64,000 nt of DNA from Erythrobacter sp. YJ-T3-07 (GTDB taxonomy: Bacteria > Pseudomonadota > Alphaproteobacteria > Sphingomonadales > Sphingomonadaceae), in contig NZ_JAEAGP010000001.1 in NCBI RefSeq assembly GCF_015999305.1, positions 2,755,001 to 2,819,000 of the forward strand, read 5' to 3'. Numbering within the stretch: position 1 is the first letter of the stretch; each line of letters starts with the position of its first letter. The translations under genes and the position numbers were made by a program. Shown one piece after another: positions 1-64,000 of this stretch. The notes beneath the pieces are model-generated. The model saw only the letters and a list, made by a program, of their open reading frames with translations. It searched no databases and had not been told where the DNA came from.

Positions 1-1
1 C

Positions 2-73
2 TTCATCCAGCCTGCCGGCGGGGCGGACGTCTGCAATATCCCGGTGCCCGTGCGCAGGACGGACGCCGAGTGA
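2..73 (+). CDS. C-terminal end of an unidentified protein (partial)
   Basis: An open frame enters from the left edge and encodes the last 23 residues of a protein ending in VRRTDAE before a TGA. The stop overlaps the GTG start of the next gene (GTGA), which implies translational coupling to the acetyltransferase. The fragment is too short to assign to a family. Confidence 0.55.
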   Translation, partial: FIQPAGGADVCNIPVPVRRTDAE

Positions 74-603
74 GCACATTCGCGCTGCGCACCGCCGATG
101 CTGGCGATGCCGCGGCGATCGCGGCGCTACACACCGCCAACTGGCGCAGCGCCTATGCCGGCATCCTCGACCCGGCCTATCTCGCCGGGCCGGTGGAGGA
201 AGATCGGCGCGCGGTGTGGCATGAGCGTCTCACCGCCGGGCCAGACGACCTTGAGGTTATCGTCGCCGAGAGCGGTCACGGCATCGTCGGCTTCGCCAGC
301 CTGTTCCACGAGCGCGAGCCCGACTGGGGCGGCTTCGTCGACAACCTGCACAGCGCCGCATCGGTACGCGGACAGGGTGTGGGCAAGGCGCTGCTGACCG
401 AGGCAGCACGGCGGGTCGCCAAACGCGATCGGCACAAAGGGCTCTACCTGTGGGTGTTCGAACGCAACGAAGCTGCGGTCGGCTTCTACCGCGCGCTCGG
501 CGGGGAGATCGCCGAGCGGATCATGTCCGACTGGGACAAGGCGCCCGACGAGGTGCGCTATCGCATGCACTGGCCCCGGGCCGCGGCCCTCGCCAACCGC
601 TAG
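70..603 (+). CDS. GNAT family N-acetyltransferase
   Basis: The 177-residue product is the length of a single GNAT domain, which transfers an acetyl group from acetyl-CoA to an amine. The acetyl-CoA pyrophosphate loop is visible as VRGQGVGKALL near residues 97-107, followed by the typical F-x-R-N-E-A-A-V-G-F-Y-R-A-L-G motif near residue 135. Start is GTG at 70, overlapping the upstream stop, so it is probably the second gene of an operon that begins outside the window. The substrate cannot be inferred. It ends convergently on the VOC gene with a 4-nt overlap (600-603). Confidence 0.9.
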   Translation: MSTFALRTADAGDAAAIAALHTANWRSAYAGILDPAYLAGPVEEDRRAVWHERLTAGPDDLEVIVAESGHGIVGFASLFHEREPDWGGFVDNLHSAASVRGQGVGKALLTEAARRVAKRDRHKGLYLWVFERNEAAVGFYRALGGEIAERIMSDWDKAPDEVRYRMHWPRAAALANR

Positions 604-962
604 ACCTTCTGCATGAATTCGAGCCGGTTGCCGAAAGGGTCGGCGGTGAAGAAACGACGGTAGCCTGCAACCGGCTTGTCGTCGCGGCAGGCGATACCGG
701 CCTGTTCAAGCCGCACGCGCATGACGTCCAGATCGCTGGTGAGGAACGCGGGATGCGCCTTTGTTGCGGGGCGGAAATCTGGGTCGATACCCACATGCAG
801 CGCGACCTCGCCCGCCGCGAACCAGCAGCCCTGGGGCGAGAGCGTGTCGGGCTTTGGCACCTCGCGCATGCCGATCAGATCGACGAAGAAGGCGCGCGCG
901 CGATCCTCGCCGCCTTTGGGGATGGCCAGTTGAACGTGATCATAGGCCAGCAACTCGGTCAT
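600..962 (-). CDS. VOC/glyoxalase-fold family protein
   Basis: A 120-residue protein with one vicinal-oxygen-chelate fold: the N-terminal YDHVQLAIP strand, GEVALHVGID near residue 51 and the C-terminal FTADPFGNRLEFMQ motif. Such proteins are metal-dependent lyases, dioxygenases or binding proteins; substrate unknown. The ATG at 962 overlaps the stop of the upstream rsh gene (ATGA), so it is probably co-translated with it. Longer upstream starts in this frame only read antisense to rsh and were discarded. Confidence 0.85.
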   Translation of the reverse strand: MTELLAYDHVQLAIPKGGEDRARAFFVDLIGMREVPKPDTLSPQGCWFAAGEVALHVGIDPDFRPATKAHPAFLTSDLDVMRVRLEQAGIACRDDKPVAGYRRFFTADPFGNRLEFMQKV

Positions 963-3052
963 ATCCGGTCGGCCTGGGCCACCGCATCGCTCGCCCGCAG
1001 CGCGCTGAGGATGCGGGTGAGGTGGGCGAGGTCCTGCACTTCGATGTCGATCTCGTAGGTCGCGAAGGGGTCTTCGATCCGCACCTTGTCGAGGCTGCGC
1101 ACGTCGGCATTGTTGCGCGCGACGATATTGGCCATTTCGGCGATCGTCCCGCGCCGGTCGTACAACGTGACCGACAGCCGACCGGTCGCAAGGCCAGAGC
1201 GATTGCCCCAGTCGAGATCGAGCCAGTCGTTGTCGATCCCGCTGGCAAGGCTGAGGCACTGGATATTGTGCACCTCCACACTCTCCCCCTTGCGCCGCAG
1301 CCCGACGATCCGGTCGCCCGGCACCGGGTGGCAGCACTGGGCGAGCGTGTAGGCATTGCCGGGTTTGAGCCCGCGGATGGACATCGCCTGCTTCTTGTGC
1401 CGCCCCCAGTCGGGGTCGTCCTCGAAATCGGCGGTGCTGCCGGGGACCAGCGCCTCCATCACCTCGTGATCGGTGATCTGCGCCGCCCCGATGGCGTACA
1501 TCAGGTCTTCCTCTTCCTCCATCCCGAGGCGTTTCAGCGCCTCGCGCAGTGCCTTCTTGCCGACCTTGGCCGGGGTGCGCGCGGCGATCTGGTCGTACAG
1601 CTTGGAGCCCAGTTCGGCGACGTCTTCGCGTTCCTTGTTGCGCACCGCCCGGCGGATCGCGGCGCGCGCCTTGCCCGTCACCACGAAGCCCAGCCAGGAT
1701 AGCTGCGGCTCCGCCTCGCTGCCCTTGATGATCTCCACCACGTCGCCATTCGCGAGCGGGGTGCGCAGCGGCATATGGCGCCCGTTGATCTTCGCGCCGA
1801 CCGTCTGCGCGCCCAGATCGGTGTGCACCGCGAACGCGAAATCGACCGGTGTCGCGCCCTTGGGCAACTGGAACAGCGCCCCCTTGGGCGTGAAGGCGAA
1901 GATGCGGTCCTGATAGATTGCCAGCCGCGTATGTTCGAGCAGCTCGTCGGGGTCGTGGCTGGCGTCGACGATCTCGATCAGGTCGCGCAGCCAGCCGACC
2001 TGCCCGTCGGGCCGGTCATGCTGCTTGTACGCCCAGTGCGCGGCAAGGCCGAATTCGTTGGTCCGGTGCATTTCCTGCGTGCGGATCTGCACCTCCACCC
2101 GCATCGAATTCTCGTAGATCAGCGAGGTGTGCAGGCTGCGATAGCCATTGCTCTTCGGGGTGGAGATGTAATCCTTGAACTTGCCGGGAATGAACTGCCA
2201 CACCGTGTGCAGCACGCCCATCGCGCGGTAGCAGTCCTCGACGCTTTCGGTGATCACGCGAAACGCGAAAATATCGGTCACCTGATCGAAGGGCAGGTGC
2301 CTCTCGGCCATCTTCTTCCAGATCGAATAGGGGTGCTTCTCGCGCCCCGATACCTCGACGCTCAGCCCCGCCTCGGCCAGCGCCTGCTTGATCGCGAGCG
2401 CGATCGCATCGACCTGCCCGCTGTCCTGGCTGCGGATTTCCGCGAGGCGGCCGGTGATCGTGGCGTAAGCTTCCGGCTCCAGCTGCTCGAACGCGAGCGC
2501 CTGCATCTCGCGCATGTATTCGTACATGCCCACGCGCTCTGCCAGCGGGGCGTAGATATCCATCGTCTCGCGTGCGATCCGGCGGCGCTTGTCCTCGTTC
2601 TTGATGAAGTGGAGCGTGCGCATGTTGTGCAGCCGGTCGCCCAGCTTGACCAGCAACACGCGGATGTCCTCGCTCATCGCGAGCAGGAACTTGCGCAGGT
2701 TTTCCGCCGCGCGCTCGTTCTCGGGCAACTGCTCGATCTTTGAGAGCTTGGTCACGCCATCGACCAGCCGCGCGATCTCGGGCCCGAAATTAGCCTCGAT
2801 ATCGTCGATCGTCGCCAGCGTATCCTCGACCGTATCGTGCAGCAGCGCGGTGGCGATGGTCTGCTGGTCGAGGCGCAGGTCGGTCATCAGCCCGGCGACC
2901 TCTACCGGATGACTGAAATAGGGGTCCCCGCTCGCGCGCTTCTGCGTCCCATGCTTCTGCACGGTGTACACATAGGCGCGGTTGAGCATCGCCTCATCGG
3001 CGTCAGGGTCATAGGCCTTGACCCTTTCAACAAGTTCGTACTGGCGCAGCAT
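959..3052 (-). CDS. rsh: Bifunctional (p)ppGpp synthetase/hydrolase (Rsh/SpoT type)
   Basis: A 697-residue long RelA-SpoT homologue that makes and degrades the stringent-response alarmone (p)ppGpp. The N-terminal hydrolase HD domain is intact (LLHDTVEDT near residue 68). The synthetase domain follows, with SIWKKMAERHLPFDQVTDIFAFR and NGYRSLHTS. A TGS domain (residues about 385-445, AFTPKGALFQLPKGATPVDFAF) and a C-terminal ACT domain complete it. Having both catalytic motifs fits the single bifunctional Rsh usual in alphaproteobacteria. Its stop overlaps the VOC gene. Confidence 0.96.
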   Translation of the reverse strand: MLRQYELVERVKAYDPDADEAMLNRAYVYTVQKHGTQKRASGDPYFSHPVEVAGLMTDLRLDQQTIATALLHDTVEDTLATIDDIEANFGPEIARLVDGVTKLSKIEQLPENERAAENLRKFLLAMSEDIRVLLVKLGDRLHNMRTLHFIKNEDKRRRIARETMDIYAPLAERVGMYEYMREMQALAFEQLEPEAYATITGRLAEIRSQDSGQVDAIALAIKQALAEAGLSVEVSGREKHPYSIWKKMAERHLPFDQVTDIFAFRVITESVEDCYRAMGVLHTVWQFIPGKFKDYISTPKSNGYRSLHTSLIYENSMRVEVQIRTQEMHRTNEFGLAAHWAYKQHDRPDGQVGWLRDLIEIVDASHDPDELLEHTRLAIYQDRIFAFTPKGALFQLPKGATPVDFAFAVHTDLGAQTVGAKINGRHMPLRTPLANGDVVEIIKGSEAEPQLSWLGFVVTGKARAAIRRAVRNKEREDVAELGSKLYDQIAARTPAKVGKKALREALKRLGMEEEEDLMYAIGAAQITDHEVMEALVPGSTADFEDDPDWGRHKKQAMSIRGLKPGNAYTLAQCCHPVPGDRIVGLRRKGESVEVHNIQCLSLASGIDNDWLDLDWGNRSGLATGRLSVTLYDRRGTIAEMANIVARNNADVRSLDKVRIEDPFATYEIDIEVQDLAHLTRILSALRASDAVAQADRI

Positions 3053-3111
3053 TTCACCCGCAAATGTGCGGTGCAGCGCCCATTATTGCAACGCGCAAAA
3101 TCGCCGCGTGG

Positions 3112-5022
3112 TTAATCGGCTGCCATCAGCCGGTCGACACCAGCCCGCGTCACCGCGTGATAGCCGTCGCGCGTGTCGGCATAGATGCGCTTTGCGATAG
3201 GCCGCCCCCAGTCGCCCTGGTCCCACAGCACCGCGAATAGCGGACGGACGAACTTGGCCCGGCCGATCTCGCTCAGGAACACCTCGGCCTGCGGCACGGC
3301 AGGCTGGTACCGGTTGGCAAGCGCGAGTTCGAGCCACAGGAACAGCACTTCGTTGTTGCCCGTCTCCGACAGGCCCAGCGCATCATTGAGCGCGGCAAGC
3401 TGTGCTGCGCTGCGTTCTTTCGGGATATTGTCGAGGAAGCGCATCTGCTCGGCAGCGGTCCAGCCGCTCCAGCCGGTGGGGATGGTGCCGTTGTCGGCAT
3501 AGGCGGTCACCGCCGCGTCTACCGTGGCGAAGGCCGCAGGATCTGGCTTGGCGACATTGCTCGGCAAGCCGGGCTCGAAAATCCATTCGCGCAGCATCAA
3601 CTGCTTCGCTTCGGCGGGCGAGGTGACGAGGTTCGCCAGCATGTCGTCGTAGATCATCTGGCTGGTCGCAGGCTGGAACGCGTGGTTGTCGAACCACTGG
3701 CGCAGCCACGCGTCGAACCGGTCGCGGCCCACCGCGCGCTCCACCGTGCGCAGGAAGAAGTGCCCCTTGTCGTAGGCGATCGCGCTGCCGATCAGCTCGC
3801 CATCACCTTCGTTGTGGAGCGCGGTGCCCGGCGCGTCGTTGCCGACCTCGTCCAGCGTCTCGATGATGTTGGCGTAGGAGAGCGCGGCCTCCTGTTCGGC
3901 GCGGCTCTTGCCGTAGACCTTCTCGACGATGCGGTTTTCGAAATATGAGGTGACGCCTTCGTTGAGCCAGCCGTCGCCCCACACCGCGTTGGTGACGAGG
4001 TTGCCCGACCAGCTATGCGCCAGTTCGTGCGCGACCAGCCCATTGTTCGACCGGTCGCCCGCGATGAAAGTCGGCGTGAGGAAGGTCATCACCGGGTTTT
4101 CCATGCCCCCGTAAGGGAACGAGGGCGGCAGCACGATCATGTCGTACCGGCCCCAGCGATAATCACCGTAGAGTTCCTCGGCAGCTTCGACGAGCTGTTC
4201 GGTATCCGCCACCTCGTTATACGCCCGGTCGAGCGTGGCCGGTTCGGCCCACACGCCGGTGCGCGGGCCGGTGGCGCGGAAATCAATGTCCCCCGCAGCA
4301 ATCGCGATCAGGTAGGGCGGAACCGGCTTGTCCATCACGAAGCGGAAGGCGCGACGACCATTGCCGAGATCTTCGGGCTCGCCCTGTCGCACCCCGCTCA
4401 TCACCACATCCAATGGCTTGGGCGCGGTGATCCGCGCCTCCCAAGTCTGGCGGATGCCGGGGCTGTCCTGCGTCGGAATCCACGTGCGGTTGAGGGTCGC
4501 CTGCCCCTGGCTGAACAGGTACGGGTACTTGCCCCCGGCGGTCTGTTCGGGGGTCAGCCATTGCAGCGCGTCGGCATCGGGCGCGCTGCGATAGGCGATG
4601 CGCAGCTGGCGCGCACCGTTCAGCTGGATGGTCAGCGGGGCACCCTTGCCCCCCTCTGCCTCACCGATCGTGAACGGGAGTGGGTTCCCCTGCCCATCGG
4701 TCACCCGGTCGATCCGCAATCCGTTGCTGTCGAGCACGATCTGCTTGGCATCGTCCCTGGCGAGAATGTTCAGCACCGCACCGCCGCCGATCATCTTGGC
4801 GTCGAAATCCAGATCGAGGTCCAGCGCCACATGCGTGACCCGCGCGACCTGCGGCTGGGCATAGGTCTGGTCGTCGATCGCGTCGGGCGTGGTCAGGATC
4901 GGGGAGACCATCGCCTTTTGTATCGGCACGCCCGATTGGGAAGCCGGTGCCGTCCCCTCGTCGATCGTGCTGCACCCGGTCGCAAGGACGGCACAGGCTG
5001 CGATTGCGGCAAGACGATACAT
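3112..5022 (-). CDS. M1 family zinc aminopeptidase, lipoprotein
   Basis: A 636-residue gluzincin related to leukotriene-A4-hydrolase-type aminopeptidases. The exopeptidase motif GGMENP and the zinc site HELAHSW followed 18 residues later by E in WLNEG are present, so the enzyme should be active. The N-terminus is a signal peptide with lipobox LATGCS (Cys17), placing it in the periplasm anchored to a membrane. The C-terminal roughly 150 residues form the helical LTA4H-type domain. It probably trims peptides imported into the periplasm. It sits alone between rsh and the BLUF gene. Confidence 0.93.
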   Translation of the reverse strand: MYRLAAIAACAVLATGCSTIDEGTAPASQSGVPIQKAMVSPILTTPDAIDDQTYAQPQVARVTHVALDLDLDFDAKMIGGGAVLNILARDDAKQIVLDSNGLRIDRVTDGQGNPLPFTIGEAEGGKGAPLTIQLNGARQLRIAYRSAPDADALQWLTPEQTAGGKYPYLFSQGQATLNRTWIPTQDSPGIRQTWEARITAPKPLDVVMSGVRQGEPEDLGNGRRAFRFVMDKPVPPYLIAIAAGDIDFRATGPRTGVWAEPATLDRAYNEVADTEQLVEAAEELYGDYRWGRYDMIVLPPSFPYGGMENPVMTFLTPTFIAGDRSNNGLVAHELAHSWSGNLVTNAVWGDGWLNEGVTSYFENRIVEKVYGKSRAEQEAALSYANIIETLDEVGNDAPGTALHNEGDGELIGSAIAYDKGHFFLRTVERAVGRDRFDAWLRQWFDNHAFQPATSQMIYDDMLANLVTSPAEAKQLMLREWIFEPGLPSNVAKPDPAAFATVDAAVTAYADNGTIPTGWSGWTAAEQMRFLDNIPKERSAAQLAALNDALGLSETGNNEVLFLWLELALANRYQPAVPQAEVFLSEIGRAKFVRPLFAVLWDQGDWGRPIAKRIYADTRDGYHAVTRAGVDRLMAAD

Positions 5023-5106
5023 GGAGTTCTCCGAAAGACGTGTTTTGGGGTGCGTTAAACGCTCCCGTGCAAATCACGCCTGAACGATATTCGCAACCCT
5101 GTGCAA

Positions 5107-5541
5107 TCAGGCGGTAAGCACGGCCCGATCTTGCAGAGCGAGCAGCTGGCGCATCCGCGCGATCGCTTCGCGCGCGTTGAGCGTGGCGAGGATGCGCACT
5201 TCGGACAGAGCTTCGCGCTGGCCGATCGTCGCGTCCTCTTCCACCAGGCTGGCCATCGACCACTCGGAGAACAGGCGCGAAGGCACCGTGTGGTAGTCGA
5301 GCAACTTCAGTTCGCGATGCCGGAAGTCGCAGCAAATCCGCTCGAACGTCTCTTCCACCTGCTTCAGGTTTCCTTCCAGCACCTGAATGAAATGCCCGTC
5401 GATATAGGCAAGCGTCCCGGTGAGCCCTGACGCCGCATTGCGGACGGCGCTGGCCTGCGCGATCTCGCGAGCCATCGCGGCCCCGCGCGACGCGTGCTCG
5501 TCCGCGATGCGGCTCGAATAGAACAGGCGCTGGACGGTCAT
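5107..5541 (-). CDS. BLUF domain blue-light photosensor
   Basis: A 144-residue stand-alone BLUF (FAD-binding blue-light sensor) protein. The residues that define the photocycle are visible: Tyr8 (RLFYSS), Asn35 (VRNAASGLTG), Gln53 (FIQVLEG) and Trp94 (FSEWSMA), with the Asn-Gln-Trp spacing seen in known BLUF domains. About 40 C-terminal residues follow as probable capping helices. The ATG at 5541 has a GAGGGAG ribosome site and lies 13 bp after the MHYT-GGDEF-EAL gene, so the two are probably one operon. It likely acts by protein-protein contact, perhaps on that enzyme (inference). Confidence 0.92.
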   Translation of the reverse strand: MTVQRLFYSSRIADEHASRGAAMAREIAQASAVRNAASGLTGTLAYIDGHFIQVLEGNLKQVEETFERICCDFRHRELKLLDYHTVPSRLFSEWSMASLVEEDATIGQREALSEVRILATLNAREAIARMRQLLALQDRAVLTA

Positions 5542-5554
5542 CTCGCGTTCTCCC

Positions 5555-7615
5555 TCAGGCGACCGAACGGTTCTTCTCGTGAGTGCCGAACAGCCGGGCA
5601 AGCGTGGCCGCATCGACCGGCCGGCTGAACAGGAAGCCCTGCATGTGGCGGCAACCATGCTCGGCGACGTAGGAGTACTGGGCATCGGTCTCGATCCCTT
5701 CCGCCGTCACTTCCATCTGCAAGCTCTCGCCCAGTTGCGCGATCGCGCGAACGATCGATGCACTGCCCGGATCGTGGGGGACCTGATTGACGAAGCTGGC
5801 ATCGATTTTGATCCGGTCGATCGGGAAACGGTGGAGGTAGCTGAGCGAGGAATAGCCCGTGCCAAAGTCATCAAGAGAGATCTTCACCCCCAATGCGCGC
5901 ACTTCCTCCAGCGCACGAAGCGCAAGCTCGTCATCCGTAACCAGCGCGGTCTCGGTAATCTCGATCTCCAGCCGGCCCGGCTCCAGGCCCGACTTGTGCA
6001 GCGCCTGCGCGATCGTGCTCGCCAGTCGGCCGCCCATCATCTGGACGGGTGATACGTTCACCGCCACGGTCATGCCGTCCGGCCAGGTTGCTGCTTCGGC
6101 GCATGCTCGCTCGAGGACCAGCGCGCCGATGGTCGTGACCAGGCCAAGCTCCTCTGCAACCGGGATGAACAGCACGGGCGACACAACGCCGCGCTCCGGA
6201 CTGTGCCACCGGACCAGCGCCTCTGCGCCTGCAAATTCACGGGTCGCAGTGTCTAGGATCGGCTGGAAATAGACCTCGAATTCCTCACGCATGCATGCGC
6301 GACGAAGGTCCGCTTCCAGCAGCCGGCGTTCACGCAGGGTCTCCGTCAGCGAGGGATCGAAGAAACAGTGCCGACCGCGTCCCTCGTTCTTGGCATGGTA
6401 GAGCGCGATATCGACCTGTTGCGTCAGCGTTTCGGCATCCTTGCCGTCTGCGGGCGCCAGCGTAATTCCCACACTGGCCCCGAGATCGGCAACCTGGCCG
6501 CTGATCACGAACGGGCGCGAAAGGACCTCGACGATCCGCTCCGCCAGCAGGCGTGCGACCGATGGATCGTCGACCCCTGGCGCGATGACCGCGAATTCGT
6601 CGCCACCGATGCGGGCAACCATGTCGTTGTCGCGAACCGCCTCCTGCAGGCGCGCGGAGACCGCCTTCAGAACCTTGTCGCCAAAGGGATGGCCAAGCGA
6701 ATCGTTGATCGGCTTGAAGCGGTCGAGATCAACCATCAGCAGCGCGAATGGCGGGCCGCCCCTGACCAGCCGCTGACACAGACGGCGAAGCTTGCCGTTG
6801 AAGGCATGGCGGTTCTGCAGGCCGGTCAGCGTGTCGTGCATCGCGATATGGTGCAGCCGATCCTGCGCATCGACGCGGGTGCGCATCTCGACCAGATAGG
6901 TGGAGATGCCGGTGCCCACGATCAGCAGAGCAGCCATCGCGATGGCCGAGGCCATGGCGACGAAGACTTCGCTCTGCGGTCCGCTGCCAAAGCCCGCGAT
7001 CGGCGTGACCGTGAACGCGGCCATGCCCACGAAGTGCAGCATCACGATGGCGACCACCAGCAGCAAGGTCGCCGCCCACGGATGACCCTCGTCGTCGTGC
7101 ACACGCAGCCGATCGATGGCGAGCGCGCCGAAAACCACCACACAGGCAAGCGAGAGCGCCACATAGTTCGGTAGCCAGCCGACGATCCCGTCTGCCCGGT
7201 ACGCGAACATACCGACATAGTGCATCGCGGCGATGGCAAGGCCGATCGTTCCGCCACCGCACAGCGCCCCGAACCACCGGTTACGCAGCGTCGAAAGGAA
7301 CAGCCCGATGCCCACGCCAAAGATGGCGATCACCACAGAAATGATGGTCAGCGTCGCATCGAATGTGACGGGCACACCGGGCTGGTAGCCCAGCATCGCG
7401 ATGAAATGGGTTCCCCAGATCGAGGAACCGGCACAGACCGATGCGAGGAAGCACCAGTGAAAGCGCGATCCACCTCCCGCCTGCAGCGTGCGACGAAACA
7501 GCTGGATGGAAACATAGGAGCCGACCACGCACAGCAGCGCAGCCAGCAGAACGAGCATGAGATCATGCTCGTGGAAGAGACAGGTCAGGACGCGCAACAC
7601 ACTACCTTCGAACAC
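5555..7615 (-). CDS. MHYT-GGDEF-EAL membrane c-di-GMP enzyme
   Basis: The 686-residue protein starts with an integral-membrane MHYT domain. Three motifs repeat (THFIAMLGY, MHYVGMFAY, LHFVGMAAF); the family is proposed to sense oxygen, CO or NO through bound metal. A GGDEF domain follows with an intact RIGGDEF signature and an RxxD inhibitory site (RDND) five residues before it. The C-terminal EAL phosphodiesterase domain has GAEALVRW and a full set of acidic motifs. Both synthesis and breakdown of c-di-GMP are therefore possible. The GTG at 7615 is the first start; a second in-frame GTG at 7600 would fit the usual family N-terminus (LRVLTCLFHEHD) equally well. Confidence 0.94.
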   Translation of the reverse strand: MFEGSVLRVLTCLFHEHDLMLVLLAALLCVVGSYVSIQLFRRTLQAGGGSRFHWCFLASVCAGSSIWGTHFIAMLGYQPGVPVTFDATLTIISVVIAIFGVGIGLFLSTLRNRWFGALCGGGTIGLAIAAMHYVGMFAYRADGIVGWLPNYVALSLACVVVFGALAIDRLRVHDDEGHPWAATLLLVVAIVMLHFVGMAAFTVTPIAGFGSGPQSEVFVAMASAIAMAALLIVGTGISTYLVEMRTRVDAQDRLHHIAMHDTLTGLQNRHAFNGKLRRLCQRLVRGGPPFALLMVDLDRFKPINDSLGHPFGDKVLKAVSARLQEAVRDNDMVARIGGDEFAVIAPGVDDPSVARLLAERIVEVLSRPFVISGQVADLGASVGITLAPADGKDAETLTQQVDIALYHAKNEGRGRHCFFDPSLTETLRERRLLEADLRRACMREEFEVYFQPILDTATREFAGAEALVRWHSPERGVVSPVLFIPVAEELGLVTTIGALVLERACAEAATWPDGMTVAVNVSPVQMMGGRLASTIAQALHKSGLEPGRLEIEITETALVTDDELALRALEEVRALGVKISLDDFGTGYSSLSYLHRFPIDRIKIDASFVNQVPHDPGSASIVRAIAQLGESLQMEVTAEGIETDAQYSYVAEHGCRHMQGFLFSRPVDAATLARLFGTHEKNRSVA

Positions 7616-7754
7616 GTCGAAGGCTTCATCACCGGTCGACAGCGTGCCCGGTAGAATTACCGAGGTTAATTTTGTGTAGGCGAAGCCTCGGTTCGCAGGC
7701 CCCTACCTCGCAAGCTGCCTGCCGGGGTGCCGAGCCCCGTGCTTCCCTGCCTGA

Positions 7755-8609
7755 TCAGGTCCACACAGCTTCGGGCGGCAGGCTCATCAGGATGGCGTCG
7801 ACATTGCCGCCGGTCTTGAGGCCGAACAGCGTGCCCCGGTCGTAGACGAGGTTGAACTCGGCATAGCGCCCGCGCCATTCCAGCTGGCTGCGCTTGTCCG
7901 CCTCGGTCCACTCGCTTTCCATCCGGCGGCGGACCAGCCTGGGAAAAATCTCTAGAAAGGCGCGCCCGACATCCTGCGTGAAATCGAGATTGCGCGCAAA
8001 GCCGCTCTCGTCGTCGCATTCCAGATGGTCGTAGAAGATCCCGCCGACCCCGCGATGCACGCCGCGATGGGGGATGTAGAAATACTCGTCCGCCCATTTG
8101 CTGAAGCGTTCGTAATAGGTCGGGTTGTGTTTCGCGCAGGCGGCGCGGAAAGCGGCGTGGAATTCCTGCGTATCCTCCTCGTAGGGGATCGGCGGGTTGA
8201 GGTCCGCGCCGCCGCCGAACCAGGCCTTTCCGGTGACGAGGAATCGCGTGTTCATGTGCACTGCGGGCACATGCGGGTTGGCCATGTGTGCGACCAGACT
8301 GATGCCGGTCGCCGAAAAGCTGGGATCGTCCTCGGCCCCGTTGATCGTCTTGGCGAATTCGGGAGCGAAGGTGCCGTGGACGGTGGAGACGTTGACCCCG
8401 ACCTTCTCGAACACCTTGCCCTTCATCATGCCCTGCACCCCGCCGCCGGGGCTGTCGTTGCCCTCTTCCTCGCGCTCCCAGGGGGTGTACTGGAAGGCCG
8501 CGTCGGAACCAGCCTCGCGCTCGATCGCCTCGAACTCGGCGCAGATCTGGTCGCGCAGGGATTCGAACCAGGTACGCGCTTGTTGCGCTTGGGCAGACCA
8601 GTCGGGCAT
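7755..8609 (-). CDS. hemF: Oxygen-dependent coproporphyrinogen-III oxidase
   Basis: A 284-residue enzyme that oxidatively decarboxylates coproporphyrinogen III to protoporphyrinogen IX in haem biosynthesis, using O2. Recognisable HemF blocks are WFGGGADLNP, the HNPTYYERFSKWADEYFYIPHR stretch, RGVGGIFYDHLE and the C-terminal YDRGTLFGLKTGGNVDAILMSLPP. Length is normal for the family. The start is ATG at 8609, 69 bp from the divergent pdeM gene, so the two share a promoter region. Confidence 0.97.
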   Translation of the reverse strand: MPDWSAQAQQARTWFESLRDQICAEFEAIEREAGSDAAFQYTPWEREEEGNDSPGGGVQGMMKGKVFEKVGVNVSTVHGTFAPEFAKTINGAEDDPSFSATGISLVAHMANPHVPAVHMNTRFLVTGKAWFGGGADLNPPIPYEEDTQEFHAAFRAACAKHNPTYYERFSKWADEYFYIPHRGVHRGVGGIFYDHLECDDESGFARNLDFTQDVGRAFLEIFPRLVRRRMESEWTEADKRSQLEWRGRYAEFNLVYDRGTLFGLKTGGNVDAILMSLPPEAVWT

Positions 8610-8678
8610 TGTCTTCGCATCCTTGCGTGGCGTTGTGCATCCCTTGCCAATCCTGCCAGCCTAGGGCAAGTGGACCCC

Positions 8679-9395
8679 ATGGTTCCCCTTTCGTTCGGCA
8701 CAGCGGAACTGCTTCTGCGCAGCGACGGTGCGGTCTACTGGCCGCGCGAGGCGACGCTGTTCGTCGCCGACCTGCACCTCGAAAAGGCGAGCTTTTTCGC
8801 AAGCCACGGCCAGCCGCTGCCGCCCTACGACAGCCGGGCCACGCTGGAACGGGTGGCGCAGGCGGTGGACGAGACCGGTGCGCAAAGAGTCGTGACGCTG
8901 GGCGACAATTTCCACGACGCGCAGGGCGCAGCCCGGCTGGAAGAGGGCGCGTGCGACATGCTGCGCGCGCTCACCGCGCGGGTCGACTGGGTCTGGATCA
9001 CCGGCAACCACGATGGCCCGCCCGACGCCGCCGGGGCAGCCGCGCAGTGCGGCGGGTCCCTCCATGAAGAACTGGAGATCGGCGGGGTAATCTGCCGCCA
9101 CGAGGCGCGAGCGGGCGAAACGCGGGCGGAGCTTTCCGGTCACTGGCATCCCAAGCTTTCCGTCACACTGCGCGGTCGCCACGTGCGCCGCCCGTGCGCG
9201 GTGATCGCCCGGCGCAGCGATGGGCCGCCGCGCATGGTGCTGCCCGCATTCGGCGCGCTGACCGGGGGGATGGCCGCGGACGATCCGGCGATTCGCAAGA
9301 GCCTGAGCCCGGCCGAAACGATCGAGGCGCTGTGCGCGGTGCGCGGGCAACTTGTCCGTCTGCCGCTGTGGCGGGCCGAGAAACGCGCGGCCTGA
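8679..9395 (+). CDS. pdeM: PdeM-type metallophosphoesterase (ligase-associated DNA damage response)
   Basis: A calcineurin-like phosphoesterase of 238 residues with metal-binding motifs DLHLEK, GDNFHD, GNHD, and the late RHEA and GHWHP histidine motifs. The N-terminal VYWPREATLFVADLHLEK block is typical of the PdeM family, which usually accompanies an ATP-dependent DNA ligase and an Lhr-type helicase in bacterial DNA repair. Those partners are not in this window, so here the gene stands alone. ATG at 8679 is preferred; an in-frame GTG nine bases upstream (8670) is an alternative. Confidence 0.85.
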   Translation: MVPLSFGTAELLLRSDGAVYWPREATLFVADLHLEKASFFASHGQPLPPYDSRATLERVAQAVDETGAQRVVTLGDNFHDAQGAARLEEGACDMLRALTARVDWVWITGNHDGPPDAAGAAAQCGGSLHEELEIGGVICRHEARAGETRAELSGHWHPKLSVTLRGRHVRRPCAVIARRSDGPPRMVLPAFGALTGGMAADDPAIRKSLSPAETIEALCAVRGQLVRLPLWRAEKRAA

Positions 9396-9491
9396 CGCGG
9401 TCTGCCCGCTGCAAAGCGCGGTTCCTCGCGCAGCCCCCTTTCGCATTGCGCCGAAAACACCTAAATAGCGCGGACATCTGTTCATTACTCT

Positions 9492-9498
9492 AGGAGAG
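9492..9498 (+). promoter_or_regulatory. Shine-Dalgarno sequence selecting the AUA start of infC
   Basis: AGGAGAG lies six bases before the ATA at 9505. No ATG or GTG follows at usable distance in the infC frame, so this site decides the start. Confidence 0.75.
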
Positions 9499-9504
9499 CA
9501 TCCC

Positions 9505-10047
9505 ATAGCACGTCCCCCCCGTCGTTCCCTTCAGCCGCCTATCAAGAGCGGCCCGCGCTACGACAATTTTATCCAGTCGCCCAAGGTCCGCGTTATCGAC
9601 GAGACCGGGGAAAACATCGGTGTCCTCAGCACGCGTGACGCGATCGACCGCGCCGCGGAAGTCGGGCTGAACCTCGTCGAGGTGTCGCCCAACGCAGACC
9701 CGCCCGTGTGCAAGTTCCTCGATGTCGGCAAGCACCGCTACGAAGCGCAGAAGAAGGCGAACCTCGCGCGCAAGACGCAGAAGACGCAGGACATCAAGGA
9801 AGTCAAAATGCGTCCGAACATCGACACGCACGATTACGACGTGAAGATGCGCAATGTGGTCAAGTTCATCGAGAACGGTGACAAGGTGAAGTGCACGCTG
9901 CGCTTCCGTGGCCGCGAAATGGCGCACCAGCAGCTGGGCATGGACTTGCTCAACCGGGTGCGCGACGATGTGGAAGAAATCGCCAAGGTCGAAAGCTTCC
10001 CGCGTCTCGAAGGCCGTCAGATGCTGATGGTCCTCGCGCCCAAATAA
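9505..10047 (+). CDS. infC: Translation initiation factor IF-3, AUA start
   Basis: A 180-residue IF-3, the factor that binds the 30S subunit and discriminates initiation codons and initiator tRNA. The N-terminal domain contains GPRYDNF...PKVRVIDETGENIGVLSTRDAI and the linker LVEVSPNADPPVCKFLD. The C-terminal domain has RPNIDTHDYDVKMRNVVKFI and RFRGREMAHQQLG. Only a start at ATA 9505 gives a full-length N-domain; the first ATG (9682) would delete about 59 residues. Non-AUG starts on infC are a known autoregulatory device, because IF-3 rejects its own codon. A small lipoprotein gene follows 36 bp downstream. Confidence 0.93.
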   Translation: MARPPRRSLQPPIKSGPRYDNFIQSPKVRVIDETGENIGVLSTRDAIDRAAEVGLNLVEVSPNADPPVCKFLDVGKHRYEAQKKANLARKTQKTQDIKEVKMRPNIDTHDYDVKMRNVVKFIENGDKVKCTLRFRGREMAHQQLGMDLLNRVRDDVEEIAKVESFPRLEGRQMLMVLAPK

Positions 10048-10083
10048 CTGCATCTTCTCCCCCTGCAGCCCAAGGCCCTCCCC

Positions 10084-10635
10084 ATGCACATAGTCTCCCT
10101 TGCCGGACTCGCCGTCGCGACCCTCGCGCTGGTCGCCTGCAATTCGGGAAGGGAAGCGCAGCCGGACCAGGCCACAAGCAATAGCGAAAATGCGCAGCAG
10201 GCAAGCAGCGATGCAGAGCAGCCGGCGGGCGTGAACGACGGGATTCCCGACCTCACACCCGCCACGCTCACTCCCGAGGCGCAGAAAGGGGAAAAGGGCG
10301 CGCGCAACGTGCTGCTGTCCTTCACCCGTGCGATCGAGCTCAAGGAGTTCGATCAGGCCTGGGACCTGATGGTGCCGAAACTGCGTGAGAATCTTTCGCG
10401 CGAGCAGTTCACGCAGACCTTCGCCGGTCTCGGCGACCTGACGGTCTCGGCTCCGGCCGGCACCATGGAAGGTGCGGCGGGGACGAGTTACTACGAGGTC
10501 CCGATCACCATCCGGGGCGCGACCGGGCAGACGCTGACCGGTGAAATCGTCCTTAGCCGGGTCAACGATGTCCCCGGCGCGACCGAAGAGCAGCTGCAGT
10601 GGCGCGTGCGCCGCTTCTCGGTTTCATCGAGTTAG
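10084..10635 (+). CDS. Hypothetical lipoprotein
   Basis: The 183-residue product has a lipoprotein signal (LALVACNS, Cys19) followed by about 45 low-complexity polar residues rich in Q, S, E and A that act as a tether. The folded part (residues about 75-183) contains NVLLSFTRAIELKEFDQAWDLM, reminiscent of NTF2-like or DUF4878-type domains that precede secreted proteins, but no family is certain. It lies 36 bp after infC on the same strand and may be read from the same transcript. Confidence 0.8.
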   Translation: MHIVSLAGLAVATLALVACNSGREAQPDQATSNSENAQQASSDAEQPAGVNDGIPDLTPATLTPEAQKGEKGARNVLLSFTRAIELKEFDQAWDLMVPKLRENLSREQFTQTFAGLGDLTVSAPAGTMEGAAGTSYYEVPITIRGATGQTLTGEIVLSRVNDVPGATEEQLQWRVRRFSVSSS

Positions 10636-10647
10636 CGCGCCTGCGGA

Positions 10648-11307
10648 TCACTCGATCCGGAAATCCAGCAGAGTGAACCGCGCCGGGCCAGTGGCGTAGA
10701 CCCCGTGCCCGCGCAGCGCGGGCGAACCGAACACGAAGCCGACCTGTGCCGTGCGCTCCAGCGCACGGTCGAACGCGTCGGGCAGCGTGTAGCTGGTGCC
10801 CCCGACCATCGCGATCCACTCCTCGTCCAGGTCGATGCTGACCTCGTGCGTACCGCGGCTCAGAGGGATCACCTTGTCATTCGGCGCATACCAGCGGTGG
10901 TGCGGGGTGCGCATCGTCCACCGGTCGCCTGCCCGCTGGAAATAGAGCGACAGGGTCGCGGTGTTCTGCGGGTCTTCCTCCGGCACGAAGCGCACTCCGC
11001 GTGCGGCATCGATCCGGTAACGCATGGTAATTCGCTTCGCGCCCGCGAGCGACCGCGTCGCCGTGGTCACGTAATGGACATGACCCGCCGCCGGGCTGGG
11101 ATAGGGAAAATCGAACACCGCACCGCGCGCGGTATCCCGCATGGTCGCAGGCATCCGGTACGACGAATTCTTGCCGCGCACGACCGGGCCGATCGACCAG
11201 GTCGAGCGCGCGGACTGCGCCGCCGCCGGTGCTACGGGCGCGACTGCGAGGCCGGTGCCCAGCAAAGCGACAGATGCAGCGGCGAGGATCAAGGATCGCT
11301 TCAACAT
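10648..11307 (-). CDS. Exported hypothetical protein, possibly beta-sandwich
   Basis: A 219-residue protein with a long Ala-rich signal peptide (cleavage probably after AAAQSA near residue 32). The mature part is rich in aromatic residues and alternating hydrophobic strands (SLYFQRAGDRW, HRWYAPNDKVIPLSRGTHEVSIDL), suggesting a jelly-roll or concanavalin-like sandwich that could bind glycans or other ligands. No catalytic motif stands out. It converges on the lipoprotein gene with a 12-bp gap. Confidence 0.75.
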   Translation of the reverse strand: MLKRSLILAAASVALLGTGLAVAPVAPAAAQSARSTWSIGPVVRGKNSSYRMPATMRDTARGAVFDFPYPSPAAGHVHYVTTATRSLAGAKRITMRYRIDAARGVRFVPEEDPQNTATLSLYFQRAGDRWTMRTPHHRWYAPNDKVIPLSRGTHEVSIDLDEEWIAMVGGTSYTLPDAFDRALERTAQVGFVFGSPALRGHGVYATGPARFTLLDFRIE

Positions 11308-11547
11308 GCCCCTGACACTGCTCCAGCGCCAATGGATCGGCGCTGAACGGTCCGTTGTGCGACCAGCTCGCCCCCTATGTACTCAGGGTCGCTTGATCGC
11401 GGAAACTCCCGGCGGTACTGGCGCGTTCGAAAACCGGCAGCTGGTGGAGATGCGTTCCTGCGGAGGTTAGGAGCGGGCCGCCACCGGCACAGCCTCCAGC
11501 CCAAGCCCCCGCCTTCCTGGGGGTATAGTTGAGGAAGGCCGTTTCCC

Positions 11548-12864
11548 ATGACCGACGCAGTCGACGCAGTCGAAACCCCCACCCCCCGCCGCAAGCCCAA
11601 GCCCGAAGTCACGAAGATCGACGGGCGCAAGATGAAGCCGTCCACGCTGATGATGGGCCACGGCTATGACCCGGCGCTGTCCGAAGGATCGCTCAAGGCG
11701 CCGATCTTCCTGACCAGCACCTTCGCCTTCGAAAGCGCGGCTGCGGGCAAGCGCCACTTCGAAGGCATCACCGGCCTGCGTGAAGGCGGCGCGGAAGGCC
11801 TCGTCTATTCGCGCTTCAACGGCCCGAACCAGGAAATCCTGGAGGATCGCCTCGCCATCTGGGACGGCGCGGAAGATTCGCTGTGCTTCTCCAGCGGGAT
11901 GACCGCGATCTGCGTGATGATGATGGCTTTTTGCAGCGCGGGTGACGTGATTGTCCACTCGGGCCCGCTCTACGCCGCGTCCGAAGGCTTCGTTGCCAAG
12001 ATCCTCGCGAAGTTCGGCGTGAAGTATATCGACTTCCCCGCCGGCGCGACGCGCGAGCAGTTCGACGAAGTGCTCACCAAGGCCAAGGCGATGGCCGAGG
12101 AGAATGGCGGCAAGGTCGCGATGATCTACCTCGAAAGCCCGGGCAACCCGACCAATGCGCTGGTCGATATCGAGATGGTCCGCGATGCGCGCGACGCGGC
12201 TCTCCCCGCCGATTGCCCGATCGCGATCGACAACACGTTCCTTGGGCCCCTGTGGCAGCGTCCGCTGGAACACGGCGCAGACATCGTGTGCTATTCGCTG
12301 ACCAAATATGTCGGCGGCCACTCGGACCTCGTCGCGGGCAGTATTGCGGGCGACAAGAAGTGGATGAACCCGGTCCGCATGATCCGCAACACGATGGGCG
12401 GCATCGCCGATCCCAACACCGCCTGGATGCTGCTGCGTTCGCTGGAGACGGTGGAATTGCGGATGCAGCGCGCGGGCGAGAACGCCGCGAAGGTGTGTGA
12501 ATTCCTGAAAAAGCACCCCAAGGTCAACGGGCTCGGCTACCTCGGCATGATCGAGGATGCGCGCCAGCAGGACATCTACGATCGCCATTGCCTGGGCGCA
12601 GGCTCGACCTTCTCGCTATTCCTCAAGGGCGGCGAAGAGGAGTGCTTCCGCTTCCTCGACTCGCTCAAGGTCGCCAAGCTTGCAGTGAGCCTCGGCGGGA
12701 CGGAAACGCTCGCCAGCCACCCGGCCAGCATGACGCACCTCTCGGTCGCGCATGGCCGCCGTCAGGAACTGGGCATCACCGACAGCTTGGTACGGATCAG
12801 CATCGGGATCGAAGACCCCGACGATCTGATCGCGGACTTCGATCAGGCGCTCGACGCGGTCTGA
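11548..12864 (+). CDS. Cystathionine gamma-synthase/methionine gamma-lyase family PLP enzyme
   Basis: A 438-residue fold-type-I PLP enzyme of the Cys/Met metabolism family. The Schiff-base lysine is in YSLTKYVGGHSD, the cofactor-binding aspartate in AIDNTFLGPL, and the phosphate-binding YSRFNGPNQE and SSGMTAIC blocks are present. It has an N-terminal extension of about 30 residues rich in P, K and T compared with MetB or MetZ. Which substrate it prefers (cystathionine synthesis, sulfhydrylation or gamma-lyase) cannot be told by eye. No other methionine genes are nearby. A terminator follows directly. Confidence 0.9.
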   Translation: MTDAVDAVETPTPRRKPKPEVTKIDGRKMKPSTLMMGHGYDPALSEGSLKAPIFLTSTFAFESAAAGKRHFEGITGLREGGAEGLVYSRFNGPNQEILEDRLAIWDGAEDSLCFSSGMTAICVMMMAFCSAGDVIVHSGPLYAASEGFVAKILAKFGVKYIDFPAGATREQFDEVLTKAKAMAEENGGKVAMIYLESPGNPTNALVDIEMVRDARDAALPADCPIAIDNTFLGPLWQRPLEHGADIVCYSLTKYVGGHSDLVAGSIAGDKKWMNPVRMIRNTMGGIADPNTAWMLLRSLETVELRMQRAGENAAKVCEFLKKHPKVNGLGYLGMIEDARQQDIYDRHCLGAGSTFSLFLKGGEEECFRFLDSLKVAKLAVSLGGTETLASHPASMTHLSVAHGRRQELGITDSLVRISIGIEDPDDLIADFDQALDAV

Positions 12865-12890
12865 TCGGTCAGTTCACTGGGAAAATGCGA

Positions 12891-12925
12891 ATGGGCGGAG
12901 GCTGCAGAGCCCCCGCCCATTTTTC
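12891..12925 (+). terminator. Rho-independent terminator
   Basis: ATGGGCGG at 12891 pairs with CCGCCCAT at 12913, with inner GCT/AGC pairing, and is followed by TTTTCTT. It ends the PLP-enzyme gene and lies in the convergent gap with the TonB receptor. Confidence 0.85.
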
Positions 12926-12930
12926 TTGCC

Positions 12931-15342
12931 TCAGTTGCCGAAGCGTGCGGTGAGTTCGACGCCGAACAGGCGCGGCTCTGCAGGGATGAAGGTCGGCACG
13001 CGGAACGAACCGCCGGTGTTGCCCGCGTCGAGCAGATAGTCCTCGTCGAAGGCGTTGCGGATGAAGCCCGCAATCTCGAACCGGTCATCGGCGAAGGACA
13101 CGCCCGCCCGCGCGTTGACCAGCGTGATCGGCCCTTGCGAGATCAGCGGATCGTTCGGCACTTCGAAGAAGATCCGGCTGCGATAGGTGATGCTCGGCGT
13201 GGCGAACAGACGCGCACCATTGCCCAGCGGATAGTCGACCGTGAAGCCGCCCGCCGCCTGCCACTCGGGCTGGAGGCGGAAACGCGCACCCGAATATTCG
13301 GGCGAGTACGCGCCGTCCTCGTCGATCCCGCCGCTGATATAGCCGACATTGCCGAACACGCTCAGCCAGTCGGTTGCCTGCACCGCCAGCTCCGCCTCGA
13401 CACCCAGGTTCGATGCCGAACCCGCACTCGCGGTAATGAAGGAGCCGAGATTGTCGGGGTCCGCGACGGACACCTGGAAGTTGTCGTACTGCTGGTAATA
13501 GACGCCCAGCGAGCCCGACACGATGCCGGTCGCCAGCTTCACCCCGGCTTCGTAGTTCCACACGGTTTCTTCTGGGATCAGGTCCTGCGCCCCGGCCGCA
13601 TTGACCGGGACCACCGGCGAGCGGCGGCCCTTGGAGATCGTGGCGAAGACGTTCACATCGGGGCTGATGCGATACAGGACGTTGAAGCGGGGCAGCCACG
13701 CATCGAAGCTGTCTTCGGCGGTCAGCGTCTGTCCGCCGGTATCGACCTGCCCAGGGATCAGAGAGACCGCCAGACTGGGAAGCCCGGCGAGAAGCGCATC
13801 TCGCTGCGCCGCAGGCAGCAGTCCAAGCAGAACCGGTGCGGGAACATCCGCGCTGAAGCCCGACCACCGGTCTTCCCACAGGTAGCGAACGCCCGCGGTG
13901 ATCTCAATCGCGTCGGTTGGGATGAAAGTGACATCGGCGAAGACCGAATAGCTATCGTTCTGCCCCTGGTTCTCGAACACCGAAGCATAGGGAAGCGCGC
14001 TGATCGCGCCGCCGCTGATGATCGACGTAAGCTGCGTCGCCGGAGACGAACCATCGGGCGCGACGCAGGGCACACCGGGAACCGCTGGCGCCCCGAAGAC
14101 CGTGGTGAGACACTGGACGAACAGGCCCTCTTCGGTCGAGAAGGGCACGTTCTGGATGCCGTCTTCGCTGAACACGTTCCAGCCGAACGAGCCGCGCAGC
14201 CGGTCGCCCGCATAGCTGAAGCGGCCTTCGTGGCTGAACTGGTCGCCCTTCGCGATCTCGGCGAATTCGAGGAACGGCGCGGCCGAACCGTCGGCGTCGA
14301 ACACTTCGGCGCTGTCGAACTTGCGGTATCCGTTGACCGTGGTGAACGTCCAGCCGGGCGCGAAGTCCCACGCGGCGGTCAGGTTCACGTCGTAGACTTC
14401 GCGGTTCAGGCCCAGCTGGTCGTCGCCCAGCGCCTGCGCCGAATAAGGCGATCCGCCCAGGTTCGCATCGACGAAGGCATTGGCGGGGCCGCCCGGCGCG
14501 CCGGCGAAGGCGGGGAAAGTGCCCGAGATGAAGGGCGTACCGCCGTTGCGCTGCTGGTCGTAGGTGCCGATCAGGTCGATCGTGATGTCGCTCGACGGGG
14601 TGAAGCGCAGCGATCCGCGAACCCCGAACTGGTCCTTCGCGTAGAGATCCTTTTCCTGGCTGGTCGCAAGGTTCTTCACATAACCGTCACGCGTGCGCCA
14701 TTCGAAGGCGATCCGTCCCGCGATCACATCCGAGCCGGCATTGACGAAGCCCGACAGCAGCGTGGCGTCGTAGTTGCCGTAGCCGCCGGTCATCTCGGCG
14801 GAGAAGCCGGGCTTCGGCTTAGCGGAGACAAGGCTGATCGCGCCGACCGCGCTGGCGGTGCCGAACAAGGTCGCCTGCGGGCCCTTGATGACCTCGACAC
14901 GCTCCAGATCGTAGATCGCCTGATACGACCCGCGCGAACGCGAGATGTCGACCCCGTTGTAATACAGCGTGACGCGCGGGCCCTGCTGGGCCGAGCCGCT
15001 GTCCGAGGTGATCCCGCGGATGACGATGCCCGGGTTGTTGGCGCTCTGTTCCTGAATGTTGAGGCCGGGGACATAGTTCGACAGCTCGTCGAGGTCGGTG
15101 ACGCCCAGATTGGCGATCTGCTGCCCGCTGAGAGCGCTGATCGTGATCGGCACGTCGAGCGCGCGCTGTTCGATCTTCTGCGCGGTGACGACGATCATGT
15201 TGCCGGTTTCTTCGGTGATTTGCTCTTCGCCGGCAGCTTCATCGGCAGGCTCGACCGGGGCCTGCGCGAGGGCGGCAACGGGCGACAGCGCGGCGGTGCC
15301 GAGCAAGGCGAAACGAAGGATGGAAATGGAAGACGAACGCAT
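12931..15342 (-). CDS. TonB-dependent outer-membrane receptor
   Basis: An 803-residue receptor with signal peptide ending in ALAQAP. A TonB-box-like stretch (NMIVVTAQKI), a plug domain (TDLDELSNYVPGLNIQ, VYNGV-type, LERVEVIKGPQATLFG) and a 22-strand barrel ending in the aromatic ELTARFGN follow. It is of the large sphingomonad type with the KIEQRALDVPITISALSG motif; the substrate (siderophore, polyphenol, vitamin or glycan) cannot be deduced. ATG at 15342 gives a clean signal peptide; the upstream in-frame ATG at 15402 would add 20 residues that do not look like a leader. It stands alone, with no inner-membrane transporter beside it. Confidence 0.93.
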   Translation of the reverse strand: MRSSSISILRFALLGTAALSPVAALAQAPVEPADEAAGEEQITEETGNMIVVTAQKIEQRALDVPITISALSGQQIANLGVTDLDELSNYVPGLNIQEQSANNPGIVIRGITSDSGSAQQGPRVTLYYNGVDISRSRGSYQAIYDLERVEVIKGPQATLFGTASAVGAISLVSAKPKPGFSAEMTGGYGNYDATLLSGFVNAGSDVIAGRIAFEWRTRDGYVKNLATSQEKDLYAKDQFGVRGSLRFTPSSDITIDLIGTYDQQRNGGTPFISGTFPAFAGAPGGPANAFVDANLGGSPYSAQALGDDQLGLNREVYDVNLTAAWDFAPGWTFTTVNGYRKFDSAEVFDADGSAAPFLEFAEIAKGDQFSHEGRFSYAGDRLRGSFGWNVFSEDGIQNVPFSTEEGLFVQCLTTVFGAPAVPGVPCVAPDGSSPATQLTSIISGGAISALPYASVFENQGQNDSYSVFADVTFIPTDAIEITAGVRYLWEDRWSGFSADVPAPVLLGLLPAAQRDALLAGLPSLAVSLIPGQVDTGGQTLTAEDSFDAWLPRFNVLYRISPDVNVFATISKGRRSPVVPVNAAGAQDLIPEETVWNYEAGVKLATGIVSGSLGVYYQQYDNFQVSVADPDNLGSFITASAGSASNLGVEAELAVQATDWLSVFGNVGYISGGIDEDGAYSPEYSGARFRLQPEWQAAGGFTVDYPLGNGARLFATPSITYRSRIFFEVPNDPLISQGPITLVNARAGVSFADDRFEIAGFIRNAFDEDYLLDAGNTGGSFRVPTFIPAEPRLFGVELTARFGN

Positions 15343-15445
15343 GGTGGGACCCCTTATGCTGCGATTGCGAAGGGGCGTTAGAGCCACTGCGTGACCGATC
15401 AAGGTCCGATCGGTGACGCTTTGATGACGATATGCGTTTGTCTTT

Positions 15446-15979
15446 CTAACCGTGCCATTCGCGCCGCGCTTCGGCGGCTTTCAGCACCTCGTAGGAGACC
15501 TGCAGCTTCTGGAATTCGGCGGCGGCTTCCTTGTCGCCAGGCTTGACGTCGGGATGGACGGTCTTCGCCTTCTCGCGCCAGGCGCGTTTGATCGTGGCGA
15601 AATCGGCATCGGATTCCAGACCCAGCACGTCGAGCGCGCGCATCTCGTCCGCCGAGCGCGATCCGTCACCCGATCCGCCCCAGCTATAATGCGAGGCTTC
15701 GGCATAGCCTGCATTGTCGCGCTGTTCGGTCCGCGCGCGTTCGGCCGCCTCGGCCTTTTCCAGACCTTCGAAATAGTCCCACTTGGAATTATATTCCGCC
15801 GCGTGCTTCTGGCAGAAATACCAGCGATCCGGGTTGTTGGGGGATTTGGGTGCGGGGCAGTCGCCACGCTCGTCGCAGCCGTGGCGATCGCACAGGCGCA
15901 CCGTCGCGGCCTCGCGACTTTCCTCGTAGCCGCGCCAGCGCGGGAAACCCCAATCGTTCGATCTGCGCGGTTTTGCCAT
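15446..15979 (-). CDS. J-domain protein
   Basis: A 177-residue protein with a C-terminal J domain (residues about 115-177): ALDVLGLESDADFATIKRAWREKAKTVHPDVKPGD, containing the HPD triad needed to stimulate DnaK ATPase. The N-terminal half has two CxxH-like pairs (LCDRHGCDERGDC, YFCQKH) that might hold a metal, and a charged helix. This layout is common in alphaproteobacteria as a DnaJ-like co-chaperone of unknown client. It lies downstream of the tol-pal operon but after that operon's terminator. Confidence 0.88.
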   Translation of the reverse strand: MAKPRRSNDWGFPRWRGYEESREAATVRLCDRHGCDERGDCPAPKSPNNPDRWYFCQKHAAEYNSKWDYFEGLEKAEAAERARTEQRDNAGYAEASHYSWGGSGDGSRSADEMRALDVLGLESDADFATIKRAWREKAKTVHPDVKPGDKEAAAEFQKLQVSYEVLKAAEARREWHG

Positions 15980-16056
15980 TGGCTCAATCTAGAGCGATCG
16001 CCCGCGCCCGCAACCTCGCAAACCGGTCTTTGAGGCCCCTCGCGCCACTACAGCGC

Positions 16057-16092
16057 AAAAGAAAAGGCGGGCGACCCGCAAGCCACCCGCCC
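16057..16092 (-). terminator. Rho-independent terminator after pal
   Basis: On the minus strand GGGCGGG pairs with CCCGCC across a short loop and is followed by TTTTCTTTT. It closes the tol-pal operon. Confidence 0.75.
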
Positions 16093-16116
16093 TTCCCGTA
16101 ATACGACGCTCGCCGC

Positions 16117-16626
16117 CTAGTTGACGACGACGGTCACCGCGCGGCGGTTCTTCGCCCATGCCTCGGGCGTTGAGGCAGTCGCGACCGGGCGTTCCTCGCC
16201 ATAGCTCACCGTGCGGATGCGGTTGGCCGCAATGCCCAGGCTGACGAGGTAGTTCTTGGCCGAATTGGCCCGCCGCTCGCCCAGCGCAACGTTGTATTCG
16301 CGAGTCCCGCGTTCGTCCGCGTGGCCTTCGATGGTCACGGTGATGTTGGGGTACTGCGACATGTACTGCGCCTGCGTCTGCAGCGCGGCGGCATCGGCGG
16401 TGTCGATGTTGTAGCGGTCGGTGTCGAAATAGATCACGTTCTGGCCGTTGACCGCGCGCACGAAGTGCTCTTGCGTGCCGACGCCCGGCCCGCCGGTGTT
16501 GCCACCACCAGTGCCCGGCTGGCTCACGCCCGGCTCGGGCGGCAGCTGCTCGGGTGCTGGCGACTTGCACGCCGCCAGCGAAACGGTGGCCGAAAGGACG
16601 ATCGCCGCTGCAATACGAGAATTCAT
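16117..16626 (-). CDS. pal: Peptidoglycan-associated lipoprotein Pal
   Basis: A 169-residue outer-membrane lipoprotein (lipobox SLAACKS) with a Gly/Pro-rich tether and an OmpA-like peptidoglycan-binding domain. The signature TVTIEGHADERGTREYNVALGERRANSAKNYL contains the Asp and Arg that bind diaminopimelate. Pal anchors the outer membrane to peptidoglycan and binds TolB. It is the last gene of the tol-pal operon; no cpoB (ybgF) follows it before the terminator. Confidence 0.96.
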   Translation of the reverse strand: MNSRIAAAIVLSATVSLAACKSPAPEQLPPEPGVSQPGTGGGNTGGPGVGTQEHFVRAVNGQNVIYFDTDRYNIDTADAAALQTQAQYMSQYPNITVTIEGHADERGTREYNVALGERRANSAKNYLVSLGIAANRIRTVSYGEERPVATASTPEAWAKNRRAVTVVVN

Positions 16627-16699
16627 AGGTCTCTCCTCACAAAATTGCCTTCATTCGTCGGTGCGACCCCACGAAAGAGCATCTGTTTTTTCTAACGCC

Positions 16700-18115
16700 T
16701 CAGGGAAGAATCGGGCCCCATGCCGGGTCCGATGCATCGACCGGAGTCGGCAGGCGGCGCAGATTCTCGCCGGTCAGGTCCACCTGATAGATCGCCGTGC
16801 GGCCCGTGTTCCGCTCGGTGCGGAAGAACTGCAGGATGCGGCCATTGGGCGCCCAGGTCGGCGCCTCGTCCTGCCAGCCATCGGTCAGCTTGCGGAAGTT
16901 CTTCCCGTCGGGGCTCATCGTCGCGATGTTGAAGTCGCCCGGGATGTAGGTGAACGCGATCTGGTCACCGCGCGGGCTCCATTCGGGCGTTGCCGCACGG
17001 CCACCGAAGAAGGTGATCCGTCGCTGGTTCGATCCATCGGCATTCATCATGTAGATCTGCTGCGCGCCCGAGCGGTCGCTTTCGAACACGATCCGGGTGC
17101 CGTCGGGCGAGTAAGAGCCGCCCACGTCGATGCCCGGCGCATCGGTCAGTCGCTCGCTCGGCCCGCCATTGGCGGAGACGCGATAGATATCCGTATTGCC
17201 GTTGACCGCCATCGAATAGAGCACCCAGCGCCCGTCCGGGCTCCAGCGCGGTGCGAAGGTCGGGTTGGCGCTTTCGGTAACCAGCGTCTGCTTGCCCGTG
17301 CCGATGTCGTAGACGTAGATGCGCGGATTGCCGTCGACGTAGCTGAGATACATCAGCTTGCGGTAATCGGGCGAGTAACGCGGGGTCAGCGCTGTCGCGC
17401 GGCCGGTGGTGATGAAGCGGTGGTTGGCCCCATCGCTGTCCATGATCGCGAGCCGCTTGGTCCGGTTATCCTTCGGGCCGGTTTCGGCGATATAGGCGAT
17501 CCGGCTGTCGAAGAACGGGCTTTCGCCGGTCAGGCGCGAATAGACGAGGTCGGCGCACTTGTGCGCCGCACGCCGCCAGTCGGACGGCGGGACGACCCAG
17601 CCCGAACGGGCGAGTTCGTCATTCAGGGCGACATCGTAGAGGTAGCAGCCGACCACCAGCTTGCCGTCGGCGCGCGGGCGGACATAGCCCTGCACCAGCA
17701 TTTCCGCGCCGCGCATGCGCCACATGTTCCACACCGGATCGGTGATCTGCGGGTAGTTCGGCTTGGGCAGAGCGTCCGGCCCGGTGGGCGCGAACAGGCC
17801 GTTGTTCTGCAGATCGGCGGTGATCACCCGCGCGAGTTCCGCACCCAGCGCGGCAGTACCCTGCGCATTGGCGGCGGTCGCCACGTCACGCTCCGCAGCG
17901 AAGGCGGGGATCGCGAGCTGCAGGTCGTCGAGACTTCCTTCGAAGGAGACCGAACCGGTCAGACCGCCATCGTCGTCGCCCGGCGTGGGGATAGTTTCCA
18001 CCTCCCCTCCCACCGGGGGCGCGGAGCCCAAATCTTCGTTCTGCGCGAAGACTGCGGCGGGGGCAGCCGCGATCAGGGTCGCAGCAAAAAGGGAAAGCAT
18101 CGAGCGAATGGTCAT
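16700..18115 (-). CDS. tolB: Tol-Pal system protein TolB
   Basis: A 471-residue periplasmic protein: signal peptide ending AVFAQ, an N-terminal alpha/beta domain (residues about 60-200) and a C-terminal beta-propeller. The propeller is marked by repeated SPDG blades such as RWSPDGRWVLYS, SYSPDGTRIVFES and EWSPRGDQIAF. It links Pal to TolA during cell division and outer-membrane constriction. ATG at 18115 gives a good signal peptide; a longer frame upstream overlaps tolA and is not needed. The gene starts 2 bp after the tolA stop. Confidence 0.96.
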   Translation of the reverse strand: MTIRSMLSLFAATLIAAAPAAVFAQNEDLGSAPPVGGEVETIPTPGDDDGGLTGSVSFEGSLDDLQLAIPAFAAERDVATAANAQGTAALGAELARVITADLQNNGLFAPTGPDALPKPNYPQITDPVWNMWRMRGAEMLVQGYVRPRADGKLVVGCYLYDVALNDELARSGWVVPPSDWRRAAHKCADLVYSRLTGESPFFDSRIAYIAETGPKDNRTKRLAIMDSDGANHRFITTGRATALTPRYSPDYRKLMYLSYVDGNPRIYVYDIGTGKQTLVTESANPTFAPRWSPDGRWVLYSMAVNGNTDIYRVSANGGPSERLTDAPGIDVGGSYSPDGTRIVFESDRSGAQQIYMMNADGSNQRRITFFGGRAATPEWSPRGDQIAFTYIPGDFNIATMSPDGKNFRKLTDGWQDEAPTWAPNGRILQFFRTERNTGRTAIYQVDLTGENLRRLPTPVDASDPAWGPILP

Positions 18116-18117
18116 GA

Positions 18118-18972
18118 TTACAGGTTCCAGTCGAAGCTGAACGCGGAAACGTTTTTCCACGCGTTATAGTATTCGGGCGGCAAATCGAAGGGGGCGGCAA
18201 GCTGGACGGCGCGGATGGCCTGTTCGGCATGGCGCTCCGCCTGTGCGCGATTGGTATCGTTCACGCCCGTCTGTCGGACAAGGCGCGGTCGCCCCGCAAG
18301 GGAGCCATCCTCGTTAAGACGCCACGCGATCACGCTGACGATCTTTTCCGCGTCGGGTCCGCTTGGAGGGGACCAGTGCGGCTTGAGCTGGCGAGAGATT
18401 GCCGCGGCGATGCTCGCCCTGGCGCTATTGCCGATCTGCGAGGCGGGAACACGCGTGTCGGTCGAGGTCGGCGAACTGCCCGATCCGGCGAGAAAATCGT
18501 CGCCCACGCGGCTGCCGCCCGAACGGGTCGGCTCGGCACTCGGGCGCGGCTGCGGGCGTGGACGCGGTTGCGCGGTCGCTCGCGGGCTCGGCCGGGGCTG
18601 GGGCTGCGAGGTCGCTCGCGGGCTTGGCCGCGGCTGCGGGCGGCTGGTCGCGCGCGCGGTCGGCTGCGGACGCGGGGCGGGCGCAGGTGCGGTGGTGGGT
18701 TGCGGCAACGGTGGCGGGGGCACGTATTCTATCGGCGGGGAAACCTGCTCGCCCAGTTCCGGCGCGACCGAGGCCTGCGCTTCGCGCACCGGCTCCGGAG
18801 CGGCCGACGTCATCCCGACATCTTCCGCGAAATTGACCGTGATGCGTTGCGGCTCGGGCAGCTTTTCGCGCGTCGCCCCCTGCACCAGCAGCACCGCAAT
18901 CAGCGCGGCATGCAGCGCGATCGCGACGATCAGCGCAATGGCATCGAGGCCGGTATGCTGTTTCGCGTCCAT
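18118..18972 (-). CDS. tolA: TolA-like energy transducer with Pro/Arg-rich linker
   Basis: A 284-residue protein in the tolA position. One N-terminal transmembrane helix (residues about 9-30) is followed by a long periplasmic linker and a C-terminal TonB/TolA-type domain (residues about 185-284, IAAAISRQLKPHW...VIAWRLNEDGSLAGRPRLVR). Unlike the Ala/Lys/Glu helical linker of enteric TolA, the linker is Pro-, Arg- and Gln-rich with three 12-residue repeats (residues 108-143), so it should be an extended polyproline rod. It couples the TolQR motor to the outer membrane. Confidence 0.9.
   Translation of the reverse strand: MDAKQHTGLDAIALIVAIALHAALIAVLLVQGATREKLPEPQRITVNFAEDVGMTSAAPEPVREAQASVAPELGEQVSPPIEYVPPPPLPQPTTAPAPAPRPQPTARATSRPQPRPSPRATSQPQPRPSPRATAQPRPRPQPRPSAEPTRSGGSRVGDDFLAGSGSSPTSTDTRVPASQIGNSARASIAAAISRQLKPHWSPPSGPDAEKIVSVIAWRLNEDGSLAGRPRLVRQTGVNDTNRAQAERHAEQAIRAVQLAAPFDLPPEYYNAWKNVSAFSFDWNL
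18544..18651 (-). repeat. Three 36-bp in-frame repeats in tolA
   Basis: Three consecutive 12-residue units, ATSRPQPRPSPR, ATSQPQPRPSPR and ATAQPRPRPQPR, lie within the linker. The DNA is also near-repetitive, so copy number may vary between strains by slippage. Confidence 0.85.
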
Positions 18973-18985
18973 CGAGCCCTGGGAG

Positions 18986-19429
<444 letters not shown>

Positions 19430-19430
19430 A

Positions 19431-20144
19431 TCAGACGCGCTCCAGCTCGCGGCCGAGGTTCGCGTTGAACCGGTCGGCGAAGCGCTGGAGGATCGCTTCG
19501 TAGCTGTTCACGCTGGCCGAGAAGCGGTTGTAGGCGATCACCGCCGGAATGGCCGCGAACAGGCCGATCGCGGTCGCGAACAGTGCTTCGGAAATGCCGG
19601 GCGCGACCACTGCGAGCGAGGAATTGTTCTGCGCACCGATCTGGAAGAAGCTGTTCATGATGCCCCAAACGGTGCCGAACAGGCCCACGAAGGGCGCAAC
19701 CGAGCCCAGCGTGGCGAGGAAGGTCAGCCGGTTGGCCATCCGGTCAGCTTCTTCCGCGACATGGCTGTCCATCACGGCGGCGATGCGGCCCTGCGCACCG
19801 CGCACGTCCTTCACCCCGCCCTTGGTCGACTTCTTCCACTCGGTGATCGCACCCCATGCGATGCGCGCGGGCGCGACATCCTGGTTGCGATAGGCATCCA
19901 GCGTTTCCTCGTAGTTTTCCGAGGCCCAGAAATCCTTTTCGAACTTGCGCGCGCGTTTCTTCGCGCCGCCGATCTTCATCGCGACCGAGATGATGATCAT
20001 CCAGCTCCAGATCGAGGCGAGCAGCAGCGCAGCCATCACCGCCTTGACCACGATATCGGCGTCCATGAACAGCTTGACCGGCTCCAGCCGGGTCGGCGGA
20101 ACGGGCATTGTCGCGGCGGCGGCAAGCAGGTCGGAAAGAATCAT
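19431..20144 (-). CDS. tolQ: Tol-Pal motor protein TolQ
   Basis: A 237-residue MotA/TolQ/ExbB family proton channel with three transmembrane helices (residues about 28-50, 140-160 and 178-200). The conserved block LATLGSVAPFVGLFGTVWGIMNSF and the third-helix ALFATAIGLFAAIPAVIAYN are intact. It lies immediately after ybgC (TGAATG junction) in the usual operon order. Confidence 0.97.
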   Translation of the reverse strand: MILSDLLAAAATMPVPPTRLEPVKLFMDADIVVKAVMAALLLASIWSWMIIISVAMKIGGAKKRARKFEKDFWASENYEETLDAYRNQDVAPARIAWGAITEWKKSTKGGVKDVRGAQGRIAAVMDSHVAEEADRMANRLTFLATLGSVAPFVGLFGTVWGIMNSFFQIGAQNNSSLAVVAPGISEALFATAIGLFAAIPAVIAYNRFSASVNSYEAILQRFADRFNANLGRELERV

Positions 20145-20639
20145 TCAGGCATGCTCCCCAAGAGAAGTGGTATCGGAACTGGTATCGAGAATTCGGGTGA
20201 AGGCTTGCCGCCATGCATCGGGCTGGCGGCGCGGACGGCCATTGGGCGCGACGAAGCCGACGCGGAAGGTCGCGCTGCAAATCGTCTCCCCATCGCGTTT
20301 CGCCTCCTGCACCATACGCACGCTCGCTGCCTTGAGTTCGCTGCACCGCGTATGAATGACGATGTCGTCGTCGAGCAGCGCGGGCCGCAGATAGCGCATC
20401 TGCACATCGGCCACCGCGTACGCACCCTCGCCCGCTTCGATCGCGGCACGCTGGTCGATTTCCAGCATCCGCAGCACGTCGGAACGCGCACGTTCGAACC
20501 AGCGCAGGTAGTTGGCGTGATAGACGATGCCGGAGAGGTCGGTATCCTCGTAATAGACCCGCACCGCGTACAGGTGCAGCGAGCCGTCGAAGACGCCGCC
20601 CGGCGGCGTCGGGCGTATAGGATCAGGTGCGTCGGTCAT
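20145..20639 (-). CDS. ybgC: Tol-Pal-associated acyl-CoA thioesterase YbgC
   Basis: A 164-residue hot-dog-fold thioesterase. The family motif VYYEDTDLSGIVYHANYLRWFERARSD contains the catalytic Asp, and the C-terminal half has QMRYLRPALLDDDIVIHT. It is the first gene of the tol-pal operon, where it is thought to act on phospholipid acyl-CoA or acyl-ACP intermediates. ATG at 20639 (MTDAPDP) was chosen because the longer frame adds an unstructured Cys/Pro-rich stretch without a ribosome site. Confidence 0.94.
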   Translation of the reverse strand: MTDAPDPIRPTPPGGVFDGSLHLYAVRVYYEDTDLSGIVYHANYLRWFERARSDVLRMLEIDQRAAIEAGEGAYAVADVQMRYLRPALLDDDIVIHTRCSELKAASVRMVQEAKRDGETICSATFRVGFVAPNGRPRRQPDAWRQAFTRILDTSSDTTSLGEHA

Positions 20640-20745
20640 GCAGGGCGCGCCTTTACCGGAAAGGGACTCGCAGCGGCAGTCACATTCGGGCGGACTGTCG
20701 CACAGGGGGGGCGGTTGGCCCGCCATGCGAGAAGAAGCGGCGCAA

Positions 20746-21120
20746 TCAGGCGATCATCCGCCCCAGCTTCTGACCGCCGAAGATGTGGACGTGGAAATGC
20801 GGCACTTCCTGCCCGCCATTCTCGCCCACATTGGCGAGCAGGCGATAGCCGGGCTCGACCAGTCCCTTCGCCCGCGCCACGGTGCCGACCGCGCGGACCA
20901 GCCCGGCGATTTCCTCGTCCGATGCCTCCTGCGAGAAATCGTCCCAGCTGACATACTTGCCCTTGGGGATCACCAGCGTGTGGATTTCGGCCTGCGGAGC
21001 AATATCCTCGAACGCGAAGGCCCAGTCGTCCTCGTACACCTTGGTGCAGGGAATCTCGCCGCGCAGGATCTTGGCGAAGATATTGTCGTCGTCATAGGGC
21101 GCGGTCGGATCAATCGGCAT
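20746..21120 (-). CDS. HIT family nucleotide hydrolase/transferase
   Basis: A 124-residue histidine-triad protein with the active-site HFHVHIFGG (HxHxH) near the C-terminus and the N-terminal IFAKILRGEIPCTKVYEDD typical of Hint-type nucleoside phosphoramidases. The ATG at 21120 lies inside the last codons of hisE (11-nt overlap), so it is translated as the tail gene of the his block. That position after hisE is common in alphaproteobacteria. Confidence 0.93.
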   Translation of the reverse strand: MPIDPTAPYDDDNIFAKILRGEIPCTKVYEDDWAFAFEDIAPQAEIHTLVIPKGKYVSWDDFSQEASDEEIAGLVRAVGTVARAKGLVEPGYRLLANVGENGGQEVPHFHVHIFGGQKLGRMIA

Positions 21121-21448
21121 TGCTCGTCTCCTCCTGGCTCTCTCGGCTGGCCTTCTCCTCGATCCCCGAGATGCCCTCGCGCCGGTCGAGTTCGGCGAGC
21201 ACGTCGTCCAGCGCGATCCCACGGTCGGCCAGCAAAACCATCAGGTGGAACAGCACGTCGGCGGCCTCGCCGACCAGTTCCTCGTCGCTGCCCGAAAGCC
21301 CGGCGACCACCGCCTCGACCGCTTCCTCGCCCAGCTTGCGCGCCATCTTAGGCCGCCCGTCGCGCCTGAGCAGCGCGACATAGCTGGTTTCGGGATCGCA
21401 GTTGCGACGTTCAAGGATCACCTTTTCCAGGCGAGCGAGAGTTTCCAT
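21110..21448 (-). CDS. hisE: Phosphoribosyl-ATP diphosphatase
   Basis: A 112-residue stand-alone HisE that hydrolyses phosphoribosyl-ATP to phosphoribosyl-AMP, step two of histidine synthesis. The all-alpha MazG-like motif KLGEEAVEAVVAGLSGSDEELVGEAADVLFHLMVLL carries the metal-binding Glu/Asp residues. The start METLARLEKVI at 21448 matches the family. It sits 34 bp after hisF. Confidence 0.95.
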   Translation of the reverse strand: METLARLEKVILERRNCDPETSYVALLRRDGRPKMARKLGEEAVEAVVAGLSGSDEELVGEAADVLFHLMVLLADRGIALDDVLAELDRREGISGIEEKASRESQEETSNAD

Positions 21449-21482
21449 CCAGACGGTCCTCTTTCTGGTTATGCGTGACGCC

Positions 21483-22271
21483 TCAACCGTGCATCCCTGC
21501 GTAGGGTTCCGGGTGGCGCGCAGGCAAGCCCGCCGCACGCAGCGCGTCCTGCGCCTCAGCGACCGTGTGCTGCCCGAAGTGGAAAATGCTGGCGGCCAGC
21601 ACCGCGCTGGCATGGCCCTCGCGCACGCCGGCGACCATGTGATCGAGCGTGCCGACCCCGCCGCTAGCGATCACCGGCACGTCGACCGCATCGGCGATCA
21701 TCCGCGTCAGTTCGAGGTCGTAGCCATCCTTGGTCCCGTCCCGGTCCATCGAGGTGACGAGCAGTTCGCCCGCGCCCAGCTGCGCCAGCTTCGTCGCATG
21801 TTCGAGCGCATCGATCCCGGTCGCGCGGCGGCCACCGTGGGTGAAGATTTCGTAGCGCCCGCTCTCGCCGCGCCGGGCGTCGACCGAGGCGACCACGCAC
21901 TGGCTGCCCATGCGCTGCGCGATCTCGTCGACCAGTTCGGGCCGCGCCACGGCGGCGGAGTTGATCGCAACCTTGTCTGCCCCTGCCAGCAGCAGCGTGC
22001 GCGCATCCTCGACGCTGCGCACGCCCCCGCCCACGGTCAGCGGCATGAAGCAGACCTCCGCTGTCCGCCGTACGATATCGGCCAGCGTCGCGCGCCCTTC
22101 ATGGCTCGCGGAAATGTCGAGGAAGCACAGCTCGTCGGCACCCGCGAGGTCGTAGGCATGCGCCTGCTCGACCGGATCGCCCGCATCGCGCAGGTCGACG
22201 AAGTTGACGCCCTTGACCACGCGGCCCTCGGCCACGTCGAGACAGGGGATGACGCGGATACGGACGGTCAT
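21483..22271 (-). CDS. hisF: Imidazole glycerol phosphate synthase subunit HisF
   Basis: A 262-residue (beta/alpha)8 barrel that cyclises PRFAR with ammonia delivered by HisH. The catalytic aspartates are in [19 protein letters not shown] (near residue 11) and [12 protein letters not shown] (near residue 136). Phosphate-binding glycines occur in [11 protein letters not shown] and ASGGVGT. Length is normal. Its ATG overlaps the stop of the small membrane protein gene upstream by ATGA. Confidence 0.97.
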
Positions 22272-22525
22272 GTCATGTGCTTTTCGTTGGCGACGGTCGG
22301 TGCCTGCTCTCCGGTGGAGGCCGAAGGCGCAACCTGCCCCGCCAGCCAGAACATCCCGAACGCCATGTTGATGTAGAGGACGATCGCGAACCAGAAGCGG
22401 CTCGGGTCTTCATCCTTCTTGCTCAACCGGAACTTGCCCAGCGCGGTCTTGCCCCGCACCGCGTCGACCGCGGCGATGACCAGCATCACCAAGGTGGCGA
22501 TTAGCGCGATATCGACGAAGGTCAT
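22268..22525 (-). CDS. Small membrane protein of the his operon
   Basis: An 85-residue protein with two predicted transmembrane segments (residues about 3-22 and 45-65), separated by a basic loop [21 protein letters not shown]. No family was recognised. The stop overlaps the hisF start (ATGA), so it is translationally coupled to hisF although nothing in it suggests a role in histidine synthesis. ATG at 22525 was chosen; the upstream seven codons lack a ribosome site. Confidence 0.75.
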
Positions 22526-22533
22526 GGGGCCAT

Positions 22534-22690
22534 CCCCCCTCTCCAACTTCGGCTAGGACCTGGCAGGTCCAAGCCTGCGTATCCTCTCCCGCAAGGGGAG
22601 AGGATGGATGCGGCACAATTCCCTCTCCCCCTGTGGGAGAGGATAGCGCAGCTTGCCGCGTCTGCGGCTAGCGAAGCTTGGTGAGGGGGC
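22534..22690. repeat. Inverted pair of palindromic intergenic repeats
   Basis: Two palindromes of the CCTCTCCC...GGGAGAGG type stand at 22581-22605 and 22620-22644. Their outer flanks correspond in opposite orientation: after the first arm read on the minus strand comes a CGCAGGCTTGGACC/GGTCCTAGC segment, and after the second on the plus strand GCGCAGCTTGCC/GGCTAGC. Each ends in GAGGGG. This is a REPIN-like inverted doublet between hisA and the small membrane gene. Confidence 0.75.
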
Positions 22691-22694
22691 TGCA

Positions 22695-23420
22695 TCACAC
22701 CGCCCCCACACGCAGCGCCTCTGCCAGATTCAGCCGCCCGTCGTACAGCGCGCGGCCGGTAATCACGCCTTCGATACCTTCCTCGGCGTGCGGTGCGAGG
22801 GCGCGGATATCCTCGATGTCAGCGACGCCTCCGCTGGCGATGACGGGCAGCGACTGCGCCTTGGCCAGCGCCAGAGTCGCCTCGACGTTGCAGCCCTTGA
22901 GCAGCCCGTCGCGGCCGATATCGGTGAACAGCAGCGCGGCGACGCCCGCATCCTCGAACCGACGCGCGAGTTCTTCTACGGCCAAGTCGGAGACGCTCGC
23001 CCAGCCCTCGGTCGCGACCATGCCATCGCGCGCATCGACCGCGACCACCACGCGGCCCGGGTGATCCGCCGCCAGCGCCTTGACCAGTTCGGGGTCCTTC
23101 AGCGCAGCCGTGCCGATCACCACCCGCGCCACGCCGAGGTCGAGCCAGCGTTCCGCGCCCTCGCGCGTGCGGATGCCGCCGCCCAGCTGCACCTTGCCGG
23201 GGAAGCGTTTGAGGATGCTCTCGACAGCGTGGGCGTTGACCGCCTCGCCCGCGAAGGCTCCGTCGAGATCGACCACATGCAGCCAGCTCGCGCCAGCCTC
23301 TGCGAAACGCGCGGCCTGTTCGCCAGGGTCGTCGCCGTAGATGGTCGCGCGGTCCATATCGCCTTCGGCGAGGCGGACGACATTGCCGCCCTTGAGGTCG
23401 ATAGCGGGGAAGATGATCAT
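22695..23420 (-). CDS. hisA: Phosphoribosylformimino-AICAR phosphate isomerase
   Basis: A 241-residue barrel isomerase converting ProFAR to PRFAR. The catalytic Asp is in IIFPAIDLKGGNVVRL (Asp8 region) and the second in FTDIGRDGLLKG (near residue 129). VVDLDGAF, QLGGGIRT and ASGGVAD are the expected phosphate-site motifs. It lies between hisH and hisF in the usual order but is separated from each by palindromic repeats. Confidence 0.96.
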   Translation of the reverse strand: MIIFPAIDLKGGNVVRLAEGDMDRATIYGDDPGEQAARFAEAGASWLHVVDLDGAFAGEAVNAHAVESILKRFPGKVQLGGGIRTREGAERWLDLGVARVVIGTAALKDPELVKALAADHPGRVVVAVDARDGMVATEGWASVSDLAVEELARRFEDAGVAALLFTDIGRDGLLKGCNVEATLALAKAQSLPVIASGGVADIEDIRALAPHAEEGIEGVITGRALYDGRLNLAEALRVGAV

Positions 23421-23438
23421 GCGTTCGTCTCGATTGTC

Positions 23439-23545
23439 GTCACCCCCGCGCAGGCGGGGGTCCAGATGACACTAGTGGAATGAGCCACAGGCCCCAGCGG
23501 GATTGGCTTCGCTCGTCTTCGACTCCCCGCCTTCGCGGGAATGAC
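23439..23545. repeat. REPIN-like inverted doublet
   Basis: A GTCA-palindrome (CCCCCGCGCAGGCGGGGG)-TCCAG unit at 23439-23465 faces a diverged copy on the opposite strand at 23521-23545 (GTCATTCCCGCGAAGGCGGGGA). It separates hisH from hisA. Confidence 0.8.
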
Positions 23546-23550
23546 GGGAG

Positions 23551-24168
23551 TTAGGGCTTCCACTTCAAAAACCTCTCGAGCAGCGCCAGCCCGTAGGCCT
23601 GGCTCTTCTCCGGGTGGAACTGCACGCCGAGGATGTTGTCGCGCGCCACCGCCGCCGTCACCGATCCGCCATGGTCGGTGCGCGCGGCGACGTGCGCGTG
23701 GTCCGCGACATCGAAGGCGTAGGAATGGAGGAAATAGGCCTCGCCCGGATGGATCAGCCCGCTGGCGTCGTCGGCTACGACCACATCGTTCCAGCCCATG
23801 TGCGGCACCTTCACGTGTTCGGACGGCTCGAGCGCGCGCACCTCGCCGCCGATCCAGCCGAGCCCCTGTGTCTCGCCATGCTCCAGCCCCCTGTCGGCGA
23901 GCAGTTGCATGCCGACGCAGATGCCGAGGAAGGGTACCCCGTCCTTGAGCACGCAGCCCTCCAGCGCCTCGATCATGCCGGGCAGGCTGGCAAGGCCGTT
24001 ATAGCACGCGCCGAACGCCCCCACGCCGGGCAGCACGATCCGCTCCGCCTTCGCCAGTGCATCGCCATCCGAAACCAGCGCGACCTCCGCGCCAACCCGC
24101 CGCAGCGCGTTTTCGACCGAATGCAGGTTCCCGGCGCCGTAATCGATCAGCGCGACACGATCAGCCAC
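23551..24168 (-). CDS. hisH: Imidazole glycerol phosphate synthase glutaminase subunit HisH
   Basis: A 205-residue class-I glutamine amidotransferase that supplies ammonia to HisF. The nucleophile Cys is in [10 protein letters not shown] and the His/Glu of the triad are in [10 protein letters not shown]. The oxyanion strand LPGVGAFG is present. Start is GTG at 24168 ([14 protein letters not shown]), which overlaps the end of hisB by 8 nt; no ATG fits. Confidence 0.95.
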
Positions 24169-24754
24169 CCAGGATGCCCTTGGTCGAGGGAATGGCCCCG
24201 CCCTTGCGCGGGTCGATCTCGACCGCCTGCCGCATGGCGCGGGCGAAGCCCTTGTAGATCGCCTCGCAGATATGGTGGTTGTTGGAACCGTACAGCAGCT
24301 CGACATGCAGCGTCAGCCCGGCGGTCTGCGCGACCGACTGGAACCAGTGTTCGATCAGTTCGGTGTCCCACTCGCCCAGCTTGCTCTGGCTGAAGCCCGC
24401 GCGCCACACGCACCAGGGCCGCCCCGAGATATCGAGCGCAACCCGCGCCAAAGTCTCGTCCATCGGCGAATAGGCGGTGCCGTAGCGCGCGATCCCGCCC
24501 TTGTCGCCCAGCGCGTCGCTGAGTGCCTGGCCCAGCGCGATCGCGCTGTCTTCGGTGGTGTGATGCTGGTCGACATGCAAGTCGCCATCGACCTTCATCT
24601 CGACATCGATCAGCGAATGGCGGGAGAACTGCTCGACCATATGATCGAGAAAGCCGATCCCCGTCGCCACCTCGTAGGTGCCGGTACCATCAAGGTTCAC
24701 CGCCACGCGGATGCGCGTTTCCTTGGTATCGCGCTCTATCAGACCGGTTCGCAT
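24161..24754 (-). CDS. hisB: Imidazoleglycerol-phosphate dehydratase
   Basis: A 197-residue monofunctional HisB. The Mn-binding motifs [13 protein letters not shown], and [19 protein letters not shown] are all intact. It dehydrates imidazole glycerol phosphate to imidazole acetol phosphate. ATG at 24754 ([13 protein letters not shown]) fits the family better than the in-frame ATG 33 bases upstream. It is the first gene of this his cluster and is divergent from sspB, 85 bp away. Confidence 0.96.
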
Positions 24755-24839
24755 GGGGACGCGCGCTATCCGTGACGGGGGCTGCACGCAAGCATTCTGC
24801 GCTTGACCATACGCGCGCTCGCCGCCACCTAGCCACGTG

Positions 24840-25352
24840 ATGAGTGACGATGCGCCCGATAGCCTGATCCCCTACGACCAGATCGTGCAGGAGGCCCTGC
24901 GCGCCGTGGTCGGCAGCGTGCTTGGTGAAATCGAGGCGGGCGGCGGTACGCTGCCCGGCAACCACCATTTCTACATCACCTTCAAGACCGGCGTGCCCGG
25001 GGTCGAGATACCCGACCATCTGCGGGAGCGTTTTCCGGATGAGATGACGATCGTCCTGCAGAACAAGTTCTGGGATCTGAACGTGACCGAGACCGGCTTT
25101 TCGGTCGGGCTCAGCTTCAACCAGCGTTCCTCGCATCTGGTGGTGCCGTTCTCCGCGATCACAGCCTTCGTCGATCCGGCGGTCGATTTCGGCCTGCAAT
25201 TCCAGGCGACCGAGGTGGAGGACTACCCCACCCCGACCGATGCCGCAGGAAACGACGGGTCGGACGATGCGGAACGCGATCCGCGCGAGGCCGTTACCAA
25301 CAACGAAGACGGCTCGAACGTCGTCACGGTCGATTTCGGCCGCAAGAAGTAA
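24840..25352 (+). CDS. sspB: ClpXP adaptor SspB (alphaproteobacterial type)
   Basis: A 170-residue SspB-like adaptor. The substrate-binding domain spans about residues 5-130 ([87 protein letters not shown]). An acidic flexible linker and a C-terminal ClpX-tail-like stretch ([11 protein letters not shown]) follow. It delivers ssrA-tagged and other substrates to ClpXP. ATG at 24840 is used; a GTG directly upstream (24837) is in frame. Confidence 0.93.
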
Positions 25353-25409
25353 CGCTCCGCACACACTCCTCAGCGCGTCCGGAGCCTGCAATCCAGGGGG
25401 CCTGACCAG

Positions 25410-25808
25410 ATGAGCAAACGCCGCGAGGAACTGCGCCGCAAGGTCGCCCGCGGACAGGCACGCGCCCGCGGCGAAGCGGTGCCCGGCCTCTCCCCCAACC
25501 CGGCAGCCAACCTGATCATGGCCAACGCGATCGTGCGCACCGGATCGATCCTGCTGCGCCGGGCGGTCGACAAGCGGATGCTGCGGGGCCGTTATGGCAA
25601 GGATACCGCCGAAGCCGCGGCAGAGAACCAGGGGCTGGGATCGACGCTGACAGCGCTAGCCCTGTCCAAGGTCGCCGCGCGCTCCTCCACCGGGGCGGTG
25701 GTGGTCGGCGGTGGCATGCTGGCCAAGGCGCTGTACGACCGGCGGCAGGCGAAGAAGGCGCGGGCAAAGGGCGACGCGAAGATTCTGGAAGACGCCGCCG
25801 ACGCGTAA
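25410..25808 (+). CDS. Conserved-looking hypothetical protein
   Basis: A 132-residue basic protein of unknown family. The N-terminus is very Arg/Lys-rich (MSKRREELRRKVARGQARARG), the middle is Ala-rich with a weakly hydrophobic Gly-rich segment (STGAVVVGGGMLAKALYD) that could be a short membrane helix, and the C-terminus is charged. It lies between sspB and gmk on the same strand with a 57-bp gap before it. No function can be assigned. Confidence 0.65.
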   Translation: MSKRREELRRKVARGQARARGEAVPGLSPNPAANLIMANAIVRTGSILLRRAVDKRMLRGRYGKDTAEAAAENQGLGSTLTALALSKVAARSSTGAVVVGGGMLAKALYDRRQAKKARAKGDAKILEDAADA

Positions 25809-25874
25809 GCGCGCACGCACCCTTTACGGATTTAGCCGACGCGAAGGGTTGATCTGACCCGCCCGGACGGGCCA

Positions 25875-26540
25875 ATGGCGGATATGCCCGACTCCTCCTC
25901 CCATTCGCACGAGACCGACACGCTGCACCGGCGTGGCCTGATGTTCATCCTCTCCTCCCCCTCGGGCGCAGGCAAGACGACGCTGTCGCGCATGCTGCTC
26001 GCCTCGGAGGAGGAGATCATGCTGTCGGTATCCGCCACGACGCGCCCCCCGCGCGAGGGCGAGGTCGATGGCAAGGACTATCACTTCGTCAGCAACGAAG
26101 AATTCGACCGGCTGGTGGACGAGGACGGGTTCTACGAATGGGCACCCGTGTTCGGCAATCGCTACGGCACGCCCAAGGGCCACATCCGCGAAGGGCTGAA
26201 GCGCGGGCAGGATTTCCTGTTCGATATCGACTGGCAGGGCACCCAGCAGCTTTACCAGAAGGACCAGCAGGACACGGTCAGCGTGTTCATCCTGCCGCCC
26301 AGCCTCGACGAACTGCACCGCCGCCTGACCGCCCGCGCGCTCGACAGCGAAGAGGTGGTCAACAGCCGGATGGAACGGGCGCGCGCCGAAATCAGCCACT
26401 GGGCCGAATATGATTACGTCGTGATCAACGACAATGTCGATGCGTGCTTCACCAAGGTACGCGAGATCCTGCACGCCGAGCGCATGAAGCGCACGCGCCA
26501 GACCGGGCTGATTCCCTTCGTGCGCGAGCTGATGGGATGA
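25875..26540 (+). CDS. gmk: Guanylate kinase
   Basis: A 221-residue GMP kinase that makes GDP from GMP and ATP. The P-loop is LSSPSGAGKTTLSR near residue 29, followed by the GMP-binding VSATTRPPREGEVDGKDYHFV and the lid/EWAPVFGNRYGTPK region. DIDWQGTQQL is also typical. The first 20 residues form a short extension before the usual start; internal ATGs at 25884 (MPDSSS) or later could be used instead. Confidence 0.95.
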   Translation: MADMPDSSSHSHETDTLHRRGLMFILSSPSGAGKTTLSRMLLASEEEIMLSVSATTRPPREGEVDGKDYHFVSNEEFDRLVDEDGFYEWAPVFGNRYGTPKGHIREGLKRGQDFLFDIDWQGTQQLYQKDQQDTVSVFILPPSLDELHRRLTARALDSEEVVNSRMERARAEISHWAEYDYVVINDNVDACFTKVREILHAERMKRTRQTGLIPFVRELMG

Positions 26541-26542
26541 AG

Positions 26543-26576
26543 CGAACCCCGGGACGCAAAGGCGCCCCGAGGTTCG
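26543..26576. terminator. Stem-loop at the convergent gmk/SDR junction
   Basis: CGAACC at 26543 pairs with GGTTCG at 26571, with a further four GC-rich pairs inside. No strong T-run follows on either strand, so its role as a bidirectional terminator is only likely. Confidence 0.45.
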
Positions 26577-26595
26577 ATGATGGTACCCGTGGGGC

Positions 26596-27402
26596 TTAGT
26601 CGCCCGAGGGATCGACGAAGCTGGTCGACATATTGGCGTTGACCACGCCGCCGTCGATCGGGATCGTCGTGCCGACAACGTAGTCGCCCGCGCGGCTGAG
26701 CAGGTAGATCGCGCCTGCGGCCATATCCTCGGTCACGCCCACGCGCCTGCTCGGGATGCCGCGCTTGACCGTCTCTTCATTGTCGCGCGCCGCGCGGTTC
26801 ATTGCCGACGGGAAGGCACCCGGGCCGATCCCGTTGACCACGATATTGTGCTGGATCAGCTCGGCAGCCATCCGGCGGGTGAGGTGGATCAGCCCGGCCT
26901 TGCTCGCCTGGTAGGGATAGGTCGGCCACGGGTTGACCTTGAACCCGTCGATGCTGGCGATCATCAGCACCTTGGCCGGACGCTCCGCCGTGCCCGCCTT
27001 CTTGAGCAGCGGGAGCAGCTTCTGGGTGAGGAAGAACGGCGTCTTGAGGTTCAGGTCCATGGTGCGGTGCCAGCCGGCCTCGCTGAACTCCTCGAAGGGT
27101 TCGCCCCATGCCGCGCCTGCGTTGTTGACCAGCAGGTCCAGCTTGTCCTCGCGACTAGCCAGCTCGTCGGCCAGCGCCTTGATCCCACCCATCTGGCTGA
27201 GGTCGCCGACCAGGCCGATGACCTTGTCGCCCAGTTCGGCGGCGGTCTCGTCGACCTGCTCCTTCTTGCGCGCGACGATATAGACCTTGGCGCAGCCCGC
27301 TTCGAGCAGGCCTTCCACGATCATGCGCCCGATCCCGCGGCTACCGCCGGTGACCAGCGCGATCTTGCCTTCGAGACCGAAAAGGTCGGTGAGTTTCATC
27401 AT
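26596..27402 (-). CDS. SDR family oxidoreductase
   Basis: A 268-residue classical short-chain dehydrogenase. The dinucleotide motif is VTGGSRGIGRM, NNAGA follows, and the catalytic Ser (MIASIDGF) and YxxxK (YPYQASKAG) are intact. VVNGIGPGAFPSAMNRAA and GTTIPIDGGVVNANMS complete the fold. The substrate is unknown; association with acyl-CoA dehydrogenases on the same strand suggests oxidation of a beta-hydroxy-acyl or alcohol intermediate. The start may be either of two adjacent ATGs (27402 or 27399). Confidence 0.92.
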   Translation of the reverse strand: MMKLTDLFGLEGKIALVTGGSRGIGRMIVEGLLEAGCAKVYIVARKKEQVDETAAELGDKVIGLVGDLSQMGGIKALADELASREDKLDLLVNNAGAAWGEPFEEFSEAGWHRTMDLNLKTPFFLTQKLLPLLKKAGTAERPAKVLMIASIDGFKVNPWPTYPYQASKAGLIHLTRRMAAELIQHNIVVNGIGPGAFPSAMNRAARDNEETVKRGIPSRRVGVTEDMAAGAIYLLSRAGDYVVGTTIPIDGGVVNANMSTSFVDPSGD

Positions 27403-27418
27403 AATCTCTCTCCCATAC

Positions 27419-27552
27419 CCCCTCCTCTTCGCAAGGAGGGGCAGTGAGACTTGGCGGCTTGCCGCCTAGTCGCAACGGGGTGGTGCCTTCTTGCGAAGCG
27501 ACGCTGATGCGTCGGAACCACCCCCCAACCCCCTCCTTTGAAAAGGAGGGGG
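27419..27552. repeat. 134-bp composite inverted repeat element, copy 1
   Basis: Palindromes at 27419-27441 (CCCCTCC...GGAGGGG) and 27529-27552 (CCCCCTCC...GGAGGGGG) bracket about 85 bp. Read on the minus strand, the inside (GGGGGGTGGT ... CACCACCCCG-TTGCGACTAGGCGGCAAGCCGCCA) matches the element at 33114-33237 read on the plus strand, so both are copies of one intergenic unit. Confidence 0.8.
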
Positions 27553-27561
27553 AGTTAAGGC

Positions 27562-28701
27562 TCAATATCCGCTGAGTTCGGCAACCCGGCCCGCGTGGTA
27601 GTACATGTCGCCGAGGAACTCCTGCAGCGCGCGGTCGCGCTTCATGTAGAGGCCGATGTCGTATTCGTCGGTCATCCCGATGCCGCCGTGCATCTGCACG
27701 CCTTCCTTGACTGCGAGGCCCGCCGCCTTGGCGACCTTGGCCTTGGCGACCGAGGTCATCAGCTCGGCCTGCTCGCTGCCTGCGTCGATCAGCTGCGCGG
27801 CCTTGATGGTCACCGCGCGGGCGATCTCGACTTCGGAATAAAGATGCGCGGCGCGGTGCTGGAGGGCCTGGAATTCGCCGATCAGCTTGCCGAACTGCTT
27901 GCGCTGCTTGAGGTAGTCGACCGTCATGTCCATCGCGCCGCGCGCGACCCCGACGCCTTCCGCCGCCGCACCGACACGGCCTGCGCGCAGCATCGCGTTG
28001 AGGATTTCGCGCCCGCCGTCGACTTCGCCGATCACCGCATCGCCATCGAGCTCGACGCTGTCGAAGGTGATGTGGCTCGCCATCGAAGAATCGACCAGCC
28101 GCACGCTGTCGTGGCTCATGCCGGATGCGTCCTGCGGCACCGCGAACAGGGTGATCCCGTCCGCATCGCTATCGCTGCCCGAGGTGCGCGCGGCGACCAC
28201 GATCATCTCGGCGCTGGCACCGTAGACGACGAAGTCCTTCTTGCCGGTGAGCTTGAAGCCATTGCCCGACTTTTCCGCCTTGCAGGCGATCTTTTCGGGC
28301 CGGTGCTTGGGACCCTCGTCGATCGCGACGGCGTAGACGTTCTTGCCCGCAACCAGATCGGGCAGCCAGCGGCCGCGCGTGTCGTCGCTGCCATGCTTGA
28401 GCGCGGTGGCCGCGAGCACGGAGCTGCTGAGGAAGGGCGACGGGGTGAGGTTCGCGCCGATTTCCTCCAGCACGATGTTCGCCTCGACCTGGCCCATGCC
28501 GAGCCCGCCATCCTCTTCGGGCAGCAGGATGCCGGTGAAGCCCATCTCGCCGAACTGTTCCCACAGTCCGTGGCCGAAGCCGTCCTTGCAGTCGCGGTCG
28601 CGCCAGTGGCGCAGCTGCTTGGCAATCGCGCCTTCTTCGCGGATGAAATCGCTCGCGCTGTCGGCCAGCATCGCCTGATCGTCGTCGTAGTAAAGTGGCA
28701 T
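27562..28701 (-). CDS. Acyl-CoA dehydrogenase, likely non-catalytic partner subunit
   Basis: A 379-residue ACAD-fold flavoprotein with N-terminal helical domain (GFTGILLPEEDGGLG), middle beta-domain and C-terminal domain with RKQFGKLIGEFQALQHR and QMHGGIGMTDEYDIGLYMKR. The usual YEGTxE segment carrying the catalytic base is replaced by a DRALQEFLGDMYYH stretch. That resembles the partner subunits of alpha2beta2 acyl-CoA dehydrogenases in steroid and bile-acid side-chain catabolism. The next gene upstream (28841-30019) would supply the catalytic subunit. Whether it is active alone is unknown. Confidence 0.9.
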   Translation of the reverse strand: MPLYYDDDQAMLADSASDFIREEGAIAKQLRHWRDRDCKDGFGHGLWEQFGEMGFTGILLPEEDGGLGMGQVEANIVLEEIGANLTPSPFLSSSVLAATALKHGSDDTRGRWLPDLVAGKNVYAVAIDEGPKHRPEKIACKAEKSGNGFKLTGKKDFVVYGASAEMIVVAARTSGSDSDADGITLFAVPQDASGMSHDSVRLVDSSMASHITFDSVELDGDAVIGEVDGGREILNAMLRAGRVGAAAEGVGVARGAMDMTVDYLKQRKQFGKLIGEFQALQHRAAHLYSEVEIARAVTIKAAQLIDAGSEQAELMTSVAKAKVAKAAGLAVKEGVQMHGGIGMTDEYDIGLYMKRDRALQEFLGDMYYHAGRVAELSGY

Positions 28702-28709
28702 CTTTTACT

Positions 28710-28831
28710 CCCTCTCCCCTTCAGGGGAGAGGGCCGGGGAGTGGGGACTAGCCCTTCCCGGCCCTTAAAGTTCATGATCCAGGGAGCGTAGCCGCCCCCT
28801 CTCCCAACCCTCTCCCCTGAAGGAGAGAGGG
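28710..28831. repeat. Paired palindromic intergenic repeats
   Basis: CCCTCTCCCCTTCAGGGGAGAGGG at 28710-28733 is matched by a near-identical palindrome at 28808-28831. The roughly 75 bp between differ from the inside of the other elements in the window, so this is a second sub-family with the same layout. Confidence 0.75.
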
Positions 28832-28840
28832 CTTTTCTCG

Positions 28841-30019
28841 TTACGCGCCCGGCAGCTCCAGAATGCGCTTGGCGACCACGTTGAGCATCACCTCGCTGGT
28901 GCCGCCCTCGATCGAGTTCGCCTTGGTGCGCAGCCAGCTGCGGGCGGGCTTGCCGTGCTCGGTCTCTTCGCTTTCCCATTCGAGGGTACGCGAACCGCCG
29001 GCTGCCATCAGCAGCTCGTGCCGACGCTTGTTGAGCTCGGTCCCGGCATATTTGAGCATGTTGGGCTGCGCGGGATGGCCCTTGCCCACCTTGACCTCGT
29101 CGAGAAACTTCTCGCTCATCGCGGTAAACGCCAGCGCGTCGACATCGAACAGCGCCATTTCCGCACGCAGCACGGGGTCGAGCTCGCCCTGGCGGCTGGT
29201 CACGGCGCCCAGCGAAGAGGCGCGGTCGCCGCCCCCGGTTGCGGAGATCATCTCGCGCTCGTGGCCGAGCAGGTACTTGGCCACATCCCACCCGCGGTTG
29301 ATCTCGCCGACATAGGCCGGGATATCCTCGCCGTAGGACTTGGGGACCTTCACATCGTCCATGAAGGTTTCGCAGAACGGCGAGTTGCCGCTGATCAGCT
29401 TGATCGGCTTGGTGGAGACGCCGTCGCCAGCCATGTCGAACAGCATGAAGGTGATGCCCTGGTACTTGTTGTCCTTGTCCGTGCGGACGAGGCAGAAGAT
29501 CCAGTCGGCTTCGTCGGCGTAGGAGGTCCAGATCTTCTGGCCGTTGACGATCCAGTGATCGCCCTTGTCCTCGCCATAAGTCTGCATCGAGACGAGGTCC
29601 GATCCGCTGCCCGGCTCGCTATAGCCCTGGCACCAGCGAATCTCACCGCGCGCGATCTCGTTGAGGAAGCGCTGCTTCTGGCCTTCGGTGCCGAAGTGCA
29701 GCAGCGCCGGGCCGAGCATCCAGATGCCGAAGCTGCTGAGCGGCGGGCGGGCGTTGATCCGCGCCATTTCCTCGCGCAGCACCTTGGCTTCGGCAGGCGA
29801 AAGGCCTGCGCCGCCATAGGCCTTGGGCCATGCGGGTACGGTGTAGCCCTTGTCGCGGCATGCCTCGAACCAGGACTTCTGGGCATCGTTCTTGAACTTG
29901 GCGTTGCGCCCGCCCCAGTAGACGTCGTTCTCGTCTTCCACGGGCTTGCGCATTTCGGGGGGGCAGTTGGCTTCGAGCCAGCTGCGCGTTTCCGCGCGGA
30001 ATTGCTCCAGATCGGCCAT
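28841..30019 (-). CDS. Acyl-CoA dehydrogenase, catalytic subunit candidate
   Basis: A 392-residue acyl-CoA dehydrogenase. FAD and substrate motifs are visible: WCQGYSEPGSGSDLVSMQT, NGQKIWTSYADEADW, and the C-terminal TKANSIEGGTSEVMLNVVAKRILELP, which contains a Glu in the canonical catalytic-loop position. It is 139 bp upstream of the 379-residue ACAD and probably forms a heteromer with it. The gene begins next to a divergent control region containing two TTACGT-type inverted repeats shared with the transporter gene. Confidence 0.93.
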   Translation of the reverse strand: MADLEQFRAETRSWLEANCPPEMRKPVEDENDVYWGGRNAKFKNDAQKSWFEACRDKGYTVPAWPKAYGGAGLSPAEAKVLREEMARINARPPLSSFGIWMLGPALLHFGTEGQKQRFLNEIARGEIRWCQGYSEPGSGSDLVSMQTYGEDKGDHWIVNGQKIWTSYADEADWIFCLVRTDKDNKYQGITFMLFDMAGDGVSTKPIKLISGNSPFCETFMDDVKVPKSYGEDIPAYVGEINRGWDVAKYLLGHEREMISATGGGDRASSLGAVTSRQGELDPVLRAEMALFDVDALAFTAMSEKFLDEVKVGKGHPAQPNMLKYAGTELNKRRHELLMAAGGSRTLEWESEETEHGKPARSWLRTKANSIEGGTSEVMLNVVAKRILELPGA

Positions 30020-30079
30020 GTATCTCTCTCCTCGGGATGCGGCGGAGCGGTGTGAGACTCTCGCCGCCGGTGCTTTTGC

Positions 30080-30093
30080 TGACGCCTACGTAA
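30080..30093. promoter_or_regulatory. Operator-like site, imperfect copy
   Basis: TGACGCCTACGTAA shares its right half and 4 of 6 bases of its left half with the perfect site at 30191. It lies 60 bp upstream of the acyl-CoA dehydrogenase start. Confidence 0.4.
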
Positions 30094-30190
30094 GGCCAAG
30101 CTAGTGCCCGCCGCAAGCGTACTTTCGTAAAACCGGTATGCCGTAGCGGCAGGCCGATTGCGCTTGCACGCCACCGCACAACCCGTAGTG

Positions 30191-30204
30191 TTACGTGAAC
30201 GTAA
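30191..30204. promoter_or_regulatory. Perfect inverted-repeat operator candidate
   Basis: TTACGTGAACGTAA is a perfect 6-2-6 palindrome in the divergent gap, 42 bp before the transporter start. Spaced ACGT half-sites of this kind are bound by TetR- or MerR-type regulators of fatty-acid and branched-chain catabolism; no regulator gene is adjacent, so the binder is unknown. Confidence 0.5.
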
Positions 30205-30245
30205 GACGCGGCCAGCAAAGCGCCGCCGGGAGAGATTTTCACACC

Positions 30246-31712
30246 ATGGCTTTCACTCAAGGCCCGCTGCCGATCCGCCTGCGGCTGACCCAGGGGCTTG
30301 GCGCGATGGCCTTCGGCGTGAAGGACAACGGCTTTTCGTTCTTCCTGCTGATCTTCTACAACCAGGTGCTGGGGATGGATGCCGGGCTGGTCGGCCTGGC
30401 GCTGATGCTGGCGCTGGTGTTCGACGCGGTGCTCGATCCGCTGATCGGCTATTTCTCCGACCGGACCTATACCCGCTGGGGCCGCCGCCTGCCATGGCTG
30501 TACATCGCGCCGTGGCCGCTGGCGATCATGTGGATCCTGCTGTGGTCGCCGCCGGGCGGCGAGGCCCCGAGCTTCTTCGGCCTGCTGGGCATCGCGGTGG
30601 GCGTGCGCGTGCTGCTCTCGGCGTGCGAGGTGCCGCAGGTCAGCCTCCTGCCTGAAATCACGTCCGACTACGACGAGCGGACCACGCTGTTCCGCTATCG
30701 CTACCTGATGGGCTGGGGCGGCGGCATCCTGATGATGGTGCTGGCCTACACCGTGTTCATGCGCGGGCCGGACGGGATTCTGGAGCCGGAAGGCTATGTC
30801 GGCTTCGGCATCGCAGGCGCGGCGATCATGGCGCTCTCGGTCGTCGGATCGGCGCTGGGCCTGCACAAGCTGGTCGCGCATCCGCCGGCCAAGCGCCCAC
30901 CCCCGTTCCGCTGGCGCGATGCCTTTGCGGAGATCAAGGAGGCGTTCAGCGAGAAGGCGTTCCTGATCTTCGCCGCCGGGGCGATGGCAGCCTATATCAG
31001 CCAGGGAACGACGTTTTCGATCTCCAACTATCTCAACGTGTTCGTCTGGCAGCTCGACCAGGTAGAGATTCCCGGCCTGCCGATCCGGCTGACCGGGCTG
31101 ACCGCCTATCCGCTGGTGCTGTTCCTCAGCGCGGTGCTGATGTTCATCGTGGTCAGCCCGCTGCACCGCCGTTTCGGCAAGGCCTATACCGCCGCAGGCG
31201 GCGCGCTGGCGGCGTTCGTGCTCGCGTTCATCCCTTATATGCTGTTCCTGCTCGGCGCATGGCCGCAGGTGGGCACGCTGAATTCGACCATGCTGTTCTA
31301 CCTGTTCCTGGTCTTCGCCAACGCATCGGGCATCGTCTCGATGATCTCCGCATCCTCGATGGTCGCCGAAATCATCGAGCTGTTCGAGGAACGCACTGGA
31401 GAGCGGGCCGAGGGCAAGTTCTACGCGGGCAACTGGCTGGTCCAGAAATGCGCGACCGGCGCGGGGATCTTCATCTCGGGCCAGATCATCGCGCTCGCCC
31501 AGATGCCCGCAAAGGCCAAGGCCGGCGAGGTCGGGATGGACGTGCTGAGCCCGATGATCCTGCTTTACGCAGGGGTGTCGCTGATCCTCGCGGTGATCGC
31601 CGCCTACTGGCTCGCCCGCTTCCCGATCACCCGCGAAAGCCATGAGGCGCGGCTCGCTCTCCTCGACGATGCGGCACGGGCCGACGCGGAAGGCGAGGTG
31701 CTGCCGCCATAA
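30246..31712 (+). CDS. GPH-type MFS transporter (glycoside-pentoside-hexuronide:cation symporter family)
   Basis: A 488-residue membrane protein with about 12 transmembrane helices. The MelB/GPH signature is clear in helix 2-3: DAVLDPLIGYFSDRTYTRWGRRLPWLY, including the conserved Asp residues used for cation coupling. Members outside sugar transport exist, and here the neighbours are acyl-CoA dehydrogenases, so an organic acid or sterol-like substrate is as likely as a sugar (inference). ATG at 30246 follows a GGGAGAG ribosome site. Confidence 0.9.
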   Translation: MAFTQGPLPIRLRLTQGLGAMAFGVKDNGFSFFLLIFYNQVLGMDAGLVGLALMLALVFDAVLDPLIGYFSDRTYTRWGRRLPWLYIAPWPLAIMWILLWSPPGGEAPSFFGLLGIAVGVRVLLSACEVPQVSLLPEITSDYDERTTLFRYRYLMGWGGGILMMVLAYTVFMRGPDGILEPEGYVGFGIAGAAIMALSVVGSALGLHKLVAHPPAKRPPPFRWRDAFAEIKEAFSEKAFLIFAAGAMAAYISQGTTFSISNYLNVFVWQLDQVEIPGLPIRLTGLTAYPLVLFLSAVLMFIVVSPLHRRFGKAYTAAGGALAAFVLAFIPYMLFLLGAWPQVGTLNSTMLFYLFLVFANASGIVSMISASSMVAEIIELFEERTGERAEGKFYAGNWLVQKCATGAGIFISGQIIALAQMPAKAKAGEVGMDVLSPMILLYAGVSLILAVIAAYWLARFPITRESHEARLALLDDAARADAEGEVLPP

Positions 31713-31811
31713 TTGACGCAACAGGGTTGGCGCAGCCGCGCGGCTCTGCCACGAGACGTTTCAACCGCATACCTGATATTCGAAGACAGACCGAAGCAAG
31801 AGAGGCAAGAC

Positions 31812-33104
31812 ATGGATTTCCAACCGACCGAACGGCAAAGCCACTGGCGCGACCGGGTGCGCGACTTCATCGAGAAGGAAGTGCGCCCCGCCGTCCCCAC
31901 CTACAAGGCGCAGGACGCCGAGGGCGATCGCTGGAAGGTGATCCCCGTGGTCGAGGAGCTGAAGGCAAAGGCCAAGGCCAAGGGGCTGTGGAACATGTTC
32001 ATGCCCCCGCGCAACGACAGCCACCATCACGTAGACGAGAGCTTCGAGTTCGAAGGGCCCGGCCTCACCAACCTCGAATACGCAATGGTCGCCGAGGAAC
32101 TCGGCCGGATCGGCTTCGCCAGCGAGACGATGAACTGCTCCGCGCCCGATACCGGCAATATGGAAGTGCTCCACCGCTACGGCACGCGCGAGCAGAAGGA
32201 GCAGTGGCTCGCCCCGCTGATGGCCGGCGAAATCCGCAGCGCCTTCCTGATGACCGAACCGCAGGTCGCCAGCTCGGACGCGACCAATATCGAGACCTCG
32301 ATCATCCGCGAAGGCGACGAATACGTCATCAACGGGCGCAAGTGGTGGTCCAGCGGTGCGGGCGATCCGCGCTGCAAGGTCGCGATCGTCATGGGCAAGA
32401 GCGATACCAGCGCCCAGCGCCACCAGCAGCAGTCGATGATCCTCATGCCGCTCGACGCGGAAGGCGTGACGATCGAGCGTCACCTGCCCGTTTTCGGCTA
32501 TGACGATGCGCCGCACGGCCACATGGAAATCAGCCTCAACAACGTGCGCGTGCCCGCCTCGGCCATGCTGCTGGGCGAAGGGCGCGGGTTCGAGATCGCG
32601 CAAGGGCGCCTCGGGCCGGGCCGCATCCACCACTGCATGCGCACCATCGGCGTCGCCGAGGAAGCGCTGGAGAAGATGTGCAAGCGGCTGCAGGCGCGCG
32701 AAGCCTTCGGCAAGGCGATCTACAAGCATTCGATCTGGGAACAGCGCGTCGCGCAGGCCCGCATCGACATCGAGATGACGCGCCTTCTCTGCCTCAAGGC
32801 CGCCGACATGATGGACAAGGTCGGCAACAAGGCCGCCAAGCAGGAAATCGCGATGATCAAGGTCGCCGCGCCCAACATGGCGCTGCGGATCATCGACGAT
32901 GCGATCCAGGCCCATGGCGGTGCCGGCGTGTCCGACGATTTCGGCCTGGCGCAGGCCTACGCCCACCAGCGCACGCTGCGCCTGGCGGACGGCCCGGACG
33001 AAGTCCACGCACGCTCCATCGCGCGCATGGAATTCGCCCGCCACGCACCGAGCGAGGCCGAGATGGAAACCTACAGCTCGGGCGACATGGGCGCCACGCG
33101 CTGA
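31812..33104 (+). CDS. ACAD10/11-like acyl-CoA dehydrogenase
   Basis: A 430-residue acyl-CoA dehydrogenase. Characteristic blocks are [36 protein letters not shown], and the C-terminal [33 protein letters not shown], where LADGPDEVH replaces the YEGTxEI of standard enzymes. That C-terminus is typical of the ACAD10/11 and bacterial LvaC group, which acts on 4-phosphorylated acyl-CoAs made from 4-hydroxy acids. The matching kinase-like gene is at 34688. Start is ATG at 31812 with an AGAGGCAAG site upstream. Confidence 0.92.
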
Positions 33105-33113
33105 CGCACCTCT

Positions 33114-33237
33114 CCCCCTCCTCTTCAGAGGAGGGGGTCGGGGGGTGGTGGATTACAGCGCGGCATCCCGCACCACCCCACTGCGACCAGGCAGCAAGCT
33201 GCCAGGTCTCGTTGCCCCTCCTCTGAAGAGGAGAGGG
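33114..33237. repeat. Composite inverted repeat element, copy 2
   Basis: Palindromes at 33114-33137 and 33215-33237 (CCCCTCCTCT...AGAGGAG type) bracket a segment homologous, in inverted orientation, to the element at 27419-27552. Shared inner blocks include GGGGGGTGG and CACCACCCC followed by TGCGACCAGGC. Confidence 0.8.
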
Positions 33238-33253
33238 AAATTAGGAGAGATCG

Positions 33254-34339
33254 TTGACCAAAGCAGCCATTCTCGAAAAGCCCGGCGAACCGATGGTGAT
33301 CGGCGAGATCGAACTGGCCGAACCCGGCCCGCACGAGGTTCTGATCGACACCAAGGCGTGCGGATTGTGCCATTCGGACCTGCACTTCATCGACGGTGCC
33401 TATCCGCATGCTCTCCCGCTGGTGCCCGGGCACGAAGCGGCGGGCGTGGTCCGCGCGGTCGGCAGCGAAGTGACGATGGTGAAGCCGGGCGACCACGTCG
33501 TCTCGTGCCTCAGCGCGTTCTGCGGCCAGTGCGAATTCTGCGTCACCGGCCGCATGGCGCTGTGCCTTGGTCAGGGCACGCGGCGCGGCAAGGATGCGGC
33601 TCCGCGCCTCTCGCGAGGCGGCGAGCCGGTCAACCAGCTGCTCAACCTGTCGGCCTTTGCCGAGCAGATGCTGATCCACGAACATGCCTGCGTCGCGATC
33701 GACAAGGATATGCCGTTCGACCGGGCCGCCGTGCTCGGCTGCGCGGTGACCACCGGAGCGGGCACGATCTTCAACGCGATCAAGCTGACGCCGGGCGAGA
33801 CCGTCGCCGTGATCGGCTGCGGCGGCGTCGGCCTCGCCGCGATCAACGCGGCCAAGATCGCAGGCGCTGGCATGATCATCGCCGCCGACCCGCTGCCCGA
33901 AAAGCGCGCACTCGCCGAAACGCTCGGCGCAACGCACACGGTCGATGCGCTGGCCGAAGATGCCGCGAAACAGATCATCAAGCTGTCGGGCGGCGGCGTA
34001 CATTACGGCATCGAAGCGGTCGGGCGGCAGGCGAGCGCCGACCTCGCGGTCGCTAGCCTGCGGCGCGGCGGTACTGCGGTGGTGCTCGGCATGATGCCGC
34101 TCGACTGCAAGGTCGGCCTGGGAGCGATGGACCTGCTCGGCGGCAAGAAGCTGATGGGCGCGATCATGGGGATGAACCACTTCCCGGTCGATCTGCCGCG
34201 CCTCGTCGATTTCTACCTGCGCGGCCTGCTCGACCTCGACACGATCATCGCCGAGCGGATCGCGCTGGAAGACATCAACGCCGGGTTCGACAAGCTTCGC
34301 GAAGGGCATAGCGCCCGCAGCATCGTGGTGTTCGACTGA
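33254..34339 (+). CDS. Zinc-dependent alcohol dehydrogenase
   Basis: A 361-residue MDR-family dehydrogenase. The catalytic zinc ligands are Cys in GLCHSD and His-Glu in VPGHEAAGVV; the structural zinc is held by CGQCEFCVTGRMALC (Cys-x2-Cys-x2-Cys-x7-Cys). The NAD site is VAVIGCGGVGLAAINAAKIAG. It probably oxidises an alcohol intermediate in the same pathway as the flanking ACAD and phosphotransferase. Start is TTG at 33254, five bases after AGGAGAG; no ATG fits. Confidence 0.93.
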   Translation: MTKAAILEKPGEPMVIGEIELAEPGPHEVLIDTKACGLCHSDLHFIDGAYPHALPLVPGHEAAGVVRAVGSEVTMVKPGDHVVSCLSAFCGQCEFCVTGRMALCLGQGTRRGKDAAPRLSRGGEPVNQLLNLSAFAEQMLIHEHACVAIDKDMPFDRAAVLGCAVTTGAGTIFNAIKLTPGETVAVIGCGGVGLAAINAAKIAGAGMIIAADPLPEKRALAETLGATHTVDALAEDAAKQIIKLSGGGVHYGIEAVGRQASADLAVASLRRGGTAVVLGMMPLDCKVGLGAMDLLGGKKLMGAIMGMNHFPVDLPRLVDFYLRGLLDLDTIIAERIALEDINAGFDKLREGHSARSIVVFD

Positions 34340-34687
34340 CGGTTACGCGGCCGCACCTGTCCTACACCGGGTGGGCGCGCTAGACCGTTGGCGGAACGGA
34401 AGAATGCGGCCCGAGGCGATGCAGATTGAAAGGTTACACATACGGTCCGGCCTGCAAGCCATATCCGGCGGAAATCCGGGACGAATTGGGGAAGCGGGAT
34501 TTTCGATAAGACCGGGGGTGCGTATTCCAGCGACGTCCGGCGTGTGACATCAGAACAGTCCGTCACCCTGAACTTGTTTCAGGGTCCAGGGTGCATCCGG
34601 GACCGATCGATTGAAACGTTCGAGCACGCGGAAATCTGGATGCTGAAACGAGTTCAGCATGACGAATGGGTTTAGGAGAGGAAGTTC
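34340..34687. other. 348-bp intergenic region
   Basis: No gene seen. The right half holds an inverted repeat doublet (34562-34663) and a strong AGGAGAGGA ribosome site for the phosphotransferase; the left half shows nothing recognisable. Confidence 0.6.
34562..34663. repeat. REPIN-like doublet, CTGAAC/GTTTCAG family
   Basis: GTCACCCTGAACTTGTTTCAG followed by GGTCCAG at 34562-34589 faces a copy on the opposite strand at 34636-34663 reading GTCATGCTGAACTCGTTTCAG. The two differ at five or six positions. Confidence 0.8.
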
Positions 34688-35758
34688 GTGGCAGCTATCG
34701 ACTACGAGAAGGAAATGGTCGGCACGGTCGACGTGCCCGAGGCCGACAAGCTGGACGAAGCGGCGCTGACCGCGTGGTTCGAAGGCAATGTCGAGGACTT
34801 CGAAGGGCCGCTCACGCTCTCGAAATTCAAGGGCGGCCAGTCCAATCCGACCTACAAGGTCGAAACCGCGAACCGCAATTACGTGCTGCGCCGCCAGCCC
34901 TTCGGCAAGCTGCTGCCATCGGCGCACGCGGTCGATCGTGAATACACCGTGATGAGCGCGCTCGGCCCCACCGGCTTCCCCGTGCCGCGCACCTTCGGCC
35001 TGTGCGAAGACGCTGACGTGATCGGCTCCAAGTTCTTCGTCATGGAACTGATTCAGGGCCGCAACCTGTGGAACGGCGCGCTGCCAGACTACCAGCCGGA
35101 CGAGCGGCGCGAGATCTACCACGCGATGGTCGACACGCTGGCCGATCTGCACACCACCGATCCGCAGAAGATCGGCTTGGGCGACTACGGCAAGCCGCAG
35201 GATTACTGCGCACGGCAGATCGCCCGCTGGACCAAGCAGTACAAGCTTTCCGAAACCGAAGAGATTCCGGAGATGGAAGCGCTGATCGCGTGGCTGCCCG
35301 AGACGGTGCCCGAACAGCACGCCAGCGGGATCGTCCACGGCGACTACCGGCTCGACAACATGATCTTCCATGCCGAGGAGAACCGCGTTGCCGCGGTGCT
35401 CGACTGGGAGCTATCGACGCTGGGCGATCCAATCGCGGATTTCAGCTACTTCGTTCTCAACTGGCACAACCCGTCGGACGGCCGCGCCGGGCTCGGCGGA
35501 AAAGACCTGAAGGCGCTGGGCATCCCCACCGCCGAGGAAGTCACCCAGCGCTATGTCGAACGCACCGGCTACCCCGTGCCCGACATGGACTGGTACTTCG
35601 CCTTCAACCTGTTCAAGTTCGCGGGGATCATCCAGGGCATCAAGAAGCGGGTGATCGACGGCACTGCCTCGTCAGCCCACGCCAAGCAGATGAGCGAGCG
35701 GGTCCGCCCGCTGGTGCATTCCGCCTACGACTTCGCCAAGCGCGCCGGGCTCGACTGA
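34688..35758 (+). CDS. Phosphotransferase family protein (ACAD10/11 N-terminal kinase-like)
   Basis: A 356-residue aminoglycoside-phosphotransferase-fold kinase. The catalytic loop is [13 protein letters not shown] and the metal-binding motif [15 protein letters not shown]. The N-terminal [33 protein letters not shown] and HxLG-type contacts are those of the kinase domain fused to ACAD in human ACAD10/11 and separate as LvaA in Pseudomonas. It probably phosphorylates a 4-hydroxyacyl-CoA. Start GTG at 34688. Confidence 0.92.
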
Positions 35759-35843
35759 GCGGGCGCGCTTCACAACCGCGCGGGGGCTCGCTAGCAGTCA
35801 TGGCGAAGACGGGGCCGATCCCCGGTGCAGGAGTGATTTGAGG

Positions 35844-36665
35844 ATGAGCGACGAACACCGGCAGGTGATCGAACAGGCATGGGAGAACCGCGATTCTCTC
35901 GATACCGGCGATGGGGATCTGCGCGAAGCGGTCGAAAGTGCGATTACCAGTCTCGACGAAGGCAGCGCGCGGGTTGCGGAGCCCGACGGCAATGGCGGCT
36001 GGCAGGTCAACCAGTGGCTGAAGAAGGCCGTGCTGCTCTCGTTCCGCCTGTCGGATAACCGGGTGATGGATGGCGCGGTCGGCTCGCCCGCGTTCGACAA
36101 GGTGCCCAGCAAGTTCGCCGGGTGGGGCGAAGCGCGCTTCCGCGAAGCGGGCTTCCGCGTCGTGCCCGGCGCGATCGCGCGGCGGGGCAGCTTCATCGGC
36201 AAGAACTGCGTGCTGATGCCCAGCTTCACCAATATCGGCGCCTATGTGGGTGAGAACACCATGCTGGACACTTGGGCCAGCGTGGGCAGCTGCGCGCAGG
36301 TCGGCGCGAACTGCCACATCTCGGCGGGGACCGGGATCGGCGGCGTGCTGGAGCCCTTGCAGGCCAACCCGACGATCATCGGCGACAACTGCTTCATCGG
36401 CGCGCGTTCCGAAATCGTCGAGGGCGTGATCGTGGGCGAAGGCTGCGTCGTCGCGATGGGCGTGTTCATCACCCAGTCGACCAAGATCGTCGTGCGCGAC
36501 ACGGGCGAAGTGCTGCGCGGGCACATCCCGCCTTACTCCGTAGTCGTTCCAGGCAGCCTGCCGGCCAAGGATGGCGGCCCGTCGTTGGCATGTGCGGTCA
36601 TCGTCAAGACGGTCGACGCGCAGACCCGCGAGAAGACCGGCATCAACGAATTGCTGCGCGACTGA
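35844..36665 (+). CDS. dapD: Tetrahydrodipicolinate N-succinyltransferase
   Basis: A 273-residue left-handed beta-helix acyltransferase of lysine and diaminopimelate synthesis. Hexapeptide repeats run from about residue 105 to 215 ([43 protein letters not shown]). The [33 protein letters not shown] region is diagnostic for DapD. ATG at 35844 is used; a TTG six bases upstream has a better-spaced AGGAG. No other dap gene is nearby. Confidence 0.96.
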
Positions 36666-36676
36666 TCGGCATTCGA

Positions 36677-36701
36677 GGAACCGCGCGGCAGACGAGCCGT
36701 T
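36677..36701 (+). promoter_or_regulatory. sigma-EcfG general-stress promoter
   Basis: GGAAC at 36677-36681 and CGTT at 36698-36701 are separated by 16 bp, exactly the consensus GGAAC-N16/17-CGTT. The -10 ends 33 bp before the ATG of the three-gene small-protein operon. Confidence 0.8.
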
Positions 36702-36734
36702 AGTTATTTTCGATGGACGGAAAGGGTATTTCAC

Positions 36735-37049
36735 ATGGTTGATAACGGCGACGGCAAGATTCACATCGACGAAGAAAACGTCAGTGGCGGCAGCAAGGAA
36801 GGCGTCGTGCGCTGGGTTCTGGGCATCGGCCTGCTGCTCGCGATCGTGCTGCTGTCGGTCATATGGATCGTCCCCGCACTGATGCAGGGCGACGCCGAGG
36901 AAGAGGCCACGATGACGGGCACGATGGAAGCGCGCGGCGCACCCAACGGAACCGACACTGACGGCATCATCGAAGAAGCTCCGGGCGACGAAGGCGTTGC
37001 CGAGGAACCCGCGGCCAACGACGAAGTTGTTGCTACCGAACAGGAATAA
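36735..37049 (+). CDS. Small single-span membrane protein, stress-promoter controlled
   Basis: A 104-residue protein with one transmembrane helix (residues about 25-45, WVLGIGLLLAIVLLSVIWIVPALM) and a long acidic C-terminal tail rich in Glu, Asp and Ala. No family was recognised. It is first in an apparent operon with the DUF2945 and DUF3008 genes, behind a near-perfect EcfG promoter, so it is probably a general stress protein of the envelope. Confidence 0.75.
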   Translation: MVDNGDGKIHIDEENVSGGSKEGVVRWVLGIGLLLAIVLLSVIWIVPALMQGDAEEEATMTGTMEARGAPNGTDTDGIIEEAPGDEGVAEEPAANDEVVATEQE

Positions 37050-37070
37050 CCGGCCAGGAGCCCCGATTTC

Positions 37071-37301
37071 ATGAGCAATACGAACAGCTTCCAGAGCGAT
37101 CAGTATGTGCAGTGGGATTGGGGCGACGGCACCGCCAAGGGCCAGATCAAGGAGCGTTTCGAGCGCGAAGTGACCCGCACCCTGCAGGGCAGCGAGATCA
37201 CCCGCAAGGGCTCCGAAGACAACCCGGCCTACCTCATCAAGCAGGATGATGGCGACGAAGTGCTCAAGCTGGGCTCCGAAATCGAAGCGCAGAACAGCTG
37301 A
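37071..37301 (+). CDS. DUF2945 (HVA1/Tudor-like) small protein
   Basis: A 76-residue protein matching the hypervirulence-associated TUDOR-like family: YVQWDWGDGTAKGQIKERF and AYLIKQDDGDEVLKLGSEI. The family is widespread in stress and plant- or host-associated regulons, but its biochemical role is unknown. It lies 21 bp after the membrane protein gene and 10 bp before the DUF3008 gene, under the same EcfG promoter. Confidence 0.85.
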   Translation: MSNTNSFQSDQYVQWDWGDGTAKGQIKERFEREVTRTLQGSEITRKGSEDNPAYLIKQDDGDEVLKLGSEIEAQNS

Positions 37302-37311
37302 GGATCACGCC

Positions 37312-37503
37312 ATGCCCAAGGCCAAATCGAAGAAGCAGCAACAGGCGGCAGGCGCCGCCCTCTCCGCCAAGCGCGGCGAGACGGACAAGTCCGATCTTCA
37401 GGGCGCGTCCGTTGGCATGTACGAAAGCATGACCGAGGACGAGTTGGAGGAAATGGCCTCCACCGACCGCGAAGACCTGCCCGAGGAAGTCGACGGAGAC
37501 TGA
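37312..37503 (+). CDS. DUF3008 small protein
   Basis: A 63-residue very hydrophilic protein, MPKAKSKKQQQAAGAALSAK followed by VGMYESMTEDELEEMA, which is the pattern of the DUF3008 family. The N-terminus is basic and the C-terminus strongly acidic. Function is unknown; the operon context points to general stress response. Confidence 0.85.
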   Translation: MPKAKSKKQQQAAGAALSAKRGETDKSDLQGASVGMYESMTEDELEEMASTDREDLPEEVDGD

Positions 37504-37529
37504 GCGGGCCGGGCGTCAGCCCGCCCTCC

Positions 37530-38789
37530 TCACTCGCCGCCGCCCGCCGGATATTCGTAAGGCGGCACGTCGGCCATCGCAGCGCTGGTCGCCTCGACCC
37601 CGCGCATCACCCGCATCATGTTGCGGAAGCTGATCCTCTCCAGATCTTCCTGAGAATAGCCGCGCCGCGCCAGTTCGGTGAACAGCGCAGGGTATGTCGA
37701 GACATCCTCCAGTCCCTCCGGCCCGAAAGGAATGCCGTCGTAGTCGCCGCCGATCCCGATTGCGTCGATCCCGGCGATCTTGCGGACATGATCGATATGG
37801 TCGGCCATGTCGGCGATATTAGCGGGCGGATAGGGATTGGCTTCATCCCACGCCTTCATCCCGGCTTCGACCGCGTCAGGCTGGCCCTGCCAGAGCGCCT
37901 TGAGCCGCGCCTCCTCGGCATCGCGCTGCGCGTTCCATACCCGCGCGTCCTCGCTGATGAAGCCAGGCACCGCCGTGACCATTATGATCCCGCCGTTCTC
38001 GCGCAGACGGCGCAGCACCGCATCGGGCACGTTGCGCGCGTGGCCATTGATCGCGCGGGCGGAGGAATGGCTGAAGATCACCGGCGCGCGGCTCACATCC
38101 AGCGCGTCCATCATCGTCTTCTCGGACACGTGGCTGAGGTCGACCACCATCCCGATCCGGTTCATCTCGCGCACCAGATCCTTGCCGAAATCGGTCAGCC
38201 CGCCATGCTCGGGATCATCGGTCGCGCTGTCCGCCCACGGCGTGTTGCGGCTGTGCGTCAGCGTCATGTAGCGCGCGCCCAGATCGTACATCTGCCGCAG
38301 CACCGCGAGGCTCGACCCGATCGAGTGGCCGCCCTCCATGCCCAGCAGACCGGCAATCCGCCCCTGCGCCCGCGCTGCCTCGACATCATCGGCGCTCAGC
38401 GCGAGCATCATGTCGTCCGGGTAACGCGCGATCAGTCGCTTGGCGACGTCGATCTGCTCCAGCGTCATCTGCACCGCTTCGGGCTCGTCGAGCGAGGCGG
38501 GGACATAGACCGACCACCACTGCGCCCCGACATGCCCGGCCCGCAACCGCGCGAGATCGGTGTGCATCGCGTTGCGCGTCTCGGTCTTCGTCGCGCGGGT
38601 ATCGGTGAAGTCGAACTCGCCGAGCTCGTTGCCGAAGCGGCTGCGCAGCTGGATCGGCACGTCGTTATGCCCGTCCCACACCGGCGCGGCTTCAAGCGCT
38701 GCCTGCGCGATCTCCTCGGGCGTCTGCGCCATAGCTGGTGCGCACAAAAGCGCTGCGAAAGCGGAAGCGGTGGCGAAACGGCGCAGCAT
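37530..38789 (-). CDS. M19 family membrane dipeptidase, exported
   Basis: A 419-residue renal-dipeptidase-type zinc enzyme. Metal ligands appear in VWDGHNDVPIQL (HxD), GLLGMEGGHSIG (Glu), VVDLSHVSEKTM (His) and VIFSHSSARAINGHARNVPD (His), with the late Asp in GIGGDYDG. The N-terminal signal peptide ends at APAMAQ. It hydrolyses dipeptides in the periplasm. ATG at 38789 follows AGGGGAG; the longer frame upstream is antisense to the cupin gene. Confidence 0.94.
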   Translation of the reverse strand: MLRRFATASAFAALLCAPAMAQTPEEIAQAALEAAPVWDGHNDVPIQLRSRFGNELGEFDFTDTRATKTETRNAMHTDLARLRAGHVGAQWWSVYVPASLDEPEAVQMTLEQIDVAKRLIARYPDDMMLALSADDVEAARAQGRIAGLLGMEGGHSIGSSLAVLRQMYDLGARYMTLTHSRNTPWADSATDDPEHGGLTDFGKDLVREMNRIGMVVDLSHVSEKTMMDALDVSRAPVIFSHSSARAINGHARNVPDAVLRRLRENGGIIMVTAVPGFISEDARVWNAQRDAEEARLKALWQGQPDAVEAGMKAWDEANPYPPANIADMADHIDHVRKIAGIDAIGIGGDYDGIPFGPEGLEDVSTYPALFTELARRGYSQEDLERISFRNMMRVMRGVEATSAAMADVPPYEYPAGGGE

Positions 38790-38858
38790 GTGATGACTCC
38801 CCTGGATCTGTCGGCGTAGGCATACCGACGCAGCAGCAAAAAGGAAGATCGACGCCCC

Positions 38859-39290
38859 ATGACCAGTGCCCGCGACATGATCGAGCGCCACGGCCTCGAA
38901 CCCCACCCCGAAGGTGGCTGGTACCGCGAGACCTTTCGCGCAGACGAGAAGCTCGGCCGGTCGAGCGCGACCATGATCCACTTCCTGCTGGAGGCCGGAC
39001 AGGCATCGCACTGGCACCGCGTCGATGCGGACGAGCTATGGCTGTGGCACACAGGCGACCCGCTGGCGCTGAGGGTAGCGGAGAGCGAAGATGCGCCGGT
39101 CGAAACAATCGTGCTGGGCGACGCCAACGCGTCGCAGTGGCAGGGCGTGGTGCCGCAAGGCCAGTGGCAGGCAGCGCTGCCACTGCCCGGATCGCACGGC
39201 TACGCGTTCGTCTCCTGCGTCGTCGCGCCGGGCTTTACCTTCGACGGGTTCGAACTCGCACCGCCCGGCTGGGCGCCGAAGCGGGCCTGA
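38859..39290 (+). CDS. Cupin protein of the DUF985 family
   Basis: A 143-residue RmlC-like cupin with HPEGGWYRETFRAD at the N-terminus and WHRVDADELWLWHTGDPL around the putative metal or ligand site. GYAFVSCVVAPGFTFDGFELA closes the barrel. Family function is unknown. It is divergent from the M19 dipeptidase and 4 bp upstream of the DoxX-like gene, with which it probably forms an operon. Confidence 0.88.
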   Translation: MTSARDMIERHGLEPHPEGGWYRETFRADEKLGRSSATMIHFLLEAGQASHWHRVDADELWLWHTGDPLALRVAESEDAPVETIVLGDANASQWQGVVPQGQWQAALPLPGSHGYAFVSCVVAPGFTFDGFELAPPGWAPKRA

Positions 39291-39294
39291 GCCG

Positions 39295-39696
39295 ATGGCC
39301 CGCACCGCAACCCGCTGGCTTCTGGCGCTGCTCTACCTCGCGGCGGGCATCCTGCACGTCACAGTGCCCGGCCCGTTCCTGTCGATCATGCCTGGCTTCG
39401 TGCCGCTGCCAGAGGCGGTGGTGTTTGCCACCGGGGTTGCCGAGATCCTCGGCGCCATTGCGCTTGCGCAGCCCGTTTCGCCTGCGCTGAGGGCGGCCGG
39501 AGGCATCGGGCTGGCGCTTTACGCGCTGTGCGTATGGCCGGCGAACGTCCAGCACATGATGATCGACCTCGCCAGCGCCGATGGCGGCCTTGGCCTGGGT
39601 TATCACATCCCGCGCATGTTGGCGCAGCCAGTCATCATCTGGGCCGCGCTGTGGGCCAGCCGGGTGATCGACTGGCCCTTCGCGAAACGGGTCTAG
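39295..39696 (+). CDS. DoxX-like four-helix membrane protein
   Basis: A 133-residue protein with four transmembrane helices (residues about 7-25, 40-60, 68-85 and 110-127). The arrangement WLLALLYLAAGILHV...FATGVAEILGAIAL...GLALYALCVWPANVQHM matches small DoxX or DUF-type membrane proteins often found with redox or stress genes. It starts 4 bp after the cupin gene and ends overlapping the convergent PEBP gene. Confidence 0.85.
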   Translation: MARTATRWLLALLYLAAGILHVTVPGPFLSIMPGFVPLPEAVVFATGVAEILGAIALAQPVSPALRAAGGIGLALYALCVWPANVQHMMIDLASADGGLGLGYHIPRMLAQPVIIWAALWASRVIDWPFAKRV

Positions 39697-40271
39697 GCGT
39701 CGTCGTCGAGGTCGCCCAGATCCTCTTCATCCGAACCGCTGTAACTCGCGGAGAGCACGCAGGCAGCCATCACGTGGCCTTCCATGGCGGCAAACAGCTC
39801 CGCCTTGCCCGCGCCGGGCATCAGCGCGATCGGCAGGTCGAGCGCGAATAGCTGGAACACGAAGCAGTGCGGCGCGCCATCGGGATCGACCTTGGGCAGC
39901 AGCCATTCGGAATTGCCCTGGTCGTTCTTGCCGGTGCGCGGCGGGGTCTCGCCCTCCAGCAGCTTGCCGTGCTGCGCGGGCAGGCCCCAGACCAGCCAGT
40001 GACAGGTCGGATCGGCCTGGCTCGCATCCTCGACCACCAGCACCAATTCCTCCGCGCCCTTGGGCGGTGCGGTCCATTCCATCGGCGGCGCAACCGCGTC
40101 TTCTTCATCCGCGGTGAAGCACGGGTCGAGCTCATCGCCCTGCCCGAAGGCGGGGCTGGAGAGGGAAAAGCCGTTGCGCCCGATCGTCTCGCGCTTCGCG
40201 AATCGCGCGATCGCAAGCTTGGCATTGGCAGGGCAAGACGAGGGCAGAACTGCGGAAAGCCAGTCGGTCAT
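39693..40271 (-). CDS. YbhB/YbcL family PEBP-like protein
   Basis: A 192-residue phosphatidylethanolamine-binding-protein-like (Raf-kinase-inhibitor-like) protein. The family motif is spread over APPMEWTAPPKGAEELVLVVEDASQADPTCHWLVWGLP and HCFVFQLFALDLPIALM. It has no signal peptide and an acidic C-terminal tail (SDEEDLGDLDDDA). Role is unknown; ligand binding is presumed from the fold. Start ATG at 40271. Confidence 0.9.
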   Translation of the reverse strand: MTDWLSAVLPSSCPANAKLAIARFAKRETIGRNGFSLSSPAFGQGDELDPCFTADEEDAVAPPMEWTAPPKGAEELVLVVEDASQADPTCHWLVWGLPAQHGKLLEGETPPRTGKNDQGNSEWLLPKVDPDGAPHCFVFQLFALDLPIALMPGAGKAELFAAMEGHVMAACVLSASYSGSDEEDLGDLDDDA

Positions 40272-40444
40272 GGGTCGGTGAATCTCCTTTGTTCCCCCCC
40301 GGGTAGGCGTTTGCGGCGATCGATGTAAGGCCCCGGCGCTCTCCGCCCGATGAAGTGCACCGCCCGCGCGGGGCTTTTCGAATAGACAAGCAAGGGCGCT
40401 GGCGAATATCCCATGGATACGGGAAGTTGAGAGGGAAATCAGCA

Positions 40445-41869
40445 ATGTCGATCGGTCGCACCTCGCTTGCACTGGCACTCGCCGGGACGCTTGTTGCCTG
40501 CGGAGGTGGCGGCGGCAATTCGTCGCCCTCGACGGGAGGCACGCCCACACCAAGCCCTGCGACCTCGGCCTGCTCGCTCGAAAACCGCAAGGCATGGGTG
40601 CTCGACCAGCTGCGCACCTATTACCTGTTCCCCGACCTGCTCGATACCGGCGCGGACCCGGCGGCCTATCCGACCGTGCAATCGTATATCGACGCGCTCG
40701 TGGCCCCCGCCCGCGCGCTGGGGCGCGACCGCAACTTCACCTACATCACGTCGATCGAGGAAGAGAACCAGCTCATCAATTCGGGTGCCTCGGCAGGCTT
40801 CGGGATCCGTCTTGCCTACGACACCTCAGCGGGACGGGTGTTCGTGCTGGAGGCGTTCGAAAATGCGCCAGCCTTCACGCAAGGTTTCGATCGCGGGACC
40901 GAGATCCTCTCGGTCAACGGCACCTCCACCGCCAGCCTGCTTGCCTCCGGCGGGCCGCAGGCATTCAGCGACGCGCTGGGGTCGAGCAACCCGGGCGTGA
41001 CCCGCAGCTTCACGATCCGCCAGCCCGATCAGACCGAGGCAACGGTAAGCGTGATCAAGAGCGAGTACGAGCTCGATCCGATCTCCGATCGCTACGGTGT
41101 GAGGGTGATCGACAATGGCGGCACCCCGGTCGGCTATATCAACCTGCGCACCTTCATCGTCGAAGATGCAGGTACGCAGTTGCGCGCGGCGATCGACGGG
41201 TTCCGCCAGCAGGGGATCAGCGAGGTGATCCTCGATTTCCGCTATAATGGCGGCGGGCTCGTCTCGGTGGCGGAAACGCTCGGCGATCTGCTCGGCGCGG
41301 ACAAGGTCGGCCAGCAATTCAGCCGCACGATCTTCCGCGATTCGCTCTCCAGCAACAACGTCACCAGGCTGTTCGAAACCCGGCCGCAAGCGATCGCTGC
41401 GACCAAGATCGCGCTGATCGGTACCGGCTCCACCGCTTCGGCGAGCGAACTGGTTGGCAATGCGTTCATTCCCTACCTGGGCAACAACACCGCACTGGTC
41501 GGCAGCAACACCTATGGCAAGCCGGTCGGCCAGATCGCGCGCGACAAGGCCGAGTGCGACGACCGCCTGCGTGTGGTCGCGTTCCGCACGGTCAATGCCG
41601 CAGGCGGCGGCGACTATTACAATGGCCTCGCCAGCGTCTATCCGCAGACCTGCGCAGCGACGGACGACATCTTCGATCCACTGGGCTCGGTCGACGAAGC
41701 TTCGACCGGCGCGGCGCTAGGCTTCCTGCGCGGCGCGGCGTGCAGTGCCATCGGTCAGGCTGGCGCGGCAGGCCAGAGCCAGCGCAGACAGATCAAGCAG
41801 GTCGAATATCAGGCGATCAGGCCGACCGAACCGAGCGCGGCCCAATACCGCATTCCCGGGCTGTTCTAG
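40445..41869 (+). CDS. S41 family serine protease, lipoprotein
   Basis: A 474-residue tail-specific-protease-like enzyme. Lipobox LVACGGG (Cys20) is followed by a Gly/Ser/Thr-rich tether, a helical cap, a PDZ-like region (APAFTQGFDRGTEILSVNG) and the S41 core. LDFRYNGGGLV and the Ser in GTGSTASASELVGNAF with the Lys in SNTYGKPVGQ form the expected catalytic dyad. It probably degrades misfolded periplasmic or outer-membrane proteins. ATG at 40445. Confidence 0.92.
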   Translation: MSIGRTSLALALAGTLVACGGGGGNSSPSTGGTPTPSPATSACSLENRKAWVLDQLRTYYLFPDLLDTGADPAAYPTVQSYIDALVAPARALGRDRNFTYITSIEEENQLINSGASAGFGIRLAYDTSAGRVFVLEAFENAPAFTQGFDRGTEILSVNGTSTASLLASGGPQAFSDALGSSNPGVTRSFTIRQPDQTEATVSVIKSEYELDPISDRYGVRVIDNGGTPVGYINLRTFIVEDAGTQLRAAIDGFRQQGISEVILDFRYNGGGLVSVAETLGDLLGADKVGQQFSRTIFRDSLSSNNVTRLFETRPQAIAATKIALIGTGSTASASELVGNAFIPYLGNNTALVGSNTYGKPVGQIARDKAECDDRLRVVAFRTVNAAGGGDYYNGLASVYPQTCAATDDIFDPLGSVDEASTGAALGFLRGAACSAIGQAGAAGQSQRRQIKQVEYQAIRPTEPSAAQYRIPGLF

Positions 41870-41881
41870 CCCGGGCAGTCT

Positions 41882-42265
41882 TCAGGATGCCTGGCGGGTT
41901 GCGGCAGGCTCTGCGAGTGCGAGCGCCGCATCGACGACCTTGCTGGAGCAAGCCGGCTTGGCAATCAAACGCGCATTGAGCGCGGCAAGCGTGCCTTCCT
42001 GCCGGTTGAGGTCACCCGAATGGAGGATGTAGGGAATCTCGCGCCGCTCCAGCTCGCGCGCGACCGGCATGCAGGTTTCTCCATCGCGCAGCGTCACGTC
42101 GAGCACGGCGCACGAGACGCTGCCCTGCCCTTCTATATGCGCCAGCGCCTCGCGCACATTGGTCGCGGTCAGCGGACGGCATTCACGGTCTTCCGCCGCG
42201 AATTCCAGATCCATCAGGATCAGCGGTTCGTCATCCAGCAACAGGATGCGGCATCCATCGATCAC
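41882..42265 (-). CDS. Single-domain response regulator (receiver only)
   Basis: A 127-residue CheY-like receiver without output domain. The acidic pocket is LLLDDEP, the phosphoacceptor Asp is in CAVLDVTLRDGE and the invariant Lys in RLIAKPACSS. Start is GTG at 42265, overlapping the stop of the LOV kinase gene (GTGA). It resembles LovR-type partners that siphon phosphate from LOV-HWE kinases and modulate the general stress pathway (inference from context). Confidence 0.92.
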   Translation of the reverse strand: MIDGCRILLLDDEPLILMDLEFAAEDRECRPLTATNVREALAHIEGQGSVSCAVLDVTLRDGETCMPVARELERREIPYILHSGDLNRQEGTLAALNARLIAKPACSSKVVDAALALAEPAATRQAS

Positions 42266-43338
42266 GTATTGCCCCCTTCGATCGGCACGGTCAGGACTGC
42301 GTGCAGCCCCTCCGGCTTCCATTCTCTCTCAATCGTGCCTCGCGCCGCAGCTACCATACGGTTCATAATAGTCGCTCCGGTGCCACTATGTGCCGGCGCA
42401 CCCGAAATTGGCGCACCGCCGGTTTCGATCCAGGTCAGCACCGCGTTGCCATCACGTCGCTGCCAGTCGACCGACACCTGCCCGTCATACCCCTCGGCCC
42501 AGGCGCCGTAGCGGGTGGCATTGGCCGCCAGCTCATGAAGCACAAGGCCGATCAGCGACATGGCCGAAAATGGCACCTGTGCGCCGTTACCCAGAAACTT
42601 CACCCGCTCGTCGACCGCGTAGGGCTCGAGGATCGCCTTCACTGCAGGGCCAAGATCGATCACCCCGACCGATGCTTCGTCGAGGGTGGTCTCGTAGGCC
42701 CGGCCGAGCGCGTGGATGCGGCTGTTGATCTCCGACGCCGTGTCTTCAACCCCGCGAACCCGGCCCATCACATTGACGATGCCCGAGATAACCGAGAACA
42801 TGTTCTTGATCCGGTGCGACAATTCGCGCGCCATTGCGCGGGCGTGGCGTTCTTCCTCGCGTGCCGCGCGCACGTCCGACACGTCCCACTGGCTGCCGAA
42901 GAAGTAGAGCAGCTTGCCCTGCGCATCGTAGATCGGGCCCAGATGCAGCGCATTCCAGAACTCGGTGCCGTCCTTGCGGTAGTTGAGCAGTTCGACCACC
43001 ACCACGTCTTCGTTCTCGATCGCCTCGCGGACCCGGCTGACCTCTGCGCGGTCGGTCTTGGGGCCTTGCAGGAAGCGGCAGTTGCGGCCGAGAATTTCGT
43101 CTTCGTCGTAACCGGTCAGCCGCCGGAACGCGCGGTTCGCGAACACGATCGGCTGATCGGGAAGGTTCGGATCGCTCAGGCACACCGCCATCCGCGTCTG
43201 CGCCATCGCCTGCTCGAACAATACGCCCGAGGTGTCGGAGAACCGGTCCTCGTGCCCGACATCCTTCATGTCGCGCCTTGGCCGGGCATTGGGATCGCGT
43301 TGCGATGCCTGACTATGTACTTCGGGTCGGTCGGCCAT
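42262..43338 (-). CDS. LOV-domain HWE-type sensor histidine kinase (blue light)
   Basis: A 358-residue soluble kinase. A LOV domain (about residues 40-155) has the photoactive Cys87 in GRNCRFLQ and the flavin-contacting Gln150 in FFGSQWD. The kinase has the phosphoacceptor His175 (ELSHRIKN), the HWE N-box HELAANATRYG (His268, Asn273) and the WIE motif (Trp303-Glu305). Length and layout match the Erythrobacter litoralis LOV-HKs EL346 and EL368. Blue light should form a Cys-flavin adduct and change autophosphorylation. An EcfG promoter lies 55 bp upstream. Confidence 0.95.
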   Translation of the reverse strand: MADRPEVHSQASQRDPNARPRRDMKDVGHEDRFSDTSGVLFEQAMAQTRMAVCLSDPNLPDQPIVFANRAFRRLTGYDEDEILGRNCRFLQGPKTDRAEVSRVREAIENEDVVVVELLNYRKDGTEFWNALHLGPIYDAQGKLLYFFGSQWDVSDVRAAREEERHARAMARELSHRIKNMFSVISGIVNVMGRVRGVEDTASEINSRIHALGRAYETTLDEASVGVIDLGPAVKAILEPYAVDERVKFLGNGAQVPFSAMSLIGLVLHELAANATRYGAWAEGYDGQVSVDWQRRDGNAVLTWIETGGAPISGAPAHSGTGATIMNRMVAAARGTIEREWKPEGLHAVLTVPIEGGNT

Positions 43339-43393
43339 AGGTGTCCGTTAAGCTGGTGCCCGAAGGCTGCGCGCTATTAACATTGATCGCTTG

Positions 43394-43418
43394 AACGAGC
43401 ATATTCCCCGCTCGTTCC
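43394..43418 (-). promoter_or_regulatory. sigma-EcfG promoter of the LOV kinase gene
   Basis: On the minus strand GGAAC (43418-43414), 16 bp, CGTT (43397-43394). The -10 ends 55 bp before the kinase ATG. This is a full consensus match. Confidence 0.8.
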
Positions 43419-43494
43419 TGCATTTTCTTCGGCGCATCCATTTTTTGGGCATCTGCGCGCGTCGATGGTTCGGAAGCATCTCGGGGAGGCATTG

Positions 43495-43839
43495 ATGGGC
43501 GAGCGCACCTACAACACTTTTGCGGAGTTCTGGCCCTTCTACCTGCGCGAACACAGTCGTCCGGCAACGCGCCGGCTGCACTATGTCGGCACCGGGCTGG
43601 TCATCGCGCTTGCGGTGGTCGCGCTGGCGAGCGGCAACTGGCTGCTGCTGCTTGCGCTGCCCGTGGCGGGCTATTTCTTTGCATGGATCGCGCATTTCCG
43701 GGTGGAACGGAACCGCCCGGCGACTTTCACCTATCCGCTGTGGAGCCTGATCGCGGATTTCCGGATGTTCTTCCTGTGGATCACCGGGCGGCTCGGCCCG
43801 GAGCTCGATCGCGCAGGCGTGAACCGACCGCAAGGCTAG
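43495..43839 (+). CDS. DUF962/Mpo1-like membrane protein
   Basis: A 114-residue protein with two transmembrane segments. [28 protein letters not shown] and [33 protein letters not shown] match the Mpo1/DUF962 family, whose yeast member is a dioxygenase of 2-hydroxy fatty acids using the conserved His residues. It may act on membrane-associated fatty acids here. ATG at 43495 follows GGGGAGG; it is divergent from the LOV kinase gene. Confidence 0.88.
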
Positions 43840-44261
43840 GGCGCCTCCGGGCCTTCGAAGGGTTGCGCATCGGTCCACGCGCATCCTTCGCGCGTGTCGT
43901 CGCCGATCTTCAGCGTGACCGTGTAGGGATAGGTCCGGTCGCTCATCCCGTCGGAGCAGGCACCCGGCGTCACCGTCATGTCGAACGCCGCCCCGTCGAG
44001 CGTGCCGGAAAAGCCGAGCCCGCCCTGCCCGCTGAACCGACGGACGGCAAACCTGATACCATCGGCATTCTCGGGCGTCTGATAGGTCAGGCTCTCGCCG
44101 CTGACCTTGCCGCTCCAGAAAGGCTCGGTGCCGGTGAAGCGGATCGTCTCGCTTTTGCCGATGGCGTCGAAACCTTCGGGCGAAGTACCGGGCGCGCCCG
44201 CTCCGTTCTCGGTCTGGCACGCTGCGAGCAGCAGGGGAATGGCAACAACCAGCAGGCGCAT
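43836..44261 (-). CDS. COG3650-like lipoprotein
   Basis: A 141-residue protein with lipobox LLLAACQT (Cys15). The core contains [26 protein letters not shown], a pattern of COG3650-type periplasmic proteins, and two Cys residues (GACSDG, EGCAWT) that could form a disulfide. It resembles small beta-barrel lipoproteins such as lysozyme-inhibitor-like proteins. Function unknown. It overlaps the convergent Mpo1-like gene by four bases. Confidence 0.8.
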
Positions 44262-44432
44262 GGGGTTCCTTTCGGCGAACGAGGATGCTTTGTTACGGTC
44301 GCGTTATCTATCCTGTCCCGCGGGAAGCGCAAAGCGCGGCCGATCGCAAGACCTCCCGGGAACCGCGCAGGGCGCTTGCGTATTGTGATGGCGAAGGAAT
44401 TCGATGCAAGATTTGGCTGGGAGTACAACAAG

Positions 44433-44951
44433 ATGCGCGCCTTACCCGGGATCGTTGGAGCAGTCGCGGTGGTCGCGATCGGCGGTGCGGTAGCCGGTGC
44501 CGCGATCGATACGACACCGCGCCGGGTTCTCGCCGAGACACCGCTGCCCGGCCCCGGACCGATCGCGATCGACGACAAGCGTCGTGCCCTCCCCGCAGCC
44601 GATCACTATCCGCTCGAAGCCGACGGCAAGACTTACGAAGTCGCCGAATTGCGCGACCGCGGGCTCTACAGCCAGGATCGGTTCGCTCCACGGTTCGGCT
44701 ATAGCGAAGCCGGTGCCGACCTCGGCGAATTCGACTTCGAGGCTGCGCAGGCCGAGTCCCTGCGGTGGGAAGCCGAACAACGCCGCGCGATCGACCGACA
44801 ACGCGGATACACCCGGCAGGCATCGAGCCGCCCGGCCCCGCGCCGTCCGCTGGAGCTCGAGCAGCCCGCAAACGTTTCCCAGCCTCCGCGAAGCGAAAGC
44901 ATCACCTACGTCTCGCGCCCAGTGGTGCAGGAAGCATCGACAGCACGCTGA
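44433..44951 (+). CDS. Exported hypothetical protein
   Basis: A 172-residue protein with an N-terminal hydrophobic helix (GIVGAVAVVAIGGAVAGAAI) that is a signal peptide or anchor. The rest is charged and low in hydrophobic content, with many Arg, Glu, Tyr and Pro and no recognisable domain. The ATG at 44433 has a GGGAG upstream; an in-frame ATG at 44388 would add 15 residues without a good ribosome site. It ends at a strong terminator. Confidence 0.65.
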   Translation: MRALPGIVGAVAVVAIGGAVAGAAIDTTPRRVLAETPLPGPGPIAIDDKRRALPAADHYPLEADGKTYEVAELRDRGLYSQDRFAPRFGYSEAGADLGEFDFEAAQAESLRWEAEQRRAIDRQRGYTRQASSRPAPRRPLELEQPANVSQPPRSESITYVSRPVVQEASTAR

Positions 44952-44978
44952 GCGAGCGCGCATTGCACCTCACACGAA

Positions 44979-45004
44979 AAGGGCTCCCGTAACCGGGAGC
45001 CCTT
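44979..45004. terminator. Bidirectional terminator hairpin
   Basis: AAGGGCTCCCG and CGGGAGCCCTT form an 11-bp perfect stem with a 4-base loop between two convergent genes. A-rich and T-rich flanks (CGAAAA upstream, TTCGTCGTTT downstream) allow use on both strands. Confidence 0.85.
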
Positions 45005-45028
45005 CGTCGTTTAGAGGTACAGATGCGC

Positions 45029-45613
45029 TTACTGCGGCATCAGGACCGTATCGATCACGTGGACCACGCCGTTCGAGGCGTCGATATCGGTCATCGTAAC
45101 GGTTGCGGTATTGCCCGCGGCATCGCGCAGGACGACGTTGCTGCCATCCATCATCGCGGTGAGTTCCGCACCGTTGACCGTGGTCAGCTTGTAACCGTCT
45201 TCACCCGCAGCTTCGATCGCCGCGGTCAGCGCGGCTGCATCGGTCATGCCTTCGACGACATGGTAGGTGAGGATATTGGTCAGGTCTTCCTTGCCCGCTT
45301 CGCTCATCAGCTCGTCACGGGTCGCCTGCGGCACCTTGTCGAACGCGGCGTTGGTCGGCGCGAAGACGGTGTATTCGCCGCTCGACAGCGTCTCGCCGAG
45401 GCCGGCTGCGGTCACCGCTTCGACCAGGGTCGAAAGCTGCGGGTCGGCCTGCGCGACTTCGACGATAGTGCCGCTGGCGGTGTCATCGACCGCCATCTGG
45501 TCGGCGGCGGTATCGTCGGTCACCGCAGTGTCGTCGTTCGCAGTGTCGGATTCGGCACAAGCGCCGAGCGAGAGTGCGGCGACCGAGGCGAGCGTAAGGG
45601 CTAGCTTGTTCAT
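45029..45613 (-). CDS. Fasciclin (FAS1) domain lipoprotein
   Basis: A 194-residue protein with lipobox SLGACAES, an Asp/Thr-rich tether (residues about 22-55) and one FAS1 domain. The H1 and H2 motifs are YTVFAPTNAAFDKVP and NGVVHVIDTVLMPQ. Such proteins mediate adhesion or surface interactions. An EcfG promoter sits 69 bp upstream of the ATG at 45613, so it is probably induced in the general stress response. Confidence 0.92.
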   Translation of the reverse strand: MNKLALTLASVAALSLGACAESDTANDDTAVTDDTAADQMAVDDTASGTIVEVAQADPQLSTLVEAVTAAGLGETLSSGEYTVFAPTNAAFDKVPQATRDELMSEAGKEDLTNILTYHVVEGMTDAAALTAAIEAAGEDGYKLTTVNGAELTAMMDGSNVVLRDAAGNTATVTMTDIDASNGVVHVIDTVLMPQ

Positions 45614-45682
45614 GGAGTTATTGTCCTTTCGGGGGGCTTTGTGGACACGTCGCAGCCGATTGGCCGCTCCGTTCACCCCATC

Positions 45683-45707
45683 AACGGGCCGGCGCGCGCG
45701 ATGTTCC
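45683..45707 (-). promoter_or_regulatory. sigma-EcfG promoter of the fasciclin gene
   Basis: On the minus strand GGAAC (45707-45703), 16 bp, CGTT (45686-45683), a full consensus match, 69 bp before the start codon. Confidence 0.8.
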
Positions 45708-45754
45708 GAATTTGGCAAAATTGTGTCATCCGCCCGAAACCGGCGGAAACCCGC

Positions 45755-46162
45755 CTATTCCTGCATCCGGCCGATCACGCGGACCATGCAACTGTCGGTC
45801 CCGGATGCTGAGGGCACCAGCAGATCCGCGGTGTCACCGGTGCACAGGGTCGGCCCGAAGCGGTTGTCCAGCGCCAGTTTGAAGGTGAAGTCGATCTCCG
45901 GGCAGCTGCTCACGCTTTCGAGCAGGAACCGCTCGTTGCCGCCCGCCCTGACCAGAATGCGCGCGTTCCCTCCGTCCGCGTCGGGCGCCCGGGAATAGCG
46001 ATCGACCGTCCGCAGGAAGAAGCACTGCCTGCTCGTGTCGAGCCCGGCGAGCATGGCGTCGGGCGGAGCGCCCTGCGCTGTCTCAGGGGCGGGCGTGGGT
46101 GTGCACGAGGCGAGCGCGACGGCGGCGATTATCGGGGTGGAAGCTGCGAGTAGAGGTCTCAT
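45755..46162 (-). CDS. Hypothetical lipoprotein, DUF6491-like
   Basis: A 135-residue protein with lipobox ALASCTPT (Cys19) and a small domain carrying four Cys residues (QCFFLR, SSCPEID, TLCTGD, DSCMVR) spaced as in DUF6491-type proteins, probably two disulfides. Function unknown. The ATG at 46162 gives a proper leader. It is 44 bp downstream of another secreted protein gene on the same strand. Confidence 0.7.
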   Translation of the reverse strand: MRPLLAASTPIIAAVALASCTPTPAPETAQGAPPDAMLAGLDTSRQCFFLRTVDRYSRAPDADGGNARILVRAGGNERFLLESVSSCPEIDFTFKLALDNRFGPTLCTGDTADLLVPSASGTDSCMVRVIGRMQE

Positions 46163-46206
46163 CCGCGCTCTCCTTGGCGAGGGGGGGGCGTTGTGCACTG
46201 CCACGA

Positions 46207-47145
46207 TTACTGGTCGTCGTTTTCGTCCCGGCCCGTCTTGGCGACATCCCGCAGCGTGGCGCGAAGAGACGCGCCCTTCCGGTCCCCGTACATGCGCGGA
46301 TCGCCTTCGTAGCGTTCCTTGAGATAGGCAAGATCCCACTCGGTGACCGAACCATAGGCCGTGCCACCAATCGGGGTCGAGAGCACGGTCAAGATCGTCG
46401 GCGCGCCCGAACCTTCGAGCTTTTCGGGACTCCGGTCGGTCAGCGTGCGCATCAGCGCGTAATCGGCCAGCTGATCGATGGAGAACCCGTTCAGATCGCC
46501 GCGCTCGATCACCACGACCGACACGGCGATGGCAGTACTCATCATGGCGCGAAGGCGGGACCCGCCAGAATAGGATGTGACGATCTTCACGCCTCGTGGA
46601 AGAGCCTTGCTCACGCCCGAGGTACGCTGCACGGGGTTGCCATTCTCGTCCATCTCCTGCGCCAGCCGCCAAGAGACAACCGGGCCGGGTTCCTCGTGCA
46701 GCGTGAACCGGCGCTCCTTCATCGACCTGAAGTATTCGGGATGAGTCTGCCTGAACAGCTCGATGAAGCTTGCCTTGTCGTCAACAAAAAGCACCAGCGC
46801 GCTGGTCTGGCAATCCGGGCCGGCCGGCTCGACCCCCGCAGCCTCCGCAACCTTCCGCATGCGGTCGCGGATCGCGACGTTCACGCGCTGTGTCATCCCC
46901 ACGACCCCGGGGCAGTAAGTATCCGGTTCGTACAGTGCGAGCGTCTCGTCATCGTCGATGACGGTCAGCTCGCCGACATAGCGCTGGGCGAGAATACGCG
47001 CCTCGTCATCGGTCAGCGGACGCTGGCCGGTCACCAGGATGTCATTGGTTTCGGCAGCTTCGGTATCGCCATCCTGGGCGAAAGTACTGGCGGGAGCGAT
47101 GAGCATGGCCAGCGAGAAAGCCAGTGCGTGAGCGAGCGTCTTCAT
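46207..47145 (-). CDS. Exported hypothetical protein
   Basis: A 312-residue protein with signal peptide ending PASTFAQ. The mature N-terminus has ETNDILVTGQRPLTDDEARILAQRYVGELT, a motif I associate with sphingomonad secreted proteins of unknown role. Two Cys (DTYCPGVVG, GPDCQTSALVLFVDDK) may form a disulfide. No enzyme motif was seen. It may be co-transcribed with the lipoprotein gene downstream. Confidence 0.75.
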   Translation of the reverse strand: MKTLAHALAFSLAMLIAPASTFAQDGDTEAAETNDILVTGQRPLTDDEARILAQRYVGELTVIDDDETLALYEPDTYCPGVVGMTQRVNVAIRDRMRKVAEAAGVEPAGPDCQTSALVLFVDDKASFIELFRQTHPEYFRSMKERRFTLHEEPGPVVSWRLAQEMDENGNPVQRTSGVSKALPRGVKIVTSYSGGSRLRAMMSTAIAVSVVVIERGDLNGFSIDQLADYALMRTLTDRSPEKLEGSGAPTILTVLSTPIGGTAYGSVTEWDLAYLKERYEGDPRMYGDRKGASLRATLRDVAKTGRDENDDQ

Positions 47146-47338
47146 CGTCTTCCCCCTTGAGATGCCAATCGAAATCTCGCGATCATCATCCTCTCAAAAT
47201 ATGTCTGCAGAATGAACGGCGGCCCACGGGCACGCATCGTTCACCGCAGTCCGCAACCCGGGCGGACGGAGAAGAAAGGCGATCGGGGCTGGCTCATCCT
47301 CGCGAACAAGCCACAATGGGGCGAGTAGGAAAGCGGGC

Positions 47339-47539
47339 TCAGGCCGCGTCGGCTTCCGTCTGCTTGTCGCGCACCAGCTTGGCGCGTTCCTCGGCCACGG
47401 CGCGGGCGTGTTCGGCAAGGCCGCGCCAGGTCTTCTCGGCGCGCAGCTCGCGGTCGCGCACATTGGCGAGTTCGGCCTTGTCCGCGGCGGCGGCGGCCTG
47501 GTCCGCGCGGGCGCAATAGAATTCGTAGCTCTGACTCAT
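47339..47539 (-). CDS. Small helical hypothetical protein
   Basis: A 66-residue highly charged, Ala-rich protein (EFYCARADQAAAAADKAELANVRDRELRAEKTWRGLAEHARAVAEER) predicted to be one or two amphipathic helices. Similar short proteins are common in sphingomonads without known function. It begins 38 bp after the terminator of the cold-shock gene. Confidence 0.6.
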   Translation of the reverse strand: MSQSYEFYCARADQAAAAADKAELANVRDRELRAEKTWRGLAEHARAVAEERAKLVRDKQTEADAA

Positions 47540-47564
47540 GGGGCGTCCTCCGGCGGGGGTGGGT

Positions 47565-47603
47565 GAAAGAGAAAGGGCGCCGCTTCGGTGTGAAGCGACG
47601 CCC
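47565..47603 (-). terminator. Rho-independent terminator of the cold-shock gene
   Basis: On the minus strand GGGCGTCGCTTC pairs with GAAGCGGCGCCC (one mismatch) and is followed by TTTCTCTTTC. Confidence 0.85.
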
Positions 47604-47612
47604 TCGCGATGA

Positions 47613-47825
47613 TCAGTCGGCGGCCGAGAGGTTCACGGCGCTTTCCTTGCCATTGCGGCCCTGCTCGACTTCGTAGTTGAGACGCTGGTCCTTATCGAGA
47701 CCCTGCATCCCGGCCGCCTGGACGGCGGTGATGTGCACGAAGCTGTCGGCCGAGCCGTCGTCCGGCTGGATGAAGCCGAAGCCCTTGTCGCTGTTAAAGA
47801 ATTTTACGGTGCCAGTCTTGGCCAT
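47613..47825 (-). CDS. Cold-shock domain protein (CspA family)
   Basis: A 70-residue single cold-shock domain that binds single-stranded RNA and DNA. RNP1 is KGFGFIQ and RNP2 is SFVHIT, both intact. It probably acts as an RNA chaperone. The gene ends in a strong terminator and has a long upstream region (47826-48141) that could hold a temperature-responsive leader. Confidence 0.95.
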   Translation of the reverse strand: MAKTGTVKFFNSDKGFGFIQPDDGSADSFVHITAVQAAGMQGLDKDQRLNYEVEQGRNGKESAVNLSAAD

Positions 47826-48141
47826 GTGATGTTCCTTTCAAGAACAATGAATGCCCCTCGCGCGAAATTGCGCGCAGGGTTTTGCGTCAAATCGTCCGAT
47901 GAAAGGAAAACGTCGTCTGGTTTACGCCGGGGCCCGGGCGGGTAAGCAGGGGCAAGCGGCGAGGCAAATTCCGAAGTCCGTCGCAAATTTCGACGTCAGC
48001 GAGGCTTATGTAGCACCGATCGGCCCAATTACCTAATCCCCATTGCCTCCTCTCTTGCGCGCCCCCTCGCCACCCGGCCCTGCGAGCGCCGGAACGCGAT
48101 CCCCGCTCGCGCCGTTGGTCGCCCCGTACAAGAGGAGACAG
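47826..48141. other. 316-bp divergent intergenic region
   Basis: It separates the cold-shock gene from the PRC-like lipoprotein gene. It holds the EcfG promoter of the latter (48091-48116) and probably the leader of the former, including a CGCGCGAAATTGCGCG hairpin near 47856. No gene was seen. Confidence 0.55.
48091..48116 (+). promoter_or_regulatory. sigma-EcfG promoter
   Basis: GGAAC at 48091-48095 and CGTT at 48113-48116, spacer 17 bp, full consensus; 25 bp before the ATG of the lipoprotein gene. Confidence 0.78.
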
Positions 48142-48573
48142 ATGATGCAGATTCTCAAACTCGCCGCCCTCCCGCTCGCCGCGCTGGCGATCACCGCTTG
48201 CGAGTCCGAGGCCGAGAAGCAGGGCGACATTGCCGAGGACCGGATGAAGACGCAGGCCGAACAGAGCGCCGCTGCAGCGGGCATGGAAGAGGCCGCCCTG
48301 GGCATGACCGAGCTGCAACTGATCGACGCCGACCTGGTCGCCGCCGACGGCACAGAGCTGGGCGATATCGAAGCGGTCCACCGCGATGCGTCGGGCGCGG
48401 TCGACGGGCTGTTCGTCGAACTGGACAACACCGATCCCGATCGCTTCGTCATGATCCCGCTCGACGGGCTGAGCATGCGGATGGATGGCGACGACAAGGA
48501 TGTGCAGACCGGGATGACCGCGCAGGACCTCGCCGCGCTGCCCGACGCGCAGATGCCCGCCGCGGGAATGTAA
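48142..48573 (+). CDS. PRC-barrel-like lipoprotein
   Basis: A 143-residue protein with lipobox AITACESE. The region TELQLIDADLVAADGTELGDIEAVHRDASGAVDGLFVELD resembles a PRC-barrel beta domain, found in stress proteins and in ribosome or photosynthetic reaction-centre assembly factors. AGAGGAGA precedes two adjacent ATGs (48142, 48145). The EcfG promoter and downstream terminator make it a monocistronic stress gene. Confidence 0.75.
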   Translation: MMQILKLAALPLAALAITACESEAEKQGDIAEDRMKTQAEQSAAAAGMEEAALGMTELQLIDADLVAADGTELGDIEAVHRDASGAVDGLFVELDNTDPDRFVMIPLDGLSMRMDGDDKDVQTGMTAQDLAALPDAQMPAAGM

Positions 48574-48600
48574 GCGCACCGCTGCCCCGCCCTCGACAAG

Positions 48601-48634
48601 GCCCGCCCGAGCAGACCCGCCGGGCGGGCTTTTT
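48601..48634 (+). terminator. Rho-independent terminator
   Basis: GCCCGCCCG and CGGGCGGGC form a perfect 9-bp stem followed by TTTTTC, 27 bp after the lipoprotein stop. Confidence 0.9.
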
Positions 48635-48638
48635 CATT

Positions 48639-48791
48639 GCCATGCTGGAACGCCGCTTCCCACGCGATATCGAACGGCTCCCCCTTCAGCCGGTTGCGCA
48701 GTTTGTAGGCCGACTGGCGCGACATGCCGACCGCCGTCGCCGCCGCCTTCACCTGCTGCGTCGCCGCGAGAACGCGCAGGAACTCCGCCAT
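48639..48791 (-). pseudogene. Remnant of a helix-turn-helix protein
   Basis: The minus strand encodes MAEFLRVLAATQQVKAAATA followed by VGMSRQSAYKLRNRL and FDIAWEAAFQHG, an N-terminal HTH domain common in short sphingomonad DNA-binding proteins. After FQHG the frame runs, without a stop, into the complement of the lipoprotein gene's terminator and coding region. The expected C-terminal part is absent, so this is a truncated leftover. Conserved-looking residues (PPCRRKTKLK) extend upstream to about 48820. Confidence 0.6.
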
Positions 48792-48987
48792 CTTGAGCTT
48801 GGTCTTCCGGCGGCAGGGCGGGGTGTGTCTGGAGAGCTCATCGCGCAGGTTAAGGCAGATTTGCGCGGAGTAGCAAAGTTCTGGCGATGCCGCGCATGGC
48901 GCGCTGCGTTTTACGAATTGATGCAAGGGCTCGCCCCGAAGGGGCGTATCACCTTGCGCGGGGCATACCGCCCCGATTGGAACCGAT

Positions 48988-49119
48988 ATGGCCAAGGGCC
49001 AGCAGAAGAAGAGCCGAGAGAACCGCAAGCCCAAGAAGGAAAAGGTGAAGACCAACGCCTCCAACCCGAGCATCAAGCCGGGTGCGATCAAGGGGCTGGA
49101 GAATATGAAGAACAGCTAG
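48988..49119 (+). CDS. Small basic protein, 43 residues
   Basis: An open frame MAKGQQKKSRENRKPKKEKV followed by about 23 residues ending GLENMKNS. The pattern resembles short Lys-rich proteins seen in many sphingomonads. It lacks a strong ribosome site, so expression is uncertain. No function can be proposed beyond nucleic-acid binding suggested by charge. Confidence 0.5.
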   Translation: MAKGQQKKSRENRKPKKEKVKTNASNPSIKPGAIKGLENMKNS

Positions 49120-49169
49120 CGGCGAAATGGCGGGGGCGCGCGGCTTTCGCGCCGGTGCCCCCGGCCTTC

Positions 49170-49460
49170 CTACCGGGTGAGGCGCCTGCGATTGGCGCGC
49201 ACCGGCTTTGCATAATGCGCCAGCGCGCGGCCCGTCGCCTCTTCGGCCGACTGGTTTGCGCCGCCTGCCATGATCGCGGGCATCAGCGTCATCGCGGCGG
49301 TCAGCTTCTCGCTCACCATCCGCTCCGCCTCGCTCTCGGCCAGCTTGCCGCCCGCCATGATCCGCATCGAGCGCAGCCAGATGACACAGGACGCCTCCAT
49401 CGAGAGCGCCCAGGTATCGAACGCGAGCCGCGTCCACGAAGCAGCGGGAGATTGGGTCAT
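49170..49460 (-). CDS. Hypothetical protein, helical
   Basis: A 96-residue protein. Its middle (WTRLAFDTWALSMEASCVIWLRSMRIMAGG) looks like an amphipathic or membrane-associated helix typical of short sphingomonad proteins of unknown role, followed by a helical EAERMVSEKLTAAMTL segment and a basic tail. ATG at 49460 is chosen. A one-mismatch EcfG promoter lies 41 bp upstream. Confidence 0.65.
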   Translation of the reverse strand: MTQSPAASWTRLAFDTWALSMEASCVIWLRSMRIMAGGKLAESEAERMVSEKLTAAMTLMPAIMAGGANQSAEEATGRALAHYAKPVRANRRRLTR

Positions 49461-49501
49461 CGGAGGTTTCCTAGGGGTGCGGCGGAATGCTGCAGTGCGA
49501 T

Positions 49502-49526
49502 AACGGGCGGTAGCGCGGAAGGTTGC
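49502..49526 (-). promoter_or_regulatory. Possible sigma-EcfG promoter (one mismatch)
   Basis: On the minus strand GCAAC, 16 bp, CGTT; the -35 differs from GGAAC at one base. It is 41 bp before the start of the 96-residue protein gene. Confidence 0.4.
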
Positions 49527-49589
49527 GTGGCGACGGTCAAGGCTTTGATATCGAGATGGACGCCACCCCCGCTCCCCGATCGGCACGGC

Positions 49590-49832
49590 TCACAATCCGG
49601 CTTTGTCTTCACGCGCGCGTTTCCTGCGTCGGTCGCGTTCGGCGACCGCGAGGGAAAAGTCGGTGTAACGGTAGGGTCCGACCTGGTATTCTCTCGTCTG
49701 GACGAAGGTTATGCCATCGATCCTTACGCCCTTCGGCGCGCCGGCCTGCGCGCCACCTTCATTCTCCCACTCTCTGACCTCGGTCGTGAGGCGCCCGGTC
49801 GCGAGAGGCGCGGCGGGTTGCGCAGGCTTCAT
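49590..49832 (-). CDS. Hypothetical protein
   Basis: An 80-residue protein without recognised family. It has a short beta-like middle (VRIDGITFVQTREYQVGPYRYTDFSLAVAERD) and a basic C-terminus. The ATG overlaps the stop of the preceding gene by four bases, implying translational coupling. Confidence 0.55.
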   Translation of the reverse strand: MKPAQPAAPLATGRLTTEVREWENEGGAQAGAPKGVRIDGITFVQTREYQVGPYRYTDFSLAVAERDRRRKRAREDKAGL

Positions 49833-50032
49833 CGCGGATCCTCGGCCGATGCGTGTCCGTAAATGATGGTAGCCTCGCCCTGCGGCAGCGTGCTGCCCTT
49901 GCGCAGGAGCCGGGTTCGTTCGGCATAGCGCTTGATGAGGTCGAACTGGTTGTCGCGCTGGTCGCCTGGTTTCGCGTCGCACGGTCTGGTGCTCGCCGCC
50001 CGGTTCGTGTCGCTCGATTCACTGCGGTCCAT
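49829..50032 (-). CDS. Hypothetical protein
   Basis: A 67-residue hydrophilic protein beginning MDRSESSDTN, with a predicted helix NQFDLIKRYAERTRLLRKG. No family recognised. It overlaps the next gene (ATGA). The pair superficially looks like a small two-gene module but no toxin or antitoxin motif is visible. Confidence 0.5.
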   Translation of the reverse strand: MDRSESSDTNRAASTRPCDAKPGDQRDNQFDLIKRYAERTRLLRKGSTLPQGEATIIYGHASAEDPR

Positions 50033-50075
50033 GACGCGCTCCTGCAAATGGCGTGGGTATCTTCGGATAGTAAAA

Positions 50076-50110
50076 GGGGAAACGGGGGCGCGATGGTACG
50101 CGCCCCCGAA
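50076..50110 (-). terminator. Rho-independent terminator
   Basis: On the minus strand CGGGGGCGCG and CGCGCCCCCG form a 10-bp stem with a six-base loop, followed by TTTCCCCTTTT; it ends the small cold-shock-like gene. Confidence 0.8.
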
Positions 50111-50117
50111 ATCCGGT

Positions 50118-50375
50118 TCAGGCTTTCTGCTTTTCGGCCCGGTCCTTCTGACCGCCGCCGTTGTCAGCCTTTTCGTGCTGGAGCGACGTCGCATGCGTCT
50201 TGCCGCCATCGATCTGGCGGGTTTCGTAGCCGTAGCTCTGGCCCACGCGAGGTTCCTGACCATTGTCCTTCAGGTCGGACTTGTTGAACGGCAGCGCATC
50301 GCCACCCTTTTCAGGGGTGATCATGCCCGCGCCCTTGGCGGTGTCATACGAGTGAATTTTGCCGGTATGCGACAT
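50118..50375 (-). CDS. Divergent cold-shock-domain-like small protein
   Basis: An 85-residue protein whose first half, TGKIHSYDTAKGAGMITPEKGGDALPFNKSDLK, follows the cold-shock fold with altered RNP1 (KGAGMIT instead of KGFGFI). The second half is hydrophilic and probably disordered. It may bind nucleic acid weakly or have lost that function. It ends with its own terminator. Confidence 0.75.
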   Translation of the reverse strand: MSHTGKIHSYDTAKGAGMITPEKGGDALPFNKSDLKDNGQEPRVGQSYGYETRQIDGGKTHATSLQHEKADNGGGQKDRAEKQKA

Positions 50376-50564
50376 AAAAAGATTCCTTCTTTTTTACGCA
50401 GGCAACCAAGATCGGCCACTTGTGCGATGGCTGCAAAGTTAAAAGAGAAAGAAGGGGGCTTTATTTCAAAACCCTATTCGGTCTATCAGGACTCGGTAGC
50501 GATCTTGTATATGGTACTTGCGATTTATTTCACAACTGGTTTTGTATTTATATCTTTTTATGAC

Positions 50565-50572
50565 TTTATTTT
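50565..50572 (+). repeat. Left target-site duplication TTTATTTT
   Basis: Identical to 52919-52926; eight bases is the size expected for IS1595-family insertions. Confidence 0.93.
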
Positions 50573-50624
50573 GGGGTCTATATACCTGCTTGACCCAATC
50601 TGATTTCCCTGCCATAAGGTGGGC

Positions 50625-51557
50625 ATGGAAACGAGCGCCCCTAAGAAACAGCAGTTCACCAGCCTGATCCAGATGATGCGGGCGATGCCGGATGAGCAGT
50701 CCGCTATCGATCATTTCACCGCGATCCGTTGGAAGCATGGGGCCTACTGCCCTCACTGTGGCGCTACCAAGGTCTATCACTTCAAGGATGGCCGCACGCA
50801 CAAGTGCGGTGAATGCCGTAAGCGGTTCTCGATCAAGGTCGGCACGATCTTTGAAGACAGCAAGATTGGCCTGCGCGAATGGATGCTGGCGATTTGGCTG
50901 CTCACCAATCACAAAAAGGGCATCGCCAGCACGCAGCTTGCTACTGACATTGGCGTAACTCAGAAGACCGCGTGGTTTATGCTCCACCGGCTTCGCTATG
51001 CGGCTCAAACCAAGTCGTTCAACCGCCCGCTGGACGGTGAGATTGAAGCCGACGAAACTTTCATCGGCGGCAAGGAAAAGAACAAGCACGCCAGCAAGCG
51101 CACCGGCGGCAAGCAGGGCGGCAAAGGCAAGGCTATCGTCCTTGGCATTCTGAAGCGGGATGGAGACCTCGTTACGGGCACGCTCCCGAACCTGCGCGCC
51201 AAGAACGTACAGGGCGCGATCAACAGTATTGTCGCTCCCGGTTCTACCGTGATGACCGACGAGCACGTTAGCTTCAACGGATTAAGCGACCGATTCACCC
51301 ACCACCGCGTAAACCACAGCGCGGGCGAGTATGTTCGCAATTACTGCCTTCATACGAACGGCATCGAGAGCGTGTGGGCGCTGTTCAAGCGGCAGGTGAT
51401 TGGCACGCATCACTGGCTCTCGCCTAAGCACCTGAGCCGCTACCTCAACGAAATGACTTGGCGCTTCAACCAGCGCGAAATCGAAGCGGGCGAGCGCGTG
51501 AACGCCCTTCTGGAACAGACGGCAGGTCGCCTCACCTACAAGGAACTGATCGCATGA
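50625..51557 (+). CDS. IS1595-family (ISXO2-like) transposase
   Basis: A 310-residue transposase. An N-terminal zinc-ribbon has YCPHCGATKVYHFKDGRTHKCGECRKRF (CxxC...CxxC), followed by an HTH (TQLATDIGVTQKTAWFMLHRLR). The catalytic core shows DGEIEADETFIGGK, VMTDEHVSF and HTNGIESVWALFKRQ, the DDE/N-type residues of the ISXO2 domain. Start is ATG at 50625 after AAGGTGGG. Its TGA overlaps the start of the passenger gene. Confidence 0.96.
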   Translation: METSAPKKQQFTSLIQMMRAMPDEQSAIDHFTAIRWKHGAYCPHCGATKVYHFKDGRTHKCGECRKRFSIKVGTIFEDSKIGLREWMLAIWLLTNHKKGIASTQLATDIGVTQKTAWFMLHRLRYAAQTKSFNRPLDGEIEADETFIGGKEKNKHASKRTGGKQGGKGKAIVLGILKRDGDLVTGTLPNLRAKNVQGAINSIVAPGSTVMTDEHVSFNGLSDRFTHHRVNHSAGEYVRNYCLHTNGIESVWALFKRQVIGTHHWLSPKHLSRYLNEMTWRFNQREIEAGERVNALLEQTAGRLTYKELIA

Positions 51558-52885
51558 CGGATAATCGCAAGCTTGATGGCCCTGTCGATTTTGATTTTGA
51601 TTTCGAGGAAGCGATGGAGCGCATCGCGCAGACAGACCCGGATGAGGTAACGGCCCTAGTCGCAGCTGATCTGCCGGAAGAGACTATCGATACGCTGCTG
51701 GCGGAATTTGAGGCAGCAGCCCGCGAGACCGAGGACGGAAACCAGTTCTGGACCGCTCGCGAATTGGCGGCTTTGCTGGGTTACGCCGACTACCGGAATT
51801 TCCTCTCAATCGTAGAGAAGGCTAAAACGGCCTGCCGCCAGATGCGGCTCAATCCAGATGATCATTTCGTTGACGTCACCGACATGATCGAGATCGGCAA
51901 GGGCGGTAAGCGCGAAGTCGAGAACATTCACCTTGATCGCTACGCGTGCTACCTGATCGCTCAGAATGGCGACCCTCGTAAGCGGCCCATCAGCTTCGCG
52001 CAGAACTATTTTGCAATCCAGACGCGCCGCCAGCAACTAGCAGACGAGGATGGCGTAGATTTCGGCTCTCTCACTGAGAACCAAAAGCGGCTCTACCTGC
52101 GCAATCAGGTGGTCGAGCAGAACAAGCTTCTTGCTAGTGCCGCAAAGGGCGCGGGGGTTCAGAACAAGGACTTCGGAAAGTTCCACAACCGAGGGTATCA
52201 AGGTCTCTATGGTGGAAGGGGCGTTGATGAAATCCGCTCCTACAAACGCTTGCCAAAGCGCGCTCAAATTCTCGACCACATGGGAAGCACGGAACTGGCA
52301 GCGAACCTGTTTCGAATTACGCAAACTGAAGAGAAGCTGCGCGAACGAAAAATCCAAGGCAAAGAAGCGGCCTGCAACGCGCACTATGAGGTCGGCCTGA
52401 AGGTCCGCCAAACCATGCGGGAACTCAGCGGCATCATGCCTGAAGACCTTCCCGTTGCCGAGGATGTGAAGAAGATCGCTCGGCAGGAACGTAAGCAGCA
52501 GCGCATGCGGGCTGTGGAGCCTCAGAAGCGCATTGAGCAGCCGCTCAATGAGCCGAAAGCCACTGTTCCGGTCGAAATTGACCTTGCCAAAGACCTTTGG
52601 AAATACGCGCTCTTGGTCCTGTCTGTGCAGCCTGAAGGCGAAATGAAGACCTCAGCCATGATTGAGGCGCTGCCGGACTATATCGCGCTTTCAGACGAGC
52701 ATCTGGCAGCGAACGAGAGCCGCAAGGACTCCAAGTTTTCGCAGATCGTGCGCAACCTCAAATCGCACAAGAACAGCAAATCCAACTTTATCTATCAGGG
52801 ATATGCGCAGGATATTCGTGGCGGCTTCAAGATCACCCGGAAGGGGCTGGATTTCGTGCGGGAGTATTTCAAAGACCGGGCTTAA
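51554..52885 (+). CDS. dinD: DinD-like protein with C-terminal winged-helix domain (IS passenger)
   Basis: A 443-residue protein. Residues about 60-310 match DinD: FWTARELAALLGYADYRNFL (BRO-N-like), DRYACYLIAQNGDPRKRPI, YFAIQTRRQQL, LYGGRGVDEI, ILDHMGSTELAANLFR and MPEDLP. Residues about 325-443 add a domain resembling the Mrr N-terminal winged helix (MKTSAMIEALPDYIALSDEH, GFKITRKGLDFVREYF). DinD in E. coli is LexA-regulated and inhibits RecA. Its ATG lies inside the transposase stop (ATGA), so it is coupled to transposition. No alphaproteobacterial LexA box was seen upstream. Confidence 0.9.
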   Translation: MTDNRKLDGPVDFDFDFEEAMERIAQTDPDEVTALVAADLPEETIDTLLAEFEAAARETEDGNQFWTARELAALLGYADYRNFLSIVEKAKTACRQMRLNPDDHFVDVTDMIEIGKGGKREVENIHLDRYACYLIAQNGDPRKRPISFAQNYFAIQTRRQQLADEDGVDFGSLTENQKRLYLRNQVVEQNKLLASAAKGAGVQNKDFGKFHNRGYQGLYGGRGVDEIRSYKRLPKRAQILDHMGSTELAANLFRITQTEEKLRERKIQGKEAACNAHYEVGLKVRQTMRELSGIMPEDLPVAEDVKKIARQERKQQRMRAVEPQKRIEQPLNEPKATVPVEIDLAKDLWKYALLVLSVQPEGEMKTSAMIEALPDYIALSDEHLAANESRKDSKFSQIVRNLKSHKNSKSNFIYQGYAQDIRGGFKITRKGLDFVREYFKDRA

Positions 52886-52918
52886 TTCCGGGCTGGGTCA
52901 CACACGTATATAGGCCCC

Positions 52919-52926
52919 TTTATTTT
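52919..52926 (+). repeat. Right target-site duplication TTTATTTT
   Basis: Identical to 50565-50572, directly abutting the right terminal repeat. Confidence 0.93.
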
Positions 52927-53034
52927 TGTTGAGTCGATTGATTGAACTCAGAAAGATCGGAGCCCTGCCAGTCGAACACCGGCAAGCAGGCACGCTGGTG
53001 GGCATGGCGCGGCAGACACGCTAGGGCGCGCGCG

Positions 53035-53550
53035 ATGGACAGCGCCCTACCTCCCGAATTTGCCCCCGAGCCGGACGCCGTCACCATTCTGGTCGATGCC
53101 GACGCCTGCCCGGTTAAGGAAGAAATCTACCGCGTGGCCGCGCGCCACAAGGCGCCCCCTCTCGACGTACATGTCCGCGTGGTAAGCAACAGCCCCTTCC
53201 GCGTACCCGTGAGCGAGCGGGTCAAGCGCGTGGTGGTGGGCGACGGCTTCGACGCGGCGGACGACTGGATCGCGGAGAACGCAGGGCCACGAACCGTAGT
53301 GATCACCGCCGACATCCTGCTGGCCGAACGCTGCCTGAAGGCGGGCGCCGTGGTCCTGCGCCACGACGGCAAGCCGTTCGATGCCGCCAGCATCGGCAGC
53401 GCCATCGCCACCCGAGCGATCATGGAAGACCTGCGCGCCGGGATGGACGGCCCCCTCGGCGCAGCTGGCGGCGGCCCGCCGCCGTTCAGCAAGGCGGACC
53501 GCTCGCGGTTCCTGCAGGCGCTGGACCGGGTGCTGGTGGGGATGCGCTAG
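53035..53550 (+). CDS. yaiI: YaiI/YqxD family protein (DUF188)
   Basis: A 171-residue NYN/PIN-like protein. The family signatures are ILVDADACPVKEEIYRVA, VSNSPF, VVVGDGFDAADDWI and VVITADILLAERCL, with acidic residues that would bind a metal. It is presumed to be a nuclease-like protein; no function is proven for the family. ATG at 53035 is chosen; upstream in-frame codons extend into the IS flank. Confidence 0.92.
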   Translation: MDSALPPEFAPEPDAVTILVDADACPVKEEIYRVAARHKAPPLDVHVRVVSNSPFRVPVSERVKRVVVGDGFDAADDWIAENAGPRTVVITADILLAERCLKAGAVVLRHDGKPFDAASIGSAIATRAIMEDLRAGMDGPLGAAGGGPPPFSKADRSRFLQALDRVLVGMR

Positions 53551-53779
53551 GCCGCGCAAAGGCGCTGACGGGACCAGTCGGCCAGCTGGTCTTCCGAAAG
53601 TTCACCGGCAGCCAGCAGCCCCCCCCCTGTCCCCCAGCCCGCACCTCGCGCACCGCCCCCAGGAACGGCGCGTAGTCGACGTAATCGCGGTGCTCGATCA
53701 CCTTGCCGTCCGACAGCGTCAGCACGACCACCATCGGCGTCACGCTGTCCAAGGCCGTGCAGGGACGGACCGGCGGCAC
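53547..53779 (-). pseudogene. Frameshifted NTF2/SnoaL-like fragment
   Basis: In one frame the minus strand encodes VVVLTLSDGKVIEHRDYVDYAPFLGAVREV, the C-terminal core of a SnoaL-like protein; at a run of nine C (53619-53627) the reading continues in another frame with LSEDQLADW up to a stop at 53547. The first half of the domain is missing. This is a decayed gene, or less likely a homopolymer sequencing error. Confidence 0.6.
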
Positions 53780-53788
53780 GGGGCGCGC

Positions 53789-54370
53789 TCAGCCTTCGGG
53801 CGCGTCTCCGCCGCCCAGCCGCTTGCGCCAGTCGATCCGGGTCAGCGCGACGATCCCCGCCAGCATCGCGACCTGCAGCGCGATGCCCCACGGGCTGGTG
53901 AGGCTGCTGCGCACGATCTCGCCCAGGCTGGTCGCGCGGATGGTGTGCGCGGTGACGCCGTAGATCGTGTAGGACACGAAGCGGCCGGCGAAGAACGCCG
54001 CGGTGAAGGGCAGCAGCCGCATCCGGGCAAGGCCAGCGGCCATGAACAATTGCGCCGAGGGCAGCGGGGAGAGCGCGAACAGGCCAAGCCCCAGCAGCGT
54101 GCTGCCGCGCCGCTGCTCGAGCGCTTCGCGCGCCGCCGCCAGATTGTCCTGCGTGCGGGTGGAGAGGAACCTTGCGCCCAGATACCGTGTGGCAAGGCCG
54201 AGCAGCAAGCGCCCCGACGCAGCCGCCAGCGCACCCACGGGGACGAGGATCGGCAGCGCCAGATCTCCGCCCAGCGTGTAGAGCGCGATGATCGACCAGG
54301 TCGGCGGCCCGAACGCCGGCAGCAGGTTCACGCCGAACACGATGGCGAAGAAGATCAGGTATTCGGTCAT
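53789..54370 (-). CDS. DedA/VTT-like membrane protein
   Basis: A 193-residue protein with about five hydrophobic segments. LLPAFGPPTWSIIALYTLGGDL, RRGSTLLGLGLFALSPLPSAQLFMAAGLARM and FFAGRFVSYTIYG resemble the DedA/VTT (SNARE-associated) fold of lipid scramblases or small-molecule transporters. Precise assignment is uncertain. It is 31 bp downstream of a secreted protein gene on the same strand. Confidence 0.75.
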   Translation of the reverse strand: MTEYLIFFAIVFGVNLLPAFGPPTWSIIALYTLGGDLALPILVPVGALAAASGRLLLGLATRYLGARFLSTRTQDNLAAAREALEQRRGSTLLGLGLFALSPLPSAQLFMAAGLARMRLLPFTAAFFAGRFVSYTIYGVTAHTIRATSLGEIVRSSLTSPWGIALQVAMLAGIVALTRIDWRKRLGGGDAPEG

Positions 54371-54401
54371 TCGTCGCCCTGCCCCCTATCGTCGCCGCCG
54401 G

Positions 54402-56967
<2,566 letters not shown>

Positions 56968-57017
56968 ATGGCGGTGACTGTAGGGAAGGCGATGCGCCGC
57001 GTAAAGCGGGCGCCGGA

Positions 57018-57203
57018 TCAGTCGAGGGCGTCTCTCGCCTTCTTGCCCGCGAACATGCCGAGCAGCAGGAAGACCACGAACAGCACCACCGCAATAATCG
57101 CGATCCAGACAGCGATATCGACGAAAGCGCCAGCGACTCCGCCGAAACCAAGGATCGCGGCGATAGCGGCGACGACGAGACACATTATGGCGAGTTTGAT
57201 CAT
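57018..57203 (-). CDS. DUF1328 small membrane protein
   Basis: A 61-residue protein with two transmembrane helices (MIKLAIMCLVVAAIAAILGF...FVDIAVWIAIIAVVLFVVFLLLGMF), matching the YtjA/DUF1328 family. The role is unknown; members are often stress-induced. ATG at 57203 chosen; all upstream codons in this frame are shadows. Confidence 0.88.
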   Translation of the reverse strand: MIKLAIMCLVVAAIAAILGFGGVAGAFVDIAVWIAIIAVVLFVVFLLLGMFAGKKARDALD

Positions 57204-57404
57204 ACTGGTGAGAACCGCCGACGCGACCCGGGGTTCCCCTCGGCTCCCCCGCCCCACCATGCGCAAGTGGCCTTCGAAAGCCGTTCTGCCGAGGTTCAGG
57301 CGCACTCGGGCCTGTTGAGCTTTGCGCATCACCGACTTGCGCTTTTCGAGCCATTCGGGCCAGAGCGCCCGCACGACCCCGCCGCCAATCCCGACGGAGC
57401 CATG

Positions 57405-59021
<1,617 letters not shown>

Positions 59022-59089
59022 GAGCTGCCCGGCTTGCCGCGTGAGGCATCGCCGGTATGGTCTGCCGCGCGATCAATGGGGAAATAACG

Positions 59090-59494
59090 ATGCGCAGAAT
59101 GCTGCTAGCCGCGATCCTGCTCGCAGGGGCCGCCTGTTCCGATGGCGACGATAGCCCGGCCGAGGCAGACGAAGCGGTCACCGAGGCCGACCCTGCCCCC
59201 GCGCCGGAGGCGGAGGAGACTGCCGAGGCGCAAGCGGAACCGGCCAGCACGCGCGAGACTATCTCCGGCGCAGTGTCGGGCATCGCGCTCGATATGGACC
59301 CGCCGATCGGCGACATGACCACCGCCGACGGGCGCCGCGTGGCGTTCCAGATCCCGGCGGAGAATGTCGAGGCAGTGATCGATGCCTGGGGCGGGGTCGG
59401 CGCGGACCTCACCCTCGATTGCGAGAAGGGCGCGCCCTTCACCGGCGAGGGCGGGCAAGCCTACGAATATTATCAGGATTGCCGCCTGCCCTAA
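59090..59494 (+). CDS. Hypothetical lipoprotein
   Basis: A 134-residue protein with lipobox LAGAACSDG and a long acidic Ala/Glu/Pro-rich tether (residues about 20-60). The folded part contains RRVAFQIPAENVEAVIDAWGGVGADLTLDCEKGAPFT, of unknown family. A disulfide between the two Cys (DCEKG, QDCRLP) is possible. It is 68 bp after the AbgT gene on the same strand. Confidence 0.75.
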   Translation: MRRMLLAAILLAGAACSDGDDSPAEADEAVTEADPAPAPEAEETAEAQAEPASTRETISGAVSGIALDMDPPIGDMTTADGRRVAFQIPAENVEAVIDAWGGVGADLTLDCEKGAPFTGEGGQAYEYYQDCRLP

Positions 59495-59507
59495 GGCCGA
59501 CAGCGGC

Positions 59508-59915
59508 TCAGAACGTGCCCAGCCGCGACAGCGCAACGAAGATGCACCCTGCGCCCAGGATCGCGGAAAGGCCCGCCCACACCTCGCTCGCGCTCGCCAT
59601 CAGCCAGCGACCGAAGGTGACGAAGCGTTCGCCCGCCGCCAGCAGCACGATGCCTTCCAGCACCAGCAGCCCGCCAAGCGCGGAGACCGCGATGAACAGC
59701 CAGTCGTCCGGCCGCCACGGCACCACGAGATAGATCACCGCGCCCAGCGTCAGCGTGAGGATCCCGGCGATGAAGCGCATGCCCGGCGACTGCTCGAAAT
59801 CCTGCATCATCGCCTTCCACGTACCCGGAAGCCGCAGCTCGCCCATGGCGGCGGCGAAGGCATAGATGCCGATGAACATGGCGATCCAGGCGGGAATGGT
59901 GTCGGCGGTGGCCAT
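59508..59915 (-). CDS. Hypothetical membrane protein
   Basis: A 135-residue protein with four hydrophobic segments (residues about 6-25, 48-66, 72-92 and 108-128). No family recognised; it resembles small HdeD- or DUF-type envelope proteins. ATG at 59915 chosen because the upstream extension overlaps no ribosome site. Confidence 0.75.
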   Translation of the reverse strand: MATADTIPAWIAMFIGIYAFAAAMGELRLPGTWKAMMQDFEQSPGMRFIAGILTLTLGAVIYLVVPWRPDDWLFIAVSALGGLLVLEGIVLLAAGERFVTFGRWLMASASEVWAGLSAILGAGCIFVALSRLGTF

Positions 59916-60229
59916 CGGTGGCGATTGCTCCTGTGATAATCGTGCCAAGCATCGCAAGAACCGGTCGCGATGCTAATGCGCCGCGCAGCGGGCAACGGAC
60001 CCGCGCGACAGCTCGCCGCTCCGGTACCGCGCCCGGCCAGATGCCACCGCCACATGATGCGCGTGTGACTCACCACCGGAAATTGCGTAGTTAACAATTG
60101 TTTCTTGGCCGATGGCGCACGCGTTCGCAAGCGAGCCGCAGCCCCGCCGAACGACCGCCCCGTTATGCGACAGCCGCAGCCCGGTTTCTTATCAGGCGCG
60201 GGGAGGGATAGTGCCCGGCCAGCGCGCGG
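59916..60229. other. 314-bp intergenic region
   Basis: No gene recognised. It has a GCATCGC...GCGATGC inverted repeat near 59950 and an AT-rich patch near 60090 (TTAACAATTG) that could hold a promoter for the upstream minus-strand gene at 59915. Confidence 0.5.
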
Positions 60230-62047
60230 TCAGCCGCCGCCGTTCGCAATCCAGCGGTCGATCTTTTCTTCCAGCACCGGCAGCGGCAGGCCACCGGTGT
60301 TCAGCACCTGCGCGTGGAAATCCTTGATGTCGAACGCATCGCCCAGCTCGGTCTGCGCGCGCTCGCGCAGTTCCTGGATCTTCAGCGCGCCGATCTTGTA
60401 GGCCAGCGCCTGGCTGGGGATCGCGATGTATCGCTCCACCTCGGCGACCACTTCGGTGCGGGTCATGCCCGAATTTTCGAGCATGAAGTCGATCGCCTGC
60501 TCGCGGGTCCAGCCCTTGGAGTGGATGCCGGTGTCGACCACCAGCCGCATCGCGCGCAGCTCTTCGTCCTGCAAGGTGCCGTACCGCGCCCACGGGTCTT
60601 CATAGAAGCCCATCTCGTTGCCCAGCGTCTCTGCATAGAGCGCCCAGCCTTCGACGAAGGAGGTCGTCCCGTCGAAGCGCATGAAGGCGGGCAGATCCTC
60701 GTTTTCCTGCGCCAGACTGATCTGGAAATGGTGCCCCGGCGCGCCTTCGTGGAGGTAGAGCGTCACATTGCCCGTCGTCAGACGGCTGGGCAGGTCGTAG
60801 GCGTTGAAGAAGAACGTGCCCGGACGCGATCCGTCGGGCGTGCCCGACTGGTAGGAGCCGCCCGCGCTGAACTGCTCGATCGAGGGGTCGTAGGGCTCGA
60901 TCTTGAGTTCGGACTTGGGGACCAGGCTGAACAGCTCGCCGATCTTCGCATCGACCTGCTTGCCGATATCGTAATAGGTCTGGGTCAGCGCCTCGCGGCT
61001 CTCCGGCTTGAACTTGGGATCGGTGCGCACGTAGTCGAAGAACTCGCCCAGCGTGCCCTCGTAGCCGACCTCTTCCTTCAGCGCCTCCAGCTCACCCTTG
61101 ATCCGATCGACCTCGGAGAGGCCCAGCTGGTGGATGTAGTCGGCTTTGAGCGGCAGGGTCGTGGTGCTCTCGATCAGCTGTTCGTACAGCTTCGCCCCGC
61201 CCTTCATCTGACTCAGGCCCACTTCCTCACGCGCAGCGGCAAGATATTCGTCGCGCAGGAAATCGCGCAGCCGTTCGTGCGCGGCGTAGATTTCGCGGGT
61301 CTTGGCTTCGTAGGCGGCGGTCAGTCGGGCCTTGTCCGCGTCCGAGAAATCCTCGGGGAACATCGTGGTCGGGCCCATGAACTGCGATTCTGCAATCGGG
61401 ATCGCCAGCTGCGTGTCGAGCTGCGAAATCACGTTGCCGATGGTCAGCTTGGTTTCGACCACGCCCGTTTCCATCCCTTCACGGAACTTCTCGATCGAGC
61501 GGTCGGTGATGGCGATATAGTCGTCGTGGCGGCTGAGGTTATCCTCGTAGTTCGCGATGGTCTTGAACGGCGCGGCGCCGGTCCCGCTCGCGAAATTGGG
61601 GTAGAAGGTGTGGAAGCCGCTGAAGTGGTTGACCGGGCGCACCTCGGTCAGCGCGCGGATTTCCGGGGTTGAGCCTTTGAGGGATTCATCTTGGTTGTAC
61701 TTGAACACGTCGTAGGCGAGCTGGTCGGTCGGCGAGAGCTTGGCGCGATCGATCTGTTCGAGCAGCGCAACGTTGAGCTGCGTGTCGCGCAGCGAGGCAT
61801 AATAGCTCGCATCGGTCAGGTAGTCGCCCAGCCGGTCCGCATTGGTGTCGTCGCCGCGGAACAGGCGGCTGAGCGGGTTGAGTTCGAGGCTGCGCGCATC
61901 GGAATCGGCGAACAGCGCGAACAGCTTGTCGTGTTCGGACTGCTGCGCGGCGGCGGGCGCTTCCTCGTGATGATCAGCCAGCGCCACCCCGGGCGAGGCA
62001 AGCAGGGCGAGCGCGGCGGCTCCGGTCAGCAGGCGACGGATGGTCAT
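60230..62047 (-). CDS. DUF885 family exported protein, putative metallopeptidase
   Basis: A 605-residue protein with signal peptide ending PGVALADHHEE. The DUF885 domain has the motif LYLHEGAPGHHFQISLAQE (HEGxPGHH), which in this family forms a zinc-like site, with downstream FVEGWALYAETLGNEMG (EGWALY). It is probably a periplasmic carboxypeptidase-like hydrolase. ATG at 62047 gives the signal peptide. It is 104 bp downstream of the amidohydrolase gene on the same strand. Confidence 0.93.
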   Translation of the reverse strand: MTIRRLLTGAAALALLASPGVALADHHEEAPAAAQQSEHDKLFALFADSDARSLELNPLSRLFRGDDTNADRLGDYLTDASYYASLRDTQLNVALLEQIDRAKLSPTDQLAYDVFKYNQDESLKGSTPEIRALTEVRPVNHFSGFHTFYPNFASGTGAAPFKTIANYEDNLSRHDDYIAITDRSIEKFREGMETGVVETKLTIGNVISQLDTQLAIPIAESQFMGPTTMFPEDFSDADKARLTAAYEAKTREIYAAHERLRDFLRDEYLAAAREEVGLSQMKGGAKLYEQLIESTTTLPLKADYIHQLGLSEVDRIKGELEALKEEVGYEGTLGEFFDYVRTDPKFKPESREALTQTYYDIGKQVDAKIGELFSLVPKSELKIEPYDPSIEQFSAGGSYQSGTPDGSRPGTFFFNAYDLPSRLTTGNVTLYLHEGAPGHHFQISLAQENEDLPAFMRFDGTTSFVEGWALYAETLGNEMGFYEDPWARYGTLQDEELRAMRLVVDTGIHSKGWTREQAIDFMLENSGMTRTEVVAEVERYIAIPSQALAYKIGALKIQELRERAQTELGDAFDIKDFHAQVLNTGGLPLPVLEEKIDRWIANGGG

Positions 62048-62151
62048 GTCGGTAGTCTCCCCCAAGGAATATAATCGCGCGACGATAGGCCGGGCCAGGG
62101 CACCAGCCAATCGCCTTCTGCAAAGGCCAGCGGCCAATCGACGAACGTCGG

Positions 62152-63423
62152 CTATTCGATCACCCGGCCACGGACCATTGCGAAGTCGACCTTCTCCAGC
62201 ACCGTCACATCGTCCAGCGGATTGCCGTCGACCGCGATGATGTCTGCCGAATAGCCGGGCGCGAGGCGGCCGATCTGGTCGTCCATTTCCAGCACCTTCG
62301 CGGCGACCGTCGTGGCGCTGGCAAGGGCCTGCCGGTCGGTCATCCCCTGCGCGCGCATCAGCGCGAATTCGCCCGCATTGCGGCCATGCGCGAACACGCC
62401 GGCATCGGTGCCGAAGGCGATCGGCACGTTCCAGCGCAGCGCCTTGCCCATGAAGACGCGCGCGGTTTCGGCCACCGCGCGGATCTTGTCCTCCACCACG
62501 GGGGTGTAGATGCCCTTGCCCAGCCGCTCGGTCACGCCTTGGAACGCCATCAGCGTGGGGACCAGCACGGTGCCGTTCTCGCGCATCGCGCGCGCCGCCG
62601 CCTCATCCAGATAGGTGCCGTGCTCGATCGTATCGATCCCGGCGCGGCTCGCCGCCTCGATCCCGCGCGCGCCATGCGCGTGGGCCATCACCTTGAGGCC
62701 GAGCGAGTGCGCGGTGTCGGCGATCGCCTTCATCTCGGCATCGCTGAAATGCGCCTCCAGCCCGCGCCCTTGCTGGCTGAGCACGCCTCCGGTCGCGGTG
62801 ATCTTGATCACGTCGGAGCCATTCTGGCTCGCCAGCCGCACCTTGGCCGCGCATTCGACCGGACCGGTGCAGGTGAAGCCTGTGTCGAGCAGTTCGTTGA
62901 CCTCGGGCCGGAAGCCGTTGACGTCGCCGTGCCCGCCGATGATCGCCAGCGGCACGCCCGCCGCGACGATCCGCGGGCCGGGGATCAGCCCCTCCGCCGT
63001 TCCGCGCCGCAGGGCGAAAGCGGTTTCGGGCCCGCTGCCCGCCTCGCGCACGGTGGTGAAGCCGGCCAGCGCGGTGAGCCGCGCGTTCTTCGCGCCCACG
63101 ACCACGCCCCACTCGTCCGGCTCGACCGCTTCCTTCCAGAAATCGCCACCGGGATCGCCGGTCAGGTGGACATGCAGGTCGATCAGCCCGGGCAGCACGG
63201 TCTTGTCGGCAAGGTCGATCACCTGCGCCTCGCCACCCGGTGTCTGGAGCCCGTCGACGATCGAGACGATCCGGCCATCCTCGATCGTGATGGTGGCCGG
63301 GCCGCTCGGCTCGCTGTCGGCATCGCGGATCACCGATCCGGCATGGATCACCGTCACCTGCGCCAGTGCAGGCGTACCCAGCAGCGTAGCAAGCGCCGCC
63401 ATCATCCAGACCAGTACCCGCAT
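62152..63423 (-). CDS. Exported M38-type amidohydrolase (dipeptidase-like)
   Basis: A 423-residue amidohydrolase of the imidazolonepropionase/Xaa-Pro-dipeptidase-like group. Metal ligands: HxH in GLIDLHVHL, Lys in DVIKITATGG, His in VMAHAHG and IEHGTYL, and Asp in FGTDAGV. Signal peptide ends at PALAQV. It probably hydrolyses dipeptides or N-acyl amino acids in the periplasm. It is divergent from the S9 peptidase gene. Confidence 0.93.
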   Translation of the reverse strand: MRVLVWMMAALATLLGTPALAQVTVIHAGSVIRDADSEPSGPATITIEDGRIVSIVDGLQTPGGEAQVIDLADKTVLPGLIDLHVHLTGDPGGDFWKEAVEPDEWGVVVGAKNARLTALAGFTTVREAGSGPETAFALRRGTAEGLIPGPRIVAAGVPLAIIGGHGDVNGFRPEVNELLDTGFTCTGPVECAAKVRLASQNGSDVIKITATGGVLSQQGRGLEAHFSDAEMKAIADTAHSLGLKVMAHAHGARGIEAASRAGIDTIEHGTYLDEAAARAMRENGTVLVPTLMAFQGVTERLGKGIYTPVVEDKIRAVAETARVFMGKALRWNVPIAFGTDAGVFAHGRNAGEFALMRAQGMTDRQALASATTVAAKVLEMDDQIGRLAPGYSADIIAVDGNPLDDVTVLEKVDFAMVRGRVIE

Positions 63424-63537
63424 CGTCCTATTCCCCCTTTTGCCCGGTCGCACGTTTGCGCACGCCGGATGGCTGGCTATAGCCTGCCGCACAGTTTGGC
63501 AAAAACAACCCAAGCAATACGAGAGGACCACCAGAAG

Positions 63538-64000
63538 ATGCACCACGCCACCCGCACTGCCCTGACCGCCGCCAGCCTGCTCGCCGGGGTGTCGCTCGCC
63601 GCGACCGCCCAGGCGCGCCCGATGACGCCGCAGGATGTGGCACAGCTGGAAAGCGTGGGCGCAATCGCCGTCTCGCCCGATGGCAGCCGCGTCGCCTACA
63701 CCACCGCCAGCCTGCCCGACGTGGTTGCGGGCGAGGATAATGACAGCACGCAGCAGCAGCTGAAAATGGCCTACGGGCCGGACAACACCCGGGTCTTCCT
63801 GCCCGAGGACGTCTCCGTCTCGACCGTCGAATTCTCGCCCGACGGGCGGATGGTCAGCTTTCTGTGGAGCAAGGACGACGAGGATCGCGCGGTCTGGGGT
63901 ATCCCGGTCGATGGTGGCGCGCAGATGAAGCTCGCCGAGGTCAAGGATGCCAGCGTGCGCAGCTACGCATGGGCACCCGATGGCGCGACGCTCTATCTGC
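63538..64000 (+). CDS. S9 family peptidase (partial, runs off the window)
   Basis: The start of a prolyl-oligopeptidase-type enzyme: signal peptide ending ATAQA, then a DPP/acylaminoacyl-peptidase-like beta-propeller with SPDG repeats (AIAVSPDGSRVAY, VEFSPDGRMVSF, YAWAPDGATLYL). At least 154 residues are encoded before the edge. AGAGGA lies 11 bases before the ATG at 63538. The catalytic domain lies outside the window. The gene and the amidohydrolase form a divergent peptide-hydrolase pair. Confidence 0.88.
   Translation, partial: MHHATRTALTAASLLAGVSLAATAQARPMTPQDVAQLESVGAIAVSPDGSRVAYTTASLPDVVAGEDNDSTQQQLKMAYGPDNTRVFLPEDVSVSTVEFSPDGRMVSFLWSKDDEDRAVWGIPVDGGAQMKLAEVKDASVRSYAWAPDGATLYL

Follow-up and report, generated by a model that had tools for sequence, protein, structure and literature searches.

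A constant, selected leader carries DinD and other cargos in IS1595-family insertion sequences

Insertion sequences (IS) of the IS1595 family usually have one transposase gene, whose product has an N-terminal zinc ribbon in most groups (PMC8101967). Some members, the 'transporter IS' (tIS; Siguier et al. 2009), have passenger genes on record (PMC3129680, PMC11891212), and ISNha5 is cited as the carrier of a transcription regulator (PMC11891212). DinD of Escherichia coli is listed among the regulators of RecA filaments, citing Uranga 2011 (PMC4457935); the PMC articles are cited here from excerpts. The element described below is of a known kind, an IS1595 element with a passenger, and resembles tIS in its IS1595 transposase, short inverted repeats, 8-bp duplications and a gene that a minimal IS does not need. 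It differs in a constant leader fused in frame to varied cargos, in the existence of leader-only elements and in its DinD cargo, none of which figures in the excerpted accounts of PMC3129680 and PMC11891212. Our search of the open-licence PMC literature, which does not prove absence, turned up neither a DinD gene described in an IS1595 element nor a description of the leader. New features are a constant, selected and element-specific leader that also exists in a leader-only form and is fused to several unrelated cargos, DinD among them, and the in-frame loss of catalytic residues with the gene pair kept.

Structure and mobility of the element

The window (the whole 64,000-nucleotide stretch that was analysed) holds a complete 2346-bp IS1595-family element at 50573-52918, with both genes open and full-length.

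50565..50572, no strand: target duplication, left copy, 8 bp, TTTATTTT (sequence; empty site in G864)
50573..50600, + strand: left terminal inverted repeat, matching the right one at 22/28 positions (sequence)
50625..51557, + strand: IS1595-family transposase, 310 aa, with a zinc ribbon at residues 22-66 and a DDE domain at residues 136-282 (Pfam and NCBIfam models)
51540..51545, + strand: AAGGAA, Shine-Dalgarno-like, 8 nt 5' of the second ATG and within the transposase C-terminus (sequence; putative function)
51554..51557, + strand: ATGA, the ORF2 start codon overlapping the transposase stop (sequence)
51554..52885, + strand: ORF2, 443 aa, comprising leader, DinD and winged helix (models and predicted structure)
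51554..51679, + strand: element-specific leader, residues 1-42, with F-x-E-A-x-x-R and then T-x-P-x-E (leader profile and alignment)
51680..52513, + strand: DinD core, residues 43-320, with a Bro-N match at residues 60-143 (Pfam and NCBIfam)
52583..52867, + strand: predicted C-terminal winged helix, residues 344-438
52891..52918, - strand: right terminal inverted repeat (sequence)
52919..52926, no strand: target duplication, right copy, 8 bp, TTTATTTT (sequence)

The initial annotation had proposed an intact IS1595 element with a matching 8-bp duplication, and the paired inverted repeats, the flanking TTTATTTT copies and the transposase models all agree with this: the Pfam DDE_Tnp_IS1595 catalytic domain scores 144.6 bits (cut-off 27), the NCBIfam transposase model NF033547 scores 206.9 bits (cut-off 75) and the N-terminal zinc ribbon of transposase scores 43.9 bits (cut-off 25.4). 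The comparison with empty sites that it had called for confirms a real insertion. The congener G864 lacks the element at this site, and Altericroceibacterium indicum has a 96-98% identical copy at another site with a different duplication, AAAGTGAT; the element is therefore mobile. The 8-bp target duplication typical of the IS1595 family is thus present at two independent insertions, alongside the empty site. The family's usual single gene is not what is found here, as a second, coupled gene is present; this is still compatible with the family, which is described as having one gene only 'usually' and for which passengers are documented (PMC11891212, from excerpts). The distance from the DinD stop to the right end is 33-42 bases in most other DinD elements and ~230-270 bases in two (L021:5321-5591, L022:5309-5534). 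Contigs of element length were dropped as evidence: the longest contig measures 2300-2399 bases in 8 among 120 listed DinD relatives, which, set against 1 and 2 in the adjoining 100-base bins, is too weak.

The second ATG overlaps the transposase stop, as had been annotated. By eye, there is no slippery heptamer 5' of the overlap; a programmed frameshift that would yield a transposase-ORF2 fusion was accordingly rejected, and reinitiation is preferred. Promoter prediction gave 3 sites against 1.3 expected and was rejected as proof. The suggestion that translation of ORF2 is tied to transposition stood in part: the overlap couples ORF2 to translation of the transposase, but four relatives retain it though their transposases have lost catalytic residues.

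The DinD cargo

Residues 43-320 of ORF2 score 364.5 bits to the NCBIfam DinD equivalog model NF008573 (cut-off 242), and the Bro-N domain within this core lies above its Pfam cut-off. Together with the predicted C-terminal winged helix, this bears out the earlier identification of the passenger as DinD with an added winged helix; the passenger is, however, not DinD alone, as it starts with an element-specific leader. The likeness to DinD of E. coli lies in the core scoring above the model cut-off, whereas the leader, the winged helix and the location in an IS set ORF2 apart, and no SOS-type site was found upstream. GTTC-N7-GTTC with at most 1 mismatch, the LexA pattern of alphaproteobacteria, has no match between 47646 and 52291, so this pattern gives no sign of SOS control ahead of the element's genes. 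Such sites within and past the DinD gene occur at chance level (53 in the 64-kb window against 43.4 expected) and were rejected as proof of control.

In its predicted fold the DinD core (51680-52513) may be DdrC-like, a possible link between two damage-induced proteins. The match to DdrC of Deinococcus radiodurans has 18% identity in the matched stretch, superposes poorly over the whole chain and takes in neither the leader nor the third domain. Phage regulators of the Bro-N/KilA-N/P63C kind share the Bro-N domain of DinD, and three sister elements have another Bro-N protein and one a P63C protein; the difference is that here the domain is fused behind an IS leader, within IS ends. In the comparison of 51554-52885 with L005, the synonymous divergence from A. 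indicum is 0.45 for DinD and 0.27 for the transposase, and ORF2 residues ~110-125 match L020 more closely than A. indicum; these sequence differences point to possible recombination inside the DinD cargo.

A constant leader with different cargos

A leader-bearing gene lies 3' of 20/20 distinct full-length transposases in all collections that are at least 60% identical to that of the window, and in 19/20 ORF2 starts at exactly the same overlap. Five genomes of the order search (G254, G173, G231, G287 and G193) have transposases 66-76% identical and no DinD relative of the window type, and each has an ORF2 in which a leader of ~40 residues (F-x-E-A-x-x-R, T-x-P-x-E) precedes a different sequence. 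A profile built from 14 non-DinD leaders and run on 15,912 ORFs from all loci found 39 ORFs with at least 20.0 bits, from 39 loci (several being repeats of one place), all of which adjoin a transposase or remnant; the next ORF scored 12.9 bits, and shuffled ORFs reached at most 7.1 bits. Made without any DinD, the profile also places 119 among 120 listed DinD relatives at or above 19.7 bits, above the best unrelated ORF, and the single exception is a 310-aa protein that is N-terminally incomplete. Searching with leader-only proteins returned 666 clusters at E up to 1, and the 120 listed are 52-72 aa long without a Pfam domain. The leader of a P63C protein retrieved P63C proteins alone (5/6 candidates), an illustration that word-based searching finds nothing beyond close relatives.

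The leader is under selection as a protein. E, A and R of F-x-E-A-x-x-R are identical in 25/25 aligned leaders, and over the 20-codon motif differences affect 88% of the synonymous sites but 14% of the non-synonymous ones (pS 0.88 vs pN 0.14, summed over 17 pairs that share members). Most aligned rows have a Shine-Dalgarno-like AAGG together with the constant ATGA overlap.

Behind this leader, the cargo of the 20 transposases is DinD in 6, Bro-N in 3, a B3-like domain in 3 (L080, L191 and L192; 181-185 aa, B3 assignment tentative), P63C in 1 and none, or a basic tail alone, in 7. The DinD cargo of L110 has 257 aa and no winged helix, and in L194, with a transposase 49% identical, the leader stands before a D12 adenine methyltransferase. 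Because the same leader has a different cargo, or no cargo, in sister elements (60-78% identical transposases), DinD belongs to a set of exchangeable cargos. On maximum-likelihood transposase trees, in which branch support is mixed, cargo changes at least 9 times with 21 labelled rows and at least 8 times with 20. The AU test rejects a single clade of leader-only elements (p 0.0019), so cargo was gained or lost more than once; on the 20-row tree it did not reject a single clade for DinD, B3-like or Bro-N elements. Repeated exchange of each cargo class is likely.

We counted 146 distinct transposases whose alignments cover 200 residues or more and extend beyond residue 280, leaving out truncated ones (L006/L020, L007, L023, L024, L126, L015 and L127) and identical copies. 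The 126 that are less than 55% identical comprise 12 with a 'VPK'-type and 13 with a 'LAYRP'-type short basic ORF, patterns picked by eye after seeing the data, 25 with another coupled ORF of at least 60 aa and 76 with none by these criteria; some rows of this last class (for example, L162, L164, L196 and L247) have a differently spaced gene of methyltransferase, KilA-N or P63C type. The short ORFs include, for 13 distant transposases, 40-51 aa basic ORFs that start exactly at the stop overlap (LDAVTDRVLAYRP...KKxxRR; L210, L216, L229, L235, L249, L253, L256-L258, L262, L268-L270), and 12 other distant transposases have a 'LAxKLVxVPK' ORF close by. Profile comparison of these ORFs with the leader was not significant (E 0.067 and 0.61), and we therefore do not claim homology. 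In L161, L165, L194, L198, L201 and L203, the gene directly behind a more distant transposase encodes a DNA methyltransferase (C5, N6/N4 or D12 by Pfam), in one case with an HNH domain. The genome of the window has a second IS1595-type transposase, 43% identical (L002:1422-3421; G000:C1, ~571190), followed with a 7-nt overlap offset by a P63C gene that begins with a different short leader, IEPIDADFDMVAKAM; L083 and L085 have the same kind of start.

Linkage of DinD to IS1595 transposases

Among the DinD-related loci that were fetched, with repeats removed, an IS1595 transposase or remnant adjoined 12/12 distinct full DinD-plus-winged-helix loci, 1/94 DinD cores without the winged helix (L110, which bears the leader) and 0/11 loci with a related winged helix alone. 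The long DinD is therefore a component of IS1595 elements. The 11 loci (L009-L013, L118-L123) encode a protein related to the C-terminal winged helix but neither DinD nor a transposase; in ten the identity is 26-39%, and L009, at 76%, may be an element remnant. Long DinD elements occur in several Sphingomonadales genera, one Zymomonas plasmid and two IMG/VR contigs. The sample comprised up to 30 loci per genome search, 80 of 132 loci on viral contigs, 3 of 436 plasmid records with a transposase match, and order and family searches of 296 and 298 genomes drawn from larger groups. The association anticipated by the initial annotation, an IS1595 transposase and DinD within the same ends, is thus found in other genomes (12/12 loci).

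Deletion derivatives of the transposase

The transposase gene is shortened in L020 (Sphingopyxis; 143 codons), L023 (214), L024 (157) and L126 (161), with residues ~135-301, ~190-288, ~154-305 and ~141-289 missing by alignment, respectively. The stretches around D212 and E248 are gone from every one of these genes, and D143 from two of them; the three are putative catalytic residues assigned from motifs. Each shortened gene still stops at the usual ATGA, and its DinD reading frame is open. In the remaining derivative with a deletion, L007, the deletion is out of frame; four or more in-frame deletions among five have a chance of 0.045 at 1/3 each. Only the transposase end remains in L015 and L127. 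All seven loci thus have an intact DinD beside a deleted or fragmentary transposase, and all keep the leader at 20.0 bits or more. That DinD repeatedly outlasts the catalytic transposase speaks for a use of its own, and the retained leader and overlap speak for a link with the first gene.

Proposed mechanism and alternatives

We favour, at roughly even confidence, a reading in which the leader serves this IS1595 lineage as a small accessory protein, with DNA-binding or phage-type cargo fused behind it, and DinD would bind DNA at the element or in the host. Gene 2 would be translated by termination-reinitiation at the ATGA overlap. Residues 1-~42 of ORF2 would be part of the element's own machinery, occurring alone with a basic tail (52-72 aa) in many relatives, and different DNA-binding or phage-regulator domains would have been fused behind them at different times. 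The leader may dock on the transposase or the element ends and hold the cargo there, where the DinD part, with its DdrC-like predicted fold, might bind DNA that is nicked or single-stranded during transposition, with further DNA contacts from the winged helix. Breaks could thereby be shielded or channelled, or host repair tuned, with a putative effect on transposition. The mechanism of leader and cargo is moderately supported at best.

The constant overlap, and the AAGG in most rows, would also suit a leader that is a mere translation cassette, reinitiating well behind the transposase and tolerating fusions, with passengers that are expressed by means of it and affect the host independently. 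Retention of frame and overlap in 4/5 deletion derivatives (p 0.045) fits a need for translational coupling whatever the role of the leader. Selection on the amino acids of the motif (pS 0.88 vs pN 0.14), its invariant E, A and R (25/25) and the maintenance of leader-only proteins (666 clusters at E up to 1, of which 120 are listed) nevertheless make such a cassette doubtful. It is quite possible that DinD helps the element via the host, as a phage-type regulator, defence or anti-defence gene kept or domesticated independently of transposition: seven loci retain it intact beside a deleted or fragmentary transposase, Bro-N and P63C are found as other cargos, more distant elements have KilA-N or DNA methyltransferases, and PADLOC places DinD in the candidate family PDC-S13. 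Yet all seven loci keep the leader (at least 20.0 bits) and four the overlap, features that a role confined to the host would not require, and PDC-S13 is a candidate label and, to our knowledge, not a tested system.

Inhibition of RecA by DinD, protecting transposition intermediates or dampening repair, was the role first suggested. The core is above the DinD cut-off and E. coli DinD is named among RecA filament regulators (PMC4457935, from excerpts), but the same leader carries several unrelated cargos, of which DinD is one, and no SOS-type site was found upstream (47646-52291); we consider this role unlikely. IS1595 elements are known to acquire passengers (PMC3129680, PMC11891212, from excerpts), but a chance passenger without function is highly improbable and already disfavoured by the selection results. 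The dN/dS of 0.045 (dN and dS being usable for the window/A. indicum pair, with most other pairs saturated at synonymous sites) indicates purifying selection, and together with the 12/12 linkage and a leader common to the cargos led us to reject a passenger acquired once by chance.

Within the accessory-protein reading, a tentative extension is that the leader would be the transposase-docking module of an IS accessory protein of a novel type. By itself, the leader would be a widespread microprotein that aids transposition; with cargo, it would make the transposon a platform on which fused domains that bind DNA, methylate it or relate to repair are brought to the element's transpososome; and the four in-frame-deleted DinD elements would be co-translated regulators, pairing the DNA-binding half of the transposase with leader-DinD.

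An IS is usually viewed as a transposase with occasional passengers. The leader with exchangeable cargo suggests a modular accessory part of a transposon, and a constant, selected leader with changing cargo would show a controlled gain of functions by IS. Such a leader would also bring to light an accessory microprotein that has been overlooked (666 candidate clusters at E up to 1; the 120 listed have no Pfam domain). DinD, whose role is poorly understood, would gain a context for study outside SOS, and a possible relation to DdrC would connect two damage-induced proteins with unclear mechanisms.
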